NCBI GenBank assembly: GCA_029570205.1
Contig: JAKQSI010000008.1
Span: 10,318 to 74,317, forward strand
Length of the DNA: 64,000 bases
DNA from: Candidatus Omnitrophota bacterium
GTDB taxonomy: Bacteria > Hinthialibacterota > Hinthialibacteria > Hinthialibacterales > JAKPRU01
Reading direction: 5' to 3'
Shown: positions 1 through 64,000 of the stretch, one piece after another
Layout of the letters: every line of letters starts with the position of its first letter
Numbering within the stretch: position 1 is the first letter of the stretch
The notes under the pieces: model-generated
What the model was told of the DNA's origin: nothing
The model's database searches: none
What the model saw: the letters and a program-made list of their open reading frames with translations, nothing else
Made by a program: the position numbers and the translations under genes

Positions 1-381
1 AAGCAGTTGACGACCTGGCTGCATGAAAGCCTCCGAAAAGAGATTCGTGTGACGATTCCCTCTGCGGTGGAGGTGCTGGAAAGCGGAAAAGGGGACTGCA
101 ATGAGCATTCGACCCTGTTTGCCGCGTTGGCGCGATCCCTCGGCATTCCCACAAAAATCTGTGCGGGAATTGTGTACCAGGACGGCGCGTTCTATTACCA
201 TGCCTGGAATGAGGTGCTGCTGGGCAATGACAATCCGGTCTGGCTGCCCATCGACAGCACGTTCGGCCAGACAGAGGTTGATGCCACACATATCAAGCTG
301 AATGAGGGCGCACTCGATAAACAGGTCGAACTAATCAAACTCATCGGCAAAATGCAGGTAAAAATTCTTGAAGCTCGTTGA
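1..381 (+). CDS. Transglutaminase-like superfamily protein, C-terminal part
   Basis: The gene enters from before the window, so only its last ~126 residues are seen; the frame is open from base 1 and a TTG at 7 is not a convincing start. The fragment carries the three catalytic blocks of the transglutaminase/papain-like fold. Counting from the codon at 7, these are a Cys in GDCNEHS (C31), a His in YYHAWNEV (H65) and an Asp in PIDSTF (D83). Such domains act as cysteine peptidases or amidases, often outside the cytoplasm, and are common fused to membrane or repeat regions, which would lie upstream. An ABC-type ATPase follows 51 bases downstream on the same strand. The substrate is unknown. Confidence 0.75.
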   Translation, partial: KQLTTWLHESLRKEIRVTIPSAVEVLESGKGDCNEHSTLFAALARSLGIPTKICAGIVYQDGAFYYHAWNEVLLGNDNPVWLPIDSTFGQTEVDATHIKLNEGALDKQVELIKLIGKMQVKILEAR

Positions 382-432
382 ACTTCGGGCCTGTATTCGC
401 ATAGTAAGCGACTGATCGGAAGGGGTATCGAA

Positions 433-1209
433 ATGATTCGAACCAGTCATCTGACAAAACATTTCGGGTCCGTTCGGGCCGTGTCCGATTTAAATCTGGA
501 CGTGGAGCGGGGGGAACTGTTCGGTTTTCTGGGACAGAATGGGGCCGGAAAGACCACGACCATCAAGATGCTCACGGGACTGCTTCGGCCCACCTCCGGG
601 CAGGTCATCATCGGTCGAGATGACAGCCGACCCGGATATGACCTTTCCGTGGAACCGGAAAAGGCCAAGGCGATCACGGGCTATGTTCCCGATGAACCCT
701 TTCTTTACGACAAACTGACCGGTTATGAATTCGTTCATTTTGTTGCGGGACTCTATGATGTCCCTCCACAAAAGGCGGATGAGAGAATCCACTATTATTT
801 CGATCTGTTCGGGCTGACCGATGCCATGCATTATCTGATCGAGTCATACTCCCACGGGATGCGTCAGAAGGTGGTGATGACGGCAGCCCTGATCCACGAC
901 CCGGCAGTGCTGATTCTGGACGAGCCGATGGTGGGACTGGATCCTCGAAGCGCGCGTTTAATTAAAGACCTTTTGAAGCAAAAAAGTCGGGAAGGAACGA
1001 CGGTTTTTCTTTCCACACACACCTTGGATGTGGCGGAGGAACTCTGCGACCGCATTGGAATCATTCAGCGGGGACAACTGATCGCATTGGGAACCATGGA
1101 CGAATTGCGCGCAATGGCTCAGGATGGGGACGCAAAAGATCGCCTGGAATCGGTGTTCCTGAAACTCACAGAGGAACACAATTCCGGCGGACGGGATCGG
1201 CAAATCTGA
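433..1209 (+). CDS. ABC transporter ATP-binding protein
   Basis: A 258-residue stand-alone ATPase subunit. Walker A is GQNGAGKTT (34-42), the signature is YSHGMRQ (139-145, a common variant of LSGGQ), Walker B is VLILDEP (159-165) followed by the D-loop, and the switch His is H196 in STHTLDVAEE. The order and the short C-terminal tail match the CcmA/NatA type of ABC-2 exporter ATPases, which need a separate membrane permease. No permease is visible in the window, so it may lie upstream of the transglutaminase-like gene. An AGG-rich ribosome site (around 418-424) precedes the ATG. The substrate cannot be deduced. Confidence 0.9.
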   Translation: MIRTSHLTKHFGSVRAVSDLNLDVERGELFGFLGQNGAGKTTTIKMLTGLLRPTSGQVIIGRDDSRPGYDLSVEPEKAKAITGYVPDEPFLYDKLTGYEFVHFVAGLYDVPPQKADERIHYYFDLFGLTDAMHYLIESYSHGMRQKVVMTAALIHDPAVLILDEPMVGLDPRSARLIKDLLKQKSREGTTVFLSTHTLDVAEELCDRIGIIQRGQLIALGTMDELRAMAQDGDAKDRLESVFLKLTEEHNSGGRDRQI

Positions 1210-1305
1210 AAAAAAAGAGTGTGTTTTCGATAAAAAAGTACTCCACAGTTGCTTTCGGCTGTGCTACGATGAACACAGTATCCTTGTGGGTATGTTGACA
1301 GGACG

Positions 1306-1794
1306 ATGTCTGAAAGCGGCACGATGAAAATCCGGACGCTCCGTTTCGGCGAACTGGAAGTCGCCGAATCCGATATTATTCTCATGGATGAAGGGCTTCT
1401 GGGTTTTCCGGGGCTTCATAAGTACGCCATTATTGCCGACCCGGATCAGGCTCCATTTATATGGCTGCAATCGATTGAGGAACCGGATCTGGCGTTTGTT
1501 GTCGTCGATCCGTTTCTCTTTTTCCCCGGCTATCAGTTGTCGCTGAAACCCCAGGAATTGCAGACAGTGAATTTGGAATCCATCGAACAAGCGGTCATTT
1601 TGACCATCGTGGTGATCCCGCTCAATCCCATGGATATCACCACCAATCTTCGTGGACCCCTGATTATCAACCCGGCGAACAACAAGGCCAGACAGCTGGT
1701 GCTGCTGGATGAACGATACCATACCAAGCATTTTCTCTTGCGGGACATTCCGCCGGAGCTGGCGGGAAAACCGGAGGAGGCCGTGGGCGAATAA
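1306..1794 (+). CDS. fliW: Flagellar assembly factor FliW
   Basis: A 162-residue protein matching FliW: an N-terminal strand pattern with RFGELEV, then a GLLGFPGLHKYAII block, a central FFPGYQLSL segment and the typical NLRGPLIIN motif. FliW binds flagellin and the translational regulator CsrA; when flagellin is exported, freed FliW sequesters CsrA and relieves repression of flagellin translation. Here csrA begins 19 bases downstream, the classical FliW-CsrA pair, so co-transcription is likely. An alternative start at 1324 (MKIRTLRFG) would give the more usual N-terminus. No other flagellar gene is in the window. Confidence 0.93.
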   Translation: MSESGTMKIRTLRFGELEVAESDIILMDEGLLGFPGLHKYAIIADPDQAPFIWLQSIEEPDLAFVVVDPFLFFPGYQLSLKPQELQTVNLESIEQAVILTIVVIPLNPMDITTNLRGPLIINPANNKARQLVLLDERYHTKHFLLRDIPPELAGKPEEAVGE

Positions 1795-1813
1795 TCCCGC
1801 CCGCGATTGACCG

Positions 1814-2116
1814 ATGCTAGTATTGAGCCGCAAACGGGACGAAAGCATCATAGTCGGCGACAATGTCGTCATCACGATTATTGATATCAAAGGGGAACAT
1901 GTCAAACTCGGGGTCGATGCCCCGAAATATATCTCGATTCACCGCAAAGAGGTCTACGAAGCCATCCAGGCAGAGAATCTGGCCGCCTCTCGTCCGGAAG
2001 CCCAGAATCTCGAAAGCCTGGCCAAGGTTCTTGCCGCCAAGACTGCGCAATCCGACGATACGCGCCCCAAGCCGAGAGCCGCCGCGTTCCCTGCCCGCTC
2101 CAAACAACCCCAATAA
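1814..2116 (+). CDS. csrA: Translational regulator CsrA (long C-terminal tail)
   Basis: The first ~60 residues match Csr[13 protein letters not shown], the GDNVVITI strand, [11 protein letters not shown] and the [11 protein letters not shown] helix. CsrA dimers bind GGA motifs in mRNA leaders to block or change translation. At 100 residues the protein is about 40 longer than the usual form; the extra tail is Ala/Arg/Pro-rich and looks disordered, ending in a basic run. No strong ribosome site precedes the ATG, so translation probably depends on coupling to fliW 19 bases upstream. A possible small RNA with two GGA motifs follows downstream. Confidence 0.95.
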
Positions 2117-2146
2117 ACCTGCTTTCGTCCGAGCCATTCACCCATC

Positions 2147-2175
2147 TGTGCAAAAAGAGATTACAGTGGTATAAT
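2147..2175 (+). promoter_or_regulatory. Probable extended -10 promoter
   Basis: A perfect TATAAT at 2170-2175 is preceded by TGG, giving the extended -10 form TGnTATAAT. The -35 region (2147-2152, 17 bases upstream) is weak, matching three of six consensus positions. It lies just after csrA and points at a gene-free stretch ending in a strong terminator. The same TGG-TATAAT arrangement precedes rnpB in this window. Confidence 0.55.
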
Positions 2176-2181
2176 AAGGTT

Positions 2182-2313
2182 ACTGCAAGTGGGAGACTGG
2201 CTGCACAGACCCTGGGGATGAACCAAAGGGTGAGCAGCATTCATCGAATGCAAGTGTGACGTGAGTGTCTCACTCGTGAACCCCGTCCGAACGGTCGGGG
2301 TGGTTTTCTTTTA
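2182..2313 (+). ncRNA. Candidate small RNA downstream of csrA
   Basis: A roughly 130-base unit bounded by an extended -10 promoter and an intrinsic terminator, with no convincing reading frame inside. A GAGTG-TCT-CACTC hairpin (about 2261-2275) precedes the terminator. Two GGA motifs (about 2191-2195 and 2214-2218) are the type of site CsrA binds, which is suggestive given csrA directly upstream, but two are far fewer than in CsrB/CsrC-type sponges. I could not match it to SRP RNA, 6S RNA or tmRNA. It could also be a csrA 3' UTR. Confidence 0.35.
2280..2313 (+). terminator. Intrinsic terminator
   Basis: A stem ACCCCG / CGGGGT with an inner CCG-AA-CGG stem is followed by GGTTTTCTTTT. It ends the csrA side transcript and is 21 bases before the stop of the convergent yggT gene. 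Confidence 0.7.
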
Positions 2314-2334
2314 ACTTCAGGAACGTCAATGACT

Positions 2335-2604
2335 TCAGCTGATTATCCGGGTCAAATACTGAAATGTGAACTCCAGCAGCATGATCGCCGCAATCGGGCT
2401 GAGATCCAAACCGCCGACCACCAGGAACGGGCAGGCTCGCCGAATGGTATCCAGGAACGGCTCCGTAATTCGGTATATGAATTGAACAATGGGATTGGAG
2501 GGATTCGGCTGAACCCAACTCATCAGAACGGCTGCAATGATCGCAAAAATATACAGCTGCACTGCCAAACCCAGAAATCCCAACAATTCTTTGAGAATCA
2601 CCAT
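2335..2604 (-). CDS. YggT family membrane protein
   Basis: An 89-residue protein with two hydrophobic segments (about 8-30 and 64-86) separated by the conserved SWVQPNPSNPIVQFIYRITEP block, the hallmark of one YggT repeat. In Gram-positive bacteria related proteins act in envelope or division functions; the precise role is not established. The ATG at 2604 has a GGAG ribosome site seven bases upstream. It follows the DUF2298 gene by 70 bases on the same strand and may be co-transcribed. Confidence 0.88.
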   Translation of the reverse strand: MVILKELLGFLGLAVQLYIFAIIAAVLMSWVQPNPSNPIVQFIYRITEPFLDTIRRACPFLVVGGLDLSPIAAIMLLEFTFQYLTRIIS

Positions 2605-2674
2605 CGGGTTTCTCCGTCCTGCGATTTCCTGTCAGAATTGCATATAAACCCAGTGTTTCGCAAGACTGAATCGC

Positions 2675-4966
2675 TTAAGGGACCCAATATAGCACATCCA
2701 TACCGCGAAATGCCACCGGGAAATGCCCCTCGAACTTCTCGAATCCACGAGCCGGATATTGTCTTCGTTCCTGCCCCCCGACATACACATACGACACCCC
2801 GTACTTTTTGAGCAGTTTGGTTGCTGTCTGAATATCGGGAGTGCTGTAAATGACAGTGATGTCTTGTTTCCGAAGGCTTATTTCCTGGGGATGTCCACGC
2901 CAGAGACCCTCATGGTTCTCCCAGCCCAGCACAGTGGGCGCGCCGGTGTTGGCGGAGAGGACATTTTCGGGGGCGGGCGCATCATACTGGTATGCAGTCC
3001 CCGGCGCTTCCAGAATCACCGGCTGCCCCGGAATGTTGTCATCAACAAAGCGAATCATTTCATAAGCTGCCGGAAAATCCCGTTTCAAATAGTTCTGACC
3101 GTCAAGGGCCATGGGTTGCGTCGGATCTGCCGATCGGGTGAGGACATTGACGAAGAAAATGAGAGGACAGGCAAGGGACAACACCATCAGCATCCCCGGA
3201 ACAACCAGCAATGCTTTCTGCCCCTCCGTCCACAACCTTTGCGCCAGAACCGGCAAAGCGAAACCGAGAATCAACCAGGTCGGGAAATGGAACTTGAACA
3301 GGGTATTCATGCGCTGACAGCCGTAATTGTCCTTGATAAAAAACACCTCGCAGAACCACCAGATCGATAAACATACCGCTATCGCTCCCAGCGCAAACCG
3401 TTCGGAACTCGTCGCCTTATTTCCCATTGAGGGGAAAAGCGCAAACTTTATGAAGAGCAGTATGAATAAGACGGAGCCGCAGAGTGTCGCGCTCCATACC
3501 AGATGACCCGTAAGCCCCGCAAAAATCAGGAAAACTGTTGCTGCCGCAATACCGATCATCCCGACGATTTCTTTGCCCAGCGATCGCGCAGTTTCGCCGA
3601 CTTTCCAGCACAGGTAAGCGAGCAAAACGGAAATGTGGAATCCGAAGACACAGAGAAACTCCCATAATCCCGAATGGTGGTCCGCAAATCGGATCAGGGT
3701 TTCCTTCTCGTTTCCGAACGGAAATGTTGCCGGATATTGCAGCGGCGGAATGAAATCCCGGTGGAAGGGGAAATAAGCCAGGTACGCAATCAAGGGAAAT
3801 GCGAACAAGGAACACAGGAACGCTAAATGCGCTGTCGGCTTCTTCCTCTGCCGTGCCTGCCCGACCAGGGTCAGGACGGCACAGCCATATACCAGGAAGA
3901 AGACGGGCAGATCGAACAGATTGACAAATCCAAGTCCCCCAAGGGAAATCACCAGAATCAACAGGAGCGGCCACCGGAGACGCAAGATTGTCCCGACAGA
4001 CAGACGATCCAGCCCGCTCCGCAGAAGTGCCACCAGCAAGGCCACGAACAGGAGCGTAAATGGGATGTTCGACATGTGCCCGTGCAGGTTTGCCCAGACC
4101 TCGGCGAAAAAGGGAAACTCGTTAATTGTGGCCGTGTCCGCACCCGGCGGGCCGTCATAAATCACCCGGCTGCAATTCCATAGATATCCCCATTTCAATT
4201 CATACCCGCTGAAATAGATTTTGCCGTTCTCAACGATCCGAACAACACCGGCCAGATTCCCGATGATTGCGGCGCACAGGGCGGTAATCCCGGCCCACAC
4301 CGTTGATCCGGTCAGCGCTGCCCCCAGAACAAATGAGACACTCACCGCCAGCATGAACACACCGGCTACACTCAGGTTATAGGCGATACCCGTGGTCAGG
4401 CCGGAGAGTTTGCTGACTGCAGCGAAAATCATGTATCCGCCGTAATAGTAATTGATCGGCTCGCCTGCAAACCACGGGTCCACAGGAGGAATGCCGTTTC
4501 CACGCCAGAGCGAACGGAAAAACGCCAAGTCCATGGCCATCTCGGTATGATTCAGGTTCGGATCGTGACGGCGGGCCTGTACAAGCAGCAGAAAAGCCAG
4601 AAAGGTAAGTCCCTCCGCCAACAGGAGAAATCCGGCGGAAGATCGGACTGTTCTGAAAATCCGTTTCCATCGGGGCAGCAGAATCCAAAGTGAAATAGCG
4701 GCCAAGGCTCCAATCACCAGCAACTCCCCCCATACCGAAAAAGGATATCCGAACGCATAGCCGAGAACCCAGCAGAGATAGGTCACGAGAAGCATTCCCA
4801 GGGGGCGGGCCAACAGCAACCCACGGTCCGGGAAATGCCGAAAAATCAAAAATGAAATCGGAAACACGGACAGACCGTACAGGGAGACAAGGAAATACCA
4901 CCAAACAGCCGCAAGGAAATCGCTCATCATGCCGGGATTGTAATACGGATTGCAATCAGAGGGCAC
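2675..4966 (-). CDS. DUF2298 (chlor_Arch_YYY type) polytopic membrane protein
   Basis: A 763-residue protein with many membrane segments and the features of the DUF2298 family: the YYYGGYMIFAAVSKLSG block that names the family, an HGHMSNIPFTLL motif, a KDNYGCQRMNTLFKFHFP block in the C-terminal half, and a soluble C-terminal region with ENHEGLWRG and KYGVSYVYVG. The function is unknown; the fold resembles GT-C-type glycosyltransferases working on lipid-linked sugars, which is an inference. The start is uncertain: a GTG at 4966, or more likely the tandem ATGs at 4930/4927 (MMSDFLAAVW), since neither has a clear ribosome site. YggT follows 70 bases on. Confidence 0.82.
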   Translation of the reverse strand: MPSDCNPYYNPGMMSDFLAAVWWYFLVSLYGLSVFPISFLIFRHFPDRGLLLARPLGMLLVTYLCWVLGYAFGYPFSVWGELLVIGALAAISLWILLPRWKRIFRTVRSSAGFLLLAEGLTFLAFLLLVQARRHDPNLNHTEMAMDLAFFRSLWRGNGIPPVDPWFAGEPINYYYGGYMIFAAVSKLSGLTTGIAYNLSVAGVFMLAVSVSFVLGAALTGSTVWAGITALCAAIIGNLAGVVRIVENGKIYFSGYELKWGYLWNCSRVIYDGPPGADTATINEFPFFAEVWANLHGHMSNIPFTLLFVALLVALLRSGLDRLSVGTILRLRWPLLLILVISLGGLGFVNLFDLPVFFLVYGCAVLTLVGQARQRKKPTAHLAFLCSLFAFPLIAYLAYFPFHRDFIPPLQYPATFPFGNEKETLIRFADHHSGLWEFLCVFGFHISVLLAYLCWKVGETARSLGKEIVGMIGIAAATVFLIFAGLTGHLVWSATLCGSVLFILLFIKFALFPSMGNKATSSERFALGAIAVCLSIWWFCEVFFIKDNYGCQRMNTLFKFHFPTWLILGFALPVLAQRLWTEGQKALLVVPGMLMVLSLACPLIFFVNVLTRSADPTQPMALDGQNYLKRDFPAAYEMIRFVDDNIPGQPVILEAPGTAYQYDAPAPENVLSANTGAPTVLGWENHEGLWRGHPQEISLRKQDITVIYSTPDIQTATKLLKKYGVSYVYVGGQERRQYPARGFEKFEGHFPVAFRGMDVLYWVP

Positions 4967-4979
4967 TCCAGCGGGTTAT

Positions 4980-5045
4980 TCCCCCCTTCATCCCCCCGTA
5001 AACGGGGAGAAGAAGACTCCCTCGCCGTTGACGGGGAGGGGTGGG
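4980..5045. repeat. CCCCGTAAACGGGG-type palindromic repeats
   Basis: Two imperfect copies of a short inverted repeat built on CCCCGT-AA-ACGGGG and CTCCC-CGTTGACGGGGAGG lie just upstream of the DUF2298 gene. Related copies occur at about 15530-15640 and 58487-58522. They are non-coding and look like a dispersed palindromic family. Confidence 0.65.
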
Positions 5046-5080
5046 GTGGGGGCGTGCGAGCATCTCACCTCCGGAAATCA

Positions 5081-5109
5081 CAGGGGCGGGTCTGTGTGAC
5101 CCGCCCCTG
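5081..5109. terminator. GGGGCGGGTC hairpin repeat, probable terminator
   Basis: CAGGGGCGGGTC and GACCCGCCCCTG form a 12-bp stem around a five-base loop, 37 bases beyond the cytochrome b stop codon. An almost identical hairpin sits at 27347-27385, also at a gene end. There is no clear T-run, so it may instead stabilise mRNA 3' ends. Confidence 0.5.
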
Positions 5110-5145
5110 TGTAGAAGGATATTTCGTGTCCCGCAAGGCGATAAA

Positions 5146-5865
5146 TTACTTCCGCACCAGTTTCTCGTATTCCAGCGGGTGCTCTTTCATCATCTGTTCG
5201 CGGGTCATTCTGCCGTGCCACCAGAGACCACTTCCGGGGAAGCGAGACGGATTGAAATGGACATTGTAAAAATGCCAGACAAACAGAGCGAGTGCGGCCA
5301 GAATGGCCTCATCCGCATGGATCTCCGCGGCCAGCTCGTAACTCAGCCACGGGATATATTTCGCCGCAATGTCCGGGAACCACATCACCAAGCCGGTCCC
5401 GATCATAATCACACAGCCCCAGTACACCGCCCAATAGTCGAACTTCTCGAAATAGGAATACCGCCCGAAACGCGGCTGGTTTTTAGTCAATCCGAGAAAA
5501 TACAGGGATTTTATCGTGACATCGACGAAATCCTTCGGCATGGGCAGCAATTCGATGAACTCCCGCCGTCCCTCACGCGAATAGATAAGGTACAGGATGT
5601 GATAGAACGAGACGGCGATCAGCCCCACCGCCGCCACACGATGAATCCACCGAATGGTTGCCACTGTGCCGAACGCCTGCACAACACTTTGGCTCCAGGC
5701 ATACTCCGGTCTGCCGAGACACCAGAGCGGAATGCCGGTAATGATAAGCGTAATTGTGCTGACAAACAACACGATATGTTGAATGCGAAAGTTAAGGCTG
5801 AACCGTTGGATATATTCCGGCCCTTTAGAATTGCGATTTTCCATTATCTTGCCCTTTTCAGTCAC
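5146..5865 (-). CDS. Membrane cytochrome b (formate dehydrogenase-gamma/Cyt b561-like)
   Basis: A 239-residue integral membrane protein with four predicted helices and His residues placed as in b-type electron carriers: H30, H75 (RWIHR), H89 (FYHILY), H183 (EIHADE), H198 and H203 (VWHFYNVHFNP). It resembles the diheme cytochrome b subunits that exchange electrons between periplasmic multiheme or dehydrogenase partners and the quinone pool. Its start overlaps the end of the octaheme cytochrome gene by eight bases, so the two are translationally coupled and probably form one complex. A second ATG at 5844 is possible. Confidence 0.88.
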   Translation of the reverse strand: MTEKGKIMENRNSKGPEYIQRFSLNFRIQHIVLFVSTITLIITGIPLWCLGRPEYAWSQSVVQAFGTVATIRWIHRVAAVGLIAVSFYHILYLIYSREGRREFIELLPMPKDFVDVTIKSLYFLGLTKNQPRFGRYSYFEKFDYWAVYWGCVIMIGTGLVMWFPDIAAKYIPWLSYELAAEIHADEAILAALALFVWHFYNVHFNPSRFPGSGLWWHGRMTREQMMKEHPLEYEKLVRK

Positions 5866-8278
5866 CCTTCCTGCCGACAGTTCGACGGAACAGGTCTGCG
5901 ATAATATGAAGCACCAGCAAGGTCATGGTGATGATGGTGAGCCATTTGAAAAACGCGCTGGTTCTCACAATCACGGGTGCGCTGTCCGGTCGAGCATCGG
6001 GGTATCCCATCATCTGGGCCATGGCGATTTTGACCGGTTTCGGATCGGCATCCGGACTGTAGGGATCGAGAAGGACTTTGCCGAAGAAGAAATACGAATC
6101 CGGAGAATGGCACTCTTCGCAGCGGTCTCCCGCGCCCAGCGATTCTCCACGCGGAGCGACATTGTGGCTGACCGACCACAATACGGGTTTGGCCTGCGGA
6201 TGCTCGTAAGATTTCACCGTACCGTCCTCGGCCGCCTCGTACACCTTCGAACCGCTGACCAGGACCGGGTTGAGTTTCTCAAAGCGCTTTCCGGCCAGAT
6301 GCTTGCGGAGCAAGGCGGAAAAGTTTGCGATTTCGGTCTCGGTGTTGATTTCCCGCTTGCCGTCCCCATCATGGTCTTTGGCGAAATCCTTATCCAGGAA
6401 GTCATTATAGAACTTCATGTACTTATCTTGAGGTTTGTGGAGTCTTATTATCTCTTTATCGTCATCCTTGGGATTTGCCTCGGCGACTGCGGCATCGACC
6501 GATTCCGAGATCTCTCTCAAGAACAGAGGAACGATAATGTCGCCTTCTTTGTGTCCCCACCAGACGGCGGTCTGGTTGTTGTATGCCCGGATCTTGCCGC
6601 TTTCATCGGTGGCATACACCGGTCGCCATTCGGCAACCACCTCGCCGTATTTCGGACGCCACTTCGGGGCTTCCGGTATATCTCTGAACACTTCGTACGT
6701 GAGGGTGGTGTGGTTCGGTTGGAGTTCATAGACCAGGAACGCCTCGAACGCCGTTGCAAAGGTCTGGACCTTGGTTTTGATCATATAGATCAATTGTCGT
6801 TCCTGAAATTCCTTTATCTGATAAAGCGCCTGAAGGGCCTTCAGGATTTCCTCTTCCGTGTCGAAATCCGGCAGTCCATCGCCGTTCGCGTCTTTCAGCC
6901 CTTCTTTCTCGGACTCGGAAGCCTCTTCGACCAGCTTTTCGATCACATCCCGAATTTCTGCCCAGCGGAGTGGAACCAGTGTTGTTTCTTCTTCACGGTA
7001 GCCGAACCACGGTCCTTCGGAGGAAATGATGGTAATCGGCCTGCCGAGCGAGGCATCCACCATACCGATTGCAGCCACTTGCAAGGTGGGAACATGGCAG
7101 ACTTCGCAACCGATCTTTTCCAGGTGAATCGGCGGCAACCCTTTATGGACCATTTTCGGCGCACCCAGGTGACCCACTGTGTGGCATTTCTCACAAGTGT
7201 GCGCGGTCCCATCCAAGTCGTCCCGCACGCTCAATTCGTGGGAGTTACCCTTTGCGAAATTGTGGTGCAGGCCGCCGGGGTGGCAGTCGATACAGCGAAT
7301 GCCCCGCTTGCTGTGGACATCAACACTGTACGTATCGCCGAATGTGGTTCCATGTTTCTCCGTGAAGGAGAGATCGTGGCAGAGAAGGCAATTACGATCG
7401 GAGGGTCGCTTGATGGGGAGATGCACTCTGCCGTCCGGAAGGAACAGGGATTTGTTGTATTCGACCGTCGGCAGCGGGAGGGTTTCTACTTGGGGATCTT
7501 CCAGGCTGCCCAGATAGGCGGCAATCGAGCCGTTGACTTTGCCGAGGACCGCTCCTGCGGTGGGCGCCCAGCGGAAGTTAAGCGCCTGGATCTGTTCGTA
7601 ACGCTCTTGATAGGAATAGGTTTCCAGATGACAGAACAGGCAGTCCGCTTCAAGCGCACCGCTCAAATCCCAGTGAGCGCCATAATAGTCGCCATCGGAG
7701 GATTCCGCGCCGCGCGGATCGTAATCATCCAGCCGGTGTCCGTTCCGGTCGAACTCCAGGGGGCCACCGCCAGGATGGCAGGTCCCGCATCGGGATGTCC
7801 AGGTATACAGGCCCATGTCGATTTGATTGGGGTTAGCGAAGTGCTTGCGGGGGAATTGGAGGAAATACATTCGGCTGAACTTTCCGCAGATTCCGTCCGA
7901 AATGCTCCAGGGGTCATCTTTATTTGCCCCATAATCGTCATGAAGGACATCGGACCCCATGCGGAAATGATACCCGGCCGTGATCTTGTTGTAATTATGG
8001 CATTCACCGCACGTTCGTTTCGGGCTGTAAGGCGGAATGGACATGCCGTAGACGGCGGGATCCGTGGGCGCTCCGTCGCCGAAATCCCCCATCATCTTTT
8101 TCCAGTCCTCCAGTTCCTGTTCCCATTTGAACGGATTGATTTCATTGCCCATGCTGTCCCGCAGGTAAAACGGCGGGCAGGCGCGTGGCGCTTGACGCTT
8201 GGGTTGCGCCTGTATCCAGGAAGGAATCAACAATAGCGCCGCAATCGCGAGTCCCAAGGAAATACGCATCTGGTTCAT
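5858..8278 (-). CDS. Exported octaheme cytochrome c, membrane-anchored
   Basis: An 806-residue protein with a signal peptide (residues 1-24) and eight CxxCH heme c sites, at 90, 164, 213, 297, 329, 362, 391 and near 735. A large heme-free stretch separates the seventh from the eighth site. Two Asp-rich loops of the DxNxDGxxD type (DANGDGLPDFD and DHDGDGKREIN) lie there and probably bind calcium. The C-terminus has one hydrophobic helix (FFKWLTIITMTLLVLH region) followed by basic residues, so the hemes face the periplasm. With the coupled cytochrome b it should carry electrons between quinones and a periplasmic acceptor or donor. A GAGGA ribosome site supports the ATG at 8278. The substrate is unknown. 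Confidence 0.9.
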   Translation of the reverse strand: MNQMRISLGLAIAALLLIPSWIQAQPKRQAPRACPPFYLRDSMGNEINPFKWEQELEDWKKMMGDFGDGAPTDPAVYGMSIPPYSPKRTCGECHNYNKITAGYHFRMGSDVLHDDYGANKDDPWSISDGICGKFSRMYFLQFPRKHFANPNQIDMGLYTWTSRCGTCHPGGGPLEFDRNGHRLDDYDPRGAESSDGDYYGAHWDLSGALEADCLFCHLETYSYQERYEQIQALNFRWAPTAGAVLGKVNGSIAAYLGSLEDPQVETLPLPTVEYNKSLFLPDGRVHLPIKRPSDRNCLLCHDLSFTEKHGTTFGDTYSVDVHSKRGIRCIDCHPGGLHHNFAKGNSHELSVRDDLDGTAHTCEKCHTVGHLGAPKMVHKGLPPIHLEKIGCEVCHVPTLQVAAIGMVDASLGRPITIISSEGPWFGYREEETTLVPLRWAEIRDVIEKLVEEASESEKEGLKDANGDGLPDFDTEEEILKALQALYQIKEFQERQLIYMIKTKVQTFATAFEAFLVYELQPNHTTLTYEVFRDIPEAPKWRPKYGEVVAEWRPVYATDESGKIRAYNNQTAVWWGHKEGDIIVPLFLREISESVDAAVAEANPKDDDKEIIRLHKPQDKYMKFYNDFLDKDFAKDHDGDGKREINTETEIANFSALLRKHLAGKRFEKLNPVLVSGSKVYEAAEDGTVKSYEHPQAKPVLWSVSHNVAPRGESLGAGDRCEECHSPDSYFFFGKVLLDPYSPDADPKPVKIAMAQMMGYPDARPDSAPVIVRTSAFFKWLTIITMTLLVLHIIADLFRRTVGRKGD

Positions 8279-8347
8279 TCTCTATTCCTCTGGCGTAAAT
8301 ATCTGGTTTGGCAAACGTTCGATCGATCAACCCTGCCTTTACATAAC

Positions 8348-8388
8348 AAAAAAGACATCGCCTCGACTCCCGTGCGACGATGCCTTTT
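8348..8388 (-). terminator. Intrinsic terminator of the apbE-oxidoreductase operon
   Basis: Read on the minus strand, AAAAGGCATCG pairs with CGATGTCTTTT (one G-T pair) around a GC-rich loop and is followed by T residues, 47 bases after the stop codon at 8435. Confidence 0.65.
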
Positions 8389-8434
8389 CGAATTTCTCAC
8401 AATCTCACCCCGCATTGAGGATTTTGTTGCCCGA

Positions 8435-9862
8435 TCATATATACAGTTCCGGTCCCAACTCGATCCGCCTGTTCTGCATCATGGCCGTGTTGGCGGAGAG
8501 AACCATAACGGCGTCGTTGCGACCCTTAATGACATCGGAATAAGGCTGTCGCCCAGAACGGACGCAGTCGAAGAAATCGGACAGTTCGATATCCTCGAAG
8601 TCCATCCCGACCATGGGTCGGGCGAAAGGTTGTCCCTGATCTTCCTGGGGTTCCATGCTCAGGTCGTGGGTTGCGCCGGAGGTAATCACTGCGGCGGCAC
8701 GGGCAGCCAATTCCGCTTTGGACATGGCCTTATCGCCCCAAGCCAGCTTCGGCGCTGCGGCTTCCTCAAAGAAAAGTCCTTTGGTTGTCGTGAGGAGAAT
8801 AGTACCCCGGTCGCCCATGATCTGTTCCGAGGCTCCATCGTGGGCATTCGCCCCGATGGAGGTATAGACGACCTTTGCAACATAGGGGTCGGTTTTCAGC
8901 TTCCTCAACGCCTCCTCGCCCTGGTAGCGGGCCACCAGGTCCGGCGGCTCGGAGGAGAAGAAAGCCATGCGATTCTGTTCATTCGGCTCGATTTTGAATT
9001 CATAAATGACATTGACATTATCAAACACTTCGCGGTCATCCAGCCAGTAGTCTTTTCCGCCCACACCGACGACGGCCGACGGATGACAGCCAAGCACCCA
9101 GCTGGCGACATCCAGTTGATGGCTTCCCAATTCCGTCATGAGACCGCCGGAGTATTCCCAATACATCCGCCAGTTCGCCCAGTGTTCAAAATCGGGATAG
9201 TATTGCCGAACGAGGTCGTATTCCTTTCCCGGAGGGAAGTCCATCCCGATATGCGGGCGACGCCAGATGTAATTCCGGTTCCACTGGCAGCGGATCAGGG
9301 TGATGCGGCCCAGGAGACCTTCATTGTAGATCATGTGGACGGCCTTGCGGTAAATGGGGCTGTAACGGCGCTGCAATCCGACCTGAAGAAACTTGCCTGT
9401 CTCGCGGGAGACTTTCACCATTTCATTGGCTTCCTCCACGGTAAGCGCCATTGTTTTCTCACAGAAGACATTTTTCCCGGCTTTCATGGCAGCCATGGAA
9501 TGCCGGCCATGCCAATGAAGCGGGCTGGTGACCACAACGCAGTCGATATCCGCTTTTTCCAGCATTTCCTCGTGGCGTTGGAAGGTCTGCACATCCGGGT
9601 TGGCGCAATATCCTTTGCCTGCCTCCAGGTTTGGCGGCCAGAGATCGCACAGGGCTGTGACTTTTACATTGGGCAATTTCACCACCTTTCGCATGAGGTG
9701 ATTGCCTCGCCCGCCTGTGCCGATCCAGCCGACTTTGACCAGGTTCCCGCTGTCCTGGGCATTGGCCGTGATGGACGGAGCGGCGCCAAGGGAAATCGCG
9801 GTAGCGAGCAGACCGGACGTTTTCATAAAGTCGCGCCGATCGGATTGCATTTTCTGCGTCAT
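8435..9862 (-). CDS. Tat-exported Gfo/Idh/MocA family oxidoreductase
   Basis: A 475-residue protein with a twin-arginine signal (DRRDFMK at 8-14, then a hydrophobic Ala/Leu run to about residue 36). The N-terminal Rossmann domain has GWIGTGGRGNH for NAD(P) and an EKTM block in place of the usual EKP; the C-terminal half carries the GG-LxxxGSHQLD pattern (TELGSHQLDVASW). Family members oxidise sugars or cyclitols, often at C3, and the exported forms carry their cofactor across folded. The start overlaps the stop of apbE as ATGA, so the two genes are translationally coupled. The substrate is not predictable. Confidence 0.9.
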   Translation of the reverse strand: MTQKMQSDRRDFMKTSGLLATAISLGAAPSITANAQDSGNLVKVGWIGTGGRGNHLMRKVVKLPNVKVTALCDLWPPNLEAGKGYCANPDVQTFQRHEEMLEKADIDCVVVTSPLHWHGRHSMAAMKAGKNVFCEKTMALTVEEANEMVKVSRETGKFLQVGLQRRYSPIYRKAVHMIYNEGLLGRITLIRCQWNRNYIWRRPHIGMDFPPGKEYDLVRQYYPDFEHWANWRMYWEYSGGLMTELGSHQLDVASWVLGCHPSAVVGVGGKDYWLDDREVFDNVNVIYEFKIEPNEQNRMAFFSSEPPDLVARYQGEEALRKLKTDPYVAKVVYTSIGANAHDGASEQIMGDRGTILLTTTKGLFFEEAAAPKLAWGDKAMSKAELAARAAAVITSGATHDLSMEPQEDQGQPFARPMVGMDFEDIELSDFFDCVRSGRQPYSDVIKGRNDAVMVLSANTAMMQNRRIELGPELYI

Positions 9863-10821
9863 AATTCCTCACCTGTTTCCGGTTTTTCAAAACCGATCTT
9901 GTATAATTGGAAGCGCTCAGAGCCTTCCCTTATATACTGTATGGCGTTTACTCCCGCATTCGAACAGCAGTATTTTCGGGTTCCCTCGATTCCCAGCACA
10001 AAAAATGCCGTGGAGAGCGCATCGGTCTCCAGGGCTGTCGGGGCCAGCGCCGTCGCGCTCAACACGCCTTCGGCGGGCCGGCCCGAACGCGGGTTCAGAA
10101 TATGCCCGTAAGTTCTTGTTTCAGCTCGGATAAATCTCTCATAATTGCCCGATGTGGACAAGGAACGGTCCATCAAATGAAGGATCTCAAGATGCCGGTC
10201 AGGATTGAGCGGATCGCGGATTCCCACCTGCCAGCCCTCCTGCTCCGGGGGTGTGCCCAATGCATAAAATGTGCTTCCGCCCGCATTGATGAATGCGGAG
10301 GCGATCCCGTTGCGACGAAGAATCGCAGTGACGGCATCGACGGCATAGCCTTTCCCGATCCCTCCCAGATTGATTTCGATCCCCCGGAGATCAAACCGGA
10401 CCGTCCGCCGTTCGGGATTCAGATGGACATGATCCATGCTCGTTCGCAATAAGGCCTCGGCGAGGGTGTCGGCATCTGGTACGGTCCCCGTTTTGCGGAA
10501 AAACTGCCAGGCCCGCACAAGCGGATGGACGGTAATATCGAATGCCCCGCCGGTTTCTTCATGGAGTTGTTTGCTGAACTGTAGAACATGGAACAACCCC
10601 GGTTCGACAATTACTTCTTCTTGCGCTGCGCGGGCGTTGATCCCGGAGATTTCGCTGGTGATATCGAATACACTTATCTGGTGTTCGAGCCGGTCGATTT
10701 CTTCCAACGCCAGTTCGGCAGCCCAGTGCAGGCGCGCCTTGTTGTCGCCGTATAAAAGCAGAGAAAACTCCGTCGCCATGGCGCGGTGATGCACTTCAAG
10801 GAAGGCAGGATTGGAGGCCAT
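9859..10821 (-). CDS. apbE: FAD:protein FMN transferase (ApbE family)
   Basis: About 320 residues from the ATG at 10821, chosen because an AGAGG ribosome site sits nine bases upstream and homology begins with HHRAMATEFSLLLYG; the open frame extends to 11100 but through repeat-derived sequence. Recognisable blocks are GGAFDITVHPLVR, NLGGIGKGYAVD, the SGNYERF segment and LETDALSTAFFVLG with the metal-binding Asp. ApbE enzymes attach FMN to Thr/Ser of exported flavoproteins. Unusually there is no signal peptide or lipobox, so the protein may act in the cytoplasm. It is coupled to an exported oxidoreductase; no obvious flavinylated target lies nearby. Confidence 0.88.
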   Translation of the reverse strand: MASNPAFLEVHHRAMATEFSLLLYGDNKARLHWAAELALEEIDRLEHQISVFDITSEISGINARAAQEEVIVEPGLFHVLQFSKQLHEETGGAFDITVHPLVRAWQFFRKTGTVPDADTLAEALLRTSMDHVHLNPERRTVRFDLRGIEINLGGIGKGYAVDAVTAILRRNGIASAFINAGGSTFYALGTPPEQEGWQVGIRDPLNPDRHLEILHLMDRSLSTSGNYERFIRAETRTYGHILNPRSGRPAEGVLSATALAPTALETDALSTAFFVLGIEGTRKYCCSNAGVNAIQYIREGSERFQLYKIGFEKPETGEEL

Positions 10822-11641
10822 CGACTTCATCCTCTGGGGGTGATACAGAATAAAAATCATTGAATCACAGGCTTGCACGAGCGCCAATGGGCGGTCCCAT
10901 CCTAAAAAATCTCGCCCACAACCGCCCTTGCGAGCCTTCCTCCGGCGGAACCGGTGATTGGGTGAAGAAACGGGCTGAAGCTGGGGCCACCGGCAAGATG
11001 CCGGCGCCACCCGGCAAATCCCCGATAATCGGGTGGCACAGGCTTCCAGCCTGTGGTTGTTTCTAAGGAGCGAAGCGTGGCAATCTAATTGTGGGCGCAT
11101 AACAAGGACGAGAACGCCACGTCGCAGCCCTTCGCAGACTCCGGGCGGCTCCTCCTAAGAAATCTCGCCCATCGACAGGCACGGAGGCCTGTCCCACCAG
11201 TAGGCCAGGCGTCCCTGCCTGGCAGCTAACCAGTAGGCCAGGCGTCCCTGCCTGGCAGCTAACCAGTAAACCAGGCGTCCCTGCCTGGCAGCTAACCAGT
11301 AGGCCAGGCGTCCCTGCCTGGCAGCTAACCAGTAGGCCAAGCGTCCCTGCCTGGCAGCTACCAGTAAACCAGGCGTCCCTGCCTGGCAGCTACCAGTAAA
11401 ACCAGGCGCCCCTGCCTGGCAGCTAACCAGTAGGCCAGGCGTCCCTGCCTGGCAGCTAACCAGTAGGCCAGGCGTCCCTGCCTGGCAAAGAAGGGCGGAA
11501 AACACACTTTCTTCACCCAATCACCGGCTCCGCTGGAGGGAGGCTCCAATTCACCGCACTTGACCTGGAATGTTTCACCTGTTTGACTCGTTGACCTTCG
11601 ATTGCCTGAGTCAAAGGCACGGAAAAAAGCAGGAGTGAACC
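10822..11641. other. Gene-free region built of repeats
   Basis: About 820 bases with no credible gene. It holds a degenerate module end (10905-10971), hairpins of the GGCAAGATGCCGG and GGCTTCCAGCC types (10985-11062), a fragment of the GCGAAGCG-TGGCAATCT dispersed repeat (about 11069-11088), and the first tandem-array module (11115-11547). Confidence 0.8.
11115..11547 (-). repeat. Repeat module 1 with 33-bp tandem hairpin array
   Basis: A 433-base module whose ends and internal array are matched, in opposite orientation, by the module at 17468-18195. The array (11198-11487) has nine units of 32-34 bases. Each unit carries an inverted repeat CCAGGC-GTCCCT-GCCTGG and a short CAGTAGG/CAGCTAAC linker. 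One end has a related hairpin, ACAGGC-ACGGAG-GCCTGT. Sporadic base changes and one- to two-base indels distinguish the units. Because 33 is divisible by three, the array is open in several frames and yields meaningless 11-residue peptide repeats. Confidence 0.9.
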
Positions 11642-12967
11642 ATGAATCGAGCGGCAGGGCAAAGTGAGGGAGGTTCCGGTGTTCCGGGTGTTTCCCGGAT
11701 TCAGATGTGGCTGGCGCTTGTCGCGGCATTGCTGGGATGGATGTTCGATGGAATGGAGATGAGCATTTATGGAGTGATAGCCCGGCCTGCCCTGATCGAT
11801 CTCATGCCGGGCCACACGGATGCCGAGGTAAAGTGGATTTTGAGCCTGACCTTTGCGCTGTTTTTGTGGGGCGCGGCAGTGGGCGGTGTGATTTTCGGGC
11901 GGTTGGGAGACAAGATCGGCCGTGTGCAGACCCTGATGCTGACCGTATTGGTATATGCCGGATTTACCGCCCTGTCGGCGTTTGCGCATAATTGGCAGCA
12001 ACTGGCCATTTGCCGATTCATGGGGGCATTGGGCATGGGGGGCGAATGGGGCGCAGGGGTGGCGTTGATTATGGAGACGTGGCCGGAAAAGAATCGCCCT
12101 CTGCTGGCGGGGCTTGTCGGCAGCGCCTCCAATGCGGGCTTCTGGATTGGGGCCACGCTGGCACGGATTATTCAGGGGATTGCAGATTATGAGTCGAGCT
12201 GGTTTCAATCCGTTATCCCCATTGAGAGTATGGCGCAGAGCTGGCGATGGGTACTTCTGGCGGGGATTTCCCCGGCGATCATTGCGATTCTGGTCCGACT
12301 CTTTGTAAAAGAGCCGCCGCGATGGATTCAGTCCAGGGAGAAGAAAGAATCGTCCTCATTGCGCGAGTTGTTTTCGCAACCGTTCTTACGGGAGACAGTT
12401 TGCGCCTCCCTGCTTTCGACGGTGGCACTATTGGGAACCTGGGGTTCGTTTCTCTGGTTGGCCTCTTATGTAAGCAGCATTACCGTCGAGCCGAGTGCGC
12501 CGGGCATCGTGGCGCAGTGGCAGGGGTATGGACAGGTTGTGGGCGGCATACTGGGCGGTTTGGTGGGATATTGGATCAGCCGTCGGACCTCCTACGCCGG
12601 GCTGTGTGTACTGGCCTGGGCCTCTGTTGTCGCGCTATACGGATTGCACAATGAATTTGGGATGTCTATGTGCCTGTGGGGGATTTTTGCGGGCCTGTGG
12701 GTCACCGCGTTTTTCGGCTGGCTGCCGCTTTATATTCCCGAACTGTTCCCGACCCGGATTCGAGTTACCGGAGAAGGCTTCTGTTACAATGTCGGGCGGA
12801 TCATTGCGGGATTCGGGGTCCTTGGAGCGGGCGCTCTGGCCGGGATGTTCGGCGAGGGGGCGCAGGGATTTCAAAAAGGAGGAATGGTGATGGCAACAAT
12901 TTACCTGTTCGGTTTGATCGTGATCTATTTCTCCCCTGAGACCAAAGGGAAACCGCTTCCGGATTGA
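11642..12967 (+). CDS. MFS transporter (sugar acid / aromatic acid symporter type)
   Basis: A 441-residue integral membrane protein with about 12 helices. The segment MFDGMEMSIYG in helix 1, the loop motif GRLGDKIGR between helices 2 and 3, and RFMGALGMGGEWGAG in helix 4 match the MHS/AAHS/sialate branches of the major facilitator superfamily. The C-terminal half repeats the pattern with YIPELFPTRIRVTGEGFCYNVGR, typical of that group. It should move an organic acid or sugar derivative with protons. An AGGAG ribosome site precedes the ATG. It stands alone on its strand next to the repeat module. Confidence 0.88.
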   Translation: MNRAAGQSEGGSGVPGVSRIQMWLALVAALLGWMFDGMEMSIYGVIARPALIDLMPGHTDAEVKWILSLTFALFLWGAAVGGVIFGRLGDKIGRVQTLMLTVLVYAGFTALSAFAHNWQQLAICRFMGALGMGGEWGAGVALIMETWPEKNRPLLAGLVGSASNAGFWIGATLARIIQGIADYESSWFQSVIPIESMAQSWRWVLLAGISPAIIAILVRLFVKEPPRWIQSREKKESSSLRELFSQPFLRETVCASLLSTVALLGTWGSFLWLASYVSSITVEPSAPGIVAQWQGYGQVVGGILGGLVGYWISRRTSYAGLCVLAWASVVALYGLHNEFGMSMCLWGIFAGLWVTAFFGWLPLYIPELFPTRIRVTGEGFCYNVGRIIAGFGVLGAGALAGMFGEGAQGFQKGGMVMATIYLFGLIVIYFSPETKGKPLPD

Positions 12968-12982
12968 GGCTCGTGGACCCCG

Positions 12983-13047
12983 TAGGGGCATGGCATGCCA
13001 TGCCCCTATAGATCTTGGGACACCCAGTAGGGGGCACATGGCCCTAC
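12983..13047. terminator. Palindrome pair after the MFS gene
   Basis: A perfect 26-base palindrome (12983-13008; half-site TAGGGGCATGGCA) lies 16 bases after the MFS stop codon, followed by a GTAGGG...CCCTAC hairpin (13027-13047). Position suggests transcription termination or mRNA end protection, but no T-run follows. Confidence 0.45.
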
Positions 13048-13155
13048 AGGGTCCGAAGCCGGTAGCATTCAATTCCATCCCGGAATTGGGAATAATGCTC
13101 AGAATCATTCCAAAGGTCTGATTCGGATGTGTACTGGAACGAAAGGATCTGTTCC

Positions 13156-13995
13156 ATGCATAAACGCCGTCTTCTGACGGGATTGGCTGTCATTCCGGTT
13201 TTTCTGGTGTGTCTCTTTCACCCACTCGGGAGGGAGTTTACCCTTCTGGCAACCGTCCTGTTTGCGACCCTGTCGGCAGTCGAGCTATGGCGGATTCTGG
13301 TGGATGACGACGGCAAGGTCGTGTTTTGCGGATTGCTTGTGGTGATTTGGGGATTGTTGCTCGCCGCCTATTTTCGTTCCATAGACGGAACGATTACCGT
13401 TTTGATTGTCGGGACATGGTTTGTGAGTTCCTTGTTGATCGCAGCGGGGTGGCGAGATGGCCGTCGGATTCTGTCCTCGGCGTATTTTCTGGTTTTTTAT
13501 CTTGCGGCTCCGCTGGCGACGCTTGTGGCAATTCGTACCTCGGATGTCGGCGTTCAGCTCACGGGTTTTGTCATGCTGGTTTCGTGTGCCTGTGATACGG
13601 GCGGATATTACATTGGTTCCTTTTTCGGACGGAGAAGATTGGCGCCGGCTCTCAGTCCGAACAAGACGGTTGAAGGTGGGATCGGCGGATTGTTGTTTTG
13701 CCTGCTGGGTGTGGCCGTTTGGGGGTTTCTCCAGGGATACTGGGTCGATCCCGGTCACTTATTCTGGATGTCATTGGAACCGATGGCGTGGATGAAGGTC
13801 TTGGCTCTGGCGCTTATTGTGGGAGTATTGGCGCAGGTCGGCGATCTACTGGAATCCATGCTGAAACGGGACGCGGGGGTGAAAGATTCCGGCAATAATT
13901 CGACGGGGCACGGGGGATATCTGGATATGTTGGATTCTCTGTTGTGGGCCTCTCCTGCCATGTTTCTCTTTGCTGTCCTGACCGGCCACCTGTGA
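13156..13995 (+). CDS. cdsA: Phosphatidate cytidylyltransferase CdsA
   Basis: A 279-residue membrane enzyme that makes CDP-diacylglycerol from phosphatidate and CTP, the entry to phosphatidylglycerol, cardiolipin and phosphatidylethanolamine synthesis. Multiple hydrophobic helices are followed by ALSPNKTVEGG and the CdsA signature (SMLKRDAGVKDSG then GHGGYLDMLDS near the C-terminus). The signature normally has Arg where this protein has Met (GHGG..DRxD). The ATG at 13156 (MHKRRLL) is preferred over 13129 because of an AAAGGA site eight bases upstream. The gene stands apart from its usual neighbours uppS, dxr and frr, and converges on the O-antigen ligase gene 22 bases away. Confidence 0.9.
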   Translation: MHKRRLLTGLAVIPVFLVCLFHPLGREFTLLATVLFATLSAVELWRILVDDDGKVVFCGLLVVIWGLLLAAYFRSIDGTITVLIVGTWFVSSLLIAAGWRDGRRILSSAYFLVFYLAAPLATLVAIRTSDVGVQLTGFVMLVSCACDTGGYYIGSFFGRRRLAPALSPNKTVEGGIGGLLFCLLGVAVWGFLQGYWVDPGHLFWMSLEPMAWMKVLALALIVGVLAQVGDLLESMLKRDAGVKDSGNNSTGHGGYLDMLDSLLWASPAMFLFAVLTGHL

Positions 13996-14017
13996 ATCAG
14001 GGGTCAAAAATCGGGAG

Positions 14018-15490
14018 TCAGGGATTGGGGACTGTGGCGGGCTGCAACGGATGAGATTCAGGGGCCGGTTCGGAAGGTTCTCGATTCCAATTCTCGCCCA
14101 ATGATTGCTGTGCCAGCCTTGTGCAACACGGGACTAATCCGAGCAACAACCAAAGGCTCACTCCGATCTTGTCCGAAGGTCCCAAATTGTTGAAAAAAGC
14201 ATGAACCAGCAGGGAAATCATGGCGCCCTTGGCCCCGGCCAGGGTGCAGGAGATAAGGGGATCGCGCTCTCCCGGATCCTGTACCGTGGCCTCGCGGAAG
14301 AACAAATACAGCATAATCAGAAACGCGCTGATTCCGATGACACCGGTTTCGGCCATGATCTCTAGATACAGATTGTGCGCACCCATACGCAATTCTTTGG
14401 AGTAAGCCATCCGGTACACAACATACTTGGGATACACGTCCGGATAGGCCCCGTATCCGACACCATGGATCGGTTCATCTTTCCACATGCTGATTGCCGC
14501 CAGCCATCGGTCCAGGCGGTCGTAATTGGCCACATAGCCGATGTCGGCGATGGTTCGCGCACGCTCGATCACGAGTTTTCCGATGTCGGTGGATAGAATT
14601 ACCACTACAGCGAGAAGGTCCAAAATCAGGAAAACCAGAAGGAGGTTCACGCCGGCCGATTTCTTGCGGAAATGCAGCAGAAAATACAACAACATGAACG
14701 CCACACTGATCCAGGCGGCCCGCACAAAAGTCAGCCCTACCGCCGCTGCCACCACGAGCGCCGCCAGATTCACCAGGGTGGCATAAATCCCCCGCAGGTA
14801 TCCCAGCCCGAATGAGATCAGGAATGACAACGAGATCACCAGGTAAGCCGCATAGATGCAATGATTCTCAAAAAACGGTTGGGCGATCTCATCGTAGATC
14901 CGAATCCCACCGACGGCCTGGGTTCCCAATCCGTACGTCACCAGAAAAAAGTGAACCACGCCGCAGGTCCAGAACAGAACAATCAGGCGCTTGCGATTTG
15001 TTACAAATAATTGCAGAAGAACATACCCGCCGAAAATGTATCCCGAATCCCGGATTAACGCTTTCACGGTACTGATCGGCTCGCGGGTAATCAGCAGGGA
15101 TGCATACATCACGAACACATACAATCCCAGCCCCATATTGAGGGGGGATCGAATGTATCGCAAGCGACCGGTCAACAGGATCACCAGCGCCGTGGAGACG
15201 AACAGAATGGGCAACAATCCTTCGGTCGGCAACGTGATGGCATGAGTTCCGCCTCGGAGGTCGATTTCCACGGAAAATGCGATGAGGGCATAAAAAGCGA
15301 GGATCAGCCATTCCCGCAGGAATGTAAAAACGATCACCACGACCATGGCGCCCATCAAAGCGATCAGGATTTTTGGACTGGAGCCGAGGACGGCCATAGC
15401 CAGGGCGAACGGAATCAGCCATACGAGGAGACGCAGATCAAGCGATTGCCGGAGGGATTGCACAACAGATTGAGCCTTGTTCATTTCCAT
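14018..15490 (-). CDS. O-antigen ligase / polymerase family membrane protein
   Basis: About 490 residues with 10-12 hydrophobic helices and the Wzy_C hallmark in the long periplasmic loop: RLDRWLAAISMWKDEPIHGVG followed by AHNLYLEIMAETGVIG. Such proteins ligate undecaprenyl-linked glycans to lipid A core or another acceptor, or polymerise repeat units. The frame is open to 15574, but the region upstream of the ATGs at 15490/15484 (MEMNKAQ) is repeat sequence, so the start is placed there. A Wzz-like gene begins 370 bases away on the opposite strand, so the two divergent genes probably share a surface-polysaccharide role. Confidence 0.85.
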   Translation of the reverse strand: MEMNKAQSVVQSLRQSLDLRLLVWLIPFALAMAVLGSSPKILIALMGAMVVVIVFTFLREWLILAFYALIAFSVEIDLRGGTHAITLPTEGLLPILFVSTALVILLTGRLRYIRSPLNMGLGLYVFVMYASLLITREPISTVKALIRDSGYIFGGYVLLQLFVTNRKRLIVLFWTCGVVHFFLVTYGLGTQAVGGIRIYDEIAQPFFENHCIYAAYLVISLSFLISFGLGYLRGIYATLVNLAALVVAAAVGLTFVRAAWISVAFMLLYFLLHFRKKSAGVNLLLVFLILDLLAVVVILSTDIGKLVIERARTIADIGYVANYDRLDRWLAAISMWKDEPIHGVGYGAYPDVYPKYVVYRMAYSKELRMGAHNLYLEIMAETGVIGISAFLIMLYLFFREATVQDPGERDPLISCTLAGAKGAMISLLVHAFFNNLGPSDKIGVSLWLLLGLVPCCTRLAQQSLGENWNREPSEPAPESHPLQPATVPNP

Positions 15491-15859
15491 CCCCGCCGTG
15501 ATTCTCCCCCTTGTGAACCTGCCCCACCCCAGCCCTCCCTGTAAACGGGGAGGGAGCAAGGACTTTCCCCTCATTTACCCACATTCTTTTCCCCGTTTAC
15601 TCAAATGTTGTCCCCCCGTTTACGGGGGGATTGAGGGGGTAGCGGTCGACAGGACCCTCACACCGGCTCTCTCCCGCAGGATTAGAGAGGGAGAAGTGGG
15701 TGGCACAGTCTTCCAGCCTGTAGCTTCGACCGATTTGTGGACGCTACCGAGGCGGCATGTGTGTGTCAATGGAAGGGGTAAGCGCCGCTTGACGATTTCC
15801 ACGGGACCACGCATCATTCCCCTGTAGTAAGTCGAGCCACTCCAATATAAAGGTGTCCC
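15491..15859. repeat. Intergenic palindromic repeats between ligase and Wzz genes
   Basis: Non-coding. It contains CCCTCCCTGTAAACGGGGAGGG (about 15533-15555), CCCCCCGTTTACGGGGGG (about 15612-15630) and a GGTGGCACAG-CTTCCAGCCTG stretch (about 15697-15722) also present near 11033. A promoter for either divergent gene was not recognised. Confidence 0.65.
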
Positions 15860-17422
15860 ATGAACGCCACACCGCCTGCGTATGACCTGATCTCTTCGCT
15901 CCGAATTCTGTATCGACGGCGGAACCTCATTGTTGTCGGAACCTTTCTGATGACGGTGGTGGTGGCCATTGCCAGTCTGGTCTGGCCTCAAACCTGGCGA
16001 GCGGAGAGTTTTATCCTGGTAACAACGCCGGAGTTCAAGAATAAGTTGACTCTTCTTTCCCGGCCCCTGGATGTTGTGGCTTACCGAAGCCTGTTGGCCG
16101 ATCAGGCGATGCTTTCCACCGTATTGGAATGCCTGCGCTGGATGAACACCAATCTTCAAACCGTCTTGAACGATCCCGGCAAGAAGAAAATCCTCCTGGA
16201 AAACCTGGGGCTGAATGAAGGCGAGATCGACAATTATCGCCTTATTGAACGAACGAATTTGCCGAAACTGGCACGGGTGATATTCGAGGGAGCGCCGGAA
16301 TTGTATTCGGAGGGAGCGGAGAGTCCGGGGTTACAGGACTCTTCCGATGTCCGGGTACGGTACTTGCGGCTTATCAGCCAAATGAACGCGGATGAAATCG
16401 AAGCGGTTGTGACCATGGACGCACAGTTCCTGGCCGATCTGACCATATTCGATTTGAGAAAGATGCTTTCCGCAACAGTGACTAAGGTGAAGGAGACCAA
16501 TCTGGAAACGGAATACTCACCGATTATTGATGTAAAAGGCGAGCTGGATACGGCTGCCGGGGCGAAGATGATCACGAACCTGTGGGTCCGCTGTTTCCTG
16601 GATCGAGTGGAGCAGATTGTCCGGCAGGAGATTTTGAACCGGACAGGCCGGGTGGCGGAACGCGCCAGGGAGATCGACGAACAGCTGCAGAAAGCATACC
16701 AGGCGCTTCATGACTTGCGGGCCTCTTCCGCTGTCGATGACCTGAAAGCGGAACTGGTCTCCAAACGGCTCCTGCTGTACGGGGTGGCGGAAACCCGCTC
16801 GGACCGCTCCGAGAAACAGAATGAGTTCAATCTGGAGGAGGAAAGTCTTCCGTTTCTGAGGGAATCTCTGCGTCACGAGTTGCTGACTTCATTTGAGATG
16901 CAACCCAACTACCCGGATGCGCTTCTCCCGCGACTTGCAGGAATGGAGAGGGCGCTTCAAGAGAAGAGAGCGCTTTTGAAACAGTTGGAGAGCGGAGAGG
17001 CTTCTTTAGAGCAAACTTCCAGTCGCAAGGCCAACCTGGCGGCCGAAATTGCCGAGATGGAAGTATCGACAAAGGAATTTCGCAACCAGACCACGACTTT
17101 AAGCGGCGAAATCAACGACCTTCGGGGACGCGTGGAAACAGGGGAATCGGAACTCGAGGCATTACGCCACGAAATCACGATGCTGGAAAACCAGGCATCG
17201 ACTCACCAACGGCTGGTTCAGGAAGCGGATATGTTGATCGGCGGTATGAAAGAGGGCCAACGCTTCTCCGATGTTCAGGCAGGAACCGCCGTGAAACCCG
17301 ATAAGCGGGTGTCTCCGAAGCGGACATACATGACCCTTGGTGGAATGGTTGTAAGTTTTGTTCTCCTGTGCGGATTGGCTTTCTTCCTGGAAATCTGGCC
17401 GAAAATCACGGAAGAAGCCTGA
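15860..17422 (+). CDS. Wzz/GumC-like polysaccharide co-polymerase
   Basis: A 520-residue protein with the layout of polysaccharide co-polymerases: a short cytoplasmic N-terminus, a first membrane helix (about 23-45), a long periplasmic part with strong coiled-coil character (roughly 200-450, rich in Glu/Leu/Arg heptads) and a second helix near the C-terminus (about 490-512) preceded by a Pro-containing VSPKRTYMTLGG motif. These proteins set glycan chain length or organise export with a Wzy or Wza partner. There is no fused tyrosine kinase domain. It is divergent from the O-antigen ligase-like gene. No other capsule gene is in the window. Confidence 0.8.
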   Translation: MNATPPAYDLISSLRILYRRRNLIVVGTFLMTVVVAIASLVWPQTWRAESFILVTTPEFKNKLTLLSRPLDVVAYRSLLADQAMLSTVLECLRWMNTNLQTVLNDPGKKKILLENLGLNEGEIDNYRLIERTNLPKLARVIFEGAPELYSEGAESPGLQDSSDVRVRYLRLISQMNADEIEAVVTMDAQFLADLTIFDLRKMLSATVTKVKETNLETEYSPIIDVKGELDTAAGAKMITNLWVRCFLDRVEQIVRQEILNRTGRVAERAREIDEQLQKAYQALHDLRASSAVDDLKAELVSKRLLLYGVAETRSDRSEKQNEFNLEEESLPFLRESLRHELLTSFEMQPNYPDALLPRLAGMERALQEKRALLKQLESGEASLEQTSSRKANLAAEIAEMEVSTKEFRNQTTTLSGEINDLRGRVETGESELEALRHEITMLENQASTHQRLVQEADMLIGGMKEGQRFSDVQAGTAVKPDKRVSPKRTYMTLGGMVVSFVLLCGLAFFLEIWPKITEEA

Positions 17423-17467
17423 GCGAAAGACATTCTTCCCGCGCCCCGGTTCCTGTCCCGTCATCGC

Positions 17468-18195
17468 GAGCCTCCCTCCAGCGGGGCCGGTGATTGGGTG
17501 AAGAAAGTGTGTTTTCCGCCCTTCTTTGCCAGGCAGGGACGCCTGGCCTACTGGGTAGCTGCCAGGCAGGGACACTTGGCCTACTGGGTAGCTGCCAGGC
17601 AGGGACACTTGGCCTACTGGGTAGCTGCCAGGCAGGGACGCCTGGCCTACTGGGTAGCTGCCAGGCAGGGACACTTGGCCCACTGGGTAGCTGCCAGGCA
17701 GGGGCGCCTGGCCTACTGGTAGCTGCCAGGCAGGGACGCCTGGCCTACTGGTTAGCTGCCAGGCAGGGACACTTGGCCCACTGGGTAGCTGCCAGGCAGG
17801 GACGCCTGGTTTACTGGTAGCTGCCAGGCAGGGACGCCTGGCCTACTGGGTAGCTGCCAGGCAGGGACGCCTGGCCTACTGGGTAGCTGCCAGGCAGGGA
17901 CGCCTGGCCTACTGGGTAGCTGCCAGGCAGGGACGCCTGGTCCACTGGGTAGCTGCCAGGCAGGGACGCCTGGCCTACTGGGTAGCTGCCAGGCAGGGAC
18001 GCCTGGTCCACTGGGTAGCTGCCAGGCAGGGACACTTGGCCTACTGGGTAGCTGCCAGGCAGGGACACTTGGCCTACTGGGTAGCTGCCAGGCAGGGACG
18101 CCTGGCCTACTGGTGGGACAGGCCTCCGTGCCTGTCGATGGGCGAGATTTCTTAGGAGGAGCCGCCCGGAGTCTGCGAAGGGCTGCGATGTGGCG
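17468..18195 (+). repeat. Repeat module 2 with 18-unit 33-bp hairpin array
   Basis: A 728-base module, the inverted counterpart of 11115-11547, with the same two ends (ggtgattgggtgaagaaag side and the agattt-cttaggagga side). The array (17528 to about 18115) has 18 units: stem GCCAGGC, loop AGGGAC, stem GCCTGGC, then a CTACTGGGTAGCT-type linker. Units differ at few positions, notably a recurrent ACTTGGC arm that replaces GCCTGGC (five or more times) and CC/TT/TC changes after the stem. There are no unique spacers between units, so this is not a CRISPR array. Confidence 0.92.
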
Positions 18196-18305
18196 ATCTC
18201 AGGTTTGTGCGCTCGGAATGACCAGCACGCGTGTTTTCTTGGGAACAGCCTATCCCGACGGAAAAAGGATTCTCCTTTTTCGGCTGCTTTCCCCGATTCT
18301 TCTGG

Positions 18306-18311
18306 TATAAT
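18306..18311 (+). promoter_or_regulatory. Extended -10 promoter of rnpB
   Basis: TGGTATAAT places a consensus -10 box (18306-18311) with the TGn extension about seven bases before the start of the RNase P RNA. No good -35 box is seen. Confidence 0.65.
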
Positions 18312-18317
18312 GTAATC

Positions 18318-18716
18318 GCGGGGAGGAGGAGACGGTCGCGAAAGGGAGTGTTCCCTTTCGAGGAAAGTCCGGACTCCACAGAGCAGGATGCTGGGTAACA
18401 CCCAGGCGGGGTAACCCGACGGAAAGTGCCACAGAAAACAAACCGCCTCCTTTCCGACGAGCCATCGACGGAAAGCCAAGGTAAGGGTGAAAAGGTGGGG
18501 TAAGAGCCTACCGCGGTTCCCGGTGACGGGACCGGCACGGAAAACCCCGTCCGGAGCAAGACCAAGTAAAGGGGATATGGGGTTGCTCGCTTCATGCTTC
18601 CGAAAGGAAGCGTCCCCGGGGTAGGTCGCTGGAGGCAATCGGGAACGATTGCCCGAGAGAAATGACCGTCCTCCCACACTCAGGGAGACAGAATCCGGCT
18701 TATCCCTCCTCCCCGC
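18318..18716 (+). ncRNA. rnpB: RNase P RNA, bacterial type A
   Basis: The catalytic RNA that removes 5' leaders from pre-tRNAs. The outer helix P1 pairs GCGGGGAGGAGG with CCTCCTCCCCGC at the two ends. Between them are the invariant blocks GAGGAAAGTCCGGACTCC, CACAGAGCAGGATG, the GGGTAACACCC region, GACGGAAAGTGCCACAGAAA, GGTAAGGGTGAAAAGGTG, AGAGAAATGACCGTC and, near the 3' end, ACAGAATCCGGCTTAT. The full complement of peripheral helices fits the type A fold at 399 bases. Its last ~37 bases overlap the coding end of the antisense receiver-HisKA gene. Confidence 0.97.
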
Positions 18717-19420
18717 TTTTCCGCATCCCCCTCTTTTATATTCGGTTCCTCTCCTTCCGAGGCCAGATCCAGGTCGATGATATTTGTGTTTGTTGTATAG
18801 TCCTTTATTTGATACCGTCGGACTCTCTGGATTTTCCTGACGATTTCAGCGGAACGTTGGGCGGCTTCATGGACCTGCTGGAGGACTCTGCGATTTTCCC
18901 CGTCGGCTTTTCGGAGCAGCATCTGGGTGTATCCGATCAACACGGTCAGTGGCTGCGCCAGTTCGTGACATACGGCTGCCGCCATTTCGTACACTCCCCG
19001 CGATCGTTCTGCATCAACCAACTTGCGCTGGAGCTCGGAGATTCGCAATTGCGCCCGGATTCGCGCCAACAGCTCCTCGAAATTGAATGGTTTGGTAACA
19101 TAGTCATCGGCCCCTTTGGTAAACGCATCAACCTTGTCTGTTACCTCGGTTCGAGCCGACATCATAATTACCGGCAGAAAGCTTTTTTCTCGGATTTCCC
19201 GAATGCGTTCCAGAACCTCCAAACCGCTCATCCCCGGCATCATCAAGTCCAACAAAATCAGGTTGGGGGGCGCTTCTTCCACCATATCAATCGCTTCGGA
19301 TCCGCTTTGGGCGCCGGCCGTTTCATATCCTTCCTTCGACAGCCGTCTCAGCACCAGAGATTGACTGACAACATCGTCATCCACAACGAGAATACGAATC
19401 GGTCGGTTTTCGTTGTTCAC
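18680..19420 (-). CDS. Response regulator receiver domain fused to a HisKA domain
   Basis: From a GTG at 19420 the protein is 246 residues; the frame also allows a GTG at 19432, used for numbering here. The receiver domain has the acidic pair D18/D19, phospho-acceptor D62 (LILLDLMMPG), S92 and K114. It is followed by a helical linker and a HisKA dimerisation helix with H-box His156 (AAAVCHELAQPL). No ATP-binding HATPase domain follows; the C-terminal ~50 residues are polar and low in complexity. It may be a phosphorelay intermediate that needs a kinase elsewhere. The 19420 start overlaps the folD stop as GTGA. The 3' end runs 37 bases into rnpB on the other strand. Confidence 0.85.
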   Translation of the reverse strand: MNNENRPIRILVVDDDVVSQSLVLRRLSKEGYETAGAQSGSEAIDMVEEAPPNLILLDLMMPGMSGLEVLERIREIREKSFLPVIMMSARTEVTDKVDAFTKGADDYVTKPFNFEELLARIRAQLRISELQRKLVDAERSRGVYEMAAAVCHELAQPLTVLIGYTQMLLRKADGENRRVLQQVHEAAQRSAEIVRKIQRVRRYQIKDYTTNTNIIDLDLASEGEEPNIKEGDAEKRGGGISRILSP

Positions 19421-20280
19421 TTCACATGCCACCGTGCTGCCTGAAGAGTGTTGGAAAGAAGCATTGTGATGGTCATCGGACCCACGCCGCCCGGAGACGG
19501 ACTGATTGCCGACGCGATTTCTTTCGCCTCTTCAAAGGCGACGTCTCCGACCTGGACATTTTTGCCGTTTCGTTTGATGAAATTCGTCCCGACATCAATC
19601 ACCGTGGCCCCCGGTTTGATCGAATCCGCCCTGACAAATTCCGGTTTACCGATGGCCACAATCAGCACGTCTGCATTACGGCACTCGCCCGGAAGATCGA
19701 CGGTTCGGGAATGGCAAACCGTGACTGTGGCGTGTTCCCGCAACAGCAATTGGATCATCGGCTTGCCGACGATATTGCTGCGTCCGACGACAACGGCGCG
19801 TTTCCCCAACAGCGGTATTTCATAGCGCCGCAACATTTCGATAATGCCCATCGGCGTACAGGAAACCAGGCATTCCTGCCCGATGCACAGATTACCGACA
19901 TTCAGCGGGTGGAATCCGTCCACGTCTTTCCGTGAATCGACTGTGCGAAATATGGTGGCCTCGTCGATATGTTTCGGCATTGGATGCTGAACTAGAATCC
20001 CATCGATGAGGTTATCTCGGTTGAAGAACTCGACCAGGTCAATCAGGTCTTTCTGGGAGGTTGACTCCGGAAGATGCTCCTGGCGTGAGAAGAATCCGAC
20101 TTCGTTGCACGCCCGAGCCTTATTGCGCACGTATATCTTGGATGCGGGATCATCTCCGACCAGGATCACAGCGAGACCGGGTGGTCGCCCATGTTCGCGC
20201 AGGAAGATCTCGGTATCCCGCCGAATCTCCTCACGGATTTGTCTCGCCAGGGCCTTGCCGTCTATGATCGTCGCGGGCAT
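19417..20280 (-). CDS. folD: Methylenetetrahydrofolate dehydrogenase / cyclohydrolase FolD
   Basis: A 287-residue bifunctional enzyme that interconverts 5,10-methylene-, methenyl- and 10-formyl-tetrahydrofolate, feeding purine synthesis and formyl-Met-tRNA. Diagnostic features are Y50 and catalytic K54 in KIYVRNKARACNE, the DGILVQHPMPKH block, the NADP-binding GRSNIVGKP segment and the PGGVGPMTITML motif near the C-terminus. A GGAGGA ribosome site precedes the ATG at 20280. The neighbouring divergent gene is purF, which uses the same one-carbon-dependent pathway. Confidence 0.97.
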   Translation of the reverse strand: MPATIIDGKALARQIREEIRRDTEIFLREHGRPPGLAVILVGDDPASKIYVRNKARACNEVGFFSRQEHLPESTSQKDLIDLVEFFNRDNLIDGILVQHPMPKHIDEATIFRTVDSRKDVDGFHPLNVGNLCIGQECLVSCTPMGIIEMLRRYEIPLLGKRAVVVGRSNIVGKPMIQLLLREHATVTVCHSRTVDLPGECRNADVLIVAIGKPEFVRADSIKPGATVIDVGTNFIKRNGKNVQVGDVAFEEAKEIASAISPSPGGVGPMTITMLLSNTLQAARWHVK

Positions 20281-20620
20281 TATCTCCTCCGAGTCCGGAA
20301 CGCGGCATCGGATGCCATTTCCTGGAATGTCTTATGTTATCGAAGAACGCGCGATACTTCCATGAATGCCTTACCTGTAGATGTGGGCCATTTGCCGGAT
20401 TCCCACGAGGCCCTCTCCATGTTCCGGCAGAGAGAAATCCGGAGAGAATCTCGAATCATCGATTGCTGTTCGGTTGAAAGCCCGCGACAATGGACGTAAA
20501 CTGTTAAAGAAAGACTGGCCCGGAATGGGTTTGTTTGTCTTGTGTCCCGGTTGCGGATCAGACAGGTCAGGGGAGTACGGATAAGACATCGGCAGTTCGG
20601 AAGAATCTCAGGAGAAACCA
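20281..20620. other. Divergent folD-purF intergenic region
   Basis: 340 bases between divergent start codons. No gene, riboswitch or convincing sigma-70 promoter pair was recognised, though it must hold promoters for both sides. A clear AGGAG site at the right end serves purF. Confidence 0.5.
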
Positions 20621-22078
20621 GTGAGCGAAACGATTCGTGACGCCTGTGGCGTTTTCGGGATTGCAGGTCATCCCGAATCCGCCAACATGACCTATTTGGG
20701 GCTGTATGCCCTTCAGCACCGGGGCCAGGAAAGCGCCGGAATTGTGACAACGGACGGTACGATGGTGTATAACCATCGGGGCATGGGGCTTGTGGCGGAT
20801 GTTTTCTCGGAATCCGTCCTTCGAAACCTGATCGGTTCCCGTGCTATCGGGCATGTTCGCTATTCGACCACCGGGTCCAGCGATATGCAGAATGTGCAGC
20901 CGGTTCTCTGCCAATACCAGCGGGGATGGGTGGCCATAGCCCATAACGGGAATCTGATCAACACGGATGAGCTTCGCAGCGATCTGGAATCTCGAGGCTC
21001 TATTTTCAGTGCGACGACGGACAGTGAGATTCTTGCGCACCTTCTGGCGCGGTCTCGCAAGGATGATTTCCTGGAGGCGCTTCAGGACTCGCTGCTGAAA
21101 TTGAACGGTGCGTATTCCATGACGGTGATGAATTCGGAATATCTGGTGGGATTGAGAGACCCGCTCGGTATTCGCCCGCTTTGCCTGGGGGAATTGAACG
21201 GAGCGCCGATTTTCTGCTCGGAGTCCTGTGCATTGGATATTATCAATGCGCGATATATCCGAACAGTCAATCCGGGGGAGATGGTGATTGTCGATCGGAA
21301 ATGCAATGTCCGATCCCACCAATTCGCAAATCGGAAACGGATTGCCCAGTGTATTTTTGAATTGATCTATTTCGCGCGGCCGGACAGTTGGATTTACGGC
21401 AAGGAGGTCCATGCCGTTCGGAAGAACATCGGTCGTGTGCTGTCACGGGAACGACGGACGAATGCGGATGTGGTGATCGCCATCCCGGATTCCAGCACCT
21501 GTGCCGCGTTGGGATTTGCCGAAGAATCCGGAATCCCGTTCGATTGGGGGATTATCCGCAATCACTATATCGGCCGGACCTTTATCGAACCCACCCAGCG
21601 AATCCGCGATTTCGGAGCCAAGATCAAATATAACCCGGTGGGAGCGGTTCTGGCGGATAAGCGGGTTGTTGTAGTGGATGATTCCATCGTCCGGGGAACC
21701 ACAATGCGGAAAATCATCAAAATGATTCGTCGGGCGGGAGCGCGAGAGGTTCATCTGAGGATTTCCGCACCTGTCTTTCGATGCCCTTGTTATTATGGGA
21801 TCGACACCCCCACACGTAACGAACTGATCGGCGCCACCCACCAGGTCGAGGAAATCCGCAAACAAGTCCGCGCCGATACGATTCACTATATCTCCATCCA
21901 GGGGCTTCTGGAGGCGGTGCACGGAACCGAGAAAGAATACTGCACGGCCTGCTTCAACGGGAAATACCCCTTACGGTTCCCCGGCGGACTGCCGTCGGAT
22001 GACAACCTGAGACTCTGGAAAGAGACCGCTCAGCGGAATGGGGATATTCCTGTCGAATTGGCCGCTCTGAAACCTTAA
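20621..22078 (+). CDS. purF: Amidophosphoribosyltransferase PurF, Fe-S type
   Basis: The first committed enzyme of purine synthesis, making phosphoribosylamine from PRPP and glutamine. The Ntn nucleophile is C9, exposed after removal of an eight-residue propeptide as in the Bacillus enzyme. The glutaminase domain occupies about 9-235 (HRGQESAG, GHVRYSTTG, HNGNL) and the PRPP loop VVVVDDSIVRGTT is at 349-361. Cysteines C244, C390, C441 and C444 correspond to the four [4Fe-4S] ligands of the oxygen-sensitive form. Length (485) is normal. A GTG start at 20621 is supported by AGGAG seven bases upstream. Confidence 0.97.
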   Translation: MSETIRDACGVFGIAGHPESANMTYLGLYALQHRGQESAGIVTTDGTMVYNHRGMGLVADVFSESVLRNLIGSRAIGHVRYSTTGSSDMQNVQPVLCQYQRGWVAIAHNGNLINTDELRSDLESRGSIFSATTDSEILAHLLARSRKDDFLEALQDSLLKLNGAYSMTVMNSEYLVGLRDPLGIRPLCLGELNGAPIFCSESCALDIINARYIRTVNPGEMVIVDRKCNVRSHQFANRKRIAQCIFELIYFARPDSWIYGKEVHAVRKNIGRVLSRERRTNADVVIAIPDSSTCAALGFAEESGIPFDWGIIRNHYIGRTFIEPTQRIRDFGAKIKYNPVGAVLADKRVVVVDDSIVRGTTMRKIIKMIRRAGAREVHLRISAPVFRCPCYYGIDTPTRNELIGATHQVEEIRKQVRADTIHYISIQGLLEAVHGTEKEYCTACFNGKYPLRFPGGLPSDDNLRLWKETAQRNGDIPVELAALKP

Positions 22079-22106
22079 AAAAGATGCTTTTGGGTCCGAA
22101 AGGTCC

Positions 22107-22136
22107 TTGACAAACCGGCAGGCGCCGATTTATCTT
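22107..22136 (+). promoter_or_regulatory. Probable sigma-70 promoter after purF
   Basis: A perfect TTGACA (22107-22112) and TATCTT (22131-22136) are separated by 18 bases. It lies in the gap between purF and the UroD-family gene and would transcribe the short frame at 22156 and the gene at 22504. Confidence 0.5.
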
Positions 22137-22155
22137 TTTCAGAATGGAGAAACCG

Positions 22156-22335
22156 ATGTTAAAAAGTATTTTTTCCCATAGATTCAATTCCGGCAGCGAA
22201 GAAAAAGAACGGGTGTTTGTTGAGGCGGCTCTGTATGCGGATGGGATTCGGCGGAACTTTCTGTTTTTTCAGCCGTCTTTTCTCCCCGCTCAAAAGACAT
22301 TTCGCAAGCGCCGGGAAATGACCGGAAAGAACTGA
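22156..22335 (+). CDS. Possible small protein, 59 residues
   Basis: A short frame that directly follows a good promoter and has a GGAG ribosome site six bases before its ATG. The predicted product is basic and Phe-rich, with a hydrophobic FLFFQPSFL stretch. I recognise no family and codon usage cannot settle so short a frame. It may be a leader peptide or chance. Confidence 0.25.
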   Translation: MLKSIFSHRFNSGSEEKERVFVEAALYADGIRRNFLFFQPSFLPAQKTFRKRREMTGKN

Positions 22336-22503
22336 TCTGCTGGCGGTCGTTCCTGAAAAACCCAAAAGGCGACCATTGAAGACACCCTTCGCAGGACCGG
22401 CAGCATCCCTGTATCTTCCGCGCGGAGCGTTATTTTCCTTTACCTTGCTTACAACCGGCCCGTCTTTATCCACTGAGGACAGAATATCTTCGTTTGGAGA
22501 GAA

Positions 22504-23601
22504 ATGACCAAGCATCTGGAAGAGTTCCGCCGTCTCTGTGCCCACGATCCCTCGGCGCGGCCGCCACGCTGGGAGAGTTTGGGATTCTGGGAACAAACGG
22601 TGGAGCGGTGGCACAACGAGGGGTTGCCCGAACACCAGTCCCCGGAAGAATACTTCGAGATGCACCCCCGTGCTTACCTCCCCGGCAGCAGCGGGTTCAC
22701 AGGGCTTCCGCTGTACCCCGAATTCGACAAGGAGATTCTTGAGGAGGATATCAACACGGTCACCTATCGCGGCGGAAACGGCATTGTGTTGAGGGAACTC
22801 AAAGTCCACAGCGAGCTCTCCATGCCGCAGTGGCTGGAGTTCCCGGTGAAGAATCGGGCCGACTGGGACCTGTTCAAGGAGCGTCTCGATATCCGGACAC
22901 GACCGTTGCCGACAAAAGAAGAAATCGAACGGGAGGTTGATTTTCGCTACCCTGTGGCCTTTACATTTTGCGGATTCTATGGAGCGCCGCGTAATCTGTT
23001 CGGGGAGGAGAATCTTTCCTACGCCTATTACGATCAGCCGGACCTGATCCATGATATTCAGCGGTACTGGTTGGAGTACTGCAAAGAAAATATCCGGCGG
23101 ATTGCCGGATCGGTCCGAATTGACTACGTATTGTTTTGGGAGGACATGTCGTATAAGACGGCTCCGCTGATTTCTCCGGCGACATTTCGTGAGTTCATGA
23201 GTCCGTACTACCGGGAATTAGTCGATTATGTACGCCGCCTGGGTATTGAACAGATCATGGTGGATTCGGACGGGAACAACGATCTACTAATGGAATTATT
23301 CCTGGACACAGGTGTCAATATGATGATGCCGTTTGAAATCGCCGCCGACCAGTGTCCTTTACGGATGCGGGAGCTGTATGGAGATCGGCTGGTGATCGTC
23401 GGGGGAATCGACAAACGCGCGGTGGCGCAAGGGCGGGAGGCGATTCGTGCCGAGGTACTGGGCACAGTCCCGGAGCTGTTGCGACGCGGCGGCTATATTC
23501 CCTGTATTGACCACTCCTGTCCCCCTGATGTTTCCTTTGATAATTGGCGCTATTTTGTGGATCGGGTCCGTGACTGCGTGGAGCGCCAAGTGGGGGGATG
23601 A
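22504..23601 (+). CDS. Uroporphyrinogen decarboxylase family protein
   Basis: A 365-residue protein of the UroD / corrinoid-dependent methyltransferase (MtaA/MtbA) fold. The C-terminal half has DYVLFWEDMSYKTAPLISP, YGDRLVIVGGIDKR and IPCIDHSCPPDVSFDNW, patterns seen in the UroD-like proteins of unknown function that are abundant in PVC and related bacteria. H and C in the DHSCPPD block could bind zinc as in methyltransferases. It lacks the N-terminal decarboxylase signature of true HemE, so a heme role is unlikely. Its ATG follows a GGAGAGAA site. It converges on the APC permease gene, 20 bases apart. Confidence 0.8.
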   Translation: MTKHLEEFRRLCAHDPSARPPRWESLGFWEQTVERWHNEGLPEHQSPEEYFEMHPRAYLPGSSGFTGLPLYPEFDKEILEEDINTVTYRGGNGIVLRELKVHSELSMPQWLEFPVKNRADWDLFKERLDIRTRPLPTKEEIEREVDFRYPVAFTFCGFYGAPRNLFGEENLSYAYYDQPDLIHDIQRYWLEYCKENIRRIAGSVRIDYVLFWEDMSYKTAPLISPATFREFMSPYYRELVDYVRRLGIEQIMVDSDGNNDLLMELFLDTGVNMMMPFEIAADQCPLRMRELYGDRLVIVGGIDKRAVAQGREAIRAEVLGTVPELLRRGGYIPCIDHSCPPDVSFDNWRYFVDRVRDCVERQVGG

Positions 23602-23621
23602 GCGGTTGGGGTGCAAGCAGA

Positions 23622-24947
23622 CTACCCTTCCCTCTCTACCCACCTTGATACCCAGTATACCGGAAGCCCGCTCAGAACAATCAGGAAACCGAGTAATGCT
23701 CCGATCCCCGCGTAGGTCACGCTGCTGTACAACATGTAAAGGCAACACAGCAGGAAAAGAATCGGAACAAACGGGTACAGGGGAACACGATAGATACGAG
23801 GGGTATCGGGATCCCGCCATCGTAAAATGAGCAGGGACAGGGGAACGAGCGCGAAAAAGATCCACGCGGCCGCCGCCGTGTATGTAACTAACGCCTCGAA
23901 TGTTCCGGTCCACACCAGGATCACAGACAGAAACCCCTGAACGAGAAACGCCCAAATCGGCCCGCCGAACCGGGAACTCCACTGTCCCAATAGTCGGAAA
24001 AGCGAACGCTCAGCGCCCATGGCGTAAGAGATTCGCGCACCCGTGAGAATCAATCCGTTTACCGCACCCAATGCGGAGAGGAGAACGAGGGCGCTGATGA
24101 TTTGCCGTCCGGGTTCTCCCAACGCCGTCGCGAGACAGTCTGCCGCCACTGCTTTCGATTCGGCCACGCCGGCTACTCCCAATGTCCGCAGGAAGACGGC
24201 GTTGATTGCTGTGTAGAGAATAATGACAAAGACTGTTCCGTAAAAAATGGAGCGGGGTAAACTCTTTTCGGGATGGTGAACCTCAGCGGCTACATAAGCG
24301 GTTTCATTCCACCCGCCGTATGTCCACAAAATGAGAATCATTGCTACCATGAAGTTGGGCAGAGTGGTCGATGGATTGGGGATTTCCGCAATGATCGGAG
24401 AGGAAGAAGATACCAGGGCGACAAGAAGCACTCCGAGAATGCCGCAGACTTTGGCTACGGTGAGAATGTTCTGACCGAGACTGCCGACGCGGATACCGAG
24501 GATATTCAATCCGGTCAACACAAGAATCGCAAGGCCGGCGTAAAGAGGAATTGAACGGGATCCCAGGTAAAGAATCTGCTCCGCGTATGTTCCGAAGGCA
24601 TACGCCATCGCGCCGATGGAGCCGGTGCGAATCACGAGCATCTTGCTCCAGGAGAAAAGGAATCCGGCCCACGGTCCGAATGCCCGGCAGAAATAGACAT
24701 ATTCCCCTCCCGCCGCGGGATATGTGGCAGCTAATTCCGCATAGCATACCCCCCCTGCCACGCACAGCGCGCCTCCAAGTACCCATGCAAACAAAATCAG
24801 CCCCGCCGACGGAATCATGGCGGCAACGGCCATCGGGGTCATGAAGATCCCCGTTCCCACAATGATGCCGACAATAATACAGATCGAATCGAACAGACCG
24901 AGTACTCGGACCGGAGCGCCGAGGGATGGGTTTTCAGGTGTAGCCAT
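23622..24947 (-). CDS. APC superfamily amino acid permease
   Basis: About 440 residues with 12 predicted helices. The first helix carries the APC motif GIIVGTGIFMTP, and GGALCVAGGVCYAELAATYPAAGGEYVYF in helices 2-3 is typical of the LAT/SteT-like exchangers. It should import or exchange amino acids. The start is uncertain: ATG at 24947 (MATPENPSLG) or at 24989 (MASLTSEN), the latter overlapping the end of the upstream GNAT gene by 20 bases; neither has a strong ribosome site. The longer frame to 25112 translates the GNAT gene out of frame and is rejected. Confidence 0.87.
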   Translation of the reverse strand: MATPENPSLGAPVRVLGLFDSICIIVGIIVGTGIFMTPMAVAAMIPSAGLILFAWVLGGALCVAGGVCYAELAATYPAAGGEYVYFCRAFGPWAGFLFSWSKMLVIRTGSIGAMAYAFGTYAEQILYLGSRSIPLYAGLAILVLTGLNILGIRVGSLGQNILTVAKVCGILGVLLVALVSSSSPIIAEIPNPSTTLPNFMVAMILILWTYGGWNETAYVAAEVHHPEKSLPRSIFYGTVFVIILYTAINAVFLRTLGVAGVAESKAVAADCLATALGEPGRQIISALVLLSALGAVNGLILTGARISYAMGAERSLFRLLGQWSSRFGGPIWAFLVQGFLSVILVWTGTFEALVTYTAAAAWIFFALVPLSLLILRWRDPDTPRIYRVPLYPFVPILFLLCCLYMLYSSVTYAGIGALLGFLIVLSGLPVYWVSRWVEREG

Positions 24948-24969
24948 TGTTTCGCTTTTTTGTATATTT

Positions 24970-26088
24970 TCAGATGTAAGCGATGCCATACCAGACAAGC
25001 GGAATCGGGAACATCTGCCGGAGAGCCTCGGCGAGCGCCGAACCGGGCCTTGTCTTCTCCGAGGCCACATTTCGACCCGGAACCCCGAAAAACAGTTCGG
25101 CAATTTCACCACCGTTATTGAGTCGAAGGCTATCGCCCTTCATAAGAAACCGAAGGGCGGTCTCGCCGGCTTCGATTTTCATGGATGAGAACAGATCCGA
25201 CCGTTCGGTAAGCATCGGGCGTGCGCGTTCCAGAAAACGCCGCGCATGAAGAACCAGCGCGGTTCCGCTGAAGGTGATTCTCTTCTCAATGTGGCTGCGC
25301 CATGAGGCAGGAAGGTTCATGGGGCTTGTGACGACAACATCAATCCGGTTTGTTCGGTGCGTGCGGCTCCAGGTGATCCAGGCGCTGCGCAGCGCCTCCG
25401 CGTCGCCTTTCCATTCGATGAGCTGCAGGCGAGTTTCCCCGTCGCCGGTCTCTTTGCTGATGACCCCAAATGCGCATGGGATCCCGTCTTTCGAGAACAG
25501 CCACCATTCCACCGGTCGGCACATTGCATAGCCTCCCCTGAATAGAATGCGAAGTTCTTCCAGGGAGAGAAGATACCGGGTGGACTCGCATTGCCGGACG
25601 GCGGCGACCTGCGGAAGATCCTCCTCTTTGACCCGCCGTGCATCGAGGAACGCCGACTCAACCTCTTGTTCCGTGAGCGCAAGGAAAGGAAACAGCCCGC
25701 ATTCCACGGCATTCATGCGACGGTACAATCCCCTCTTGCCGGAGATCAGCATAATGTCCGCCCCACGGCTTCTGGCGTGCTGGACCGCATCCTCCATTAA
25801 CTGTGTTGCATAGCCCTTTCCGCGCGAATCGGGATGCGTGGACACGGCGCCAATGTTGCAGATTCTTGTCGGAATACCCCCCAGAATGGCGTCCTGGAGA
25901 GTCATCCCGACATGGGCCACAATTGTGCCGTCTTCTACAATTACCCGAAGTTGCTCCAGGTTTTCTTCACGGAGCAGGGACGGAAACTCCCGGCCCATGT
26001 TTCCGCCCTGGGGTCGAAAAACCAGGTTGAGGAGATCGATCAGTTGAGGGATTTCATCCGGTGTGGGAATACGCATTTCGCAAGACAC
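24970..26088 (-). CDS. GNAT N-acetyltransferase, Eis-like architecture
   Basis: A 372-residue protein. The N-terminal GNAT domain includes the acetyl-CoA loop in VSTHPDSRGKGYATQLM (about 100-116) followed by LISGKRGLYRRMNA. A second, diverged acetyltransferase-like region and a C-terminal sterol-carrier-like part (GETALRFLMKGDSLRLNNG, near 315-335) give the tripartite layout of Eis-type enzymes, which acetylate amines of varied substrates. It starts at GTG 26088 or ATG 26076. The APC permease gene follows and may be co-transcribed, but the acceptor is unknown. Confidence 0.82.
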   Translation of the reverse strand: MSCEMRIPTPDEIPQLIDLLNLVFRPQGGNMGREFPSLLREENLEQLRVIVEDGTIVAHVGMTLQDAILGGIPTRICNIGAVSTHPDSRGKGYATQLMEDAVQHARSRGADIMLISGKRGLYRRMNAVECGLFPFLALTEQEVESAFLDARRVKEEDLPQVAAVRQCESTRYLLSLEELRILFRGGYAMCRPVEWWLFSKDGIPCAFGVISKETGDGETRLQLIEWKGDAEALRSAWITWSRTHRTNRIDVVVTSPMNLPASWRSHIEKRITFSGTALVLHARRFLERARPMLTERSDLFSSMKIEAGETALRFLMKGDSLRLNNGGEIAELFFGVPGRNVASEKTRPGSALAEALRQMFPIPLVWYGIAYI

Positions 26089-26246
26089 GGTTTTTTTTCT
26101 CCATGTTCCCGGTGAGATGTGGAAAGGTTACCACCGGGTCGGTCGGATTGAACAGGCGGGACGTGTGCGGACCACTATGCCTGGTCCTTCCTGAAGGGAT
26201 ACACTGGTAATGGCGATTGGACGCGTGATCCAGGCGGATTGGTTCA

Positions 26247-27260
26247 ATGGACGAATTTACTTTCCAGAAACCGTTTTCGGAGCGAGGTTCCGGGCTGTCG
26301 AGCGGGAACTGCGCAGACCCGCGTGTCCTGGCCACAGCGGATATTTTCGGGGAGGCATTTGCCGAGCAGGGGTCTCGGATGGCCGACCTTCGGGTGTTCG
26401 GCATGGGGGAGGGGATTCATCCGGTGGTGGATCGGTTCGCCAAGAGATGCCCGGATCAGTACTTTTGCCTGGATCTCCAATCCGACACGGCAAAACGACG
26501 GGTGGTCGAAATGGCCGGGGCGGGGAGTATCGTATTTCTTGTCGCGGGAAATTCGGGGACTGTGGCAAAAATATGGCCGTTTCTGCGGGATGAGGTGTGC
26601 AGGAAACGTCTTAATATCAAGCTGGTTGCGGCCTGTTCCGGCATTTCCGCGCCGGAGGATTGTGTATCGCCGGAAGTTGTCGAAGACATGGCATTGATGC
26701 GGGTTTTGCCGCGCATGAAAGTGATTGTGCCTGCCGATGCCACCGAGACCAGGCGTGTTCTGAATTGGGCCTTGGAGACGCACGCTCATGCGTATATCCG
26801 GCTCTCTACTCTGCCGGTCCGGGGGGTGACCCGGGCAATAGATCATTTCGAGCCGGGAAGAGCCATCGTGCTGAATCCGGGTTGGGATATTGCCCTGATG
26901 GCATGTGGCCCGCTGGTCTCCCTTGCACTGGACACGGCGGAAGAGCTGGAATTGGATCGAATCTCAGCACGGGTTCTCAACTTCTCTACGATCAAACCAA
27001 TTGACCGTGCCGCCGTTGTGGAAACATCAATCGACACGCGCCGCATAATTACGTTGGAAGAGCATCAGATTACCGGCGGCTTGGGCAGCGCTGTGGCGGA
27101 AATCATCGCGCGGGAAGGATGCGGCGGGCGGATTTGTATGATGGGATTATATGACGAGTGTCTTGCTCACCTGCCGACAAAGGATATTCAGCGACATTAC
27201 GGATTGACCGTGGGGCGGTTGGTCGAAATTGCCAAGGAACTCATTGCTGCCGTTCCATGA
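26247..27260 (+). CDS. Isolated transketolase C-terminal half (degenerate)
   Basis: A 337-residue protein aligning with the pyrimidine-binding and C-terminal domains of split transketolase/DXS-like enzymes: ADIFGEAFAE, VVDRFAKRCPDQYF, then GDxA-like TLPVRG and ITLEEHQITGGLGSAVAEI, the normal C-terminal motif. No N-terminal (TPP diphosphate-binding) partner is in the window. At the position of the GIAEQ motif, whose Glu activates the thiamin ring, the sequence reads CLDLQSDTAK (74-83), so Ser79 occupies the Glu position. It may be a non-catalytic or repurposed subunit. The start is uncertain. Confidence 0.75.
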   Translation: MDEFTFQKPFSERGSGLSSGNCADPRVLATADIFGEAFAEQGSRMADLRVFGMGEGIHPVVDRFAKRCPDQYFCLDLQSDTAKRRVVEMAGAGSIVFLVAGNSGTVAKIWPFLRDEVCRKRLNIKLVAACSGISAPEDCVSPEVVEDMALMRVLPRMKVIVPADATETRRVLNWALETHAHAYIRLSTLPVRGVTRAIDHFEPGRAIVLNPGWDIALMACGPLVSLALDTAEELELDRISARVLNFSTIKPIDRAAVVETSIDTRRIITLEEHQITGGLGSAVAEIIAREGCGGRICMMGLYDECLAHLPTKDIQRHYGLTVGRLVEIAKELIAAVP

Positions 27261-27287
27261 CGATCTCCACAATGATTTTCGGACCGG

Positions 27288-27307
27288 ATTCCGGCGTTCG
27301 CCGGAAT
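27288..27307. repeat. ATTCCGGC palindromic repeat
   Basis: ATTCCGGCG and CGCCGGAAT form a 9-bp stem around TT. The same family, with variable loop, occurs at 57325-57344, 58080-58100, 58296-58315 and 58534-58553, usually followed by GACGG or preceded by CGTC. Confidence 0.8.
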
Positions 27308-27346
27308 GACGGATACTTTCCCTCTGCGAACAATGTTGAGGCTGCA

Positions 27347-27385
27347 AAACCGCAGGGGCGGGTCTGAGACCCGCCCCTGCGGTTT
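27347..27385. terminator. Perfect 19-bp stem hairpin between convergent genes
   Basis: AAACCGCAGGGGCGGGTCT and its exact complement flank a single G. The core matches the hairpin at 5081-5109. It lies between the transketolase-like gene (ends 27260) and the coiled-coil gene (ends 27408 on the other strand), so it probably terminates both. T residues at each stem end (GGTTT, GGTTTT) support this. Confidence 0.6.
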
Positions 27386-27407
27386 GATGACATTGCCTGA
27401 CGCATGT

Positions 27408-27752
27408 TCAATTCAACTCTTCTCCCTCGTTCTTCAATACCTCATGCAAATCATGGGTAAGCGATAAGAGCTCCCCGCGAAGTTCATTTGCGAAATGCAC
27501 AAGCATGTCGAGATCCGCGCGGTCATGACGTTTCAGAATGACATCGATCGCATTTTCGACGGTTTCCAGATCCTGTTTTTTTGCACGGAACTCCGCAAGG
27601 CGCTCCGATGCCATGGAATGGACACTCTGCTGACTTCGCAGCTCGCTTTCAACCCGGCCCAATCGAGTCAGCAAGGATTCGAGCCAAGTCGAGATTTCTT
27701 CCGCGACTCCATCACGGATTATCCGACTCCGTTCCAGCCGGTTCATGTCCAT
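27408..27752 (-). CDS. Small coiled-coil protein of unknown function
   Basis: About 114 residues from the ATG at 27752 (MDMNRLER; an ATG at 27770 is in the same frame). Almost entirely helical with charged heptad-like patterning (LTRLGRVESELRSQQS, ERLAEFRAKKQDLETVENAIDVILKRH). No family recognised. It follows the Gly/Met-rich protein gene by 67 bases as the last gene of the rpmA-bpsA-speD strand group and may form a complex with that protein; this is inference from position. Confidence 0.65.
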   Translation of the reverse strand: MDMNRLERSRIIRDGVAEEISTWLESLLTRLGRVESELRSQQSVHSMASERLAEFRAKKQDLETVENAIDVILKRHDRADLDMLVHFANELRGELLSLTHDLHEVLKNEGEELN

Positions 27753-27819
27753 GCCACTGTTACACTCCATTGGAACCGAGGTTTGAAACCAGTCAAAGAT
27801 CGGCGCAGACTTGCGAATG

Positions 27820-30363
27820 TTATTTCACTCCGAGAGAAACCTGCTCGGGCGCTTTGGGTTCTTCGGGCGCCTGGGGAGCCTTTTCGGATTTCTCTGCTTC
27901 TTCGCCTTCTCGGATCTTGCTGATATAATGCGCTTCAATTTCAGCTGTGACTTTGACTCGCTCATCCGGGAGGCTTTCGATCTCGAGTTCATTGATGGTA
28001 CCGATTCGGTTTCCGTATTCCAGTTGGTTCAGGAATCGCGCGTAGGATTTTACATCCGATTCGAATTCCAAACCTGCTGCTCTTTTGATGTAATAATCCT
28101 CCCCATTACTTCGTGCCGTCTCGTTCTGAGTCTCAATGATCTCCGCAGGAATTTCGCCGTCGGCTTTCGCCTTTTGCCACGCCAGGATTTTGTCGATTTC
28201 CTTTTCTTTCTGAGTGAGTACCTCTTTCAGGCGTGTACCCATCAGACGATCCCCGGTGGTTGGGTCATACAACCAGGCGGGTGGCACAGGCAGTCCCATG
28301 ATGCCCATACCCATGCCCATCATGCCCATACCGCCCATTCCTCCGCGCATTCCGCCGCCCATCCCCATCCGTCCCATTGCTCCAAAGGTTTGTTGGAATC
28401 CACCGGAGGCAATTTGGCGCTTGAGCTGGATCAGTGTTCGCTTGACCAGCATGTCTTGCATGGCTGCTCCCATTCCTCCCATCCCCATCATGCCCATGCC
28501 CATCATGCCCATGCCCATGCCCATGCCGCCCTCGACTCCATCGGGAAGAACAGTGTTGATCAACTCCTCTATTTGGCGATAGAAATAGTTGCGAACTTCG
28601 TCATCGGTCACCGTGTAGCTTTCGCCCCGGTTGCTCAGGCGGGTCACAGCAGCAACCTTCTCATCAATGGCCTGTTGGCAGAGAGACTGGGCCAACTCCA
28701 CAAATCTCAGGGTCATATAGACTTGGCGCGTGTTTTCCTCCGGCACCTCAAACATGCCTGTAAGGGTTTGATAGTTCAGGTTTGGCCGTGCCAGACTCTT
28801 TTCAAAATAATCCATTGAGTGGATTTTTTTGACGGTTCGATAGGTTGGGTCTTTTCCAGCAAGGAATTCTGCATCCAGGCCCATAGCTTTTCGGACGTAA
28901 TTGTATTCACGTTCTTGAGAGATGCGGATAATTGCATCATTCCGAGGATCGTTCTTGGTTCGTTGCCGGGTGATCAGTTGGGAGTGAAAAACCGGCAATT
29001 GGGTTGGTTCGGGATATTCGTGATCGCAATGATCGACAATGGTGCTGTTGGCGTCTTCTTTTGTCGGCGCATTGGCTGCGCCTGAAGAGGGGTATCGAAC
29101 GGTTTTGGAGATTCGAATTTCATCGATCATCGACTCTGCGCTGAACTCGTTTTTCTCCGTAGCTCCAAAAAAGATTCCTTTGATTTCGCCGGGTTTGGCG
29201 ATGCCAATACCCTCTCGAAGAGTTTTTCCAACGACGGAAGCCATGCCCATGGGCTGGCCGGGTGTGTACTCACCCCTCATGCCCATACCACCCATGCCAT
29301 AGCCCCCCATGCCCATCATGCCTCCCATGCCAAGGCCCCCCATACCCATCATGCCCCCCATGCCCATCATGCCTCCCATACCGAAGCCCCCCATCCCCCC
29401 CATCCCATAGCCGCCGCCATAACCCACACCAAAATCCACGTCCACAGCGCTTCGGATGGACACCAGCGGCTGACCGGGAATTCCCTTATTCGCCCCATTG
29501 ATATAAAAAGCCTGCTGATTGTCCGCCCATACAGCGCAAATGTAGTACCACTGATCCTGCTTCCAATCGGCGATCGGCGTGTACAAGTGGCTCAGTTGTC
29601 CTTCGCAGTTACGCAGTTCATAACAGATTGTCGGACCTTCCCCTTTATATATGGCAATGTAGCTTTCCAGCTCATAAGGAGGCTGTCCGGTGAATGTTGC
29701 GAATGGATTGATCTCCCGCGCATCTTCCATGCTTTTGAACAGGCGTTGTCCGAGAGCCAGAAAGAAACACTTTGTTTTGACCTTCTCGTCCATCGGGTCC
29801 CAACCGATTTTCAGCAGAAACTCGACTGTTCCCTCTTTTTCATCCAGAGGACGCACTCCGGACCCGGTGAAATTGGTGTACGTTCGGGTATGGCCATCAT
29901 AGGCCCGGAGAGCGGAGCCGAATTTCCCCTCTCCCAATGAGGGATTCACTCCCCATTCGTGTGAGACTTGCAGTTTGGTGACGTTAGAGGTTTCCTCTAA
30001 TTGCGATACTTCATTGATTCGCTGAAGGAGCGTGCCCCGGTAATCCGCTTCGGGCTGAAAGTCATCCAGGAGGTTGTATTTTTCGGCGAGAGTCTGGTAG
30101 TTCTGTTTGTCCTTGCTTACCATTTCCTGAAGCCTCTTCAGCTCCTCGGCAAGGCCGGACTCCAGGTCTTTCAGGAGGCCATCTTGAGCGCCGCCACCGC
30201 CGGCGAGTCCGAGAACAGTTTTATAGGTCCGGGTGCCGTTCTGGATTTCCGTCTTGACCTGATCCCATTCCGATTTCATAGGAGCAAATACGAACAGATG
30301 AAGAACGGCCAGGATTCCCACAAATACCGCGATAAAAACGATCAGTTTAAGATTTTTCTTCAT
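27820..30363 (-). CDS. Gly/Met-rich membrane-anchored LamG-like protein
   Basis: 847 residues. An N-terminal signal anchor (about 5-27, LIVFIAVFVGILAVLHLFVF) is followed by a coiled-coil stretch, then a beta-rich region with LamG/concanavalin-like features (GKFGSALRAYDG, WYYICAVWADNQQAFYINGA, IDEIRISKTVRYP). The region is interrupted by a long tract of GMGGM-type repeats (about 314-364); two more Met/Gly tracts lie near 606-634 and 658-694. A helical C-terminal region ends in Glu/Lys/Pro-rich sequence. The ATG at 30363 has GAGGAG eight bases upstream and overlaps speD by 17 bases, so the two are coupled. Function unknown; Met-rich tracts can bind copper or form low-complexity surfaces. Confidence 0.85.
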   Translation of the reverse strand: MKKNLKLIVFIAVFVGILAVLHLFVFAPMKSEWDQVKTEIQNGTRTYKTVLGLAGGGGAQDGLLKDLESGLAEELKRLQEMVSKDKQNYQTLAEKYNLLDDFQPEADYRGTLLQRINEVSQLEETSNVTKLQVSHEWGVNPSLGEGKFGSALRAYDGHTRTYTNFTGSGVRPLDEKEGTVEFLLKIGWDPMDEKVKTKCFFLALGQRLFKSMEDAREINPFATFTGQPPYELESYIAIYKGEGPTICYELRNCEGQLSHLYTPIADWKQDQWYYICAVWADNQQAFYINGANKGIPGQPLVSIRSAVDVDFGVGYGGGYGMGGMGGFGMGGMMGMGGMMGMGGLGMGGMMGMGGYGMGGMGMRGEYTPGQPMGMASVVGKTLREGIGIAKPGEIKGIFFGATEKNEFSAESMIDEIRISKTVRYPSSGAANAPTKEDANSTIVDHCDHEYPEPTQLPVFHSQLITRQRTKNDPRNDAIIRISQEREYNYVRKAMGLDAEFLAGKDPTYRTVKKIHSMDYFEKSLARPNLNYQTLTGMFEVPEENTRQVYMTLRFVELAQSLCQQAIDEKVAAVTRLSNRGESYTVTDDEVRNYFYRQIEELINTVLPDGVEGGMGMGMGMMGMGMMGMGGMGAAMQDMLVKRTLIQLKRQIASGGFQQTFGAMGRMGMGGGMRGGMGGMGMMGMGMGIMGLPVPPAWLYDPTTGDRLMGTRLKEVLTQKEKEIDKILAWQKAKADGEIPAEIIETQNETARSNGEDYYIKRAAGLEFESDVKSYARFLNQLEYGNRIGTINELEIESLPDERVKVTAEIEAHYISKIREGEEAEKSEKAPQAPEEPKAPEQVSLGVK

Positions 30364-30712
30364 GATCAGGCTCCTCACCGCGCCGAATTTCCGTGACCCG
30401 GCGACGTCGAAGTTCTAGATCTTCGCAGAGACGCTCTGCGATGGCGCGGCTCTGCTCCGAGTGACAGGCGAACACATCCACCGTCAACAGGCCCTCATCC
30501 ACCCAACTGTGTATTGCAATATGTGACTGGGACAAGAGAACATAACCTGTGTATCCGGAGGGTGAAAAACGATGGAAATGCTCATCGACAATTTCCGCGC
30601 CGGCCTCATAAGCGGCCCGCAACAGGATGCTGCGCGCCCGGTCAGGTCCTTCCAGAAGACTGATATCTCTCGTCCATCCGTCAATCAGTATATGCGATCG
30701 GTGTTCGTCCAC
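30347..30712 (-). CDS. speD: S-adenosylmethionine decarboxylase proenzyme SpeD
   Basis: A 121-residue class 1B proenzyme that self-cleaves to give a pyruvoyl enzyme making decarboxylated SAM, the aminopropyl donor for polyamines. S63 (pyruvoyl precursor), H68 (IAIHSW) and C83 (DVFACH) occupy the same positions as in the Thermotoga enzyme. The residue before the cleavage site is Gln62 where the family normally has Glu. It lies 12 bases after a branched-chain polyamine synthase-like gene, which would consume its product, and overlaps the Gly/Met-rich gene. The C-terminus is charged and longer-tailed than needed. Confidence 0.93.
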   Translation of the reverse strand: MDEHRSHILIDGWTRDISLLEGPDRARSILLRAAYEAGAEIVDEHFHRFSPSGYTGYVLLSQSHIAIHSWVDEGLLTVDVFACHSEQSRAIAERLCEDLELRRRRVTEIRRGEEPDHEEKS

Positions 30713-30724
30713 CGAAATCTCGAT

Positions 30725-32026
30725 TCAAGAGCCGAGCGGCCCGGTTTCACCATATTTGCGGAAGGTGTTTCCGCCGCATTCCGGGCAGCCGTTTTTTTTG
30801 AGGTCGGCAATCGTCTCATACTCTCGATCCGGGCCGACTTCGATTGCTGTCTCACAAAGGGCACAGGTATACCGCCCACCGGGCCGTCGAATCTCTCCCG
30901 TGTATAAAGAAGAGTAACACAAATCCATTTCCTTTTCATGTGGGACACCGGTTCTCCGGCGCAAGTGACGCAGATTGGATTGGTGGGCATGAATGGAGGA
31001 CCCCTCGTACCGGTTGAATCCGGGCCGTAAGTCCACTGTAATCCAACCCTGCCGGTTCAGATTGCCCTCGATTTGGAGCAAATCATCGGGGGCCGGGTCG
31101 GCGTAGGAGAGCATCAGATCGCCTCCCTCTTTCCCCAGCAACTGCGCGGCTCGACAGCAGAAGAGTGTAATTCCGTTCACCGTATAGGGCGGGTCTGTGA
31201 ATACGGTCCGGCAGGAACCGAAAGTTTCCTCCGGCAATGAGTTTCGAGCATCATAAATATGCAGGTCGATCTCAGTTCCCGCTTTGGACGCACACTCCCG
31301 GATGTATTCAACGAATCGCTTGTCGATATCCAGAACGAGAAGGGAGACACTGGAACTGCCCTCTCCAGTCTTGGGGAGGGTCAAGGTGGGGTTGACAGAT
31401 CCGACCGATTCAACCCCCTCTGTATCTCCCCCAATCCTGGGGGAAAGGGTTTGGTTTGTATCTCCCCCAATTCTGGGAGAGACATTTCTGCCAATCGCCT
31501 GCATCACCAGGGCCACCGCGATGGAAACGAGATCATCATCTCCCAAAAAGGCCACATGGCGTCCCAGGATCAACCCTTTCTCAATTGCCAGAAGGGCGCG
31601 TCGGATGCCGGACTCGGGTGTTCCGTGGCTCTGGTCCAAGCGTACATCGCATTCCGGGCGACGGGAGCAGAACTCGCGAAACTGTTCCAGGACACAGTCC
31701 AATCCGCCGGGGATTACCAGCCCCTGGCCCTCACAGATCGGGCATTGTGAGTTCAGGGAATCGCTTGCGCCAAAAATGCTTCGGAGAAGATCCTCACCTT
31801 TCGGAGTAACGCGGGGACGCCGCCCCTCCTCCATCAAGCCGCGTTTGACCAGCTCCCCTCGAATAGCCGCCACCACGGGAATCGGCAGACGGCAGCTGCG
31901 CGCCCATTCCTGTGTAGAAATGGGATGTGCCCACCGAAGACTCCAGAGTACGGCCTGCACCCCGATCGGGCCTTCCCGAAGCCGGACGGCATCAGCGATC
32001 TCTTTCAGCAACGCCGAATCGTGCAT
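30725..32026 (-). CDS. bpsA: Branched-chain polyamine synthase-like (DUF43/BpsA) with repeat insertion
   Basis: 433 residues from the ATG at 32026 (a TTG at 32050 is also in frame). N-terminal winged-helix-like region, a Cys pair (CPIC), then the aminopropyltransferase domain with FLGDDDLVSIA, VLDIDKRF, FTDPPYTVNG and LSYADPAPDD, as in BpsA, which adds aminopropyl groups from decarboxylated SAM to spermidine. Between DDDLVSIA...MQAIG and SLLVLDIDKRF, where relatives have a short turn, there are ~46 extra residues encoded by palindromic repeat DNA (31349-31486). The C-terminal ~60 residues hold CALC and CPEC, a possible zinc ribbon. speD follows by 12 bases. Confidence 0.85.
   Translation of the reverse strand: MHDSALLKEIADAVRLREGPIGVQAVLWSLRWAHPISTQEWARSCRLPIPVVAAIRGELVKRGLMEEGRRPRVTPKGEDLLRSIFGASDSLNSQCPICEGQGLVIPGGLDCVLEQFREFCSRRPECDVRLDQSHGTPESGIRRALLAIEKGLILGRHVAFLGDDDLVSIAVALVMQAIGRNVSPRIGGDTNQTLSPRIGGDTEGVESVGSVNPTLTLPKTGEGSSSVSLLVLDIDKRFVEYIRECASKAGTEIDLHIYDARNSLPEETFGSCRTVFTDPPYTVNGITLFCCRAAQLLGKEGGDLMLSYADPAPDDLLQIEGNLNRQGWITVDLRPGFNRYEGSSIHAHQSNLRHLRRRTGVPHEKEMDLCYSSLYTGEIRRPGGRYTCALCETAIEVGPDREYETIADLKKNGCPECGGNTFRKYGETGPLGS
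31349..31486. repeat. In-frame palindromic repeat insertion inside bpsA
   Basis: About 138 bases (46 codons, no stop) made of three short palindromes: CCCTCTCC-AGTCTT-GGGGAGGG-like, TCCCCCAATCCTGGGGGA and TCTCCCCCAATTCTGGGAGA. The last two form a direct repeat that encodes SPRIGGDT twice. The composition matches the intergenic GGGGAGGG repeats of this window, not the surrounding gene. The length is a multiple of three and the frame is preserved. Confidence 0.8.
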
Positions 32027-32032
32027 GGAACC

Positions 32033-32064
32033 AAAGAAAAAGGCGGGCAAAAACTCCCGCCTTT
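32033..32064 (-). terminator. Intrinsic terminator of rpmA
   Basis: On the minus strand AAAGGCGGG pairs with CCCGCCTTT around an eight-base loop and is followed by TTCTTTGG, 28 bases after the rpmA stop. It sits directly before the bpsA-like start, so the polyamine operon needs its own promoter or depends on readthrough. Confidence 0.8.
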
Positions 32065-32091
32065 CTGTCCTTTCTTACCCACCTTTCCGGA

Positions 32092-32346
32092 TTACTCAGG
32101 AATGACGGATACCATGGAACGGTTCATCCGTGTGTGGAACTTGACCCGACCATCAATCAGAGCAAACAGGGTATTATCACTGCCCTTACTTACTCCCTTG
32201 CCCGGATGAAACGTGGTACCCCGCTGGCGAACGATAATTGACCCTGCGGTGACCAGCTGGCCGCCGAACCGTTTCACGCCAAGTCGCTTGGAATTGCTAT
32301 CGCGACCGTTTTTCTGTTTTCCGCCTCCGGTTTTGACTTTCGACAT
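32092..32346 (-). CDS. rpmA: 50S ribosomal protein L27
   Basis: An 84-residue ribosomal protein located at the peptidyl-transferase centre. [32 protein letters not shown] and [16 protein letters not shown] are diagnostic. The N-terminus starts [10 protein letters not shown], with no cleavable leader. L27 is normally directly downstream of L21 (rplU) and often upstream of obgE; neither is here, so the gene has been separated from its usual operon. A strong terminator follows, and a toxin-antitoxin-protease operon lies upstream. The ribosome site is AGGAGGA just before the ATG. Confidence 0.97.
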
Positions 32347-32399
32347 AATAGTCCTCCTGCTGAGTGTTCAGAACATTTATTATGTCTTCTCAGGGGCTG

Positions 32400-33500
32400 T
32401 CAGTCAATGCAACCGGGGGGGCTGCTGTCGACACTTATTTTCTCCCAATCCAGTTTCTCTTTCAGATGATTGTGCCATCGATAAGAAATCAATTTCTCGT
32501 GCTGCAAGCGACCTACGATGATGCCGGGCGCTATGCCCTGCATGTTCGCAAAACCCACAATTGCTTCTTCCGAGAAGCGATTGTTTTTAACAAACTCAGC
32601 CCAATCATTTGGCGGGATCAAGAAATCCTTCGCAAAGTTATCCGCATCCTTTTCTTCGTCAACAAACACCATTCTTTTCTTGTTGAGTAGAAGATGCCCG
32701 GCTTCGTGGAAAAATGTGAACCAAAAATGATCATTGGTCTTGTGTCGTAAGCTAAGTTGGATCAGAGCCTTATCAGAAGATAGCCATCGTGCTGCGCCAC
32801 TCAGGCTCATTCCCGGCAATGGCGGAACATAAACCACAAGGACACCTGCTGCAGAACACAATTCACGCAAACGAACAGCGAACACCTCGCCGGCTTCATT
32901 TGTCAGCGACCGTATATTATGCAAAGTCTTCTTGAAAGCGTCTGAATCGAAAGAGGCGCACGTCGCTTCCATTGCCTGCAATTCTCCCAGACGCAACCAG
33001 CACAAGACCGCCTCACGATTGCTCTGAAATACCTGAGATTGACGCATGGCAACGTTCAGGCTCCCAAATTGCCTTTCCCAGGCATCGACGCTGCCTACTC
33101 CAAAGAAAGTCAGCAATTCAATCACGGTATCTGCCGGTTTTATGGACTTTGACAGAACCCCTGTCGAAATAAGGAACTTAACAGGAAAGCGTTGCGCCCA
33201 CTGAACATTGCGTATAAATTTCTCCCTTTCCTTTTCTTTGGCAAGGTGAAGCCGATAAGCCGATTCCAGATTTGTCCAAATAATGGCTTTGACCCCCAAC
33301 ACACGCTCAAACTGAATTGCCGTTTCCGGCTCAACAGCGACCTTCGCGTTCAGAACCTTATGGATGTGGGTTCTTGAGCATCCACAGCGTCGCGCCAATT
33401 CCGCCGGTTTCATATTTTTCGATTCCAGAATTTCTTCGAGAACCCAACCGGGCGGAACACAATAATCCGGTAAATACGCGTATCCGGTCCTATTCATCAT
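32400..33500 (-). CDS. HigA-like HTH antitoxin fused to ImmA/IrrE metallopeptidase
   Basis: 366 residues with two parts. Residues 15-75 form a XRE/HigA helix-turn-helix (LEEILESKNMKPAELARRCG, SRTHIHKVLNAK). The C-terminal half is an ImmA/IrrE (COG2856) zinc peptidase with HEAGH (265-269) and a downstream acidic ligand in EKDADNFAKDFLIP. In ICEBs1 ImmA cleaves a repressor, and IrrE relieves stress repression; in antitoxin fusions the peptidase is thought to control antitoxin stability. It lies 29 bases after a HigB-type toxin gene. An ATG two codons in is also possible. Confidence 0.88.
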   Translation of the reverse strand: MMNRTGYAYLPDYCVPPGWVLEEILESKNMKPAELARRCGCSRTHIHKVLNAKVAVEPETAIQFERVLGVKAIIWTNLESAYRLHLAKEKEREKFIRNVQWAQRFPVKFLISTGVLSKSIKPADTVIELLTFFGVGSVDAWERQFGSLNVAMRQSQVFQSNREAVLCWLRLGELQAMEATCASFDSDAFKKTLHNIRSLTNEAGEVFAVRLRELCSAAGVLVVYVPPLPGMSLSGAARWLSSDKALIQLSLRHKTNDHFWFTFFHEAGHLLLNKKRMVFVDEEKDADNFAKDFLIPPNDWAEFVKNNRFSEEAIVGFANMQGIAPGIIVGRLQHEKLISYRWHNHLKEKLDWEKISVDSSPPGCID

Positions 33501-33529
33501 TCATTCTCCCTTTTCCTTGATCACGGTGG

Positions 33530-33877
33530 TCAATTGTGATAATCCACCACCTCAACAATTTGAATCACGTTGACTCGCGAGAGATCGAGTCCTCCATCTG
33601 CTTTGCATGGTATGGATTCAACATAGGGTCGAAACAGCAAACGATATGGCTGGACTAAATCCACCGCAAAACAGCCTTTTCGGTCACCTTTGAGAGCATG
33701 GCAGCGGATTGGCTTGCATGTCGGAACCTCCGCCAACGTGGGCGGAGCGCGCAAAACCGCAATTCGTAACATGATACAGCGTGCCATTTGGTTGCCGTAT
33801 TCTTTTTTGAGTTCTACAGCGCTGTTGAAAATCCACTGCAATTTCCTGGTTTGAAACTCAATTTCCACAGGAATCAA
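33530..33877 (-). CDS. RelE/HigB-family toxin
   Basis: 115 residues in the HigB branch of RelE toxins: an N-terminal helical region with basic and aromatic residues (KLQWIFNSAVELKK), then RCHALKGDRKGCFAVDLVQPYRLLFRP, the core strand pattern of ribosome-dependent mRNA interferases. It precedes its antitoxin, the gene order typical of higBA. The start is an unusual TTG at 33877 with AGGA upstream; a GTG at 33868 is an alternative. The promoter and operator immediately upstream fit autoregulation by the HTH antitoxin. Confidence 0.82.
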   Translation of the reverse strand: MIPVEIEFQTRKLQWIFNSAVELKKEYGNQMARCIMLRIAVLRAPPTLAEVPTCKPIRCHALKGDRKGCFAVDLVQPYRLLFRPYVESIPCKADGGLDLSRVNVIQIVEVVDYHN

Positions 33878-33878
33878 T

Positions 33879-33922
33879 AATTGTGTTTCCTAAAAGATAA
33901 CACAATTGGCTCAAGATATCAA
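33879..33922 (-). promoter_or_regulatory. Promoter and operator of the HigB/HigA-ImmA operon
   Basis: On the minus strand TTGATA (33917-33922) and TATCTT (33894-33899) are separated by exactly 17 bases. A 9-bp inverted repeat, AATTGTGTT / AACACAATT (outer limits 33879-33907), covers the -10 box and start site, the expected position for repression by the HTH antitoxin. Confidence 0.75.
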
Positions 33923-33950
33923 GATCTCCATTCGAACAAAACCACAAATC

Positions 33951-35771
33951 TCACAGGCCATTCCCGTCGGCGCCTAACATGGCCCCCGAAACAGAGGCCC
34001 CTGCCGGGATCGCGTAAATCTCGAAATTATCAAGATACACGTTCACGACATCACCCTGTAAATGAATAACCTGCAAAATGGGCAGGATTCCGGTGGAATC
34101 GGGTTTATACACGAATTGCAGACGGCGATACCGGTTCACACAAGACACCGTATTGGCGGGGACATAACTGATGACCGAACCGACGACATTGCTGTCCAAT
34201 GCCGCCAGGCCGATCTGCCCGCCTTCCTTATCGGCCCGGACGGTCACGCGGATCAATACGGGCAGTCCGGATGTCATCACGGGTGAACCAAGCAAAGTGA
34301 CCGCCTGCCCGGCTGTCAGCATAATATGCAGCCCCCGGCCATCTGTTGCGCCGGTAAACGTGTTATCCATCGGGATATTCCCGATAGTGTACAGCGCTGT
34401 CTGGAACTGCCCCGCGAACGGAAGCATCGGGGTCCAGCCGTCTTCCTGAACAAAGGTGCGGTCGAACCGCGACGAGAACAACAGCTGCAATTCCGCACCG
34501 GAAACCGGGGTCGACGTGGGAACGAGAGCCGAAGTGGGCGAAGCGCTCGGACCGATGATTGGGGTGCTTGTCGGTTTTACTGTCGGAGATGGGGGCACAG
34601 AGGGCAGCGGTGTCGGCGCAAGAGTGTGGGTCGGTGTAAAGGTCTTGGAGATCCCCGGTGTCGGCGTGACCAGGCTCGGAGGGGTGCTGGTCGGAGTCAG
34701 AGTGAACGTCGGAGTCGGGGTCGGGCTGGGCTGCGTTGGGGTCGGCGTTACTCGAAGACCGCCACCGTATTGATACACCTTGATTCCATCTCTTCCCATT
34801 CCTGCATAGACGTATCCATCCCGCGCAACCACATCCACCATATCGCCCTCAAAACGGTCATTGGCCGATTCTGAGGCATTGCTGGGGAAGAGCGCGTTTA
34901 GAACACTCAGTCCGCCGTTATCTCCGGGACCTCCGGCGGGATCGTAGTTCGGCGCGCTGAGAAGCGTGGCATAAACATACCGGTTCCAGATATCGATTCC
35001 CCACACCACAACCTGATCGAAACGGTTGACACTCGGATAGGTTTTGTGGCTGCAAAGAGTCAACTTATCGGGATTGGAAATGTCATAGATTCCCACACCG
35101 TCCCATTCCTCCGCCACGGCAAGTACATCGCCTTCGGCCGCCAGGTCCACGCCGTACCCGTCAAAGGTCACTTCATCCAACGCCACCGGGTTGGCCGGGG
35201 CCGAGATGTCGTATACGGCCAGTTTGAATTCCGCGCCGACATACATGCGGTCGCCCCGGATGAAGACGTCATAAGCCGGAGCGCCCACATCCTCGATAGT
35301 TCCGACCCAAGTCGGTCCCGCCGCCGCGTTCGGATCAACAATCCAGACCCCTTCATGGGATGTGGCGATTCCGACCCACTTCTCCGTTGCGTGGACTCCC
35401 TGGGCGGCCTCTCCCACATGAAGCCGCTTGAGTACAACCGGGTTGGCGGGATTGGTGACATCAACGATCCAGAAGTTCAACGGATTGGGATTCGATTGGG
35501 TTCCCTCGCCGTGCATCACGATGTAGAGACGATTCCCCACCACGCTGAGATCGTACGTCTGAACCACCGGGATCTGGCTGACCAGAGCGGGCTGTGCCGG
35601 ATTGGCGAGACTGAAAATCGAGAGCTGTGTTTCACCCCCGGCATAGAGATACCCATTGGCGACATCCACCGCCTCGGCCCCCTCGGTAAGTTGGAAAACA
35701 GGACTGAGCGCCCAGGAAGAAATCGACAGTGACGTAATCAGCACGAAGAAAATGGAACAACGAAGACACAT
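33951..35771 (-). CDS. Exported LVIVD-type beta-propeller with Pro/Thr linker
   Basis: 606 residues from the ATG at 35771, supported by AAGGAAGGA upstream and a signal peptide (MCLRCSIFFVLITSLSISSWA). Repeats of ~45 residues of the form xLxIVDVTNPANPVVL, LAVYDISAPANPVALDEV and VGIYDISNPDKL make an LVIVD propeller (about 20-330). A Pro/Thr/Ser-rich linker of PTPTP type follows (about 338-425; 34500-34755). The C-terminal ~170 residues form a beta-rich domain ending with NVYLDNFEIYAIP. Probably a surface or periplasmic binding protein. A fragment of the same C-terminal domain is found at 58339-58479. Confidence 0.82.
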   Translation of the reverse strand: MCLRCSIFFVLITSLSISSWALSPVFQLTEGAEAVDVANGYLYAGGETQLSIFSLANPAQPALVSQIPVVQTYDLSVVGNRLYIVMHGEGTQSNPNPLNFWIVDVTNPANPVVLKRLHVGEAAQGVHATEKWVGIATSHEGVWIVDPNAAAGPTWVGTIEDVGAPAYDVFIRGDRMYVGAEFKLAVYDISAPANPVALDEVTFDGYGVDLAAEGDVLAVAEEWDGVGIYDISNPDKLTLCSHKTYPSVNRFDQVVVWGIDIWNRYVYATLLSAPNYDPAGGPGDNGGLSVLNALFPSNASESANDRFEGDMVDVVARDGYVYAGMGRDGIKVYQYGGGLRVTPTPTQPSPTPTPTFTLTPTSTPPSLVTPTPGISKTFTPTHTLAPTPLPSVPPSPTVKPTSTPIIGPSASPTSALVPTSTPVSGAELQLLFSSRFDRTFVQEDGWTPMLPFAGQFQTALYTIGNIPMDNTFTGATDGRGLHIMLTAGQAVTLLGSPVMTSGLPVLIRVTVRADKEGGQIGLAALDSNVVGSVISYVPANTVSCVNRYRRLQFVYKPDSTGILPILQVIHLQGDVVNVYLDNFEIYAIPAGASVSGAMLGADGNGL

Positions 35772-36114
35772 GATCGTCCTTCCTTCAGAGAATGATGGAG
35801 ATCCGGTTGAATCCTGAGGATTAGGATACACCCGGCGCGGCAAAAGGACAAACGGAGTTGTTGTCATTCACGAGGATTCCTCACATTTGTTCGGAATGAC
35901 ATCCTTTCAGAATGCCGGCTGTTCGGAATGACGATAAACCTGTCATTTCGATCAGGCGCCGGTCTTACTTCCCCTTTTTTGACGTTTGACTCAAAATCAC
36001 CCATTGCATATCCGATTAAGTTGTCTCCCGGAAAGACGCCTCGAAAGAACGGGCGTTCTTTCGGAGTACCGGACGATTTGTATGCGGCAGGCCTCGGCAC
36101 AAGGAGGATCGAAC
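35772..36114. other. Intergenic region with dispersed repeat
   Basis: 343 bases between divergent genes. It contains GAGGATTCCTCACATTTGTT-CGGAATGAC (about 35869-35899), the reverse complement of a segment at 58609-58636. A shorter TTCGGAATGACG repeats at about 35921. A perfect AAGGAGG site precedes the GTG of pseB. No gene is seen. Confidence 0.6.
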
Positions 36115-37089
36115 GTGTCAGTTTGGGACGGCGCAACCATCTTAATCACCGGGGGAACGGGGTCATTCGGCAAACGACTGATTCAGGAGCTTCTGGCAGA
36201 GGGCAAGGTTGCGAAAATCATCGTTTTCAGCCGCGATGAACTCAAACAGATGGAGATGCGGGAGACATTCCAAGTGGATTTCTATTCGCCCCTGCGTTTC
36301 TTCCTGGGAGATGTGCGAGACCAGGACCGGCTGTACCGCGCCTTTCGGGGCGTCGATATTGTGATCCATGCGGCGGCGCTTAAACAGGTTCCCGCCTGCG
36401 AATACAATCCGTTCGAGGCGATCCTGACCAACATTATGGGCGCAAAAAATATCATCGATGCGGCCATCGACTGCGGCGTTCCGCGTGTAATGGGCGTCAG
36501 CACGGATAAGGCGGTCAATCCGGTCAACCTTTATGGCGCGACCAAACTCTGTGCGGAAAAGTTGCTGATCCACGGGAATTTCTATGCGGGGGCTGCACCC
36601 ACCCGGATTTCCTGTGTCCGATATGGGAATGTGCTGGGCAGCCGTGGCAGCGTTATCCCGCGATTCAGGCAGCAGAAAGAAGCCGGTGTTCTTCGGATTA
36701 CGGATGAGCGCATGACCCGGTTCTGGATCACACTAAGCCAGGCGGTTCGCTTTGTGATGCGATGTGTGGAAATCATGCGCGGCGAGGAGGTATTCATCCC
36801 GAAAATCCCCAGCGCCTCGCTCCTCGATCTTGCCAAGGCGATTGCCCCGGAGTGCGAGCTGGAGGTCACCGGCATCCGGCCCGGCGAAAAACTGCATGAA
36901 ATCCTGATCTCGGCGGACGAGGCCCGAAATACTGTCGAGATGAGCGACATGTATGTCGTCCGTCCGCCGCGCCGGAAAGAAATGTGGAAAGAGGGCAAAC
37001 CCCTGCCGGACGGATTCGAGTATTGCAGCAATACAAATCCCTGGCAACTTTCGCAGGAGGAGATTCTAAAGGTGCTGGATACGATTTAG
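36115..37089 (+). CDS. pseB: UDP-N-acetylglucosamine 4,6-dehydratase (inverting), PseB
   Basis: A 324-residue short-chain dehydrogenase/reductase that removes C4/C6 water with C5 inversion, the first step toward pseudaminic acid for flagellin or surface glycans. GGTGSFG (13-19) binds NADP; D131, K132 and Y140 lie in STDKAVNPVNLYGATK, where PseB enzymes place catalytic Asp-Lys-Tyr. RPGEKLHE near the C-terminus is typical. The GTG at 36115 has a perfect AAGGAGG site; the frame is open upstream without support. The remaining pse genes are not in the window. A link to the fliW-csrA flagellar genes is possible. Confidence 0.9.
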   Translation: MSVWDGATILITGGTGSFGKRLIQELLAEGKVAKIIVFSRDELKQMEMRETFQVDFYSPLRFFLGDVRDQDRLYRAFRGVDIVIHAAALKQVPACEYNPFEAILTNIMGAKNIIDAAIDCGVPRVMGVSTDKAVNPVNLYGATKLCAEKLLIHGNFYAGAAPTRISCVRYGNVLGSRGSVIPRFRQQKEAGVLRITDERMTRFWITLSQAVRFVMRCVEIMRGEEVFIPKIPSASLLDLAKAIAPECELEVTGIRPGEKLHEILISADEARNTVEMSDMYVVRPPRRKEMWKEGKPLPDGFEYCSNTNPWQLSQEEILKVLDTI

Positions 37090-37319
37090 CCCAAATTCGT
37101 CACGCTTTGGCTTGGGAGAGGAGTGCAGACACCGGATATAGGGCTTGGCAGGGTTGAGAAGGGCCAGAGATAGTGAGAAAGAGGGGGAGACGGGGAGATA
37201 TTGCGGATATGTTTCTTCAGGAAAGGTAATCTTTAAATCAGGCAAATCACAGTTCAGACAGGGCAGAGAAGGCTGACAGGCACAGAAGGCCATGGCCGGC
37301 ACGAAGGCCTGTCCTGCTG

Positions 37320-37961
37320 CTATTTGATCTTGTAAATCACGGCCATGCCGTCTTTCTTTTGATCGGTGCAACGGATAATCACCATATCGTAATCGGGATC
37401 GGTTCTCATCGCATCCAGAAAGTCTTTCATCTCGTTTGCCGATACAATGACATTGTCCGCCACAATCACCGTCCCCGCTTTCAGCATGGGTTTGAGCGCC
37501 AGGAAATACTTGTAGTAATCCGATTTTTTCGCGTCGATGAAAACGAAGTCAAATTGTCCCTCCAGGGTGGAGATCAGTTTCAATGCGTCGCCTTCCATCA
37601 CCGTGACAGTCTTTTCGAGACCGACCTTTCGGATATTCTCCCGGCACCGGCGAGCGGTGTCGGGGTCGATCTCCATAGTGAATAGATGGCCGCCGTTTCG
37701 CTCGAATGCCATCCCCATGTAAATGGCTCCATATCCCGTGAACGAGCCGATTTCGACTCCCCTCCGCGCCTGCGTGCCGGCCACCATGATCCGAAGAAAT
37801 CGGGCATCCTCTGCGGTTGTGCAGAGATCAGTCCATGGAAATTGCGCCAGGAACTCCTCACGAAACGCCTGCATTTTGGCAGGATCATTTTCCTGCGCAA
37901 AAGAACTCGGCACGGCACACACAAACAACAGCAAGACAAAGAAAAACCGGTGTCGAATCAT
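37320..37961 (-). CDS. Exported O-methyltransferase (COMT-like)
   Basis: 213 residues. A class I SAM-dependent, metal-dependent O-methyltransferase core: EIGSFTGYGAI (70-80, SAM site), the acidic EIDPD after strand 2, and metal ligands D143 (FVFIDAKKSDY), D169 and N170 (VADN). The first 22 residues (MIRHRFFFVLLLFVCAVPSSFA) form a clear signal peptide, which is odd because SAM is cytoplasmic. No lipobox is seen. No second start that would skip the signal is well placed. It is convergent with pseB. The substrate is unknown. Confidence 0.85.
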   Translation of the reverse strand: MIRHRFFFVLLLFVCAVPSSFAQENDPAKMQAFREEFLAQFPWTDLCTTAEDARFLRIMVAGTQARRGVEIGSFTGYGAIYMGMAFERNGGHLFTMEIDPDTARRCRENIRKVGLEKTVTVMEGDALKLISTLEGQFDFVFIDAKKSDYYKYFLALKPMLKAGTVIVADNVIVSANEMKDFLDAMRTDPDYDMVIIRCTDQKKDGMAVIYKIK

Positions 37962-38169
37962 GGAAATCTCTCCATAATTGGGAATAAATTGCTCGGGGGA
38001 CTATACGGCCCGGTAAGAGGAGAGGCAATGCCGGACCGAGCGGGGCGAATTGCGGATTACGGACTGAAGAGAAGAAACGGCGGATAGAAGCGTTTGACGT
38101 GTCAGGATCGAGTTGTTAAGGTACTGAAACGTTGTGAGTCGCACCATTCCACTCCCCAAGGAGACGGCA

Positions 38170-39054
38170 ATGACAATCGGACGGCGGGAGTTTCTGCAAC
38201 AAAGCGCACTGGCATCGTCGGTTCTGATGGCAGGCCATTCGGAGCTTTCGGCGTCGAAAAAGAAAGCCACACGGCTGCGCGATGTCGGTTGGGCCTGGGA
38301 AGGACAGGGACTCGATCCGCACGTCCCGCCGTCGATTTACGGCCTGGGCCAGGGCACAACCTATCTCGGCCTTCAACGCGCCAATTTCCTCTTCCATCCC
38401 ACCGATGAATATGCATTGGGGCTGCTTGCCAACCTGAAAGAGATCACCTGCGATATCACAAAATGGGAAACGTTTTGGGATAAAGACGGACATCTGAGAT
38501 TTGATTGCTTCGGCGGGGCGGAAAGGAAAATGGATGAGGCAAAGCGGATCAGCCTTCTGTCGAAAACATTCCCGAACATTACCGGCGTTTTCTTTGACGA
38601 TCTCAAGGGTCGAATGGGGCATGACAAGGTCTCGCCGGAACAGATCGCCGAGATCTTCGCCGCTGCCCACACCTGTAATCCGAATCTGAAACGCTGGGCG
38701 GTGGTGTATACCGGCGAGCTGGGCGAGGTGGCGTTGTGGAAATCCCTGGCCCCGTCAATCGATGTTGTGAACCTCTGGATTTGGCATTCGAAGGATATTG
38801 AAACGCAGGAATCCGAAGTGAACCGAGCGCGGGAGATTTTTCCCGACCATGAGTTTATCATGGGCTGTTATCTGCGGGATTATACGATGGTCGCGCCGAT
38901 TCCGGTTGAACAGGTTATGCTCCAAATGAATGGTGTCCTGAGAATGCTGGAGAAAGATCTGATACAGGGATTTTCCATTCTGGGTTCGGTTCTGATCGAC
39001 AGTCATCGTCCGCAGGCGGATGCCGTGCGGGATTTCATCGCCGCAAATTCATAA
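38170..39054 (+). CDS. Tat-exported protein of unknown function
   Basis: 294 residues from an ATG with AAGGAG six bases upstream. The N-terminus is a Tat signal (GRREFLQ then a hydrophobic Ala/Ser/Leu segment to about residue 22). The mature part shows alternating strands and helices with VFFDDLKGR, RWAVVYTGELGE, DVVNLWIWHSKD and EFIMGCYLRDYT, which suggests a TIM-barrel resembling uncharacterised sugar-active proteins; the family is not recognised. A Tat-exported Gfo/Idh/MocA protein follows 25 bases downstream, so the two are probably one operon. Confidence 0.7.
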   Translation: MTIGRREFLQQSALASSVLMAGHSELSASKKKATRLRDVGWAWEGQGLDPHVPPSIYGLGQGTTYLGLQRANFLFHPTDEYALGLLANLKEITCDITKWETFWDKDGHLRFDCFGGAERKMDEAKRISLLSKTFPNITGVFFDDLKGRMGHDKVSPEQIAEIFAAAHTCNPNLKRWAVVYTGELGEVALWKSLAPSIDVVNLWIWHSKDIETQESEVNRAREIFPDHEFIMGCYLRDYTMVAPIPVEQVMLQMNGVLRMLEKDLIQGFSILGSVLIDSHRPQADAVRDFIAANS

Positions 39055-39079
39055 GCAATCCATCTTGGAGGAATCGAAA

Positions 39080-40228
39080 ATGAGTGAAACGAACATGTCG
39101 CGCAGAGACTTTCTGCAGTCCACTGCGGTGGGGGCATCCGCGCTGGCCGTGGGATTGTCCGGAAAGGCGATTGCAGCGAACGAGAAAGTGAGCCTGGCGT
39201 GGATCGGCTGCGGAGGCCGCGGGAAGTATCTGCTTCGCCGCGCACTGGAAATTGAAGACATCCGCGTGGTCGCGGCCTGTGATCTCCGGGAAGAACGAGC
39301 CAATGAGGCGGCAGATCTGGCCAGGGAAGTCAATCAGAAAATCAACACCTATCTCGACTTTCAGAAGATGCTTGAAAAAGAGAAACCGGATGGGGTTGTG
39401 GTCGCGACGGAGGTCGGCAACCACGGCAAATGCGTGATTCCCGTGCTGGAAGCGGGCATTCACTGTTTCAGCGAGAAACCGATGGATGCGAGCATCGAGC
39501 GGGTGGATGCCGTTGTACGCGCCGCGCGCAATTCCAAAGCGGTGTATGGAATCGCCTTTCAGCGTCGGTTCGATCCGGGCTACCGTACCGTGGTTCAGGC
39601 CATTCACGACGGACGAATCGGCAAGGTGGATTTTATGCAGGGTCACTGGCATTGGACACAGTACAGCTTCATCAATCGCTGGGTGGGCGATATCGACATG
39701 TCCGGCGGTCGTCTCAATGAGCAAGCCTGCCACCATATCGACCTGATGAGCTGGGTGATGGGCAACGCGCATCCCACTCATTGCATGGCGGTGGGCGCAA
39801 TCACCCGTCAGGCGAAGAATCCGCCGGAACATCGCGCCGAAACACAAAGCGCCGTGATCTACACATTCCCAAGCGGGGCGATCTTCTCGTATACCCATTT
39901 GAATGGTATCTCCCAACCGTTCACCGGCGAAAAATCCTGGGTGATGGGGCAAAATGGAGGTATGGACCTTTGCACGGGAGAGTTTTATCCGCTCGAAGGG
40001 GATCCTGTGAAAATCGCCGACCCCAGCTGGGGAGCCAATTCCGAACGCAACGAACTGGTCGAGTTCGCCGAATGCTGCCGGACCGGAAAGCAACCGTTCA
40101 GCAATGTCGAGACAGGGCGAGTTTCCACCCTCACGACCCTGATGGCCATGAAAGCCATGTACCGGCGGAACACAAAGACGTTCGAACCGGGCCTGATTAC
40201 CTGGGAAGAAATCGGTTCGACAACCTGA
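39080..40228 (+). CDS. Tat-exported Gfo/Idh/MocA family oxidoreductase
   Basis: 382 residues with a Tat signal (SRRDFLQ, then Ala/Val/Gly-rich). The Rossmann part has AWIGCGGRGKYLL, VVAACDLREERA and the canonical SEKPMDAS; the second domain has NEQACHHIDLMSWVMG and the FSYTHLNG pattern. Related exported enzymes oxidise sugars to 3-keto forms. The start at 39080 follows GGAGG nine bases upstream. The DUF1080 protein four kilobases downstream belongs to a family associated with hydrolysis of 3-keto-glycosides, so the cluster may form one oxidation-hydrolysis route. Confidence 0.9.
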   Translation: MSETNMSRRDFLQSTAVGASALAVGLSGKAIAANEKVSLAWIGCGGRGKYLLRRALEIEDIRVVAACDLREERANEAADLAREVNQKINTYLDFQKMLEKEKPDGVVVATEVGNHGKCVIPVLEAGIHCFSEKPMDASIERVDAVVRAARNSKAVYGIAFQRRFDPGYRTVVQAIHDGRIGKVDFMQGHWHWTQYSFINRWVGDIDMSGGRLNEQACHHIDLMSWVMGNAHPTHCMAVGAITRQAKNPPEHRAETQSAVIYTFPSGAIFSYTHLNGISQPFTGEKSWVMGQNGGMDLCTGEFYPLEGDPVKIADPSWGANSERNELVEFAECCRTGKQPFSNVETGRVSTLTTLMAMKAMYRRNTKTFEPGLITWEEIGSTT

Positions 40229-40415
40229 TCCGGCGCGGCACAACAAGGACAGCGGCGGACACGAAACAGATCATACAAATGGGTTGGCTCTTTGGAATCG
40301 CCGATCCTTTTGGAACAATACTTCCTGGAATCTGATTTCAAATCCCGGTATACGGTACAAACGTGTTGTATTCTGTCTTTGTAAGATCGAGATTTTGCCC
40401 TGGAGGTTCATCAGT

Positions 40416-43400
40416 ATGACCGGGGGATGTGCTTTGGGGAGGTTCTTTTGGATTTCTCTCTCGTTGGCGGTCCTTGCGGGAGTTCCCGATATTATTCCCG
40501 CCGAAAACTGGCCGATGTGGCGCTATGATGTCGGCCATACCGGGTCATCCCCGGAGCAATTGTCCGAAAACCTCCATATACAATGGATTCTGGAGTTGCC
40601 GACTCCGATTCCCTGCTGGCCATATCCATCCCAATACAAAGTCCAGTTCGATCACACTTACGAACCGATTGTGATGGATGGACTGCTGTTTGTCCCTTCC
40701 ATGATCCGGGACTGTATGACCGCTTACGATGCGGAGACCGGCGAGGAACGCTGGCGATTCTACACCGATGGCCCGGTCCGGTTTGCCCCCGCCGGCTGGA
40801 ACGGCAATATCTATTTCGTTTCGGATGATGGTTGTCTTTATTGTCTTGATGCTGTCCACGGCTCGCTGGAATGGAAGTTTTCCGGCGGACCGTCAAATTA
40901 CAAAGTATTGGGAAACGAGCGGCTGATTTCGATGTGGCCGGCGCGTGGCGGGCCGGTAATCGCGGACGGAATAGTCTATTTTGCCGCGAGCATCTGGCCG
41001 TTTATGGGAACGTTTATCCATGCGCTGGATGCCGAAACCGGCACAGTGAAATGGACCAACAGCGGCAGCGGACCGGACTATATGCTGCAACCGCATACCA
41101 GTCCCGCGTTCGCCGGAGTCTCTCCCCAGGGAATCCTGGGACTGACAAAGGACAAGCTGTTCATCCCCGGCGGCAGGAACCGCCCGGCGGCCTACGATCG
41201 CGCCACCGGCGAATTCCTGTATCAACATGGTGATACCAAATTGGGCGGATGCGAGGTGTATCTGTCAAAAGACTGGTTCTTTAATGACGGACAGATTTAC
41301 CAAATCTCCGACGGAACCCAGATCGGACCTTCCGTGGCCACAATTTTGACGGACGAATCGATGATCGGCATGGATGAATCCGGTACCATTCATGCCTGGT
41401 CATGGGAACCGGTTTGGAAAGAATATGCCGACCGACGCGGGACACCGCAAAAACGCATGGAATTTGCTCAGCAATGGAAAGCGAAAACACCATTCAAAAA
41501 ACTGTTGATTCGCGCGGGAGATCACTTGTACTGCGGTTCTCCCGGATTGATCGCCGCCGTTCGGATACCCGAAAACCGAGGCTCCCTGAATGCTTCCATT
41601 GTCTGGCAGGCGGAGATTGAAGGAAATCCATGGTCCGCACTGGCGGCAAACGGGAAATTGTTTGTGATCACGGAGGAAGGACGGATTTACTGTTTCGGCG
41701 AGAAAGAAACCGAAACGAAAGTGCATTCCCTCCCGCAACCGGAAGAATCCTCCGGAACCGGGATATCGGCTGCGGCTCAGATCCTGGAGACCACAGAAGG
41801 ATACTGCCTCGTTCTCGGTGCGGGTACGGGCGATCTGATTAAGGATCTGGCGCGTCAGTCTGCACTCCACATCGCCGTTCTGGAACCGGATTCGCAGAAA
41901 GTCGACTCGCTGCGTCACCGATTCGACAACGAAGGGCTGTATGGACAGCGGATTGCGCTCATTCCCGGGAGTATTCTCACGGTTCCCATGTCGCCTTACT
42001 TCGCGTGCCTTGTAGTTGTTGAGGATACAAAAGCGGCAGGGGTCGACAGGGAGCATTTCATAGAGCGGGTGTTTCATGTTTTGCACCCTTATGGAGGTGT
42101 TGCCTGGCTGCCCAAGGAAAAAGGTCTGGAAAACCGTTTGCGCAAATCGGCAGACTCGCTGCCCAATGCAGAGATCGTAATACAGGATTCGCATCTCCTG
42201 TTGAAACGAAACGGAGCGTTGCCGGGCAGCGGCAGTTGGACCCACCAGTATGGGGATATGTCGAACGATGTCTGTTCCAAGGACCAATTAGTCAAGCCCC
42301 CGTTGGCGCCGCTCTGGTTCGGCGGCCCTTCGAACGTAGATGTCCTTCCCCGGCACGGTCATGGCCCGCCAGAGAAAATCCTGAACGGACGATTGTTTAT
42401 CCAGGGGATTCAAGTTCTGAGCGGACGGGATGTATACACTGGTCGCGTGCTCTGGAGAAAAGAGATCCCGAATTTGAACACGTTCGAGATGTATTACGAC
42501 AAAACTTACAATCCCGATCCGTTCGACCGGACCTACAACCAGGTTCATATCCCCGGCGCAAATGCCTACGGTTCCAATTTCGTCCTTGCTCCTGACCGGC
42601 TTTACCTGGCTATGGAGAACATCTGCATGGTCCTTGATCCGGCAACGGGGGCAACCCTGAACGAGTGGACAATTCCGCTTGAAACGGATCTCCTGGATTT
42701 CGGCACGCCGAACTGGGGGTATATCGGAGTTTACGAGGACTTGCTGATTGCAGGCGCCGCGCCGGTTTATATCACGGTTAATGGGGCAAAAGAGATTGTG
42801 AAAGTGAATCACCGTTTCGGCATCGGCAGCCGATACCTGGTGGCCATGGACCGGATCACAGGGAAACGAATCTGGCAGCGAAAAGCCCTGTACAATTTCC
42901 GGCATAACTCCATTGTGGCCGGGAACGGCAAGCTGTTTTACATCGACAATCTCTCCCCGCAGCAGATGGATGTGCTGAAACGTCGGGGACTGGAAGCGCA
43001 AACCGAACCGAAAATTTTCGCTCTCGATATTCGAACCGGAAAGGAACTGTGGAGTCGCGGGGAGGATGTGTTCGGGACATGGCTGGGGTATTCCACAGAA
43101 TACGATCTGCTGCTGGAGGCAGGGAGCCAGGCGGGAGATCGAGCCAAAGATGAAATCGGCGAAGGCATGGCCGCCCTCAACGGCTCAACGGGTGAACTTC
43201 TTTGGAGAACGAATGAAAAATACCTGGGTCCCTGCATGATTCACCACGACAGGGTGATTACACAAACCGGGGGCAGTACCCAGGAATCGGTGTATGCCGG
43301 AGCATTTTCCCTGTTGACCGGGGAGCGAATTATGACTACCCATCCGCTGACCGGTGAAAAGATTCCCTGGAGCTGGGTTCGGTTTAAAGGCTGCAACACG

Positions 43401-44321
43401 GCGATCTGCAGCGAGCATTTGCTGACATTCCGCTCCGCCTCTGCGGCGTATGTGGATCTCACCCAAAACAGCGGAACGGTCAATATCGGCGGATTCCGTT
43501 CCGGCTGCACATCGAACCTGATTGCAGCAGACGGCGTCCTGAACGCACCGGACTATACCCGCACTTGCACCTGCTCGTACCAGGTCCAAACCTCCCTGGC
43601 ATTGGTCCACACACCATTCGAGATTCCGGAAAATCCCTGGGTGGAACAGTGGAGTTTCAATGCGTATCCCCCGCCGGAACAACCTATGCCGATTAAACGG
43701 GTTGGGATCAATTTCGGCGCACCCGGGAACTATATCGATAACAAGGGAACTCTGTGGCTCGAGTTTCCCAGTGTCGGCGGGCCGTCGCCCGATCCTCCGA
43801 TCTATGTCGATTCCGGCGATCCGAAGATCTTTCGCTATCAACCCTCCTGCCTGGTGAAAGAAACGGAGGAACAGGCTCGTTGGAACTGGGTGGCGGCATC
43901 GGGTTTCGAAGGCGACATGCGGCTCAAGATTCGTCCGTTTGTGCAACCCAAAAAGACAGACGAGGATGAAATCGTTCGCGCCTACCTGAACAATTTCAGC
44001 ACGCGGGATATTCACAAAAGGCCGGAACAGATCCTGGGCGAGTATTCCCAGCCGCAGCCATATTCGGTCACGCTGTTTTTCGCGGAGAAGGACCGGGATC
44101 ACTTCGACAAGCGCGTGTTCGATGTTTATCTTCAAGGCAAGAAAGTCCTGGCCGGATTCAACATCGCAAGAGAGGCTCAGGGACCGATGCGCGTTGTCTG
44201 CAAAACATTCAAGGGGATTGCGGTCAAAGACGATCTTTCTCTGGAACTGGAGGCGACTGAAAAGAACACAACCAAACCGCCGATTCTCTGCGGAATGGAA
44301 ATCGTATGCGAGACGGAATGA
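40416..44321 (+). CDS. Giant exported PQQ-propeller / methyltransferase-like / malectin-like protein
   Basis: 1301 residues with a signal peptide (about 1-29). Residues 30-440 form a PQQ-type beta-propeller (WPMWRYDVGHTGSSPE, AYDAETGEERWRFYTDG, ALDAETGTVKW, AYDRATGEF). Residues ~455-590 insert a class I methyltransferase-like Rossmann fold (LVLGAGTGDLIKDLA, VLEPDSQKVDSLR, VFHVLHPYGGVAW). A second propeller follows (about 600-1090; MDRITGKRIWQRKAL, ALDIRTGKELWSRGED). A C-terminal jelly-roll near 1200-1301 (VTLFFAEKDRDHFDKRVFDV) resembles malectin. SD is GGAGG. It may bind and possibly modify carbohydrate; no activity is shown. Confidence 0.85.
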   Translation: MTGGCALGRFFWISLSLAVLAGVPDIIPAENWPMWRYDVGHTGSSPEQLSENLHIQWILELPTPIPCWPYPSQYKVQFDHTYEPIVMDGLLFVPSMIRDCMTAYDAETGEERWRFYTDGPVRFAPAGWNGNIYFVSDDGCLYCLDAVHGSLEWKFSGGPSNYKVLGNERLISMWPARGGPVIADGIVYFAASIWPFMGTFIHALDAETGTVKWTNSGSGPDYMLQPHTSPAFAGVSPQGILGLTKDKLFIPGGRNRPAAYDRATGEFLYQHGDTKLGGCEVYLSKDWFFNDGQIYQISDGTQIGPSVATILTDESMIGMDESGTIHAWSWEPVWKEYADRRGTPQKRMEFAQQWKAKTPFKKLLIRAGDHLYCGSPGLIAAVRIPENRGSLNASIVWQAEIEGNPWSALAANGKLFVITEEGRIYCFGEKETETKVHSLPQPEESSGTGISAAAQILETTEGYCLVLGAGTGDLIKDLARQSALHIAVLEPDSQKVDSLRHRFDNEGLYGQRIALIPGSILTVPMSPYFACLVVVEDTKAAGVDREHFIERVFHVLHPYGGVAWLPKEKGLENRLRKSADSLPNAEIVIQDSHLLLKRNGALPGSGSWTHQYGDMSNDVCSKDQLVKPPLAPLWFGGPSNVDVLPRHGHGPPEKILNGRLFIQGIQVLSGRDVYTGRVLWRKEIPNLNTFEMYYDKTYNPDPFDRTYNQVHIPGANAYGSNFVLAPDRLYLAMENICMVLDPATGATLNEWTIPLETDLLDFGTPNWGYIGVYEDLLIAGAAPVYITVNGAKEIVKVNHRFGIGSRYLVAMDRITGKRIWQRKALYNFRHNSIVAGNGKLFYIDNLSPQQMDVLKRRGLEAQTEPKIFALDIRTGKELWSRGEDVFGTWLGYSTEYDLLLEAGSQAGDRAKDEIGEGMAALNGSTGELLWRTNEKYLGPCMIHHDRVITQTGGSTQESVYAGAFSLLTGERIMTTHPLTGEKIPWSWVRFKGCNTAICSEHLLTFRSASAAYVDLTQNSGTVNIGGFRSGCTSNLIAADGVLNAPDYTRTCTCSYQVQTSLALVHTPFEIPENPWVEQWSFNAYPPPEQPMPIKRVGINFGAPGNYIDNKGTLWLEFPSVGGPSPDPPIYVDSGDPKIFRYQPSCLVKETEEQARWNWVAASGFEGDMRLKIRPFVQPKKTDEDEIVRAYLNNFSTRDIHKRPEQILGEYSQPQPYSVTLFFAEKDRDHFDKRVFDVYLQGKKVLAGFNIAREAQGPMRVVCKTFKGIAVKDDLSLELEATEKNTTKPPILCGMEIVCETE

Positions 44322-44411
44322 AGGTGCGGATCGTTCTATATTTCGCTTGCCTGGAAGGCTGAATTCGAACATAATCTAAAAAACAGTTCCGTCACGAGAT
44401 AGCGGAACAGA

Positions 44412-45233
44412 ATGAGGTTCAACGAAATGACTCGGTTCCTTATTTTTCTAGTTCTGGCGGGAAGCCTTTCCTGCGTTTGCACGCCTGATTTGATTCAAGC
44501 CCAAAACACCGCCGACAAACAGACAATCCATTTGTTTAACGGGAAAAACCTGGACGGCTTTTACACGTTTCTCAAGGATCGCGGACGCGATAATGATCCG
44601 AAGAAAGTGTTTACCGTGCAGGACGGCGTTCTTCGGATTTCCGGCGAAGAGTGGGGCTCCGTCACAACAAAAAAGGACTATGCCGACTACCATCTGATTG
44701 CCGAATACAAATGGGGTGAGATCGCGTATCCGCCACGTGTGGATAAAGCCCGCGACAGCGGCATTCTGCTGCATTCCGTCGGAGAGGATGGCGCTTTTGC
44801 GGGATATTGGATGTTTTCAATCGAATGCCAGATCATTGAAGGCGGCACAGGAGATCTCCTTGTTGTGGGAGACAAGAGCGACGCTTACGCACTCACCGCC
44901 AATGTCGCCGAGGAAAAAAAGGACGGTTACTATCAGTACCAGAAGGACGGTAAGCCGGTCACGATTCACGACGGACGAATCAACTGGTTTGGACGGGACC
45001 CCGCTTGGCAGGATGTGAAAGGATTTCGCGGCGCAGCGGATGTGGAAAAGCCTGTCGGAGAATGGAACCGTCTGGAGTGCATTGCCAAGGGAGACAAGAT
45101 TACAGTCATCCTTAATGGCGTGACGGTCAACGAGTGTTTCGATGTGAAGCCCAGTAAAGGGAAAATTCAACTCCAGTCCGAAGGAGCCGAAATCTTCTTC
45201 CGAAAGCTGGACCTGATCCCCTTGAAACCTTGA
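44412..45233 (+). CDS. DUF1080 (3-keto-disaccharide hydrolase-like) exported protein
   Basis: 273 residues with a signal peptide ending near IQAQN (about 32). The mature part is a LamG-like jelly-roll typical of DUF1080: HLFNGKNLDGFYTFL at its start, WGEIAYPPRVDKARDSGILLH in the middle, an EWNRLECIAKGDKITVILNG block, and GKIQLQSEGAEIFFRKLDLIPL at the end. Members of this family cleave 3-keto-glycosides produced by Gfo/Idh enzymes. It follows the giant propeller gene by 90 bases and shares strand with the Tat protein and the oxidoreductase. Confidence 0.9.
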   Translation: MRFNEMTRFLIFLVLAGSLSCVCTPDLIQAQNTADKQTIHLFNGKNLDGFYTFLKDRGRDNDPKKVFTVQDGVLRISGEEWGSVTTKKDYADYHLIAEYKWGEIAYPPRVDKARDSGILLHSVGEDGAFAGYWMFSIECQIIEGGTGDLLVVGDKSDAYALTANVAEEKKDGYYQYQKDGKPVTIHDGRINWFGRDPAWQDVKGFRGAADVEKPVGEWNRLECIAKGDKITVILNGVTVNECFDVKPSKGKIQLQSEGAEIFFRKLDLIPLKP

Positions 45234-45359
45234 TGAGGTTGCGCCGATAACCGGGGCGAAAATCCGAAAAAGACCATGCTGCCGTCGGCTTCTTTGTGAC
45301 TCCACCGCATCTGGATTACGGGGTTCCGGGCCTGCTCATCCTTATATCAGGCGCCGTTT

Positions 45360-46352
45360 TTAACTGTCTGTGTCGATGTCTCCCATCATGAATTCGGGGT
45401 ATCGCTCACCGGCGGCTGCGCCTCGCGGGCAGGCGGCATCGATGGCCTGAAGTTCTTCGGGGGTCAGCCGGATATCCGCCGCTGCTGCGTTCTCTTCCAG
45501 GTAACGAACCCGCCGTGTTCCCGGAATCGGCACGATACTTTCATCCTGAGCCAGAAGCCACGCCAGCGCCAGCTGAGCGGGAGTACATCCCCTCTGTGCA
45601 GCGATTTGCTCAAGTTTTTCAAGTAATCTGAGATTCTGCTGAAGGTTCTCCCCTTTAAATCGTGGCGCGACACGCCGGAAATCTTCCTCTGCCAGTTGAC
45701 TGACCGACCGGATTCGCCCTGTCAGGAACCCCCGACCCAGTGGGCTGTAAGGAACAAATCCCACGCCGAGCTCCTTGCAGGCGGGCAGAACATGCGCCTC
45801 CACATCACGGGTCCAAACCGAATATTCGGTCTGAACCGCCGTGATCGGGTAAACCGCGTGAGCGCGGCGCAGATTTTTTGTGGAAACTTCCGACAATCCC
45901 AACATCCTGACTTTGCCCTGTTTCACCAGCTCGGCCATCGCGCCTACTGTTTCCTCAATGGGCAATTCCTTGTCAACTCGGTGCTGATAATACAGGTCGA
46001 TGGTCTCGATACCCAGCCGCCGCAGGCTGGCCTCGCACGCTTGATACACATATTCCGGGCGCCCGCAGACTCCTTTGAATGCGCCGTCGGGTGTGCGCAC
46101 CGATGCGAATTTTGTCGCGATCACAATTCGGTCGCGCACATCTTTCAGGACCTCACCGATGAATCGCTCGTTATGACCGACACCGTACATATCCGCCGTG
46201 TCGAAAAAGGTAATTCCCAAATCCAGCGCCCGGCGCAGGGTGGCACGGGCTTCCTGTTCATCCGTCGGGCCATAAAACTCGGACATCCCCATACAGCCAA
46301 GCCCGATTGCGGACACCGCCAATTTTTCCGGACCAAGATATCGTGTGTGCAT
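45360..46352 (-). CDS. Aldo/keto reductase
   Basis: 330 residues, (beta/alpha)8 NADPH-dependent reductase of carbonyls. The catalytic tetrad is visible as D51 and Y56 (FFDTADMYG), K81 (IATKF) and H124 (YYQHRVD). [14 protein letters not shown] and [13 protein letters not shown] are typical of the AKR13-like branch, and [15 protein letters not shown] binds cofactor near the C-terminus. The ATG at 46352 is supported by AAGGAAGG; the frame extends upstream only through repeat sequence. It is the only gene between the DUF1080 gene and the FG-GAP/DUF4091 gene on this strand. Confidence 0.93.
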
Positions 46353-46543
46353 CAGGTTCCCTTCCTTCCTGTGATTGATGGTGGATATCTCTCTATAGTG
46401 GATCAGGGATCGACCCGTTTGTAAATACCGGTTCTGAACTCCACAGGTTGAAAACCTGTGCCGGTCTCCGTACCTTCTTCTCCCTCTCCCGCCGGGAGAA
46501 GGCCGGGGTAAGGGGCCGGGGAACACCGGCATCTTGCCGGTGA
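46353..46543. repeat. Short intergenic repeats
   Basis: Non-coding hairpins: ACAGGTTGAAAACCTGT (about 46442-46458), CTCCCGCCGGGAG (about 46487-46499) and CACCGGCATCTTGCCGGTG (about 46525-46543). Similar motifs occur at 10985-11000 and 58268-58285. Confidence 0.6.
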
Positions 46544-49500
46544 CTACCGCAACGGCAAGCACGCATTCAGCACTTCCTTCCGATACCGATTGAGCGTGTC
46601 GGTAGCCTCGTTGTAAAGCGGCACACCGTCGGTATCGGTCGAAACCCGTCGCCCGACATCGCACAGAATCTTGGTAATCGTGTCGGCGCGCTCCAGTACC
46701 GCTTGCGCCTTGTCTATTTTCTCCTTCGCAACACCCTTTTCTTTCGCCGACAGGATCATTTCCCGGAGTAGGTAGAGATATTCGTAATCCTCTGCCCCCT
46801 CCCGACAGGCCTCCCAACGTTTACTGGTAACAACACCTTCTCCGTCGTACACGGTGGGGTAATAATTCGCGCTTGGGTTGGGGCCGAGCCAGAGATCATG
46901 CGGGTGCGATGAGTAAACCCAGTGACCGCAGCCGGTAAACCCCCGGCTCCAGGATTCCCAGGGCCGCCAGCGGTAAATGCCCAAAGTAGAGAGTGTCCGT
47001 GAATAACCTGCCGCATCATAGAACCAGACTTCCTTGCCGTATTTCTTAAACAGAGGAATCAAATCCTCACCGGAGCGTTCGATCAACTCGGCGGAAGGGC
47101 ACCAGATGTCGATATATGGAGCAAGGTTTTCAATTAGATCCACGGTCGAGCCGGTTGTCGGATCAGTATAAATTAAAATGTTCGGGTCTGCTTTTCGAGT
47201 AGCTTTTGCGACCGTGATCAGTTGATCGACTACATTGCTTCCCTGAAGGTTCGGTTCATCGTAGGGATACAGGGCGAACTGATCGTACCGCACGCCGAGT
47301 TCCTTCAGATGTTTTACCCATTGTTTCAGATAGGTTTCATAACCGCGTTCCCAACCCGCCGACAGAAATTCGGGACCCCGGACGGCATTCTGTGCGCTTG
47401 AGAAAAGGAAAAAACTGCCCGGTGATTCCGCTCGGTATGCACAAACAAATTCGTCGTGCTGCGAGTAGTCGATCTCACCCATCAGGTTCCCGTCGGCATC
47501 GAATGTCGCACCGGGACACGGAGCTAGAAATACGGTGTTTGCATGGGCGAGGAGATCCTTCCGAACAGCCTCTTCCATACCCGTAAAGTGATGCGTGATG
47601 TATGACCAGGTACAGAATCGTAAGGGCCGGGGACGCGGCAGGGACAAATCAACTACCTCGACCGAAACCGGGATTTCCATTTCAGAGGAATCGGGTTCCA
47701 ATGTCATAAGGCGCAGCGTGCCCTGATAGATCCCGGCCTTGGCATCTGTGGGAAGGAGGTTGATCCAGAGTTGGGCGGACTCCCATGGCGCAATCGTGAG
47801 TAAACGGCCCTGGTCCAACATCGGAAGGGCATCGGCGATTTCTTCCCGCCGGTAAGTGGGGCCGGTTACCGCACGGTGGAACTCAAGAAACTTCCTGCCG
47901 CTAATGACGTCTTTCTCCGCCGATGTCCAATCCTTTGGAACGACACGAACCTCCAGCGTTCGTCCGGAAACATTCGTCAAATTCACAATAGCCGGTTCGT
48001 ACTCGTTTTTGCAGACGGTCCATTCGATCTTTTCGACAAGCGTTCCCGGTGCGGGAATGCTCTTGGACTGATGAAAATACGCCCAGGGACTTGCGGTCCA
48101 CGCGATAAAAGTACATTTTGCGCCGTCGGCGTTCGAGACTTGAACAATTTGACGGAATCGTTCGGCAGCCAGGCGGGTTTCGGTCAACAAGGTAATCTTC
48201 TCTTCATCTTTACCGGAAAATTGCGAGGCGCTCGTAAGGTCAAACTGCAACCGGTGCAGTTGTTTTTGGCAGGCAGATTGAACGGTCGGATTGACATCTT
48301 TCCAGTTAGAGATAATCGCACCGGTTTCCTCAAGGACTTGACTGATATAGCGCACATCCGTTTCGATGGGCGTGAACTCTACTTCTTGTATATAACAGGC
48401 CCGAATCGCGTATTCCTTTCCCGGAACACTCTTACTGCAATCGAGCAATGCATCCTGGATTTGGTAAGTACCTTTATCATGGATGTCGAAATCCATGCGG
48501 AGCGAGTCGGAACCGCGTTCCGTGTGCTTAACCGAGATGAATAGAAAACCGTTCGGTGCAGAGATCCAAGTGAAAAGTGCATGTCTTCCTTGCGACTCAA
48601 CTGAAATTTTTCGTCGCCACGTGTTGGGACCGGTGAAAAGGTCATAAGATCCCTCAAGTGAGGATGTTTTCATACCTCGATTGACCGGTCCGAACATATT
48701 CCAGGGGGGCAGGGGTCTATAAGCAACCTGATGCTTCCCCCGGCAGGTGTTGGCGGGATTGGCGGCGACACTGTCCCAGAGAATCTCGTTTGGCCGGTAT
48801 GGAACACCCAGAGAAATACAGCACAATTCCCCCGGCCCGCCCGTGGATGGACGCTGGGAAATCACCAGGTCTGATGTGCCGTCCCCGTCGATATCGCCCG
48901 CGCAAGGTGTGATGGAGGCCTTTGTGCCGGGGAAATCCTGCTGCCATAAAACAGAACCATCGGGATTCAGCGCAGTAAGTGTATCCTGACCGGCCGTGAA
49001 CAGGAGAATCTCCGTTCCGGGATCATCGTCCAGATTCGCGAGAATGGGAGCAGCCAGAAATGGGCCACTTGAGAGCATATCGAATTGCCAGAGTAGACCG
49101 CTCTCTCCCGAATCCCCGGTCGCACCATAGGCAAACAGGTTACCGGACTTATTCGCCGCCAGAACGATCTCGCGCCCATCGCCATCCAAATCCCCGACAG
49201 CAATAGCATCGTTGATATGCTGGTAAGTCTGAAACATATCGAGGATTTTGGCGGTCTCCAGGTCGATACGAATCAAATGGTTCAACCCGCCCCCAACAAA
49301 AAGATCCGCTTTTCCTTTACCGAACAGATCCGCAAGAACCGGAGTGGAGTTGGGGAAAAGATCCTGGGGGACATGGATATCCCAGAGCCAGTTTCCCTTG
49401 CTGTCCAGCGCATAGATATCGCGTTCATGAGAGGTGATAACGATCTCCAGGCCGGGATTTTCATACAAGTCTGCGATGAGAGGGGTACCCAGTTCGCCGA

Positions 49501-50038
49501 CTTCGCCCTGGAACCGCCAGAGCAGTTTGCCGTCATAAGCGAGGCAGGAGACATTGCCGGCCCGGTCGGCGACAACGACCTCCGATTTACCGTCTCCGTC
49601 AAGATCCGCCGCAGCAGGATTTCCCCATCCGGTGATCCCGGTGGGGAGTTTGACCTTCCACAGGATCTCGCCTTTCGGTGATGCGCATACAAGATTGCCG
49701 ACACAATCCACGGCGATGATTTCCTGGTGGCTGCCGTCACTGTCGAGGTCGCAGACCGCCGGACCTGCTGTAACCGGCGGTTGGAGCGGAAGTTCCCATG
49801 CCGTTGTGCCGTCGGGATTGATAAAAACCAGCCCGATATTCGTTCGTGCCACCGCGATGCCGATCACCTTTCCGGTAGCGGTGTCACATACAAGATTGGG
49901 AGCGGAATATCCCTCATCCGCTGTCAGTTTCCACAGGCTTTTTAACTGTGCCTGCGCTGAAAAAGCGCTATAAGGAAGGATCAGAAACATGAGAAGAAAA
50001 GTCACAGAGCGTCCGCTGGTAGAACGAAGAACAGACAT
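46544..50038 (-). CDS. Large exported FG-GAP propeller / DUF4091 (GH123-like) protein
   Basis: 1164 residues from the ATG at 50038 (GCGAGG upstream; signal peptide ...[19 protein letters not shown]). Residues ~35-450 form a propeller with DxDxDGxxE loops ([43 protein letters not shown]), likely calcium-binding. A middle beta-rich part follows. The C-terminal third shows DUF4091/GH123-like features: [10 protein letters not shown] and the [17 protein letters not shown] block. It probably binds and cleaves a glycan outside the cytoplasm; the substrate is unknown. A glycosyltransferase gene lies upstream. Confidence 0.82.
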
Positions 50039-50099
50039 GTCAAGAAACCTCGCTGAAGGATGAATTGTCCGCAAGGCTAACATATCCATGAGGATTTCG

Positions 50100-50906
50100 T
50101 CAGGCAGAGTCTTTGTGTTCTTTCGAGGGCGGTTTTGCGGGGCGGGTTCCATCCAGGATTTCGTGGAGATACAGGTAACGCATGAAGACAGAAAACATGG
50201 AAAACATCGCGATCATGAATCCCTGTTTACCGTCGAGAAACCCGCGCTTGAGAATATACGCGCGAAAGAAACGCCAGAGCGGTCGCAGGGAAAGGTTGAA
50301 GAAAGTCGGGCGCTCCCCGCGTTCGTGTGCATTATAGGCCGACCACAGCGCGTAACGGTTAAATCTTTCCATCCACACATCCAGATTCTCAAAGGTGTAA
50401 TGCAGCAAAGGACGTTTGAAATGGCCAACAGGACCATCCACAATGACTCTCGAATGGATCTGGCGAATCTCAAGCCGACTTTTGCTTTTGAGAAATAAAC
50501 GGATGGGGCAATCGTTCTGCCAGCCGGAATACCGGATCCATCTTCCGAAAAATTGGCTTTGGCGGCGGATGGTATATCCGGCAAATCGGGGTTGTTTCAT
50601 TTCCTCCAGGATTTCATCGCGGAGCTCTGGAGGGCAGATTTCATCGCTGTCCCAGATCAGGACCCATGGATGTTGAGTATGGCCGATAGCCCAATCATTC
50701 TGAGCATAGTTGCTTTCATAAGGATGTTGTAAAACCCGGCAGCCGAGTTCCCGGCAGATTTCAACTGTCCGATCTGTGCTGAATGAATCCACAACCAGAA
50801 CTTCATCCGCCCAGGAGACACTTTCGATACAGGTGCGGATTTTACCCTCGTTGTTCCAGGTGGTCACAATGACAGAGATCAGGTTGCTTTCAGGTTGCAT
50901 AAGCAA
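50100..50906 (-). CDS. Family 2 glycosyltransferase (WaaE/KdtX-like)
   Basis: 268 residues of the GT-A fold. SVIVTTWNNEGKI at the start, VVDSFSTDRTVEI (39-50) and the metal-binding DSDE (86-89) are the GT2 hallmarks, and the C-terminal NLSLRPLWRFFRAYILKRGFLDGKQGF stretch matches the LPS core beta-glucosyltransferase group (WaaE/KdtX). It would add a sugar to lipid A core or a related glycolipid at the inner membrane. It lies between the Rpn nuclease gene and the large exported protein on the same strand. Confidence 0.88.
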   Translation of the reverse strand: MLMQPESNLISVIVTTWNNEGKIRTCIESVSWADEVLVVDSFSTDRTVEICRELGCRVLQHPYESNYAQNDWAIGHTQHPWVLIWDSDEICPPELRDEILEEMKQPRFAGYTIRRQSQFFGRWIRYSGWQNDCPIRLFLKSKSRLEIRQIHSRVIVDGPVGHFKRPLLHYTFENLDVWMERFNRYALWSAYNAHERGERPTFFNLSLRPLWRFFRAYILKRGFLDGKQGFMIAMFSMFSVFMRYLYLHEILDGTRPAKPPSKEHKDSA

Positions 50907-50966
50907 TCTACCCTCTGGCCTTCCCGATAAGAGCCGCTATCTGGAGAAAGTTGTTATGAAAGTCAA

Positions 50967-51947
50967 CTACAGCCGCGATTCTATTTCGTCCAGGCTTTTC
51001 GCTTTGCGCAAAGTCTCCTTGATTTGCCCCAATCTCTCAATGGAGTCGATCCGGTCCACACGCGGAACCAGGGACAGCCCCGCATCTCCGAACTTCAGCT
51101 CCAGCGCCAGCCGAATTCCCTCGCGAAGCCCTTCCACACGGCCAAGTTCTAACCCCTTCTCTATTCCCTTCTCCATCCCTTCGTTTCGAATTCGTTCAAA
51201 TATCGTCGGCATGAGCGTATCTCCTGTTTCGGGTAATGCTTTTCTTACACCCTCACGCATCTGTTCTTCATTGATCTTCTCTGTCGCGTACCCCACATGT
51301 TCTAATACGGTTTGCAGGAAATCCAGAATATCCCGTTCTTTCGCCAGTTCCGCAAACAGACTGCCGATCCGCACAAACCGCTCCCCGAAATCCTCCTCAT
51401 AAATATGCTTCATCAACAGCAAAATAATCCGCGACAAAACCCGCCCCCGAATCTCCTCCTCACTATACCGCGACAAATCATACAGGCAATACTCGAATGA
51501 TGGTATGAACTTTGAAAGTCCTTCCGCCCTTGGGAACAGTGCGGCAAAATTTGTTTTCCCATACCATCGTTTCTTACCATGATAGAACACAATCGGAACG
51601 ATAGGCGGAAATCGACGGAACCCCTTTTCCTCGCGCGACCGTTCCCAGATTCGGACCATATATCGCAGCAGATCGAATACCACATAAGGTTCCGGATGGC
51701 TCTTGTGTTCAAAAAGAATATAAACAAAAGCCTCCTCTCCTGTTCGAAGTCGCGCCTTGTAAACCAGGTCCGAGATATATTTCCGCAGCTCGGCATTCAC
51801 AAACGAGTCGCCCGTACATTCGAGACTCCCCGGCATCAGGTGAGCGGCAATTTCCGGAAGATTGTTGAAAAGGATGTCCTCGACTGTCTCCCGGTCGGAG
51901 AACACCTTCCTGAAAAAACTATCGTGCGGCTGGATTGGCTCGGTCAT
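50967..51947 (-). CDS. Rpn family recombination-promoting nuclease (PD-(D/E)XK, YhgA-like)
   Basis: 326 residues. HDSFFRKVFSDRETVEDIL at the start, the DLVYKARLRTG and VYILFEHKSHPEP core (D...ExK-like nuclease residues), PIVFYHG and the C-terminal repetitive GMEKGIEKGLELGRVEGLREG helix are characteristic of Rpn/PF04754 proteins. These are mobile DNA endonucleases with variable C-termini, often scattered in genomes. Its ATG overlaps the miaB stop codon as ATGA, so it is translated as part of the valS-miaB series, an unusual home for such a gene. Confidence 0.88.
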   Translation of the reverse strand: MTEPIQPHDSFFRKVFSDRETVEDILFNNLPEIAAHLMPGSLECTGDSFVNAELRKYISDLVYKARLRTGEEAFVYILFEHKSHPEPYVVFDLLRYMVRIWERSREEKGFRRFPPIVPIVFYHGKKRWYGKTNFAALFPRAEGLSKFIPSFEYCLYDLSRYSEEEIRGRVLSRIILLLMKHIYEEDFGERFVRIGSLFAELAKERDILDFLQTVLEHVGYATEKINEEQMREGVRKALPETGDTLMPTIFERIRNEGMEKGIEKGLELGRVEGLREGIRLALELKFGDAGLSLVPRVDRIDSIERLGQIKETLRKAKSLDEIESRL

Positions 51948-53290
51948 CGTAACAAATAGGATACAACATCCCCGAACAGGGTATAGGAGGTTATTTGCGT
52001 GATCCGAACACAGAGAATGTCGCCCGGCTGGGCATCGGGAGAGACCCCCGACACCTTGACAGTCTTGCCTTGGCGCGATCGGCCATCCCAGCCGCAATGC
52101 CTTCGCTTGTCGGCGGATGGCTGGTCCAGCATCACTTCCAGCGTTTCTCCGAGTAACCGTTGATTGATTTCCCGGCTGGTTTGATGTTGGAGTTCGATCA
52201 CCCGGGCCAGTCGGCGGGCCTTGGTTTCCTCGTCAAGATGCTCCGGCAATGTGGCGGCATAAGTGCCGGGTCGAATCGAGTATTTGAACATGAACGCGCT
52301 GTCCCAGCGGATTCGCTGCATAAGATCCACAGTCTCCTCAAAATCGCTCTCGGTCTCTCCAGGGAAACCGACGATCAGGTCCGTGGAAATCGCCGGTCGA
52401 TGCGCAGCGGAAACGCCGCCGAAAATATCCCGCAGCCGGTCGATGATTCGCAGGTAATCCTCTCGCGTATGGTTCCGACGCATGGCTGAGAGGATTCGAT
52501 TGGAGCCGCTCTGGACCGGCAGATGAAATTGTTCACAGACTTTCTCTAAATCGCGTAACGCAAACAGCAACCTCTCATTCGTATCCGCCGGATGAGAGGT
52601 GGTAAACCGGATTCGCCGAAGCCCCTCGATAGCATTCACTTTCTCCAGCAGATCCACGAAACCCTTATCGTCATATCGGTAGGAGTTCACGGTTTGCCCC
52701 AATAGAGTCACCTCCCGATAGCCGCGATCCACAAGTCGACGGATTTCATCCAGCACATGCTGTGGAGATCGGGACCGTTCCGGGCCACGTGTTTCCGGCA
52801 CTACACAATAAGAGCATCGCCGGTTACAACCCTTCATAATCGTGACAAAGCACGGATATGAAATCGGGCCGTCGCTCGGCACAAAGTCCGCCCTGTCCTC
52901 AATATCCAGCATGGAAAGTTCGACAATCGGCCGCTCGTGATTCTCCAGGCGGTCCAGCAAGTGAGGAAGCCTGCTCAATGCCGCCGGACCGAGAACCAGG
53001 TCAATATAGTCTCTCTCCTTCAACAGATTCTCGCCGTGCTTCTGAGCCATGCAACCACAAACCGCGATATACCGGATGATCCCTCTGCTTTTGAGTGTTT
53101 TCAAATGCCCCAATTGCCCCAGAACACGGGTCTCCGCCCCACGTCGCACGGAGCATGTGTTGATCAAAGCAATATCCGCTTCCTGGACCGTCGAGACCGT
53201 CTCATGCCCATAAGCGCGCAGAATCCCCGCTATCGACTCGGAGTCGTATACATTCATCTGACAACCATACGTTTGGAGATGGAATTTCAT
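51944..53290 (-). CDS. miaB: tRNA-2-methylthio-N6-dimethylallyladenosine synthase MiaB
   Basis: A radical-SAM methylthiotransferase acting on A37 of tRNAs. The N-terminal UPF0004 domain carries cluster ligands C10, C46 and one of C78/C80; the radical SAM motif is CNRRCSYC (C155, C159, C162); SHPAD, QFHLPVQSGS and VGFPGET follow, and a TRAM domain lies at the C-terminus (GETLEVMLDQPSADKRRHCGWDGRS). About 448 residues, normal length. The ATG at 53290 (MKFHLQTYGCQMN) is preferred over the TTG at 53314, although no ribosome site is clear. Confidence 0.96.
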   Translation of the reverse strand: MKFHLQTYGCQMNVYDSESIAGILRAYGHETVSTVQEADIALINTCSVRRGAETRVLGQLGHLKTLKSRGIIRYIAVCGCMAQKHGENLLKERDYIDLVLGPAALSRLPHLLDRLENHERPIVELSMLDIEDRADFVPSDGPISYPCFVTIMKGCNRRCSYCVVPETRGPERSRSPQHVLDEIRRLVDRGYREVTLLGQTVNSYRYDDKGFVDLLEKVNAIEGLRRIRFTTSHPADTNERLLFALRDLEKVCEQFHLPVQSGSNRILSAMRRNHTREDYLRIIDRLRDIFGGVSAAHRPAISTDLIVGFPGETESDFEETVDLMQRIRWDSAFMFKYSIRPGTYAATLPEHLDEETKARRLARVIELQHQTSREINQRLLGETLEVMLDQPSADKRRHCGWDGRSRQGKTVKVSGVSPDAQPGDILCVRITQITSYTLFGDVVSYLLR

Positions 53291-53337
53291 GGTGTGCCGG
53301 GTTTTCCAACACAAGGATCAGACAGAATGCGAAAAGA

Positions 53338-56004
53338 TCAGGTCCGTAACAAGGCCACTTTGCGGCGGATCAGCTCGAGCTCCTCTTCAGCCTGGGCAAG
53401 AACGGTTCGTTCCTTTTCAACGACCTGCGCGGGAGCCTTCCCGACAAACTGTTCATTGCTCAATTTAGCCCGACGACGTTCCGTGTCTTGCTCTAATCGA
53501 GCCAGTTGTTTCTCCAGCCGTACGTATTCTTTTTCCCGCACCTCTTCCGGCCAAAGAACGCGAATCTCGATTCCATCCACGAGCCCGGATGAAGAAGCCG
53601 GATTCTCCTCCCATTTATTCAGAACGCGCAGGTTCTCATTCAGGTTGCACAGGGGACGCATATCCGCCCAGTATCGACGCAAAAATCCGTCCTGCCCTCC
53701 ATCCCGGATCAGGAATTCTACCTCCGTCTGTACGGATGGAGCAATCCCCAATTCGCCCCGGATATTCCGAATCGTATAGAGAATCTTACGAAATCGGTCG
53801 GCGTCCCGTTCCAAGTCTTCCTCGACCAGTGAAAAATCCGGTTTTGGATAGGCGGCAACCATGATACTGGGGATATCGAACTGTTCCGTGCAACCGATCT
53901 TCCGAAGCATCTGCCAGATTTCTTCCGTGAGGAACGGCATAAACGGATGCATAAGCCTTAATGTAATTTCCAGGACAGATAACGCGGTTCGCTGGGCCGC
54001 GGCTCTCTCTGTGGGATCATCTCCGTACAGGCGTCGTTTAATCAGTTCAAGATACCAATCACAGTACTCATGCCAAACGAATTGATACACCGCCTCCGCG
54101 GCCTCGTTGAATTTGTATTCGCGCATCCCTTTGACCGTCGCATCAATCGCGTGCTGCAAACGCGAACGAATCCACCCATCCGGCCAGGGCAGGTTGAATT
54201 GCGCCTCTCGAAATGACTTCCCGTCAAAGTGATTCTCATCGACCGTGGCAAGAATCAACCGCGCGGCGTTCCAGATCTTGTTGGTGAAATTGCGATATCC
54301 CTCAATGCGCTCTTCCGCCAGGTTGATGTTCCTTCCCTGCGCGGCCATGATGGAAAGCGTAAACCGCATGGCATCGACACCGTACTTGTCGATCACATCA
54401 ATCGGGTCGATCGCATTGCCCAGAGATTTGGACATTTTGCGGCCCTGTGCATCGCGCACCAGCGCCGTGATGTAGACTTCACGGAACGGGACATCGCCCA
54501 TGATATGAAGGCCCATCATCATCATGCGGGCCACCCAGAAATAAATAATGTCGTGAGCCGTCACCAGTACACTGGTCGGATAGAACGCTTCGAGTTCCGG
54601 TGTCTGTTCGGGCCATCCCATTGTGGAAAACGGCCAGAGCGCCGAGGAAAACCAGGTATCCAATACATCGGGGTCTTGCTGGATGTTTGTACTTCCGCAA
54701 TGCGCGCATTTGTCCGGGTCTTTCACACTAACGGTCTCTTTGCCGCAATCACCGCAGTTCCAGACCGGAATACGGTGCCCCCACCAGATTTGACGGGAAA
54801 TACACCAGTCCCGCACATTTTCCACCCAACCGAAAAAGGTGTTTTCCCACATTTTCGGGATAAACACCGTGCGCCCGTCACGGACTGCCCGGATCGGCTC
54901 CTCCATGAGCGGCTTCATTTTCACGAACCATTGAAGCGAGAGAAACGGCTCGATCAGAGTCTCACAGCGATAACACACGCCCACGCGATGACTCAGGTTT
55001 TCGACTTTCTCAATCAGTCCCTGTGCCTTGAGATCCTCCAGGATTTTCCGACGGGCCTCCATTCGATCCAGCCCGGCGTATGGCCCCCCGTTCTCATTGA
55101 TCGTCGCATCACTGTTGAAAATATTGATGATCTGCAAGTTATGACGCTTGCCGATCTCAAAGTCGTTGATATCGTGCGCGGGGGTGACTTTGAGCGCGCC
55201 CGTGCCGAATGCACGATCCACGTAAGAGTCTGCAATCACGGGGATTTTCCGGTTGAGAAGCGGAAGAACCACTTCCCGCCCGGCGATATCTTTGTATCGC
55301 TCGTCTTCCGGGTGAACCGCAACCGCCGTGTCACCAAGCATGGTTTCAGGACGGGTAGTGGCGATGATAAGAGCGCCCGATCCATCGGCGTACGGATATC
55401 GGATGTAATAGAACGCTCCCTGCTCGTCGATATATTCCACTTCGTCATCGGAGATGGCCGTGTGGCAACGGGGGCACCAGTTCACCAGGTATGTGTCCCG
55501 GTAAATGTATCCCTCATGATAAAGACGGGCAAACACCTCGCGCACCGCCGCCGAGAGGCCCTCATCCATGGTGAACCGTTCCCGCGCCCAGTCGCAGGAA
55601 CAGCCCATGTACCGCAGCTGACGAATAATCGTGCCGCCATATTCCTCTTTCCATTGCCAAATTCGCTCAATCATCTTCTCCCGGCCGAGGTCATGCCGCG
55701 TGATTCCCTCGGCCTGAAGAGCCTTTTCGACCACATTTTGCGTGGCGATTCCGGCGTGGTCCGTGCCCGGCATCCAAAGCACTGTGTCCCCTTCCATTCT
55801 GCGCCATCGGCAGAGGACATCCTGAAGCGTATTGTTCAGCGCGTGGCCGATATGCAGCCGCCCGGTGATATTCGGAGGAGGGATAACAATGCTGAAACAG
55901 GGTTTTCCTTCTTCCAAACGGGCATGAAACAGGTCGTGTTTTTCCCAGAACGCATACCACTGCTCGCGGGAGGCGGCAGGATCATATCGTGTCGGCAGTT
56001 CCAT
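53338..56004 (-). CDS. valS: Valyl-tRNA synthetase
   Basis: A class I synthetase of 888 residues, normal length. HIGH is at 51-54 (PNITGRLHIGHALNNTLQD) and KMSKS lies in RDAQGRKMSKSLGN. The editing (CP1) domain with TTRPETMLGDTAVAVHPED is present, as is the C-terminal coiled coil that contacts tRNA (LEKQLARLEQDTERRRAKL). A zinc-like Cys pair (CPRC, CAHC) can be seen. It is preceded by a NIL-domain gene 15 bases upstream and followed by miaB. Confidence 0.98.
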   Translation of the reverse strand: MELPTRYDPAASREQWYAFWEKHDLFHARLEEGKPCFSIVIPPPNITGRLHIGHALNNTLQDVLCRWRRMEGDTVLWMPGTDHAGIATQNVVEKALQAEGITRHDLGREKMIERIWQWKEEYGGTIIRQLRYMGCSCDWARERFTMDEGLSAAVREVFARLYHEGYIYRDTYLVNWCPRCHTAISDDEVEYIDEQGAFYYIRYPYADGSGALIIATTRPETMLGDTAVAVHPEDERYKDIAGREVVLPLLNRKIPVIADSYVDRAFGTGALKVTPAHDINDFEIGKRHNLQIINIFNSDATINENGGPYAGLDRMEARRKILEDLKAQGLIEKVENLSHRVGVCYRCETLIEPFLSLQWFVKMKPLMEEPIRAVRDGRTVFIPKMWENTFFGWVENVRDWCISRQIWWGHRIPVWNCGDCGKETVSVKDPDKCAHCGSTNIQQDPDVLDTWFSSALWPFSTMGWPEQTPELEAFYPTSVLVTAHDIIYFWVARMMMMGLHIMGDVPFREVYITALVRDAQGRKMSKSLGNAIDPIDVIDKYGVDAMRFTLSIMAAQGRNINLAEERIEGYRNFTNKIWNAARLILATVDENHFDGKSFREAQFNLPWPDGWIRSRLQHAIDATVKGMREYKFNEAAEAVYQFVWHEYCDWYLELIKRRLYGDDPTERAAAQRTALSVLEITLRLMHPFMPFLTEEIWQMLRKIGCTEQFDIPSIMVAAYPKPDFSLVEEDLERDADRFRKILYTIRNIRGELGIAPSVQTEVEFLIRDGGQDGFLRRYWADMRPLCNLNENLRVLNKWEENPASSSGLVDGIEIRVLWPEEVREKEYVRLEKQLARLEQDTERRRAKLSNEQFVGKAPAQVVEKERTVLAQAEEELELIRRKVALLRT

Positions 56005-56019
56005 GATTCCCTCGTGTCC

Positions 56020-56259
56020 TCAGTGGTTCCGTGAACAGTTGTCCAAAACCTTAATGGTCCCCTTTTCCTGGAGGAGACGAATGGCGTGTTCGATTTGCTC
56101 CTCACTGCCCTGGAGGTCAAGAACAAACTCGGCACAGCGCTGGTCAACTTTGGCCGATGTGATTACGGGAGTCACCCCCGACATCCTGGAAATGTTGAAA
56201 ATAACCGGTTCCTGAACCAGGTCCTGGGGAAAAGCCACATGCACCGTTTTGACAGCCAT
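56020..56259 (-). CDS. NIL domain-containing protein
   Basis: 79 residues that fit a stand-alone NIL domain, an ACT-like ferredoxin fold: VHVAFPQDLVQEPVIFNISRMSGVTPVI, then the SAKVDQRCAEFVLDLQGSEEQIEHAIRLLQEKG pattern. NIL domains occur at the C-terminus of methionine-import ATPases (MetN) and in ferredoxins, where they sense or bind small ligands. Free-standing copies are probably regulatory. Its last base lies 15 bases before valS, suggesting co-transcription. Confidence 0.82.
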   Translation of the reverse strand: MAVKTVHVAFPQDLVQEPVIFNISRMSGVTPVITSAKVDQRCAEFVLDLQGSEEQIEHAIRLLQEKGTIKVLDNCSRNH

Positions 56260-56392
56260 TATCCTGTTTCCTCGTCATTTCTTGATAAAGTGGGAACTTC
56301 ACACAGTATCGGGGCATCCGGTTCCGGTCAACCCAAATTGGGGGTTGCAGCCTTGCGCGCGGAGTAGGTCAGGGGATCAGGAGCGGCGTCGG

Positions 56393-56656
56393 TCACCGGC
56401 TCCGGTAAATGCCCCGACAATGGCCGATTTTCACAACCATGACAATCAGGACATCGTCCGCGATCTCGTAGAGAATGCGGCAATTGCCCTGACGGACGCG
56501 ATAGCGTTCCCGGTCCGAAATCTTCTCGGAGCCTGGCCCGCGAGGATTCTCGGCAAGTTGTTTCAACCGGTTCAGAATGCGCTGGATATCCTTGTTGGGA
56601 AGAGCGCGAAGGTCTTTCGCGACGGACTCTTTGAACACGAGTTTATAGTTTCCCAT
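56393..56656 (-). CDS. RelE/ParE-family toxin
   Basis: 87 residues: YKLVFKESVAKDLRALPNKDIQRILNRLKQLAENPRG, then KISDRERYRVRQGNCRILYEIADDVLIVMVVKIGHCRGIYR. The strand-helix-helix-strand order and the basic C-terminal residues match RelE mRNA interferases. It overlaps the upstream RHH antitoxin by 14 bases, so the pair is translated together, antitoxin first. Confidence 0.9.
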   Translation of the reverse strand: MGNYKLVFKESVAKDLRALPNKDIQRILNRLKQLAENPRGPGSEKISDRERYRVRQGNCRILYEIADDVLIVMVVKIGHCRGIYRSR

Positions 56657-56876
56657 GCGCCTTGAGGTCCTTCAGCAGTTCCTCGAACGTCACGACCGAC
56701 TCATGCGCCCGATCCCGGAACGCGGCGAGATCCTCCTCATCCTCAGAAAGCGCAAGACGGACCGCATCATTCACCAGTTCCGACACGGTCTTTCCGGCAT
56801 GAATCGACTTGATCCGAAGCGCATGGTGAATCTCCGGGTCGAAATAAACCGTGGAACGTTTCGTTGGCGTACTCAT
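56643..56876 (-). CDS. Ribbon-helix-helix antitoxin
   Basis: 77 residues from the ATG at 56876 with a GGGAG site seven bases upstream. The N-terminus (RSTVYFDPEIHHALRIKSIHAGKTVSELVNDAVRLAL) is a CopG/MetJ-type DNA-binding fold; the acidic C-terminus (AAFRDRAHESVVTFEELLKDLKAHGKL) should wrap the RelE toxin. It should repress its own operon through the site at 56900-56920. Confidence 0.88.
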   Translation of the reverse strand: MSTPTKRSTVYFDPEIHHALRIKSIHAGKTVSELVNDAVRLALSEDEEDLAAFRDRAHESVVTFEELLKDLKAHGKL

Positions 56877-56899
56877 GAGATATCTCCCAAGGTCGAGAC

Positions 56900-56928
56900 A
56901 GCGTAACGTCATAACGTCTCGATGTCAA
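56900..56928 (-). promoter_or_regulatory. Promoter and repeated ACGT operator of the RHH/RelE operon
   Basis: On the minus strand a perfect TTGACA (56923-56928) and TACGCT (56900-56905) are 17 bases apart. Two copies of an ACGTTA-type palindromic box (in GACGTTATGACGTTAC) lie in the spacer, where a ribbon-helix-helix repressor would bind. Confidence 0.6.
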
Positions 56929-56954
56929 GACGCTGAAAGGCAGATCATGATTAG

Positions 56955-57306
56955 CCCGGATTTCTCACGGGAGCCATTTTTAAAGGCCACCTGTTATGGC
57001 ATAAATAGAGTTGCGGTAACAACTTATCGTATGCCAAGAAGGTGACCTTATGAAAACAGAGTGTACAGGAACGTTATTCGATTTTCAACCGTTGGAGAAG
57101 CGGGAAGTGGTGGCCTCCTTTGATGGAGGAACGATCACATCGGATGCAGGCAGGCTGCTGTTGCGGGAGGTGGAGCAGCGGTGCGGCTTTCTCCGTTTAT
57201 CCTGACTTGCACGGTCCCCTTTCTTCAAGAAACCACTCGGCGCGATTATTCTCACGATATGCAACGGGTCTCACCCCTCTTCTGACAGGCTCGTGAGAAA
57301 TCCGGG
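56955..57306 (+). mobile_element. MITE-like derivative of an IS1380-family element
   Basis: A 352-base element bounded by 17-bp inverted repeats (CCCGGATTTCTCACGGG at 56955-56971; CTCGTGAGAAATCCGGG at 57290-57306; one mismatch). Inside is the start of an IS1380-type transposase gene, fused after ~48 codons to the right-end sequence. Flanks show no exact target duplication (ttag / atag). A second copy of the right end lies at 63872-64000 in the opposite direction. Confidence 0.75.
57050..57205 (+). pseudogene. Truncated IS1380-family transposase
   Basis: 51 codons beginning at ATG 57050: FDFQPLEKREVVASFDGGTI then TSDAGRLLLREVEQRCGF, the N-terminus of IS1380-type DDE transposases (which continue for ~400 residues). 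The frame ends at TGA 57203 after LRLS, where the right terminal sequence begins. The internal ~1.2 kb of the gene has been lost, so it cannot mobilise itself. Confidence 0.8.
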
Positions 57307-57324
57307 ATAGCCCAGGGTCCCGTC

Positions 57325-57344
57325 ATTCCGGCGAAAGCCGGAAT
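57325..57344. repeat. ATTCCGGC palindromic repeat
   Basis: ATTCCGGC-GAAA-GCCGGAAT directly after the MITE-like element; same family as 27288-27307. Confidence 0.8.
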
Positions 57345-57382
57345 CCAGGCCTTGTTTTGGGTGATTCCGGCACAATCCCGAA

Positions 57383-57772
57383 TTACGGAGCCGCCTTCAT
57401 TCGCGCCCGTCTGTAGTTCACTCCCGGCAATTTCCGGAAATGCTCGTCCTGTGTCCATAGAGTTGCCCCGTATGCCCGCGCGGTCGCGTAAATCATGCTG
57501 TCGGCCATCGGCAGCGCGTGTTTCAGACTGATCAAAGCCGCGCTGAGGGCGATATTCTCTGCCAGATCCACGACGCGTCCGTGTTTCATCTGGGCGATAG
57601 CCTGAAGTGCCCGCGCCTCATCGGCGACAAGATTGACTTTCTTGAAAACCTCATACAGACAGATCACCGGCACAACCAGCTTCTTGGTGTTCTCAATTGG
57701 CGGAGCAAAGTCGGCGGCATTCGGACCGGCAAAGAAATATTCGATCCAACCGGACGTATCGACGAGATTCAT
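57383..57772 (-). CDS. VapC-type PIN domain toxin
   Basis: 129 residues of the PIN nuclease fold. The conserved acidic residues are D5 (NLVDTSGWIEYF), E41 (CLYEVFKK), D91 (MADSMIYATA) and D109 (TQDEHF). These ribonucleases cut tRNA or rRNA with Mg2+. Its start overlaps the stop of the AbrB antitoxin as ATGA, so translation is coupled. Confidence 0.93.
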   Translation of the reverse strand: MNLVDTSGWIEYFFAGPNAADFAPPIENTKKLVVPVICLYEVFKKVNLVADEARALQAIAQMKHGRVVDLAENIALSAALISLKHALPMADSMIYATARAYGATLWTQDEHFRKLPGVNYRRARMKAAP

Positions 57773-57978
57773 ACCCGGTCGTCCTCATCGCGCGCAAAGC
57801 TTGCATCCAGCCCCTTGAGGAACCCGCGCATCCTTCGCATCGGCTGTGTGCGAACCAGCTCGATCCGGTCGTCAAAACACAAGACCTGCAGTCGATCACC
57901 CGCTCGAATGCCCAATCGCTCCCGCACGACTTTGGGGATAACCACCTGGTATTTCGGGGAAACCGTTACGGCGTCCAT
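57769..57978 (-). CDS. AbrB/MazE-family (VapB) antitoxin
   Basis: 69 residues. The N-terminal swapped-hairpin AbrB fold is clear from VTVSPKYQVVIPKVVRERLGIRAGDRLQVL; the C-terminus (RMRGFLKGLDASFARDEDDRV) should bind the PIN toxin that follows. It has a GGAG ribosome site and probably represses its own operon. Confidence 0.92.
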   Translation of the reverse strand: MDAVTVSPKYQVVIPKVVRERLGIRAGDRLQVLCFDDRIELVRTQPMRRMRGFLKGLDASFARDEDDRV

Positions 57979-58338
57979 ATCGTTCTCCTTATCGTATTAC
58001 GACTATCCTATCGATCAGGAGAAGTCAAGGCCGTTGTGCTTTGTCGGTTTTGTGGAGTAAGAGTGCCGCAGGGGGCGTCATTCCGGACTTGATCCGGAAT
58101 CCAGGGTCTGAACCATGATTCACGGCATTGTCTGAACCTCGATCTACTTGATTTGAGGATTATCTCGATATTCTTTATCCTTCTTTTTCTTCATCAGGGT
58201 CATCCCGTAATCAAGCGAATCATGGTTCAGACAATCCGGTTCTCCGAAGGCCGCGATATCCGGGTGGCACCGGCATCTTGCCCGTGAACCTCTGGATTCC
58301 GGCTTGCGCCGGAATGACGGCACAATCCCCCTCTCCCG

Positions 58339-58479
58339 CCCGGGAACCTCCATCGTCCCATGTTCCAGGTCGCCAATCTGCCGGGGACGGAGAATGTGTT
58401 GATTTACCTGGACAACCTGGAGATTTACCTGTTGCCGCAAGAGGGTTGTGTGCCGAATGGGTTGTTGTATGGGGAATGA
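58339..58479 (+). pseudogene. C-terminal fragment of an LVIVD-propeller family domain
   Basis: A short frame reads ...FQVANLPGTENVLIYLDNLEIYLLP... and ends at TGA 58477. This parallels the C-terminus of the protein at 33951-35771 (LQVIHLQGDVVNVYLDNFEIYAIP). Upstream is repeat sequence without an in-frame domain, so it is the 3' remnant of a paralogue. Confidence 0.6.
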
Positions 58480-58648
58480 GGATTTGTTCCCCCCCTCAAT
58501 CCCCCCGTAAACGGGGGGAGGAATTCGGCCTGGATTCCGGCGTGCGCCGGAATGACGGTGGAGGTGGGCTGAGATTTCTCCCTTTGGTCGAAATGACAGG
58601 CCTATTTGTCATTCCGAACGAATGTGAGGAATCTCGGCAAATCCTGAG

Positions 58649-58704
58649 ATCGCCACATCGCAGCCCTTCGCAGACTCCGGGCGGATCCTCGCGATGACGG
58701 GGCG
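58649..58704 (-). repeat. End fragment of the tandem-array module
   Basis: About 40 bases (GCAGCCCTTCGCAGACTCCG core) match the module ends near 11125 and 18170, here without an array and continuing into CTCGCGATGACGGG, which also borders module 2 on its other side (CCCGTCATCGCGAG, about 17457-17470). Confidence 0.7.
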
Positions 58705-58945
58705 GGCACGGTTCGGCTGTCTGTGACTGCGTTGTCCTCGATACCGACCTCCGAGGTATCCTTGGAGACGTCGATTCCCACACAGATTATGATAGGATTG
58801 AATCCCTCCCGGACATGAATGTCCGGGCTATTGTCATGCTGCCCGAAGGGCGCTCGAGAATAGACCGGCATTTCAATGCCGGGCACAGATTCTGAACAAA
58901 CACCCCGGCATTTGAAGGCCGGGCATTGGCTTAGAAAGGCATACC

Positions 58946-61756
58946 ATGAAGAAGACCCCACGAACCGAGAGAACCTCCAAGGCGAAGGCTCCTCAGCGGA
59001 AAGAGCTGCATGTGATCTCCAATACCCACTGGGACCGCGAATGGGCTTACCCGTTCCAGGAAACCCGGCTGCTTCTATTGGAGTTCATGGACAATCTGCT
59101 GAAACTTCTGGAGGATCGCCCGGACTTTCATTCGTTCCTGATGGATTCGCAGACCCTTTGTGTGGAGGACTATCTCGATCTGCGACCGGAAAACCGTGAG
59201 CGCATCGAAAAACAGGTGAAAGCGGGGCGGCTGATAGTCGGTCCCTGGTACAGTCTGCCGGAAGAATACATTGTCAACGGTGAGTCCCTTGTCCGCAACC
59301 TGCTGGTCGGCCACCGGGTCGCGCAGTCCCTCGGCAAAGTGAGCAAACTCGGTTACACCCCGTTCTCGTACGGCCAGACTTCCCAGATGCCGCAGATTTA
59401 CCGGGGCTTTGATATCGACACAATTATCTTTTATCGCGGGATCAACACGCCCCATTCGGAATTCATCATGGAAGGTCCGGATGGCTCGCGGCTGTACGGA
59501 TGCCGATTCGGTGCGCTGTCACGTTTCAGCTATTATTTCTACCTCTATCGGAATGTCGTCCAGAATATGACGCGGGATGAATGGTGGTATACCTGGAGCA
59601 AGGGCGCGGAACCGTTCCGTCTTTGCAGCGACCGATACCCCAAGGGGCATTACTATGTTCTCGATCCCGGCAAGAAATTGTGGCTGACAGAAAAAATCCC
59701 GGCCATGGTAAACAAACTCCTGGAGGATGAAAGCCACCATTTCACCACACCGTACATCGCCTGTATGCAGGGATTCGATTCCTCCGAACCGGACCCGCGC
59801 GAAATCGACTTGATCGAGGCCTGCAAGCCTCACCTGCCGGAAGGTGTGGAAATCTTCCAAAGCAGCTTGGGCGAATATATGGACAAGCTGAAGGAAGAGA
59901 TCAAGAAGATGAAGAATCCCACGGTGATCCGGGGCGAAAGCCGCGACCCCGGCGCGACAGGGAAATGGACTCACCTGATGGGCGATGTCCTTTCCAGTCG
60001 ATGCCGGATCAAGCGTAACAACCACGATGCCGAAACCCTGGTGCAGCGTTGGGCGGAACCGTTTGCCTCTCTGGCCTGGATGCTTGGCGCACCGTATCCC
60101 AAATCGGCCATGGAACGCGCCTGGAAATATATCTTCCAGAATCACCCCCACGACACCATTTGCGGCGCCGGGGGCGACCAGATGGAAAAAGATTTGCATT
60201 ACCGTTTCGATCAAAGCAAGCTCATTTCTTTTGGTCTGATGCGCCGGGGGATGCAGGAGATTCAGAAACGCATCGACAATTCCGATCTCGACACCAAAGA
60301 GGCGGTGTTGACCGTATTCAATCCGTCGCCGTACACACGCACCGAGGTCATCAGCGCCCTGGTGGATCTCCCCGATGGTTGCGGATACGAGGGGTTTTCG
60401 ATTCGCGATACGGACGGAACAGAGGTCGCCCGTCAGGATATCTCCCGGTTCCCGTGCGGGACTCTCGTTCGAAACTTGCAGGATATCAGCCTGGAGCAGC
60501 GCGCCGAACGAGTCCATCTTCACTTCGAGGCAAAAAACATCCCGGCGCTCGGCTACAAAACTTTCCATATCAAGCACGAACAGCGGGATACTCCTCAACC
60601 CGGAAGCATGGTCCCCGAACGCAACTGCATGGAAAATGAGTATCTGTTTGTCCGCTTCAATTGCGATGGAACCCTGTGCCTGGTCCACAAAGAAACCGGC
60701 CATGTATTCCACGGTTTACATTACATCGAGGACAGCGGCGAGATGGGGCATCCCTGGATCCATATTTCCCCGCAGTATGATGAGGTCATCACCAGCCACG
60801 GAGTACCGGTGGATATTATGCTGGAGGATGACGGACCGATTTCCGCCCGGTATCGTGTGGATTACCGAATGCGCATTCCTGTGGACATCGAGCAGCGTGA
60901 AGATGGAGTGCACCGCACCAAAGAACGCGCCGATCTCGTGGTTACCTCACGATTCACCCTGACAAAGGGTGCAAAGTTCGTGCATGTGAAAACGACATTG
61001 AACAACCCGTTCCGTCAGCACCGTATTCGTGTGGTGTTCCCGACTTACCTGGCGGCGAAAGTCTCCAGCGCGGAAGCAGCGTTTGATGTCATCGACCGAC
61101 CGATTGATCGTCCCAAAGGGTCGTTGTATTACGGCAGACCGAATCCGACCTACCCCATGCACCGATTTGTCAATGTGAGCGATGGAAAAGTGGGGCTCTC
61201 GATTTTCAACAACGGCATTCGGGAATATGAGGTGACCGACAATGAGGCCCGCGAATTGGCAATCACCCTTCTGCGCGGGTTCGAATTCAAACAGTCACCG
61301 GTCATCGACCGTTGGGATATCTATCCCGATGATGTGATGTCACAATGCCCGGGTGACCACAACTGGAGTTACGGGATTTATCCCCATGCGGGCGACTGGA
61401 GCAAAGCGCAGATTTACCAGGAGGCGGACCGGTTCACTCTTCCTCTGGAGGTCGCCCAGGCCGGTCCCAGGGGCGGCGATCTTCCGAAGGAACTCTCATT
61501 CCTGGAAATCAATCCGTCTTCGATTGCTATGAGCGCATTCAAACGTGCGGAAGACCGTGAGAGCGCAATTCTTCGGCTGTACAATCCGACCGACAAGACC
61601 GTAAAAGCCACGCTGTCTATTGCACAGCCGGTCAAGGAAGCCTGGATCACAAACCTGAATGAGGACCGTCAGGAGCAACTCAAACCGTCCGGCAACAAAA
61701 TCGCCTTGACCTTCAGGCCAAAGAAGATCGTCACGGTGGAGATCGTGCCGAGGTGA
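58946..61756 (+). CDS. GH38 alpha-mannosidase family protein with substituted nucleophile site
   Basis: 936 residues, cytoplasmic (no signal). The N-terminal catalytic domain opens with VISNTHWDREWAYPFQETR (zinc ligands H28, D30); the middle and C-terminal beta domains of GH38 are present to the end. At the nucleophile site, where relatives read LPDSFG, this protein reads TPFSYG (138-143), so Phe140 replaces the Asp. Other features (QMPQIYRGFDI, FQNHPHDTICGAGGDQME) are kept. It could be inactive, use another residue or act on another substrate. The ATG has AAAGG upstream. A HEPN/MNT pair follows. Confidence 0.88.
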   Translation: MKKTPRTERTSKAKAPQRKELHVISNTHWDREWAYPFQETRLLLLEFMDNLLKLLEDRPDFHSFLMDSQTLCVEDYLDLRPENRERIEKQVKAGRLIVGPWYSLPEEYIVNGESLVRNLLVGHRVAQSLGKVSKLGYTPFSYGQTSQMPQIYRGFDIDTIIFYRGINTPHSEFIMEGPDGSRLYGCRFGALSRFSYYFYLYRNVVQNMTRDEWWYTWSKGAEPFRLCSDRYPKGHYYVLDPGKKLWLTEKIPAMVNKLLEDESHHFTTPYIACMQGFDSSEPDPREIDLIEACKPHLPEGVEIFQSSLGEYMDKLKEEIKKMKNPTVIRGESRDPGATGKWTHLMGDVLSSRCRIKRNNHDAETLVQRWAEPFASLAWMLGAPYPKSAMERAWKYIFQNHPHDTICGAGGDQMEKDLHYRFDQSKLISFGLMRRGMQEIQKRIDNSDLDTKEAVLTVFNPSPYTRTEVISALVDLPDGCGYEGFSIRDTDGTEVARQDISRFPCGTLVRNLQDISLEQRAERVHLHFEAKNIPALGYKTFHIKHEQRDTPQPGSMVPERNCMENEYLFVRFNCDGTLCLVHKETGHVFHGLHYIEDSGEMGHPWIHISPQYDEVITSHGVPVDIMLEDDGPISARYRVDYRMRIPVDIEQREDGVHRTKERADLVVTSRFTLTKGAKFVHVKTTLNNPFRQHRIRVVFPTYLAAKVSSAEAAFDVIDRPIDRPKGSLYYGRPNPTYPMHRFVNVSDGKVGLSIFNNGIREYEVTDNEARELAITLLRGFEFKQSPVIDRWDIYPDDVMSQCPGDHNWSYGIYPHAGDWSKAQIYQEADRFTLPLEVAQAGPRGGDLPKELSFLEINPSSIAMSAFKRAEDRESAILRLYNPTDKTVKATLSIAQPVKEAWITNLNEDRQEQLKPSGNKIALTFRPKKIVTVEIVPR

Positions 61757-61876
61757 GATGAAGAATATGGCCTTGACCGGCGGGAGGGGAGGAGATCATC
61801 GGCCTGACGGTGCTTCACGCAAGCAAGCGATAGAAGCCACCGGGATTCAGGTATAATAATTGAGTGAGGCAAGAAG

Positions 61877-62284
61877 ATGGCTTCCCGCGCGAATGACTGG
61901 TATGCGCAGGCGGAACGGGACTTGGACTACGCTCGGATGAGCCGTGAGGTCGGATACCATGAGTGGGCCTGTTTTGCGGCTCAACAGGCCGCCGAAAAAG
62001 CGGTGAAATCGGCCTATCAGCACAGCGGTTCGGAGGCGCGGGGTCATTCGATCAAGGCTCTTCTGGAAAATCTTCCGGATCGTCAGCAGGTAACCGATGA
62101 TCTGGTTGACTGCGGACGCATACTGGACCACTACTATATCCCGACTCGATATCCGAATGGATTCGATACCGGTATACCCGCGGACTATTTCACCGAGAAA
62201 GAGAGCGATGAAGCGATCCGCTGTGCAGATACGATCATGCGGTTCTGTCACCGTCGCCTATTTGGATCGACAGGCGGCGATTGA
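61877..62284 (+). CDS. HEPN domain protein
   Basis: 135 residues, all-helical: NDWYAQAERDLDYARMSREVGYHEWACFAAQQAAEKAVKSAYQ then GHSIKALLENLP and YYIPTRYPNGF, the common form of prokaryotic HEPN proteins. Such proteins act as RNases or regulators next to a minimal nucleotidyltransferase. A canonical Rx4-6H motif was not assigned with confidence. The MNT gene overlaps its 3' end in another frame. Confidence 0.9.
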   Translation: MASRANDWYAQAERDLDYARMSREVGYHEWACFAAQQAAEKAVKSAYQHSGSEARGHSIKALLENLPDRQQVTDDLVDCGRILDHYYIPTRYPNGFDTGIPADYFTEKESDEAIRCADTIMRFCHRRLFGSTGGD

Positions 62285-62636
62285 CGAGCTGCGGGGATGT
62301 GCGGAAAGCCTGGTTCGCGAGGACTCGCGTGTCCGGGCAGTGGGGCTTTTCGGGTCGCTCGCGCGTGGAGACGCTACACCCTCCAGCGATGCGGACCTTC
62401 TGATTGTGCTTTCCGAGTACCCTGCAAATCCCTGGTTCAAACGTATTCCCGACTATTCGAGGGCTTTTGATGGAATCCCGCTGGGTGTGGAACCCTTCCC
62501 TTATACACTCGCCGAAATCCGCAATATGCTGGACCGACCGGGGTTCATGCAAACCGTCATTCGGGAATTGATCCCCCTGGCCGGAGAATTGAGTCAATTC
62601 GAGCAATTAAAGGAATGGGCCGGAAAGTCGGAATGA
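62208..62636 (+). CDS. Minimal nucleotidyltransferase (MNT)
   Basis: The nucleotidyltransferase fold is shown by GLFGSLARGDATPSSDADLLIV (GS...D.D catalytic motif). In MNT/HEPN systems the MNT adds nucleotides to the HEPN toxin to neutralise it. The N-terminus normally begins near TVAYLDRQ; the nearest starts in frame are ATG 62208 (used here) and TTG 62262, so the start is uncertain. The frame overlaps the HEPN end. Its stop overlaps the next gene as ATGA. Confidence 0.8.
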   Translation: MKRSAVQIRSCGSVTVAYLDRQAAIDELRGCAESLVREDSRVRAVGLFGSLARGDATPSSDADLLIVLSEYPANPWFKRIPDYSRAFDGIPLGVEPFPYTLAEIRNMLDRPGFMQTVIRELIPLAGELSQFEQLKEWAGKSE

Positions 62637-63871
62637 ACGATACAAAAGAATCAATTCTGGAACGACTGAAGAAAGATGCCGGTATCGGTGATGGGCTGGA
62701 TCGTCTGGGCGCAGATTATCCGGGGGTTCTGCAACTTTACTTGGATCTCTTTGCGGATCATCCCTGCCTGGAGACCGTGGCTGCGCCGATTTTCCAGGCT
62801 TATATGGCGATAGTCCGTTGTTTTGATGACGGCGGGACACTTTTTGTCTGCGGAAACGGCGGCAGTTTTGCCGATGCAGCCCACATCACAGGGGAACTGC
62901 TGAAGGCATTCGAGCGGAACCGCCACCTTACGGAGGAAGAGCAGAAAGCGTTTGCCGGACTTCCGTATGGCGAGGACGTCGGCAAACAGCTGGAGCATGG
63001 ATTCCGCGCCGTGGTTCTGGGTAATAATGCCGTGCTGGCATCGGCGGTGTTGAACGATTTCTCCATGGCCAATATGCATTATGCCCAGGAACTCTATGCG
63101 CTATGCCGAAAGGGTGATGTCCTGATCGGGATCAGCACCAGCGGCAATGCCCGCAATGTCATGTACGCCATGACCACCGCACGAGCAGCGGGTGTCAAGA
63201 CAATCAGCCTGACAGGGCAAGGCGGCGGAGAGATGGGACAATTCGCCGACATCGCAATCAAGGCTCCGGGGACACGAACACTGAAAATCCAGGAGTTGCA
63301 TCTCCCTGTTTACCATACGCTCTGTCTAATGATCGAAGATCATTATTATCCGAAGGCAAGGGTCCCGGCTGAACCGCCCAAAGGCAGCGTGTTGGATTTG
63401 GATACGCTCGCTTCCGCCATCGACCGGCTCAAAGCGCGCGGACGGAGAATTGTCTGGACAAACGGCTGTTTTGATATTCTTCACATGGGCCATGTCCAAT
63501 ATCTCCGAAACGCCAGGGAGCAGGGCGATATTCTGGTGGTCGGGATCAACAGTGATGAATCCGTGCGGGCGTTGAAAGGCGAAGGAAGGCCGATCATCCC
63601 GGAACGTCACCGCGCCGAGGTGCTTGCCAGCCTGGGTTGTGTGGACTACGTGACCATTTTCAGCGACATGGACACGGTTCGGCTGCTGGAACGCCTGAAA
63701 CCGCACGTCTATGCCAAAGGCGGCGATTACGATATCAACAGCATTGTCCAGGTGGAGCGCCGAGTTGTAGAGAGTTACGGCGGCGAGATCCGTATCCTTC
63801 CCCTGGTGCAGGATGCCTCCACCTCGCGGATCATCAGCCGGATCACCACCGGCGCCCAGCTGAAGGGATAA
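62633..63871 (+). CDS. Fused sedoheptulose-7-P isomerase (GmhA) / heptose nucleotidyltransferase (HldE-C)
   Basis: 412 residues. The first ~245 form a SIS domain of the GmhA type (CGNGGSFADAAHITGELLKAFE, STSGNARNV, LTGQGGGEMGQFADI). The last ~160 form an RfaE2-type nucleotidyltransferase (TNGCFDILHMGHVQYLRNA, with HxGH; GINSDESVRALKGEGRPIIP; YAKGGDYD). Together they would supply ADP- or GDP-heptose for LPS or glycans; the middle kinase (HldE-N) step is missing here. The ATG at 62633 overlaps the MNT stop. An IS-derived end starts directly after its stop. Confidence 0.92.
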   Translation: MNDTKESILERLKKDAGIGDGLDRLGADYPGVLQLYLDLFADHPCLETVAAPIFQAYMAIVRCFDDGGTLFVCGNGGSFADAAHITGELLKAFERNRHLTEEEQKAFAGLPYGEDVGKQLEHGFRAVVLGNNAVLASAVLNDFSMANMHYAQELYALCRKGDVLIGISTSGNARNVMYAMTTARAAGVKTISLTGQGGGEMGQFADIAIKAPGTRTLKIQELHLPVYHTLCLMIEDHYYPKARVPAEPPKGSVLDLDTLASAIDRLKARGRRIVWTNGCFDILHMGHVQYLRNAREQGDILVVGINSDESVRALKGEGRPIIPERHRAEVLASLGCVDYVTIFSDMDTVRLLERLKPHVYAKGGDYDINSIVQVERRVVESYGGEIRILPLVQDASTSRIISRITTGAQLKG

Positions 63872-64000
63872 CCCGCATTTCTCACAAGCCTGTCAGAAGA
63901 GGGGTGAGACCCGTTGCATAACGCGAGAATAATCGCGGCGAGTGGTTTCTTGAAGAGATGAGACCATGCAAGTCAGGATAAACAGAGAAACCCGCACCCC
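63872..64000 (-). mobile_element. End of a second IS1380-derived element (runs past the window)
   Basis: In reverse orientation it repeats the right end of the element at 56955-57306 with ~90 % identity by eye: the terminal repeat CCCGCATTTCTCACAAG (63872-63888), the CCTGTCAGAAGAGGGGTGAG stretch and, near the edge, CAGGATAAACAGAGAAACCC, which corresponds to the transposase fusion point (57187-57207). The rest lies outside the window. Confidence 0.75.

Follow-up and report, generated by a model that had tools for sequence, protein, structure and literature searches.

Probable expanded clusters of GTAG-tagged REPs in two inverted modules of a Candidatus Omnitrophota genome

The stretch of DNA analysed here, 64,000 nucleotides long and referred to as the window, contains two modules in opposite orientation, each with a tandem array of short hairpins. 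The modules are very probably separately landed, tandemly multiplied clusters of GTAG-tagged REPs (BIMEs), with a RAYT, a domesticated transposase encoded elsewhere in the genome, as their likely disperser. The core of each module is a BIME in which two REPs, named Y and Z, are inverted with their tags inside and 2 bp apart. Such composite, non-autonomous elements occupy many intergenic sites, and at some of them one partner, usually Z, has multiplied head to tail. An opposite orientation of the modules is what two independent insertions would produce in half of all cases. The modules are a striking example of an already known type of repeat, found in a lineage that has been little studied, rather than a new genetic switch.

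Architecture of the two modules

Module 1 (11110-11547) and module 2 (17468-18200) hold 9 and 18 copies, respectively, of a hairpin unit of ~33 bp. The first-pass annotation had described two inverted modules with shared ends and these unit numbers, and its description was confirmed by TRF, by a unit scan, and by arms that are 91-94% complementary. TRF delimited period-33 arrays at 11196-11487 (8.9 copies) and 17527-18113 (17.8 copies), and the unit scan resolved module 1 into one Y and 9 Z hairpins and module 2 into one Y and 18 Z hairpins. The inverted arms 11110-11362 and 17948-18200 are 94% complementary, and the arms 11361-11546 and 17468-17653 are 91% complementary. The two hairpin types are Z, GTAGGCCAGGCGTCCCTGCCTGGC, and Y, GTGGGACAGGCCTCCGTGCCTGTC. 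A Z unit consists of GTAG, a 7-bp stem with a 6-nt loop, and a linker, and it folds as a hairpin. In each module, Y is inverted relative to Z, so that the tags face each other with 2 bp between them.

Module 1 begins with end A (11110-11173, plus strand), which is an inverted match to module 2 and is also dispersed alone, as seen in solo matches to query 1-60 in the sister genomes. It continues with the inverted Y (11174-11197, minus strand), whose tag, GTGG, lies beside Z, with the array of 9 Z units (11200-11486, plus strand), which was delimited by TRF, unit scan and hairpin fold, and with end C (11487-11547, plus strand), again matched in inverted orientation in module 2. Module 2 consists of end C (17468-17527, minus strand), 18 Z units (17528-18110, minus strand), Y (18113-18136, plus strand), and end A (18137-18200, minus strand); its ends were assigned by inverted match to module 1, its array by TRF and unit scan, and its Y by unit scan. 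Ends A and C are thus common to both modules and inverted between them. The linkers of both arrays are 12-13 nt long and near identical inside each array, and both arrays are spanned by the contig. Repeat comparison within the window also revealed an inverted copy of end C to the left of module 1 (10935-10973, minus strand), and this copy and 11508-11547 form inverted arms of ~40 bp each that enclose the module 1 insertion. A loose end fragment without an array, earlier placed near 58649-58704, was found at 58646-58690 (plus strand) as a solo end A without REP units, with 93% identity over 45 bp.

Module 1 lies between an ApbE gene (minus) and an MFS gene (plus), i.e., between divergent genes. 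Module 2 is located between a Wzz-like gene and the RNase P RNA gene (18320-18718), which was recognised by its Rfam match just beyond the module; there was no Rfam match to any other known structured RNA. As a whole, the composite element folded barely better than shuffled sequences (z -1.9). The genes bracketed by the modules (11642-17422) were characterised by Pfam and by comparison with the sister genomes, and they are not part of the element. Pfam supports the earlier names for the MFS, CTP_transf_1 (cdsA-type) and Wzy_C O-antigen ligase (minus strand) genes, while the protein called Wzz had no Pfam match at 1e-5. Beyond the features given in the first-pass annotation, the analysis added a Y hairpin in either module, GTAG tags, the RNase P RNA gene and a family spread over the genome.

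Other repeats are also present in the window. A 134-nt inverted repeat (57180-57313 and 63865-63998, 6.5 kb apart) is 90% complementary. Tandem CATGCC/CCCATG repeats of several periods occupy 28310-28536 and 29267-29412 and perhaps encode a Met/Gly-rich protein stretch. A further dispersed palindrome, GGATTCCGGCGTGCGCCGGAATGACGG, occurs at 27278-27312, 58286-58320 and 58524-58558, and its other strand ends in CGTC.

A genome-wide family of GTAG-tagged repeats

The source genome (G000) is an Omnitrophota-labelled MAG of 4.39 Mb in 131 contigs. The Z hairpin has 482 matches in it with at most 2 mismatches, compared with 0 for the reversed control, which is far from chance. The regions examined contain at least 49 arrays of no fewer than 3 units, which together hold 476 units and reach 20 at most, and at least 30 places with one or two units; these counts are lower bounds, as they come from chosen regions rather than whole genomes. 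GT[AG]G stands at the foot of a 20-40 nt palindrome that folds as a hairpin, as in a GTAG-tagged REP, and of 672 units, 483 carry the tag GTAG and 116 the tag GTGG (599 together). High copy number, dispersal and a mainly intergenic location, which belong to the same definition, were observed as well. With ORFs as a stand-in for genes, only 7 of 59 elements lay inside an ORF (one extending 150 nt on both sides), compared with 91 of 177 random placements (p = 4e-8). No strand bias was detected by GC skew, with which 33/59 elements agree. BIMEs are inverted REP pairs, often in tandem, and here, beside the numerous arrays, 38 of the 40 places that hold both Y and Z have them strictly opposed.

Among 161 distinct units, stem pairs were kept in 91%, versus 85% in shuffles, and 59 double changes occurred in the stem, versus a shuffle mean of 20; the shuffles ignore the relatedness of the units. 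At stem pair 2, Z has C-G and Y has A-T, and a third form has T-A.

A composite with a single Z unit, 184 bp long and built as A + Y + one Z + C, exists at or near full length in G000 and in two other genomes of the genus, G001 and G002; the array is therefore most readily understood as a dispersed composite element that has expanded internally. The earlier suggestion of an expandable MITE-like element was essentially right: the element is palindromic and non-autonomous, it is dispersed, and its number of units varies by site and among sister species. Three kinds of growth were distinguished: y Z^n, which accounts for most cases, y^n Z (L137, L149), and repeated pairs or mixed groups (L099, L127, L141). 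The main period of the arrays ranges from 25 to 40 bp by locus because the linkers differ. Ends A and C also occur solo in many copies in all three genomes, with A most frequent in G001. The solo ends A (query 1-60) and C (query 133-184) carry GTCATCGCGAG-like termini and may be CGTC-type repeats.

There are 13 contig ends no more than 60 bases away from an array or element, and one G002 contig bridges the ends of G000 contigs C108 and C117; unit numbers at such contig-end places are therefore lower bounds. The family is present in 3/3 genomes of the genus and in 0/28 more distant genomes. Among named genomes, the exact hairpin matches were to MAGs labelled Candidatus Omnitrophota. A phage origin was rejected, as viral contigs contained no exact hairpin match.

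Orthologous sites in sister genomes

The comparison covers the three genomes of the genus, two of which are fragmented. The window modules are not shared by the sister species. Contig C298 of G002 is collinear with window 10181-19715 at 92-96% identity; it has 41 bp instead of ~850 bp and no element at the site of module 2, and only a hairpin built from the two outer arms at the site of module 1. In G001, site 1 has no element, and at site 2 there is a single yZ element that differs from module 2 and has the opposite orientation.

Other loci provide similar contrasts. At a third site, the G000 element is absent from G002 (L124 vs L056). Orthologous elements take the forms yZ and yZ6 (L133 vs L061) and yZ17 and yZ9 (L095 vs L058), and the RAYT gene described below is flanked by 13 and 9 units in one genome versus 5 and 1 in the other (L129 vs L153). 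The pair yyyZ and yZZZ (L149 vs L051), of which the G000 side begins at a contig end, shows that different partners have been amplified at one locus in two species.

The first-pass annotation had named as grounds for doubt a genome without further copies and close relatives without both modules. Both sisters are indeed without these two modules, but further copies abound in the genome. The annotation had also allowed for an assembly duplication; this was rejected, as the two arrays are unlike in their linkers and in their internal variants.

The RAYT transposase

Three Y1-type genes reached the Pfam cut-off in G000. NCBIfam NF047646, with its cut-off of 80 bits, marks two of them as RAYTs (86.6 and 96.4 bits); the remaining gene, on C51, is an IS200-type transposase. 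The likely disperser of the Y and Z units is the RAYT (TnpA-REP, a HUH single-strand nuclease) on contig C89 (L129:5015-5527, 86.6 bits), which lies between arrays of these very REPs. The arrays on its two sides contain 12 and 8 Y units, and one inverted Z-like unit is present in each. Its orthologue in G002 (contig C302) is 90% identical and has canonical Z units on both sides, so that the gene is flanked by cognate REPs in either genome. The motifs DHVH, WQ and YISKNP, read from the sequence, agree with the family and with the HUH/Y---NP pattern. The protein is weakly similar to E. coli TnpA-REP (4er8, E 0.03) and has D and R at the positions of E. coli E100 and H101. D and R at these positions have been described for RAYT subclasses 2.5 and 2.7 (PMC6006769), and by motifs, rather than by a tree, the C89 RAYT appears nearest to subclass 2.7 or 2.5.

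The RAYT would act on single-stranded DNA, where it would recognise a hairpin and its tag, make a cut next to it and rejoin it. In other species, TnpA-REP cuts single-stranded REP at CT (or CA) (PMC8266576). The C89 RAYT probably moves the units described here. Points against this model are that the flanks of the gene in G000 are mostly Y, whereas Z is the abundant unit, that the linker of the window arrays is missing from their own flanks, and that GC skew shows no strand bias. No RAYT was found in G001, where the absence may be a gap in a fragmented genome. Z hairpins number 482 in G000, 157 in G002, and 32 in the RAYT-negative G001. Published work has linked RAYT presence with REP number (PMC2817692), and the counts fit the direction of this link, although three genomes, two of them fragmented, cannot establish it; the difference is no independent test of the RAYT role.

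The other RAYT (L130:4818-5774, on G000 contig C48) lies beside a 48-bp-period array of another hairpin, GGCGGGAGCTGACGCTCCCGCC, of which the genome has 35 copies. The gene and this array are a second REP system, and the C48 RAYT was rejected as a partner of Y and Z because of this different hairpin array of its own. A RAYT-like gene was also observed in another family of the same order (L154:1973-2252, G004 contig C71), where it is followed by tandem arrays with 13- and 15-bp periods.

Growth of the arrays and alternative explanations

Array growth would come from strand transfer by the RAYT, from slippage and recombination, or from both. The strongest alternative, to which we give only slightly less than an even chance, is that the REPs were spread by a RAYT in the past but that changes in array length are due entirely to replication slippage and to unequal recombination at the hairpins, with no part for the RAYT in array growth. 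Linkers are identical in 36% of comparisons within arrays and in 3% between arrays. The linker came wholly from the flanks of the same array in 6 of 27 clean-ended arrays, against a permuted mean of 1.1 and a maximum of 5. This points to a REP having been duplicated in place together with adjoining DNA, as the alternative expects. The AGCTA-type linker, however, is common to many loci where the flanks lack it, and the two window arrays are among them. In the window arrays, the linker AGCTA(A/C)CCA is unexplained by their own flanks, and AAAGAAGGG follows the last unit. Simple in-place duplication therefore fails to explain the window arrays, and since this linker is shared by many loci yet absent from their flanks, units or arrays also seem to move between loci. 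It also speaks against slippage and recombination alone that few arrays were found in G001, in which no RAYT was detected. Slippage, recombination and RAYT strand transfer could each contribute, and the data do not separate them. That the RAYT itself drives in-place growth, and can amplify either partner of a REP dimer, is a rather unlikely idea: one locus could then have amplified Y in one species and Z in its sister, and arrays would record RAYT activity by locus and lineage.

A second possibility, which we regard as doubtful, is that the arrays have been co-opted for regulation or structure, as sites for gyrase or another binding protein or as RNA hairpins for transcript termination or stability. 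The hairpins are stable, and such roles have been reported for REPs and BIMEs elsewhere (PMC8266576, PMC3733652). The strong intergenic bias would agree with co-option, but it is also expected from selection against insertions in genes. Moreover, the modules are missing at orthologous sister sites despite the same neighbouring genes, and 16 of 59 elements, module 1 among them, lie between divergent genes.

The earlier proposal that the modules serve as recombination sites flipping the 11.5-17.5 kb segment is highly improbable: homologous recombination between long inverted repeats with 91-94% complementarity is possible in principle, but the MFS-cdsA-ligase-Wzz block has one order and orientation in 3/3 genomes (a single contig of G002 and collinear pieces of G001), although the sisters are themselves without the repeats; no recombinase gene is associated, and dozens of other copies lie in either orientation elsewhere. 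A CRISPR array, which the first-pass annotation had rightly set aside, was rejected for the want of unique spacers.

Significance

REP dissemination is still described as unresolved (PMC8266576). The genus offers a natural experiment, as it contains related genomes with and without a detected RAYT, with empty sites, single dimers and arrays at orthologous loci, and with one locus at which different partners have been amplified. A full-text search of the papers covered for REPs and Omnitrophota found no earlier report, which is weak evidence of novelty, and the REP/RAYT system is extended here to a lineage for which no such report was found. Such arrays can also end contigs in metagenome assemblies, as is seen from the 13 contig ends in or beside arrays. 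The kind of repeat is well explained; the testable point is whether the RAYT drives in-place growth of either partner, which we consider improbable.

Comparison with known systems

The C89 gene resembles the RAYT/TnpA-REP genes of REPtrons (PMC6006769, PMC8266576) in its NF047646 match, its DHVH, WQ and Y---NP motifs, its single copy, and its position between REPs on both sides that are dispersed in the same genome. The lineage is absent from the published RAYT surveys examined (PMC6006769, PMC8266576). A difference is that the C89 RAYT shows only weak similarity to E. coli TnpA-REP. From REPINs the elements presumably differ, in that the partners here are different in sequence, their tags are inside and 2 bp apart, and one partner often multiplies alone. 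REPINs (Bertels and Rainey 2011, PMC3116915) share with them a non-autonomous, REP-built nature and a RAYT elsewhere in the genome.

The closest likeness is to GTAG REPs and BIMEs (PMC3733652; Nunvar 2010, PMC2817692), which likewise have GTAG or GTGG at the base of a short hairpin, many copies and an intergenic location. GTAG REPs are known from several phyla, including PVC bacteria (Di Nocera 2013, PMC3733652). They form inverted dimers whose partners are 1-2 bp apart, their dimers can be inserted in palindromes, and single REPs or dimers can be repeated in tandem along with flanking DNA to give clusters (PMC3733652); here, too, inverted dimers at 2 bp, tandem reiteration and dimers within other palindromes were found. 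Unlike in the known cases, the stem and loop sequences are unseen outside the genus in the genomes searched, one-partner arrays reach ~20 units, the composite carries two further dispersed repeats as its ends, and sister species differ in the amplified partner. The main features match the description of Di Nocera 2013 (PMC3733652), and the Y/Z family therefore belongs to that kind.
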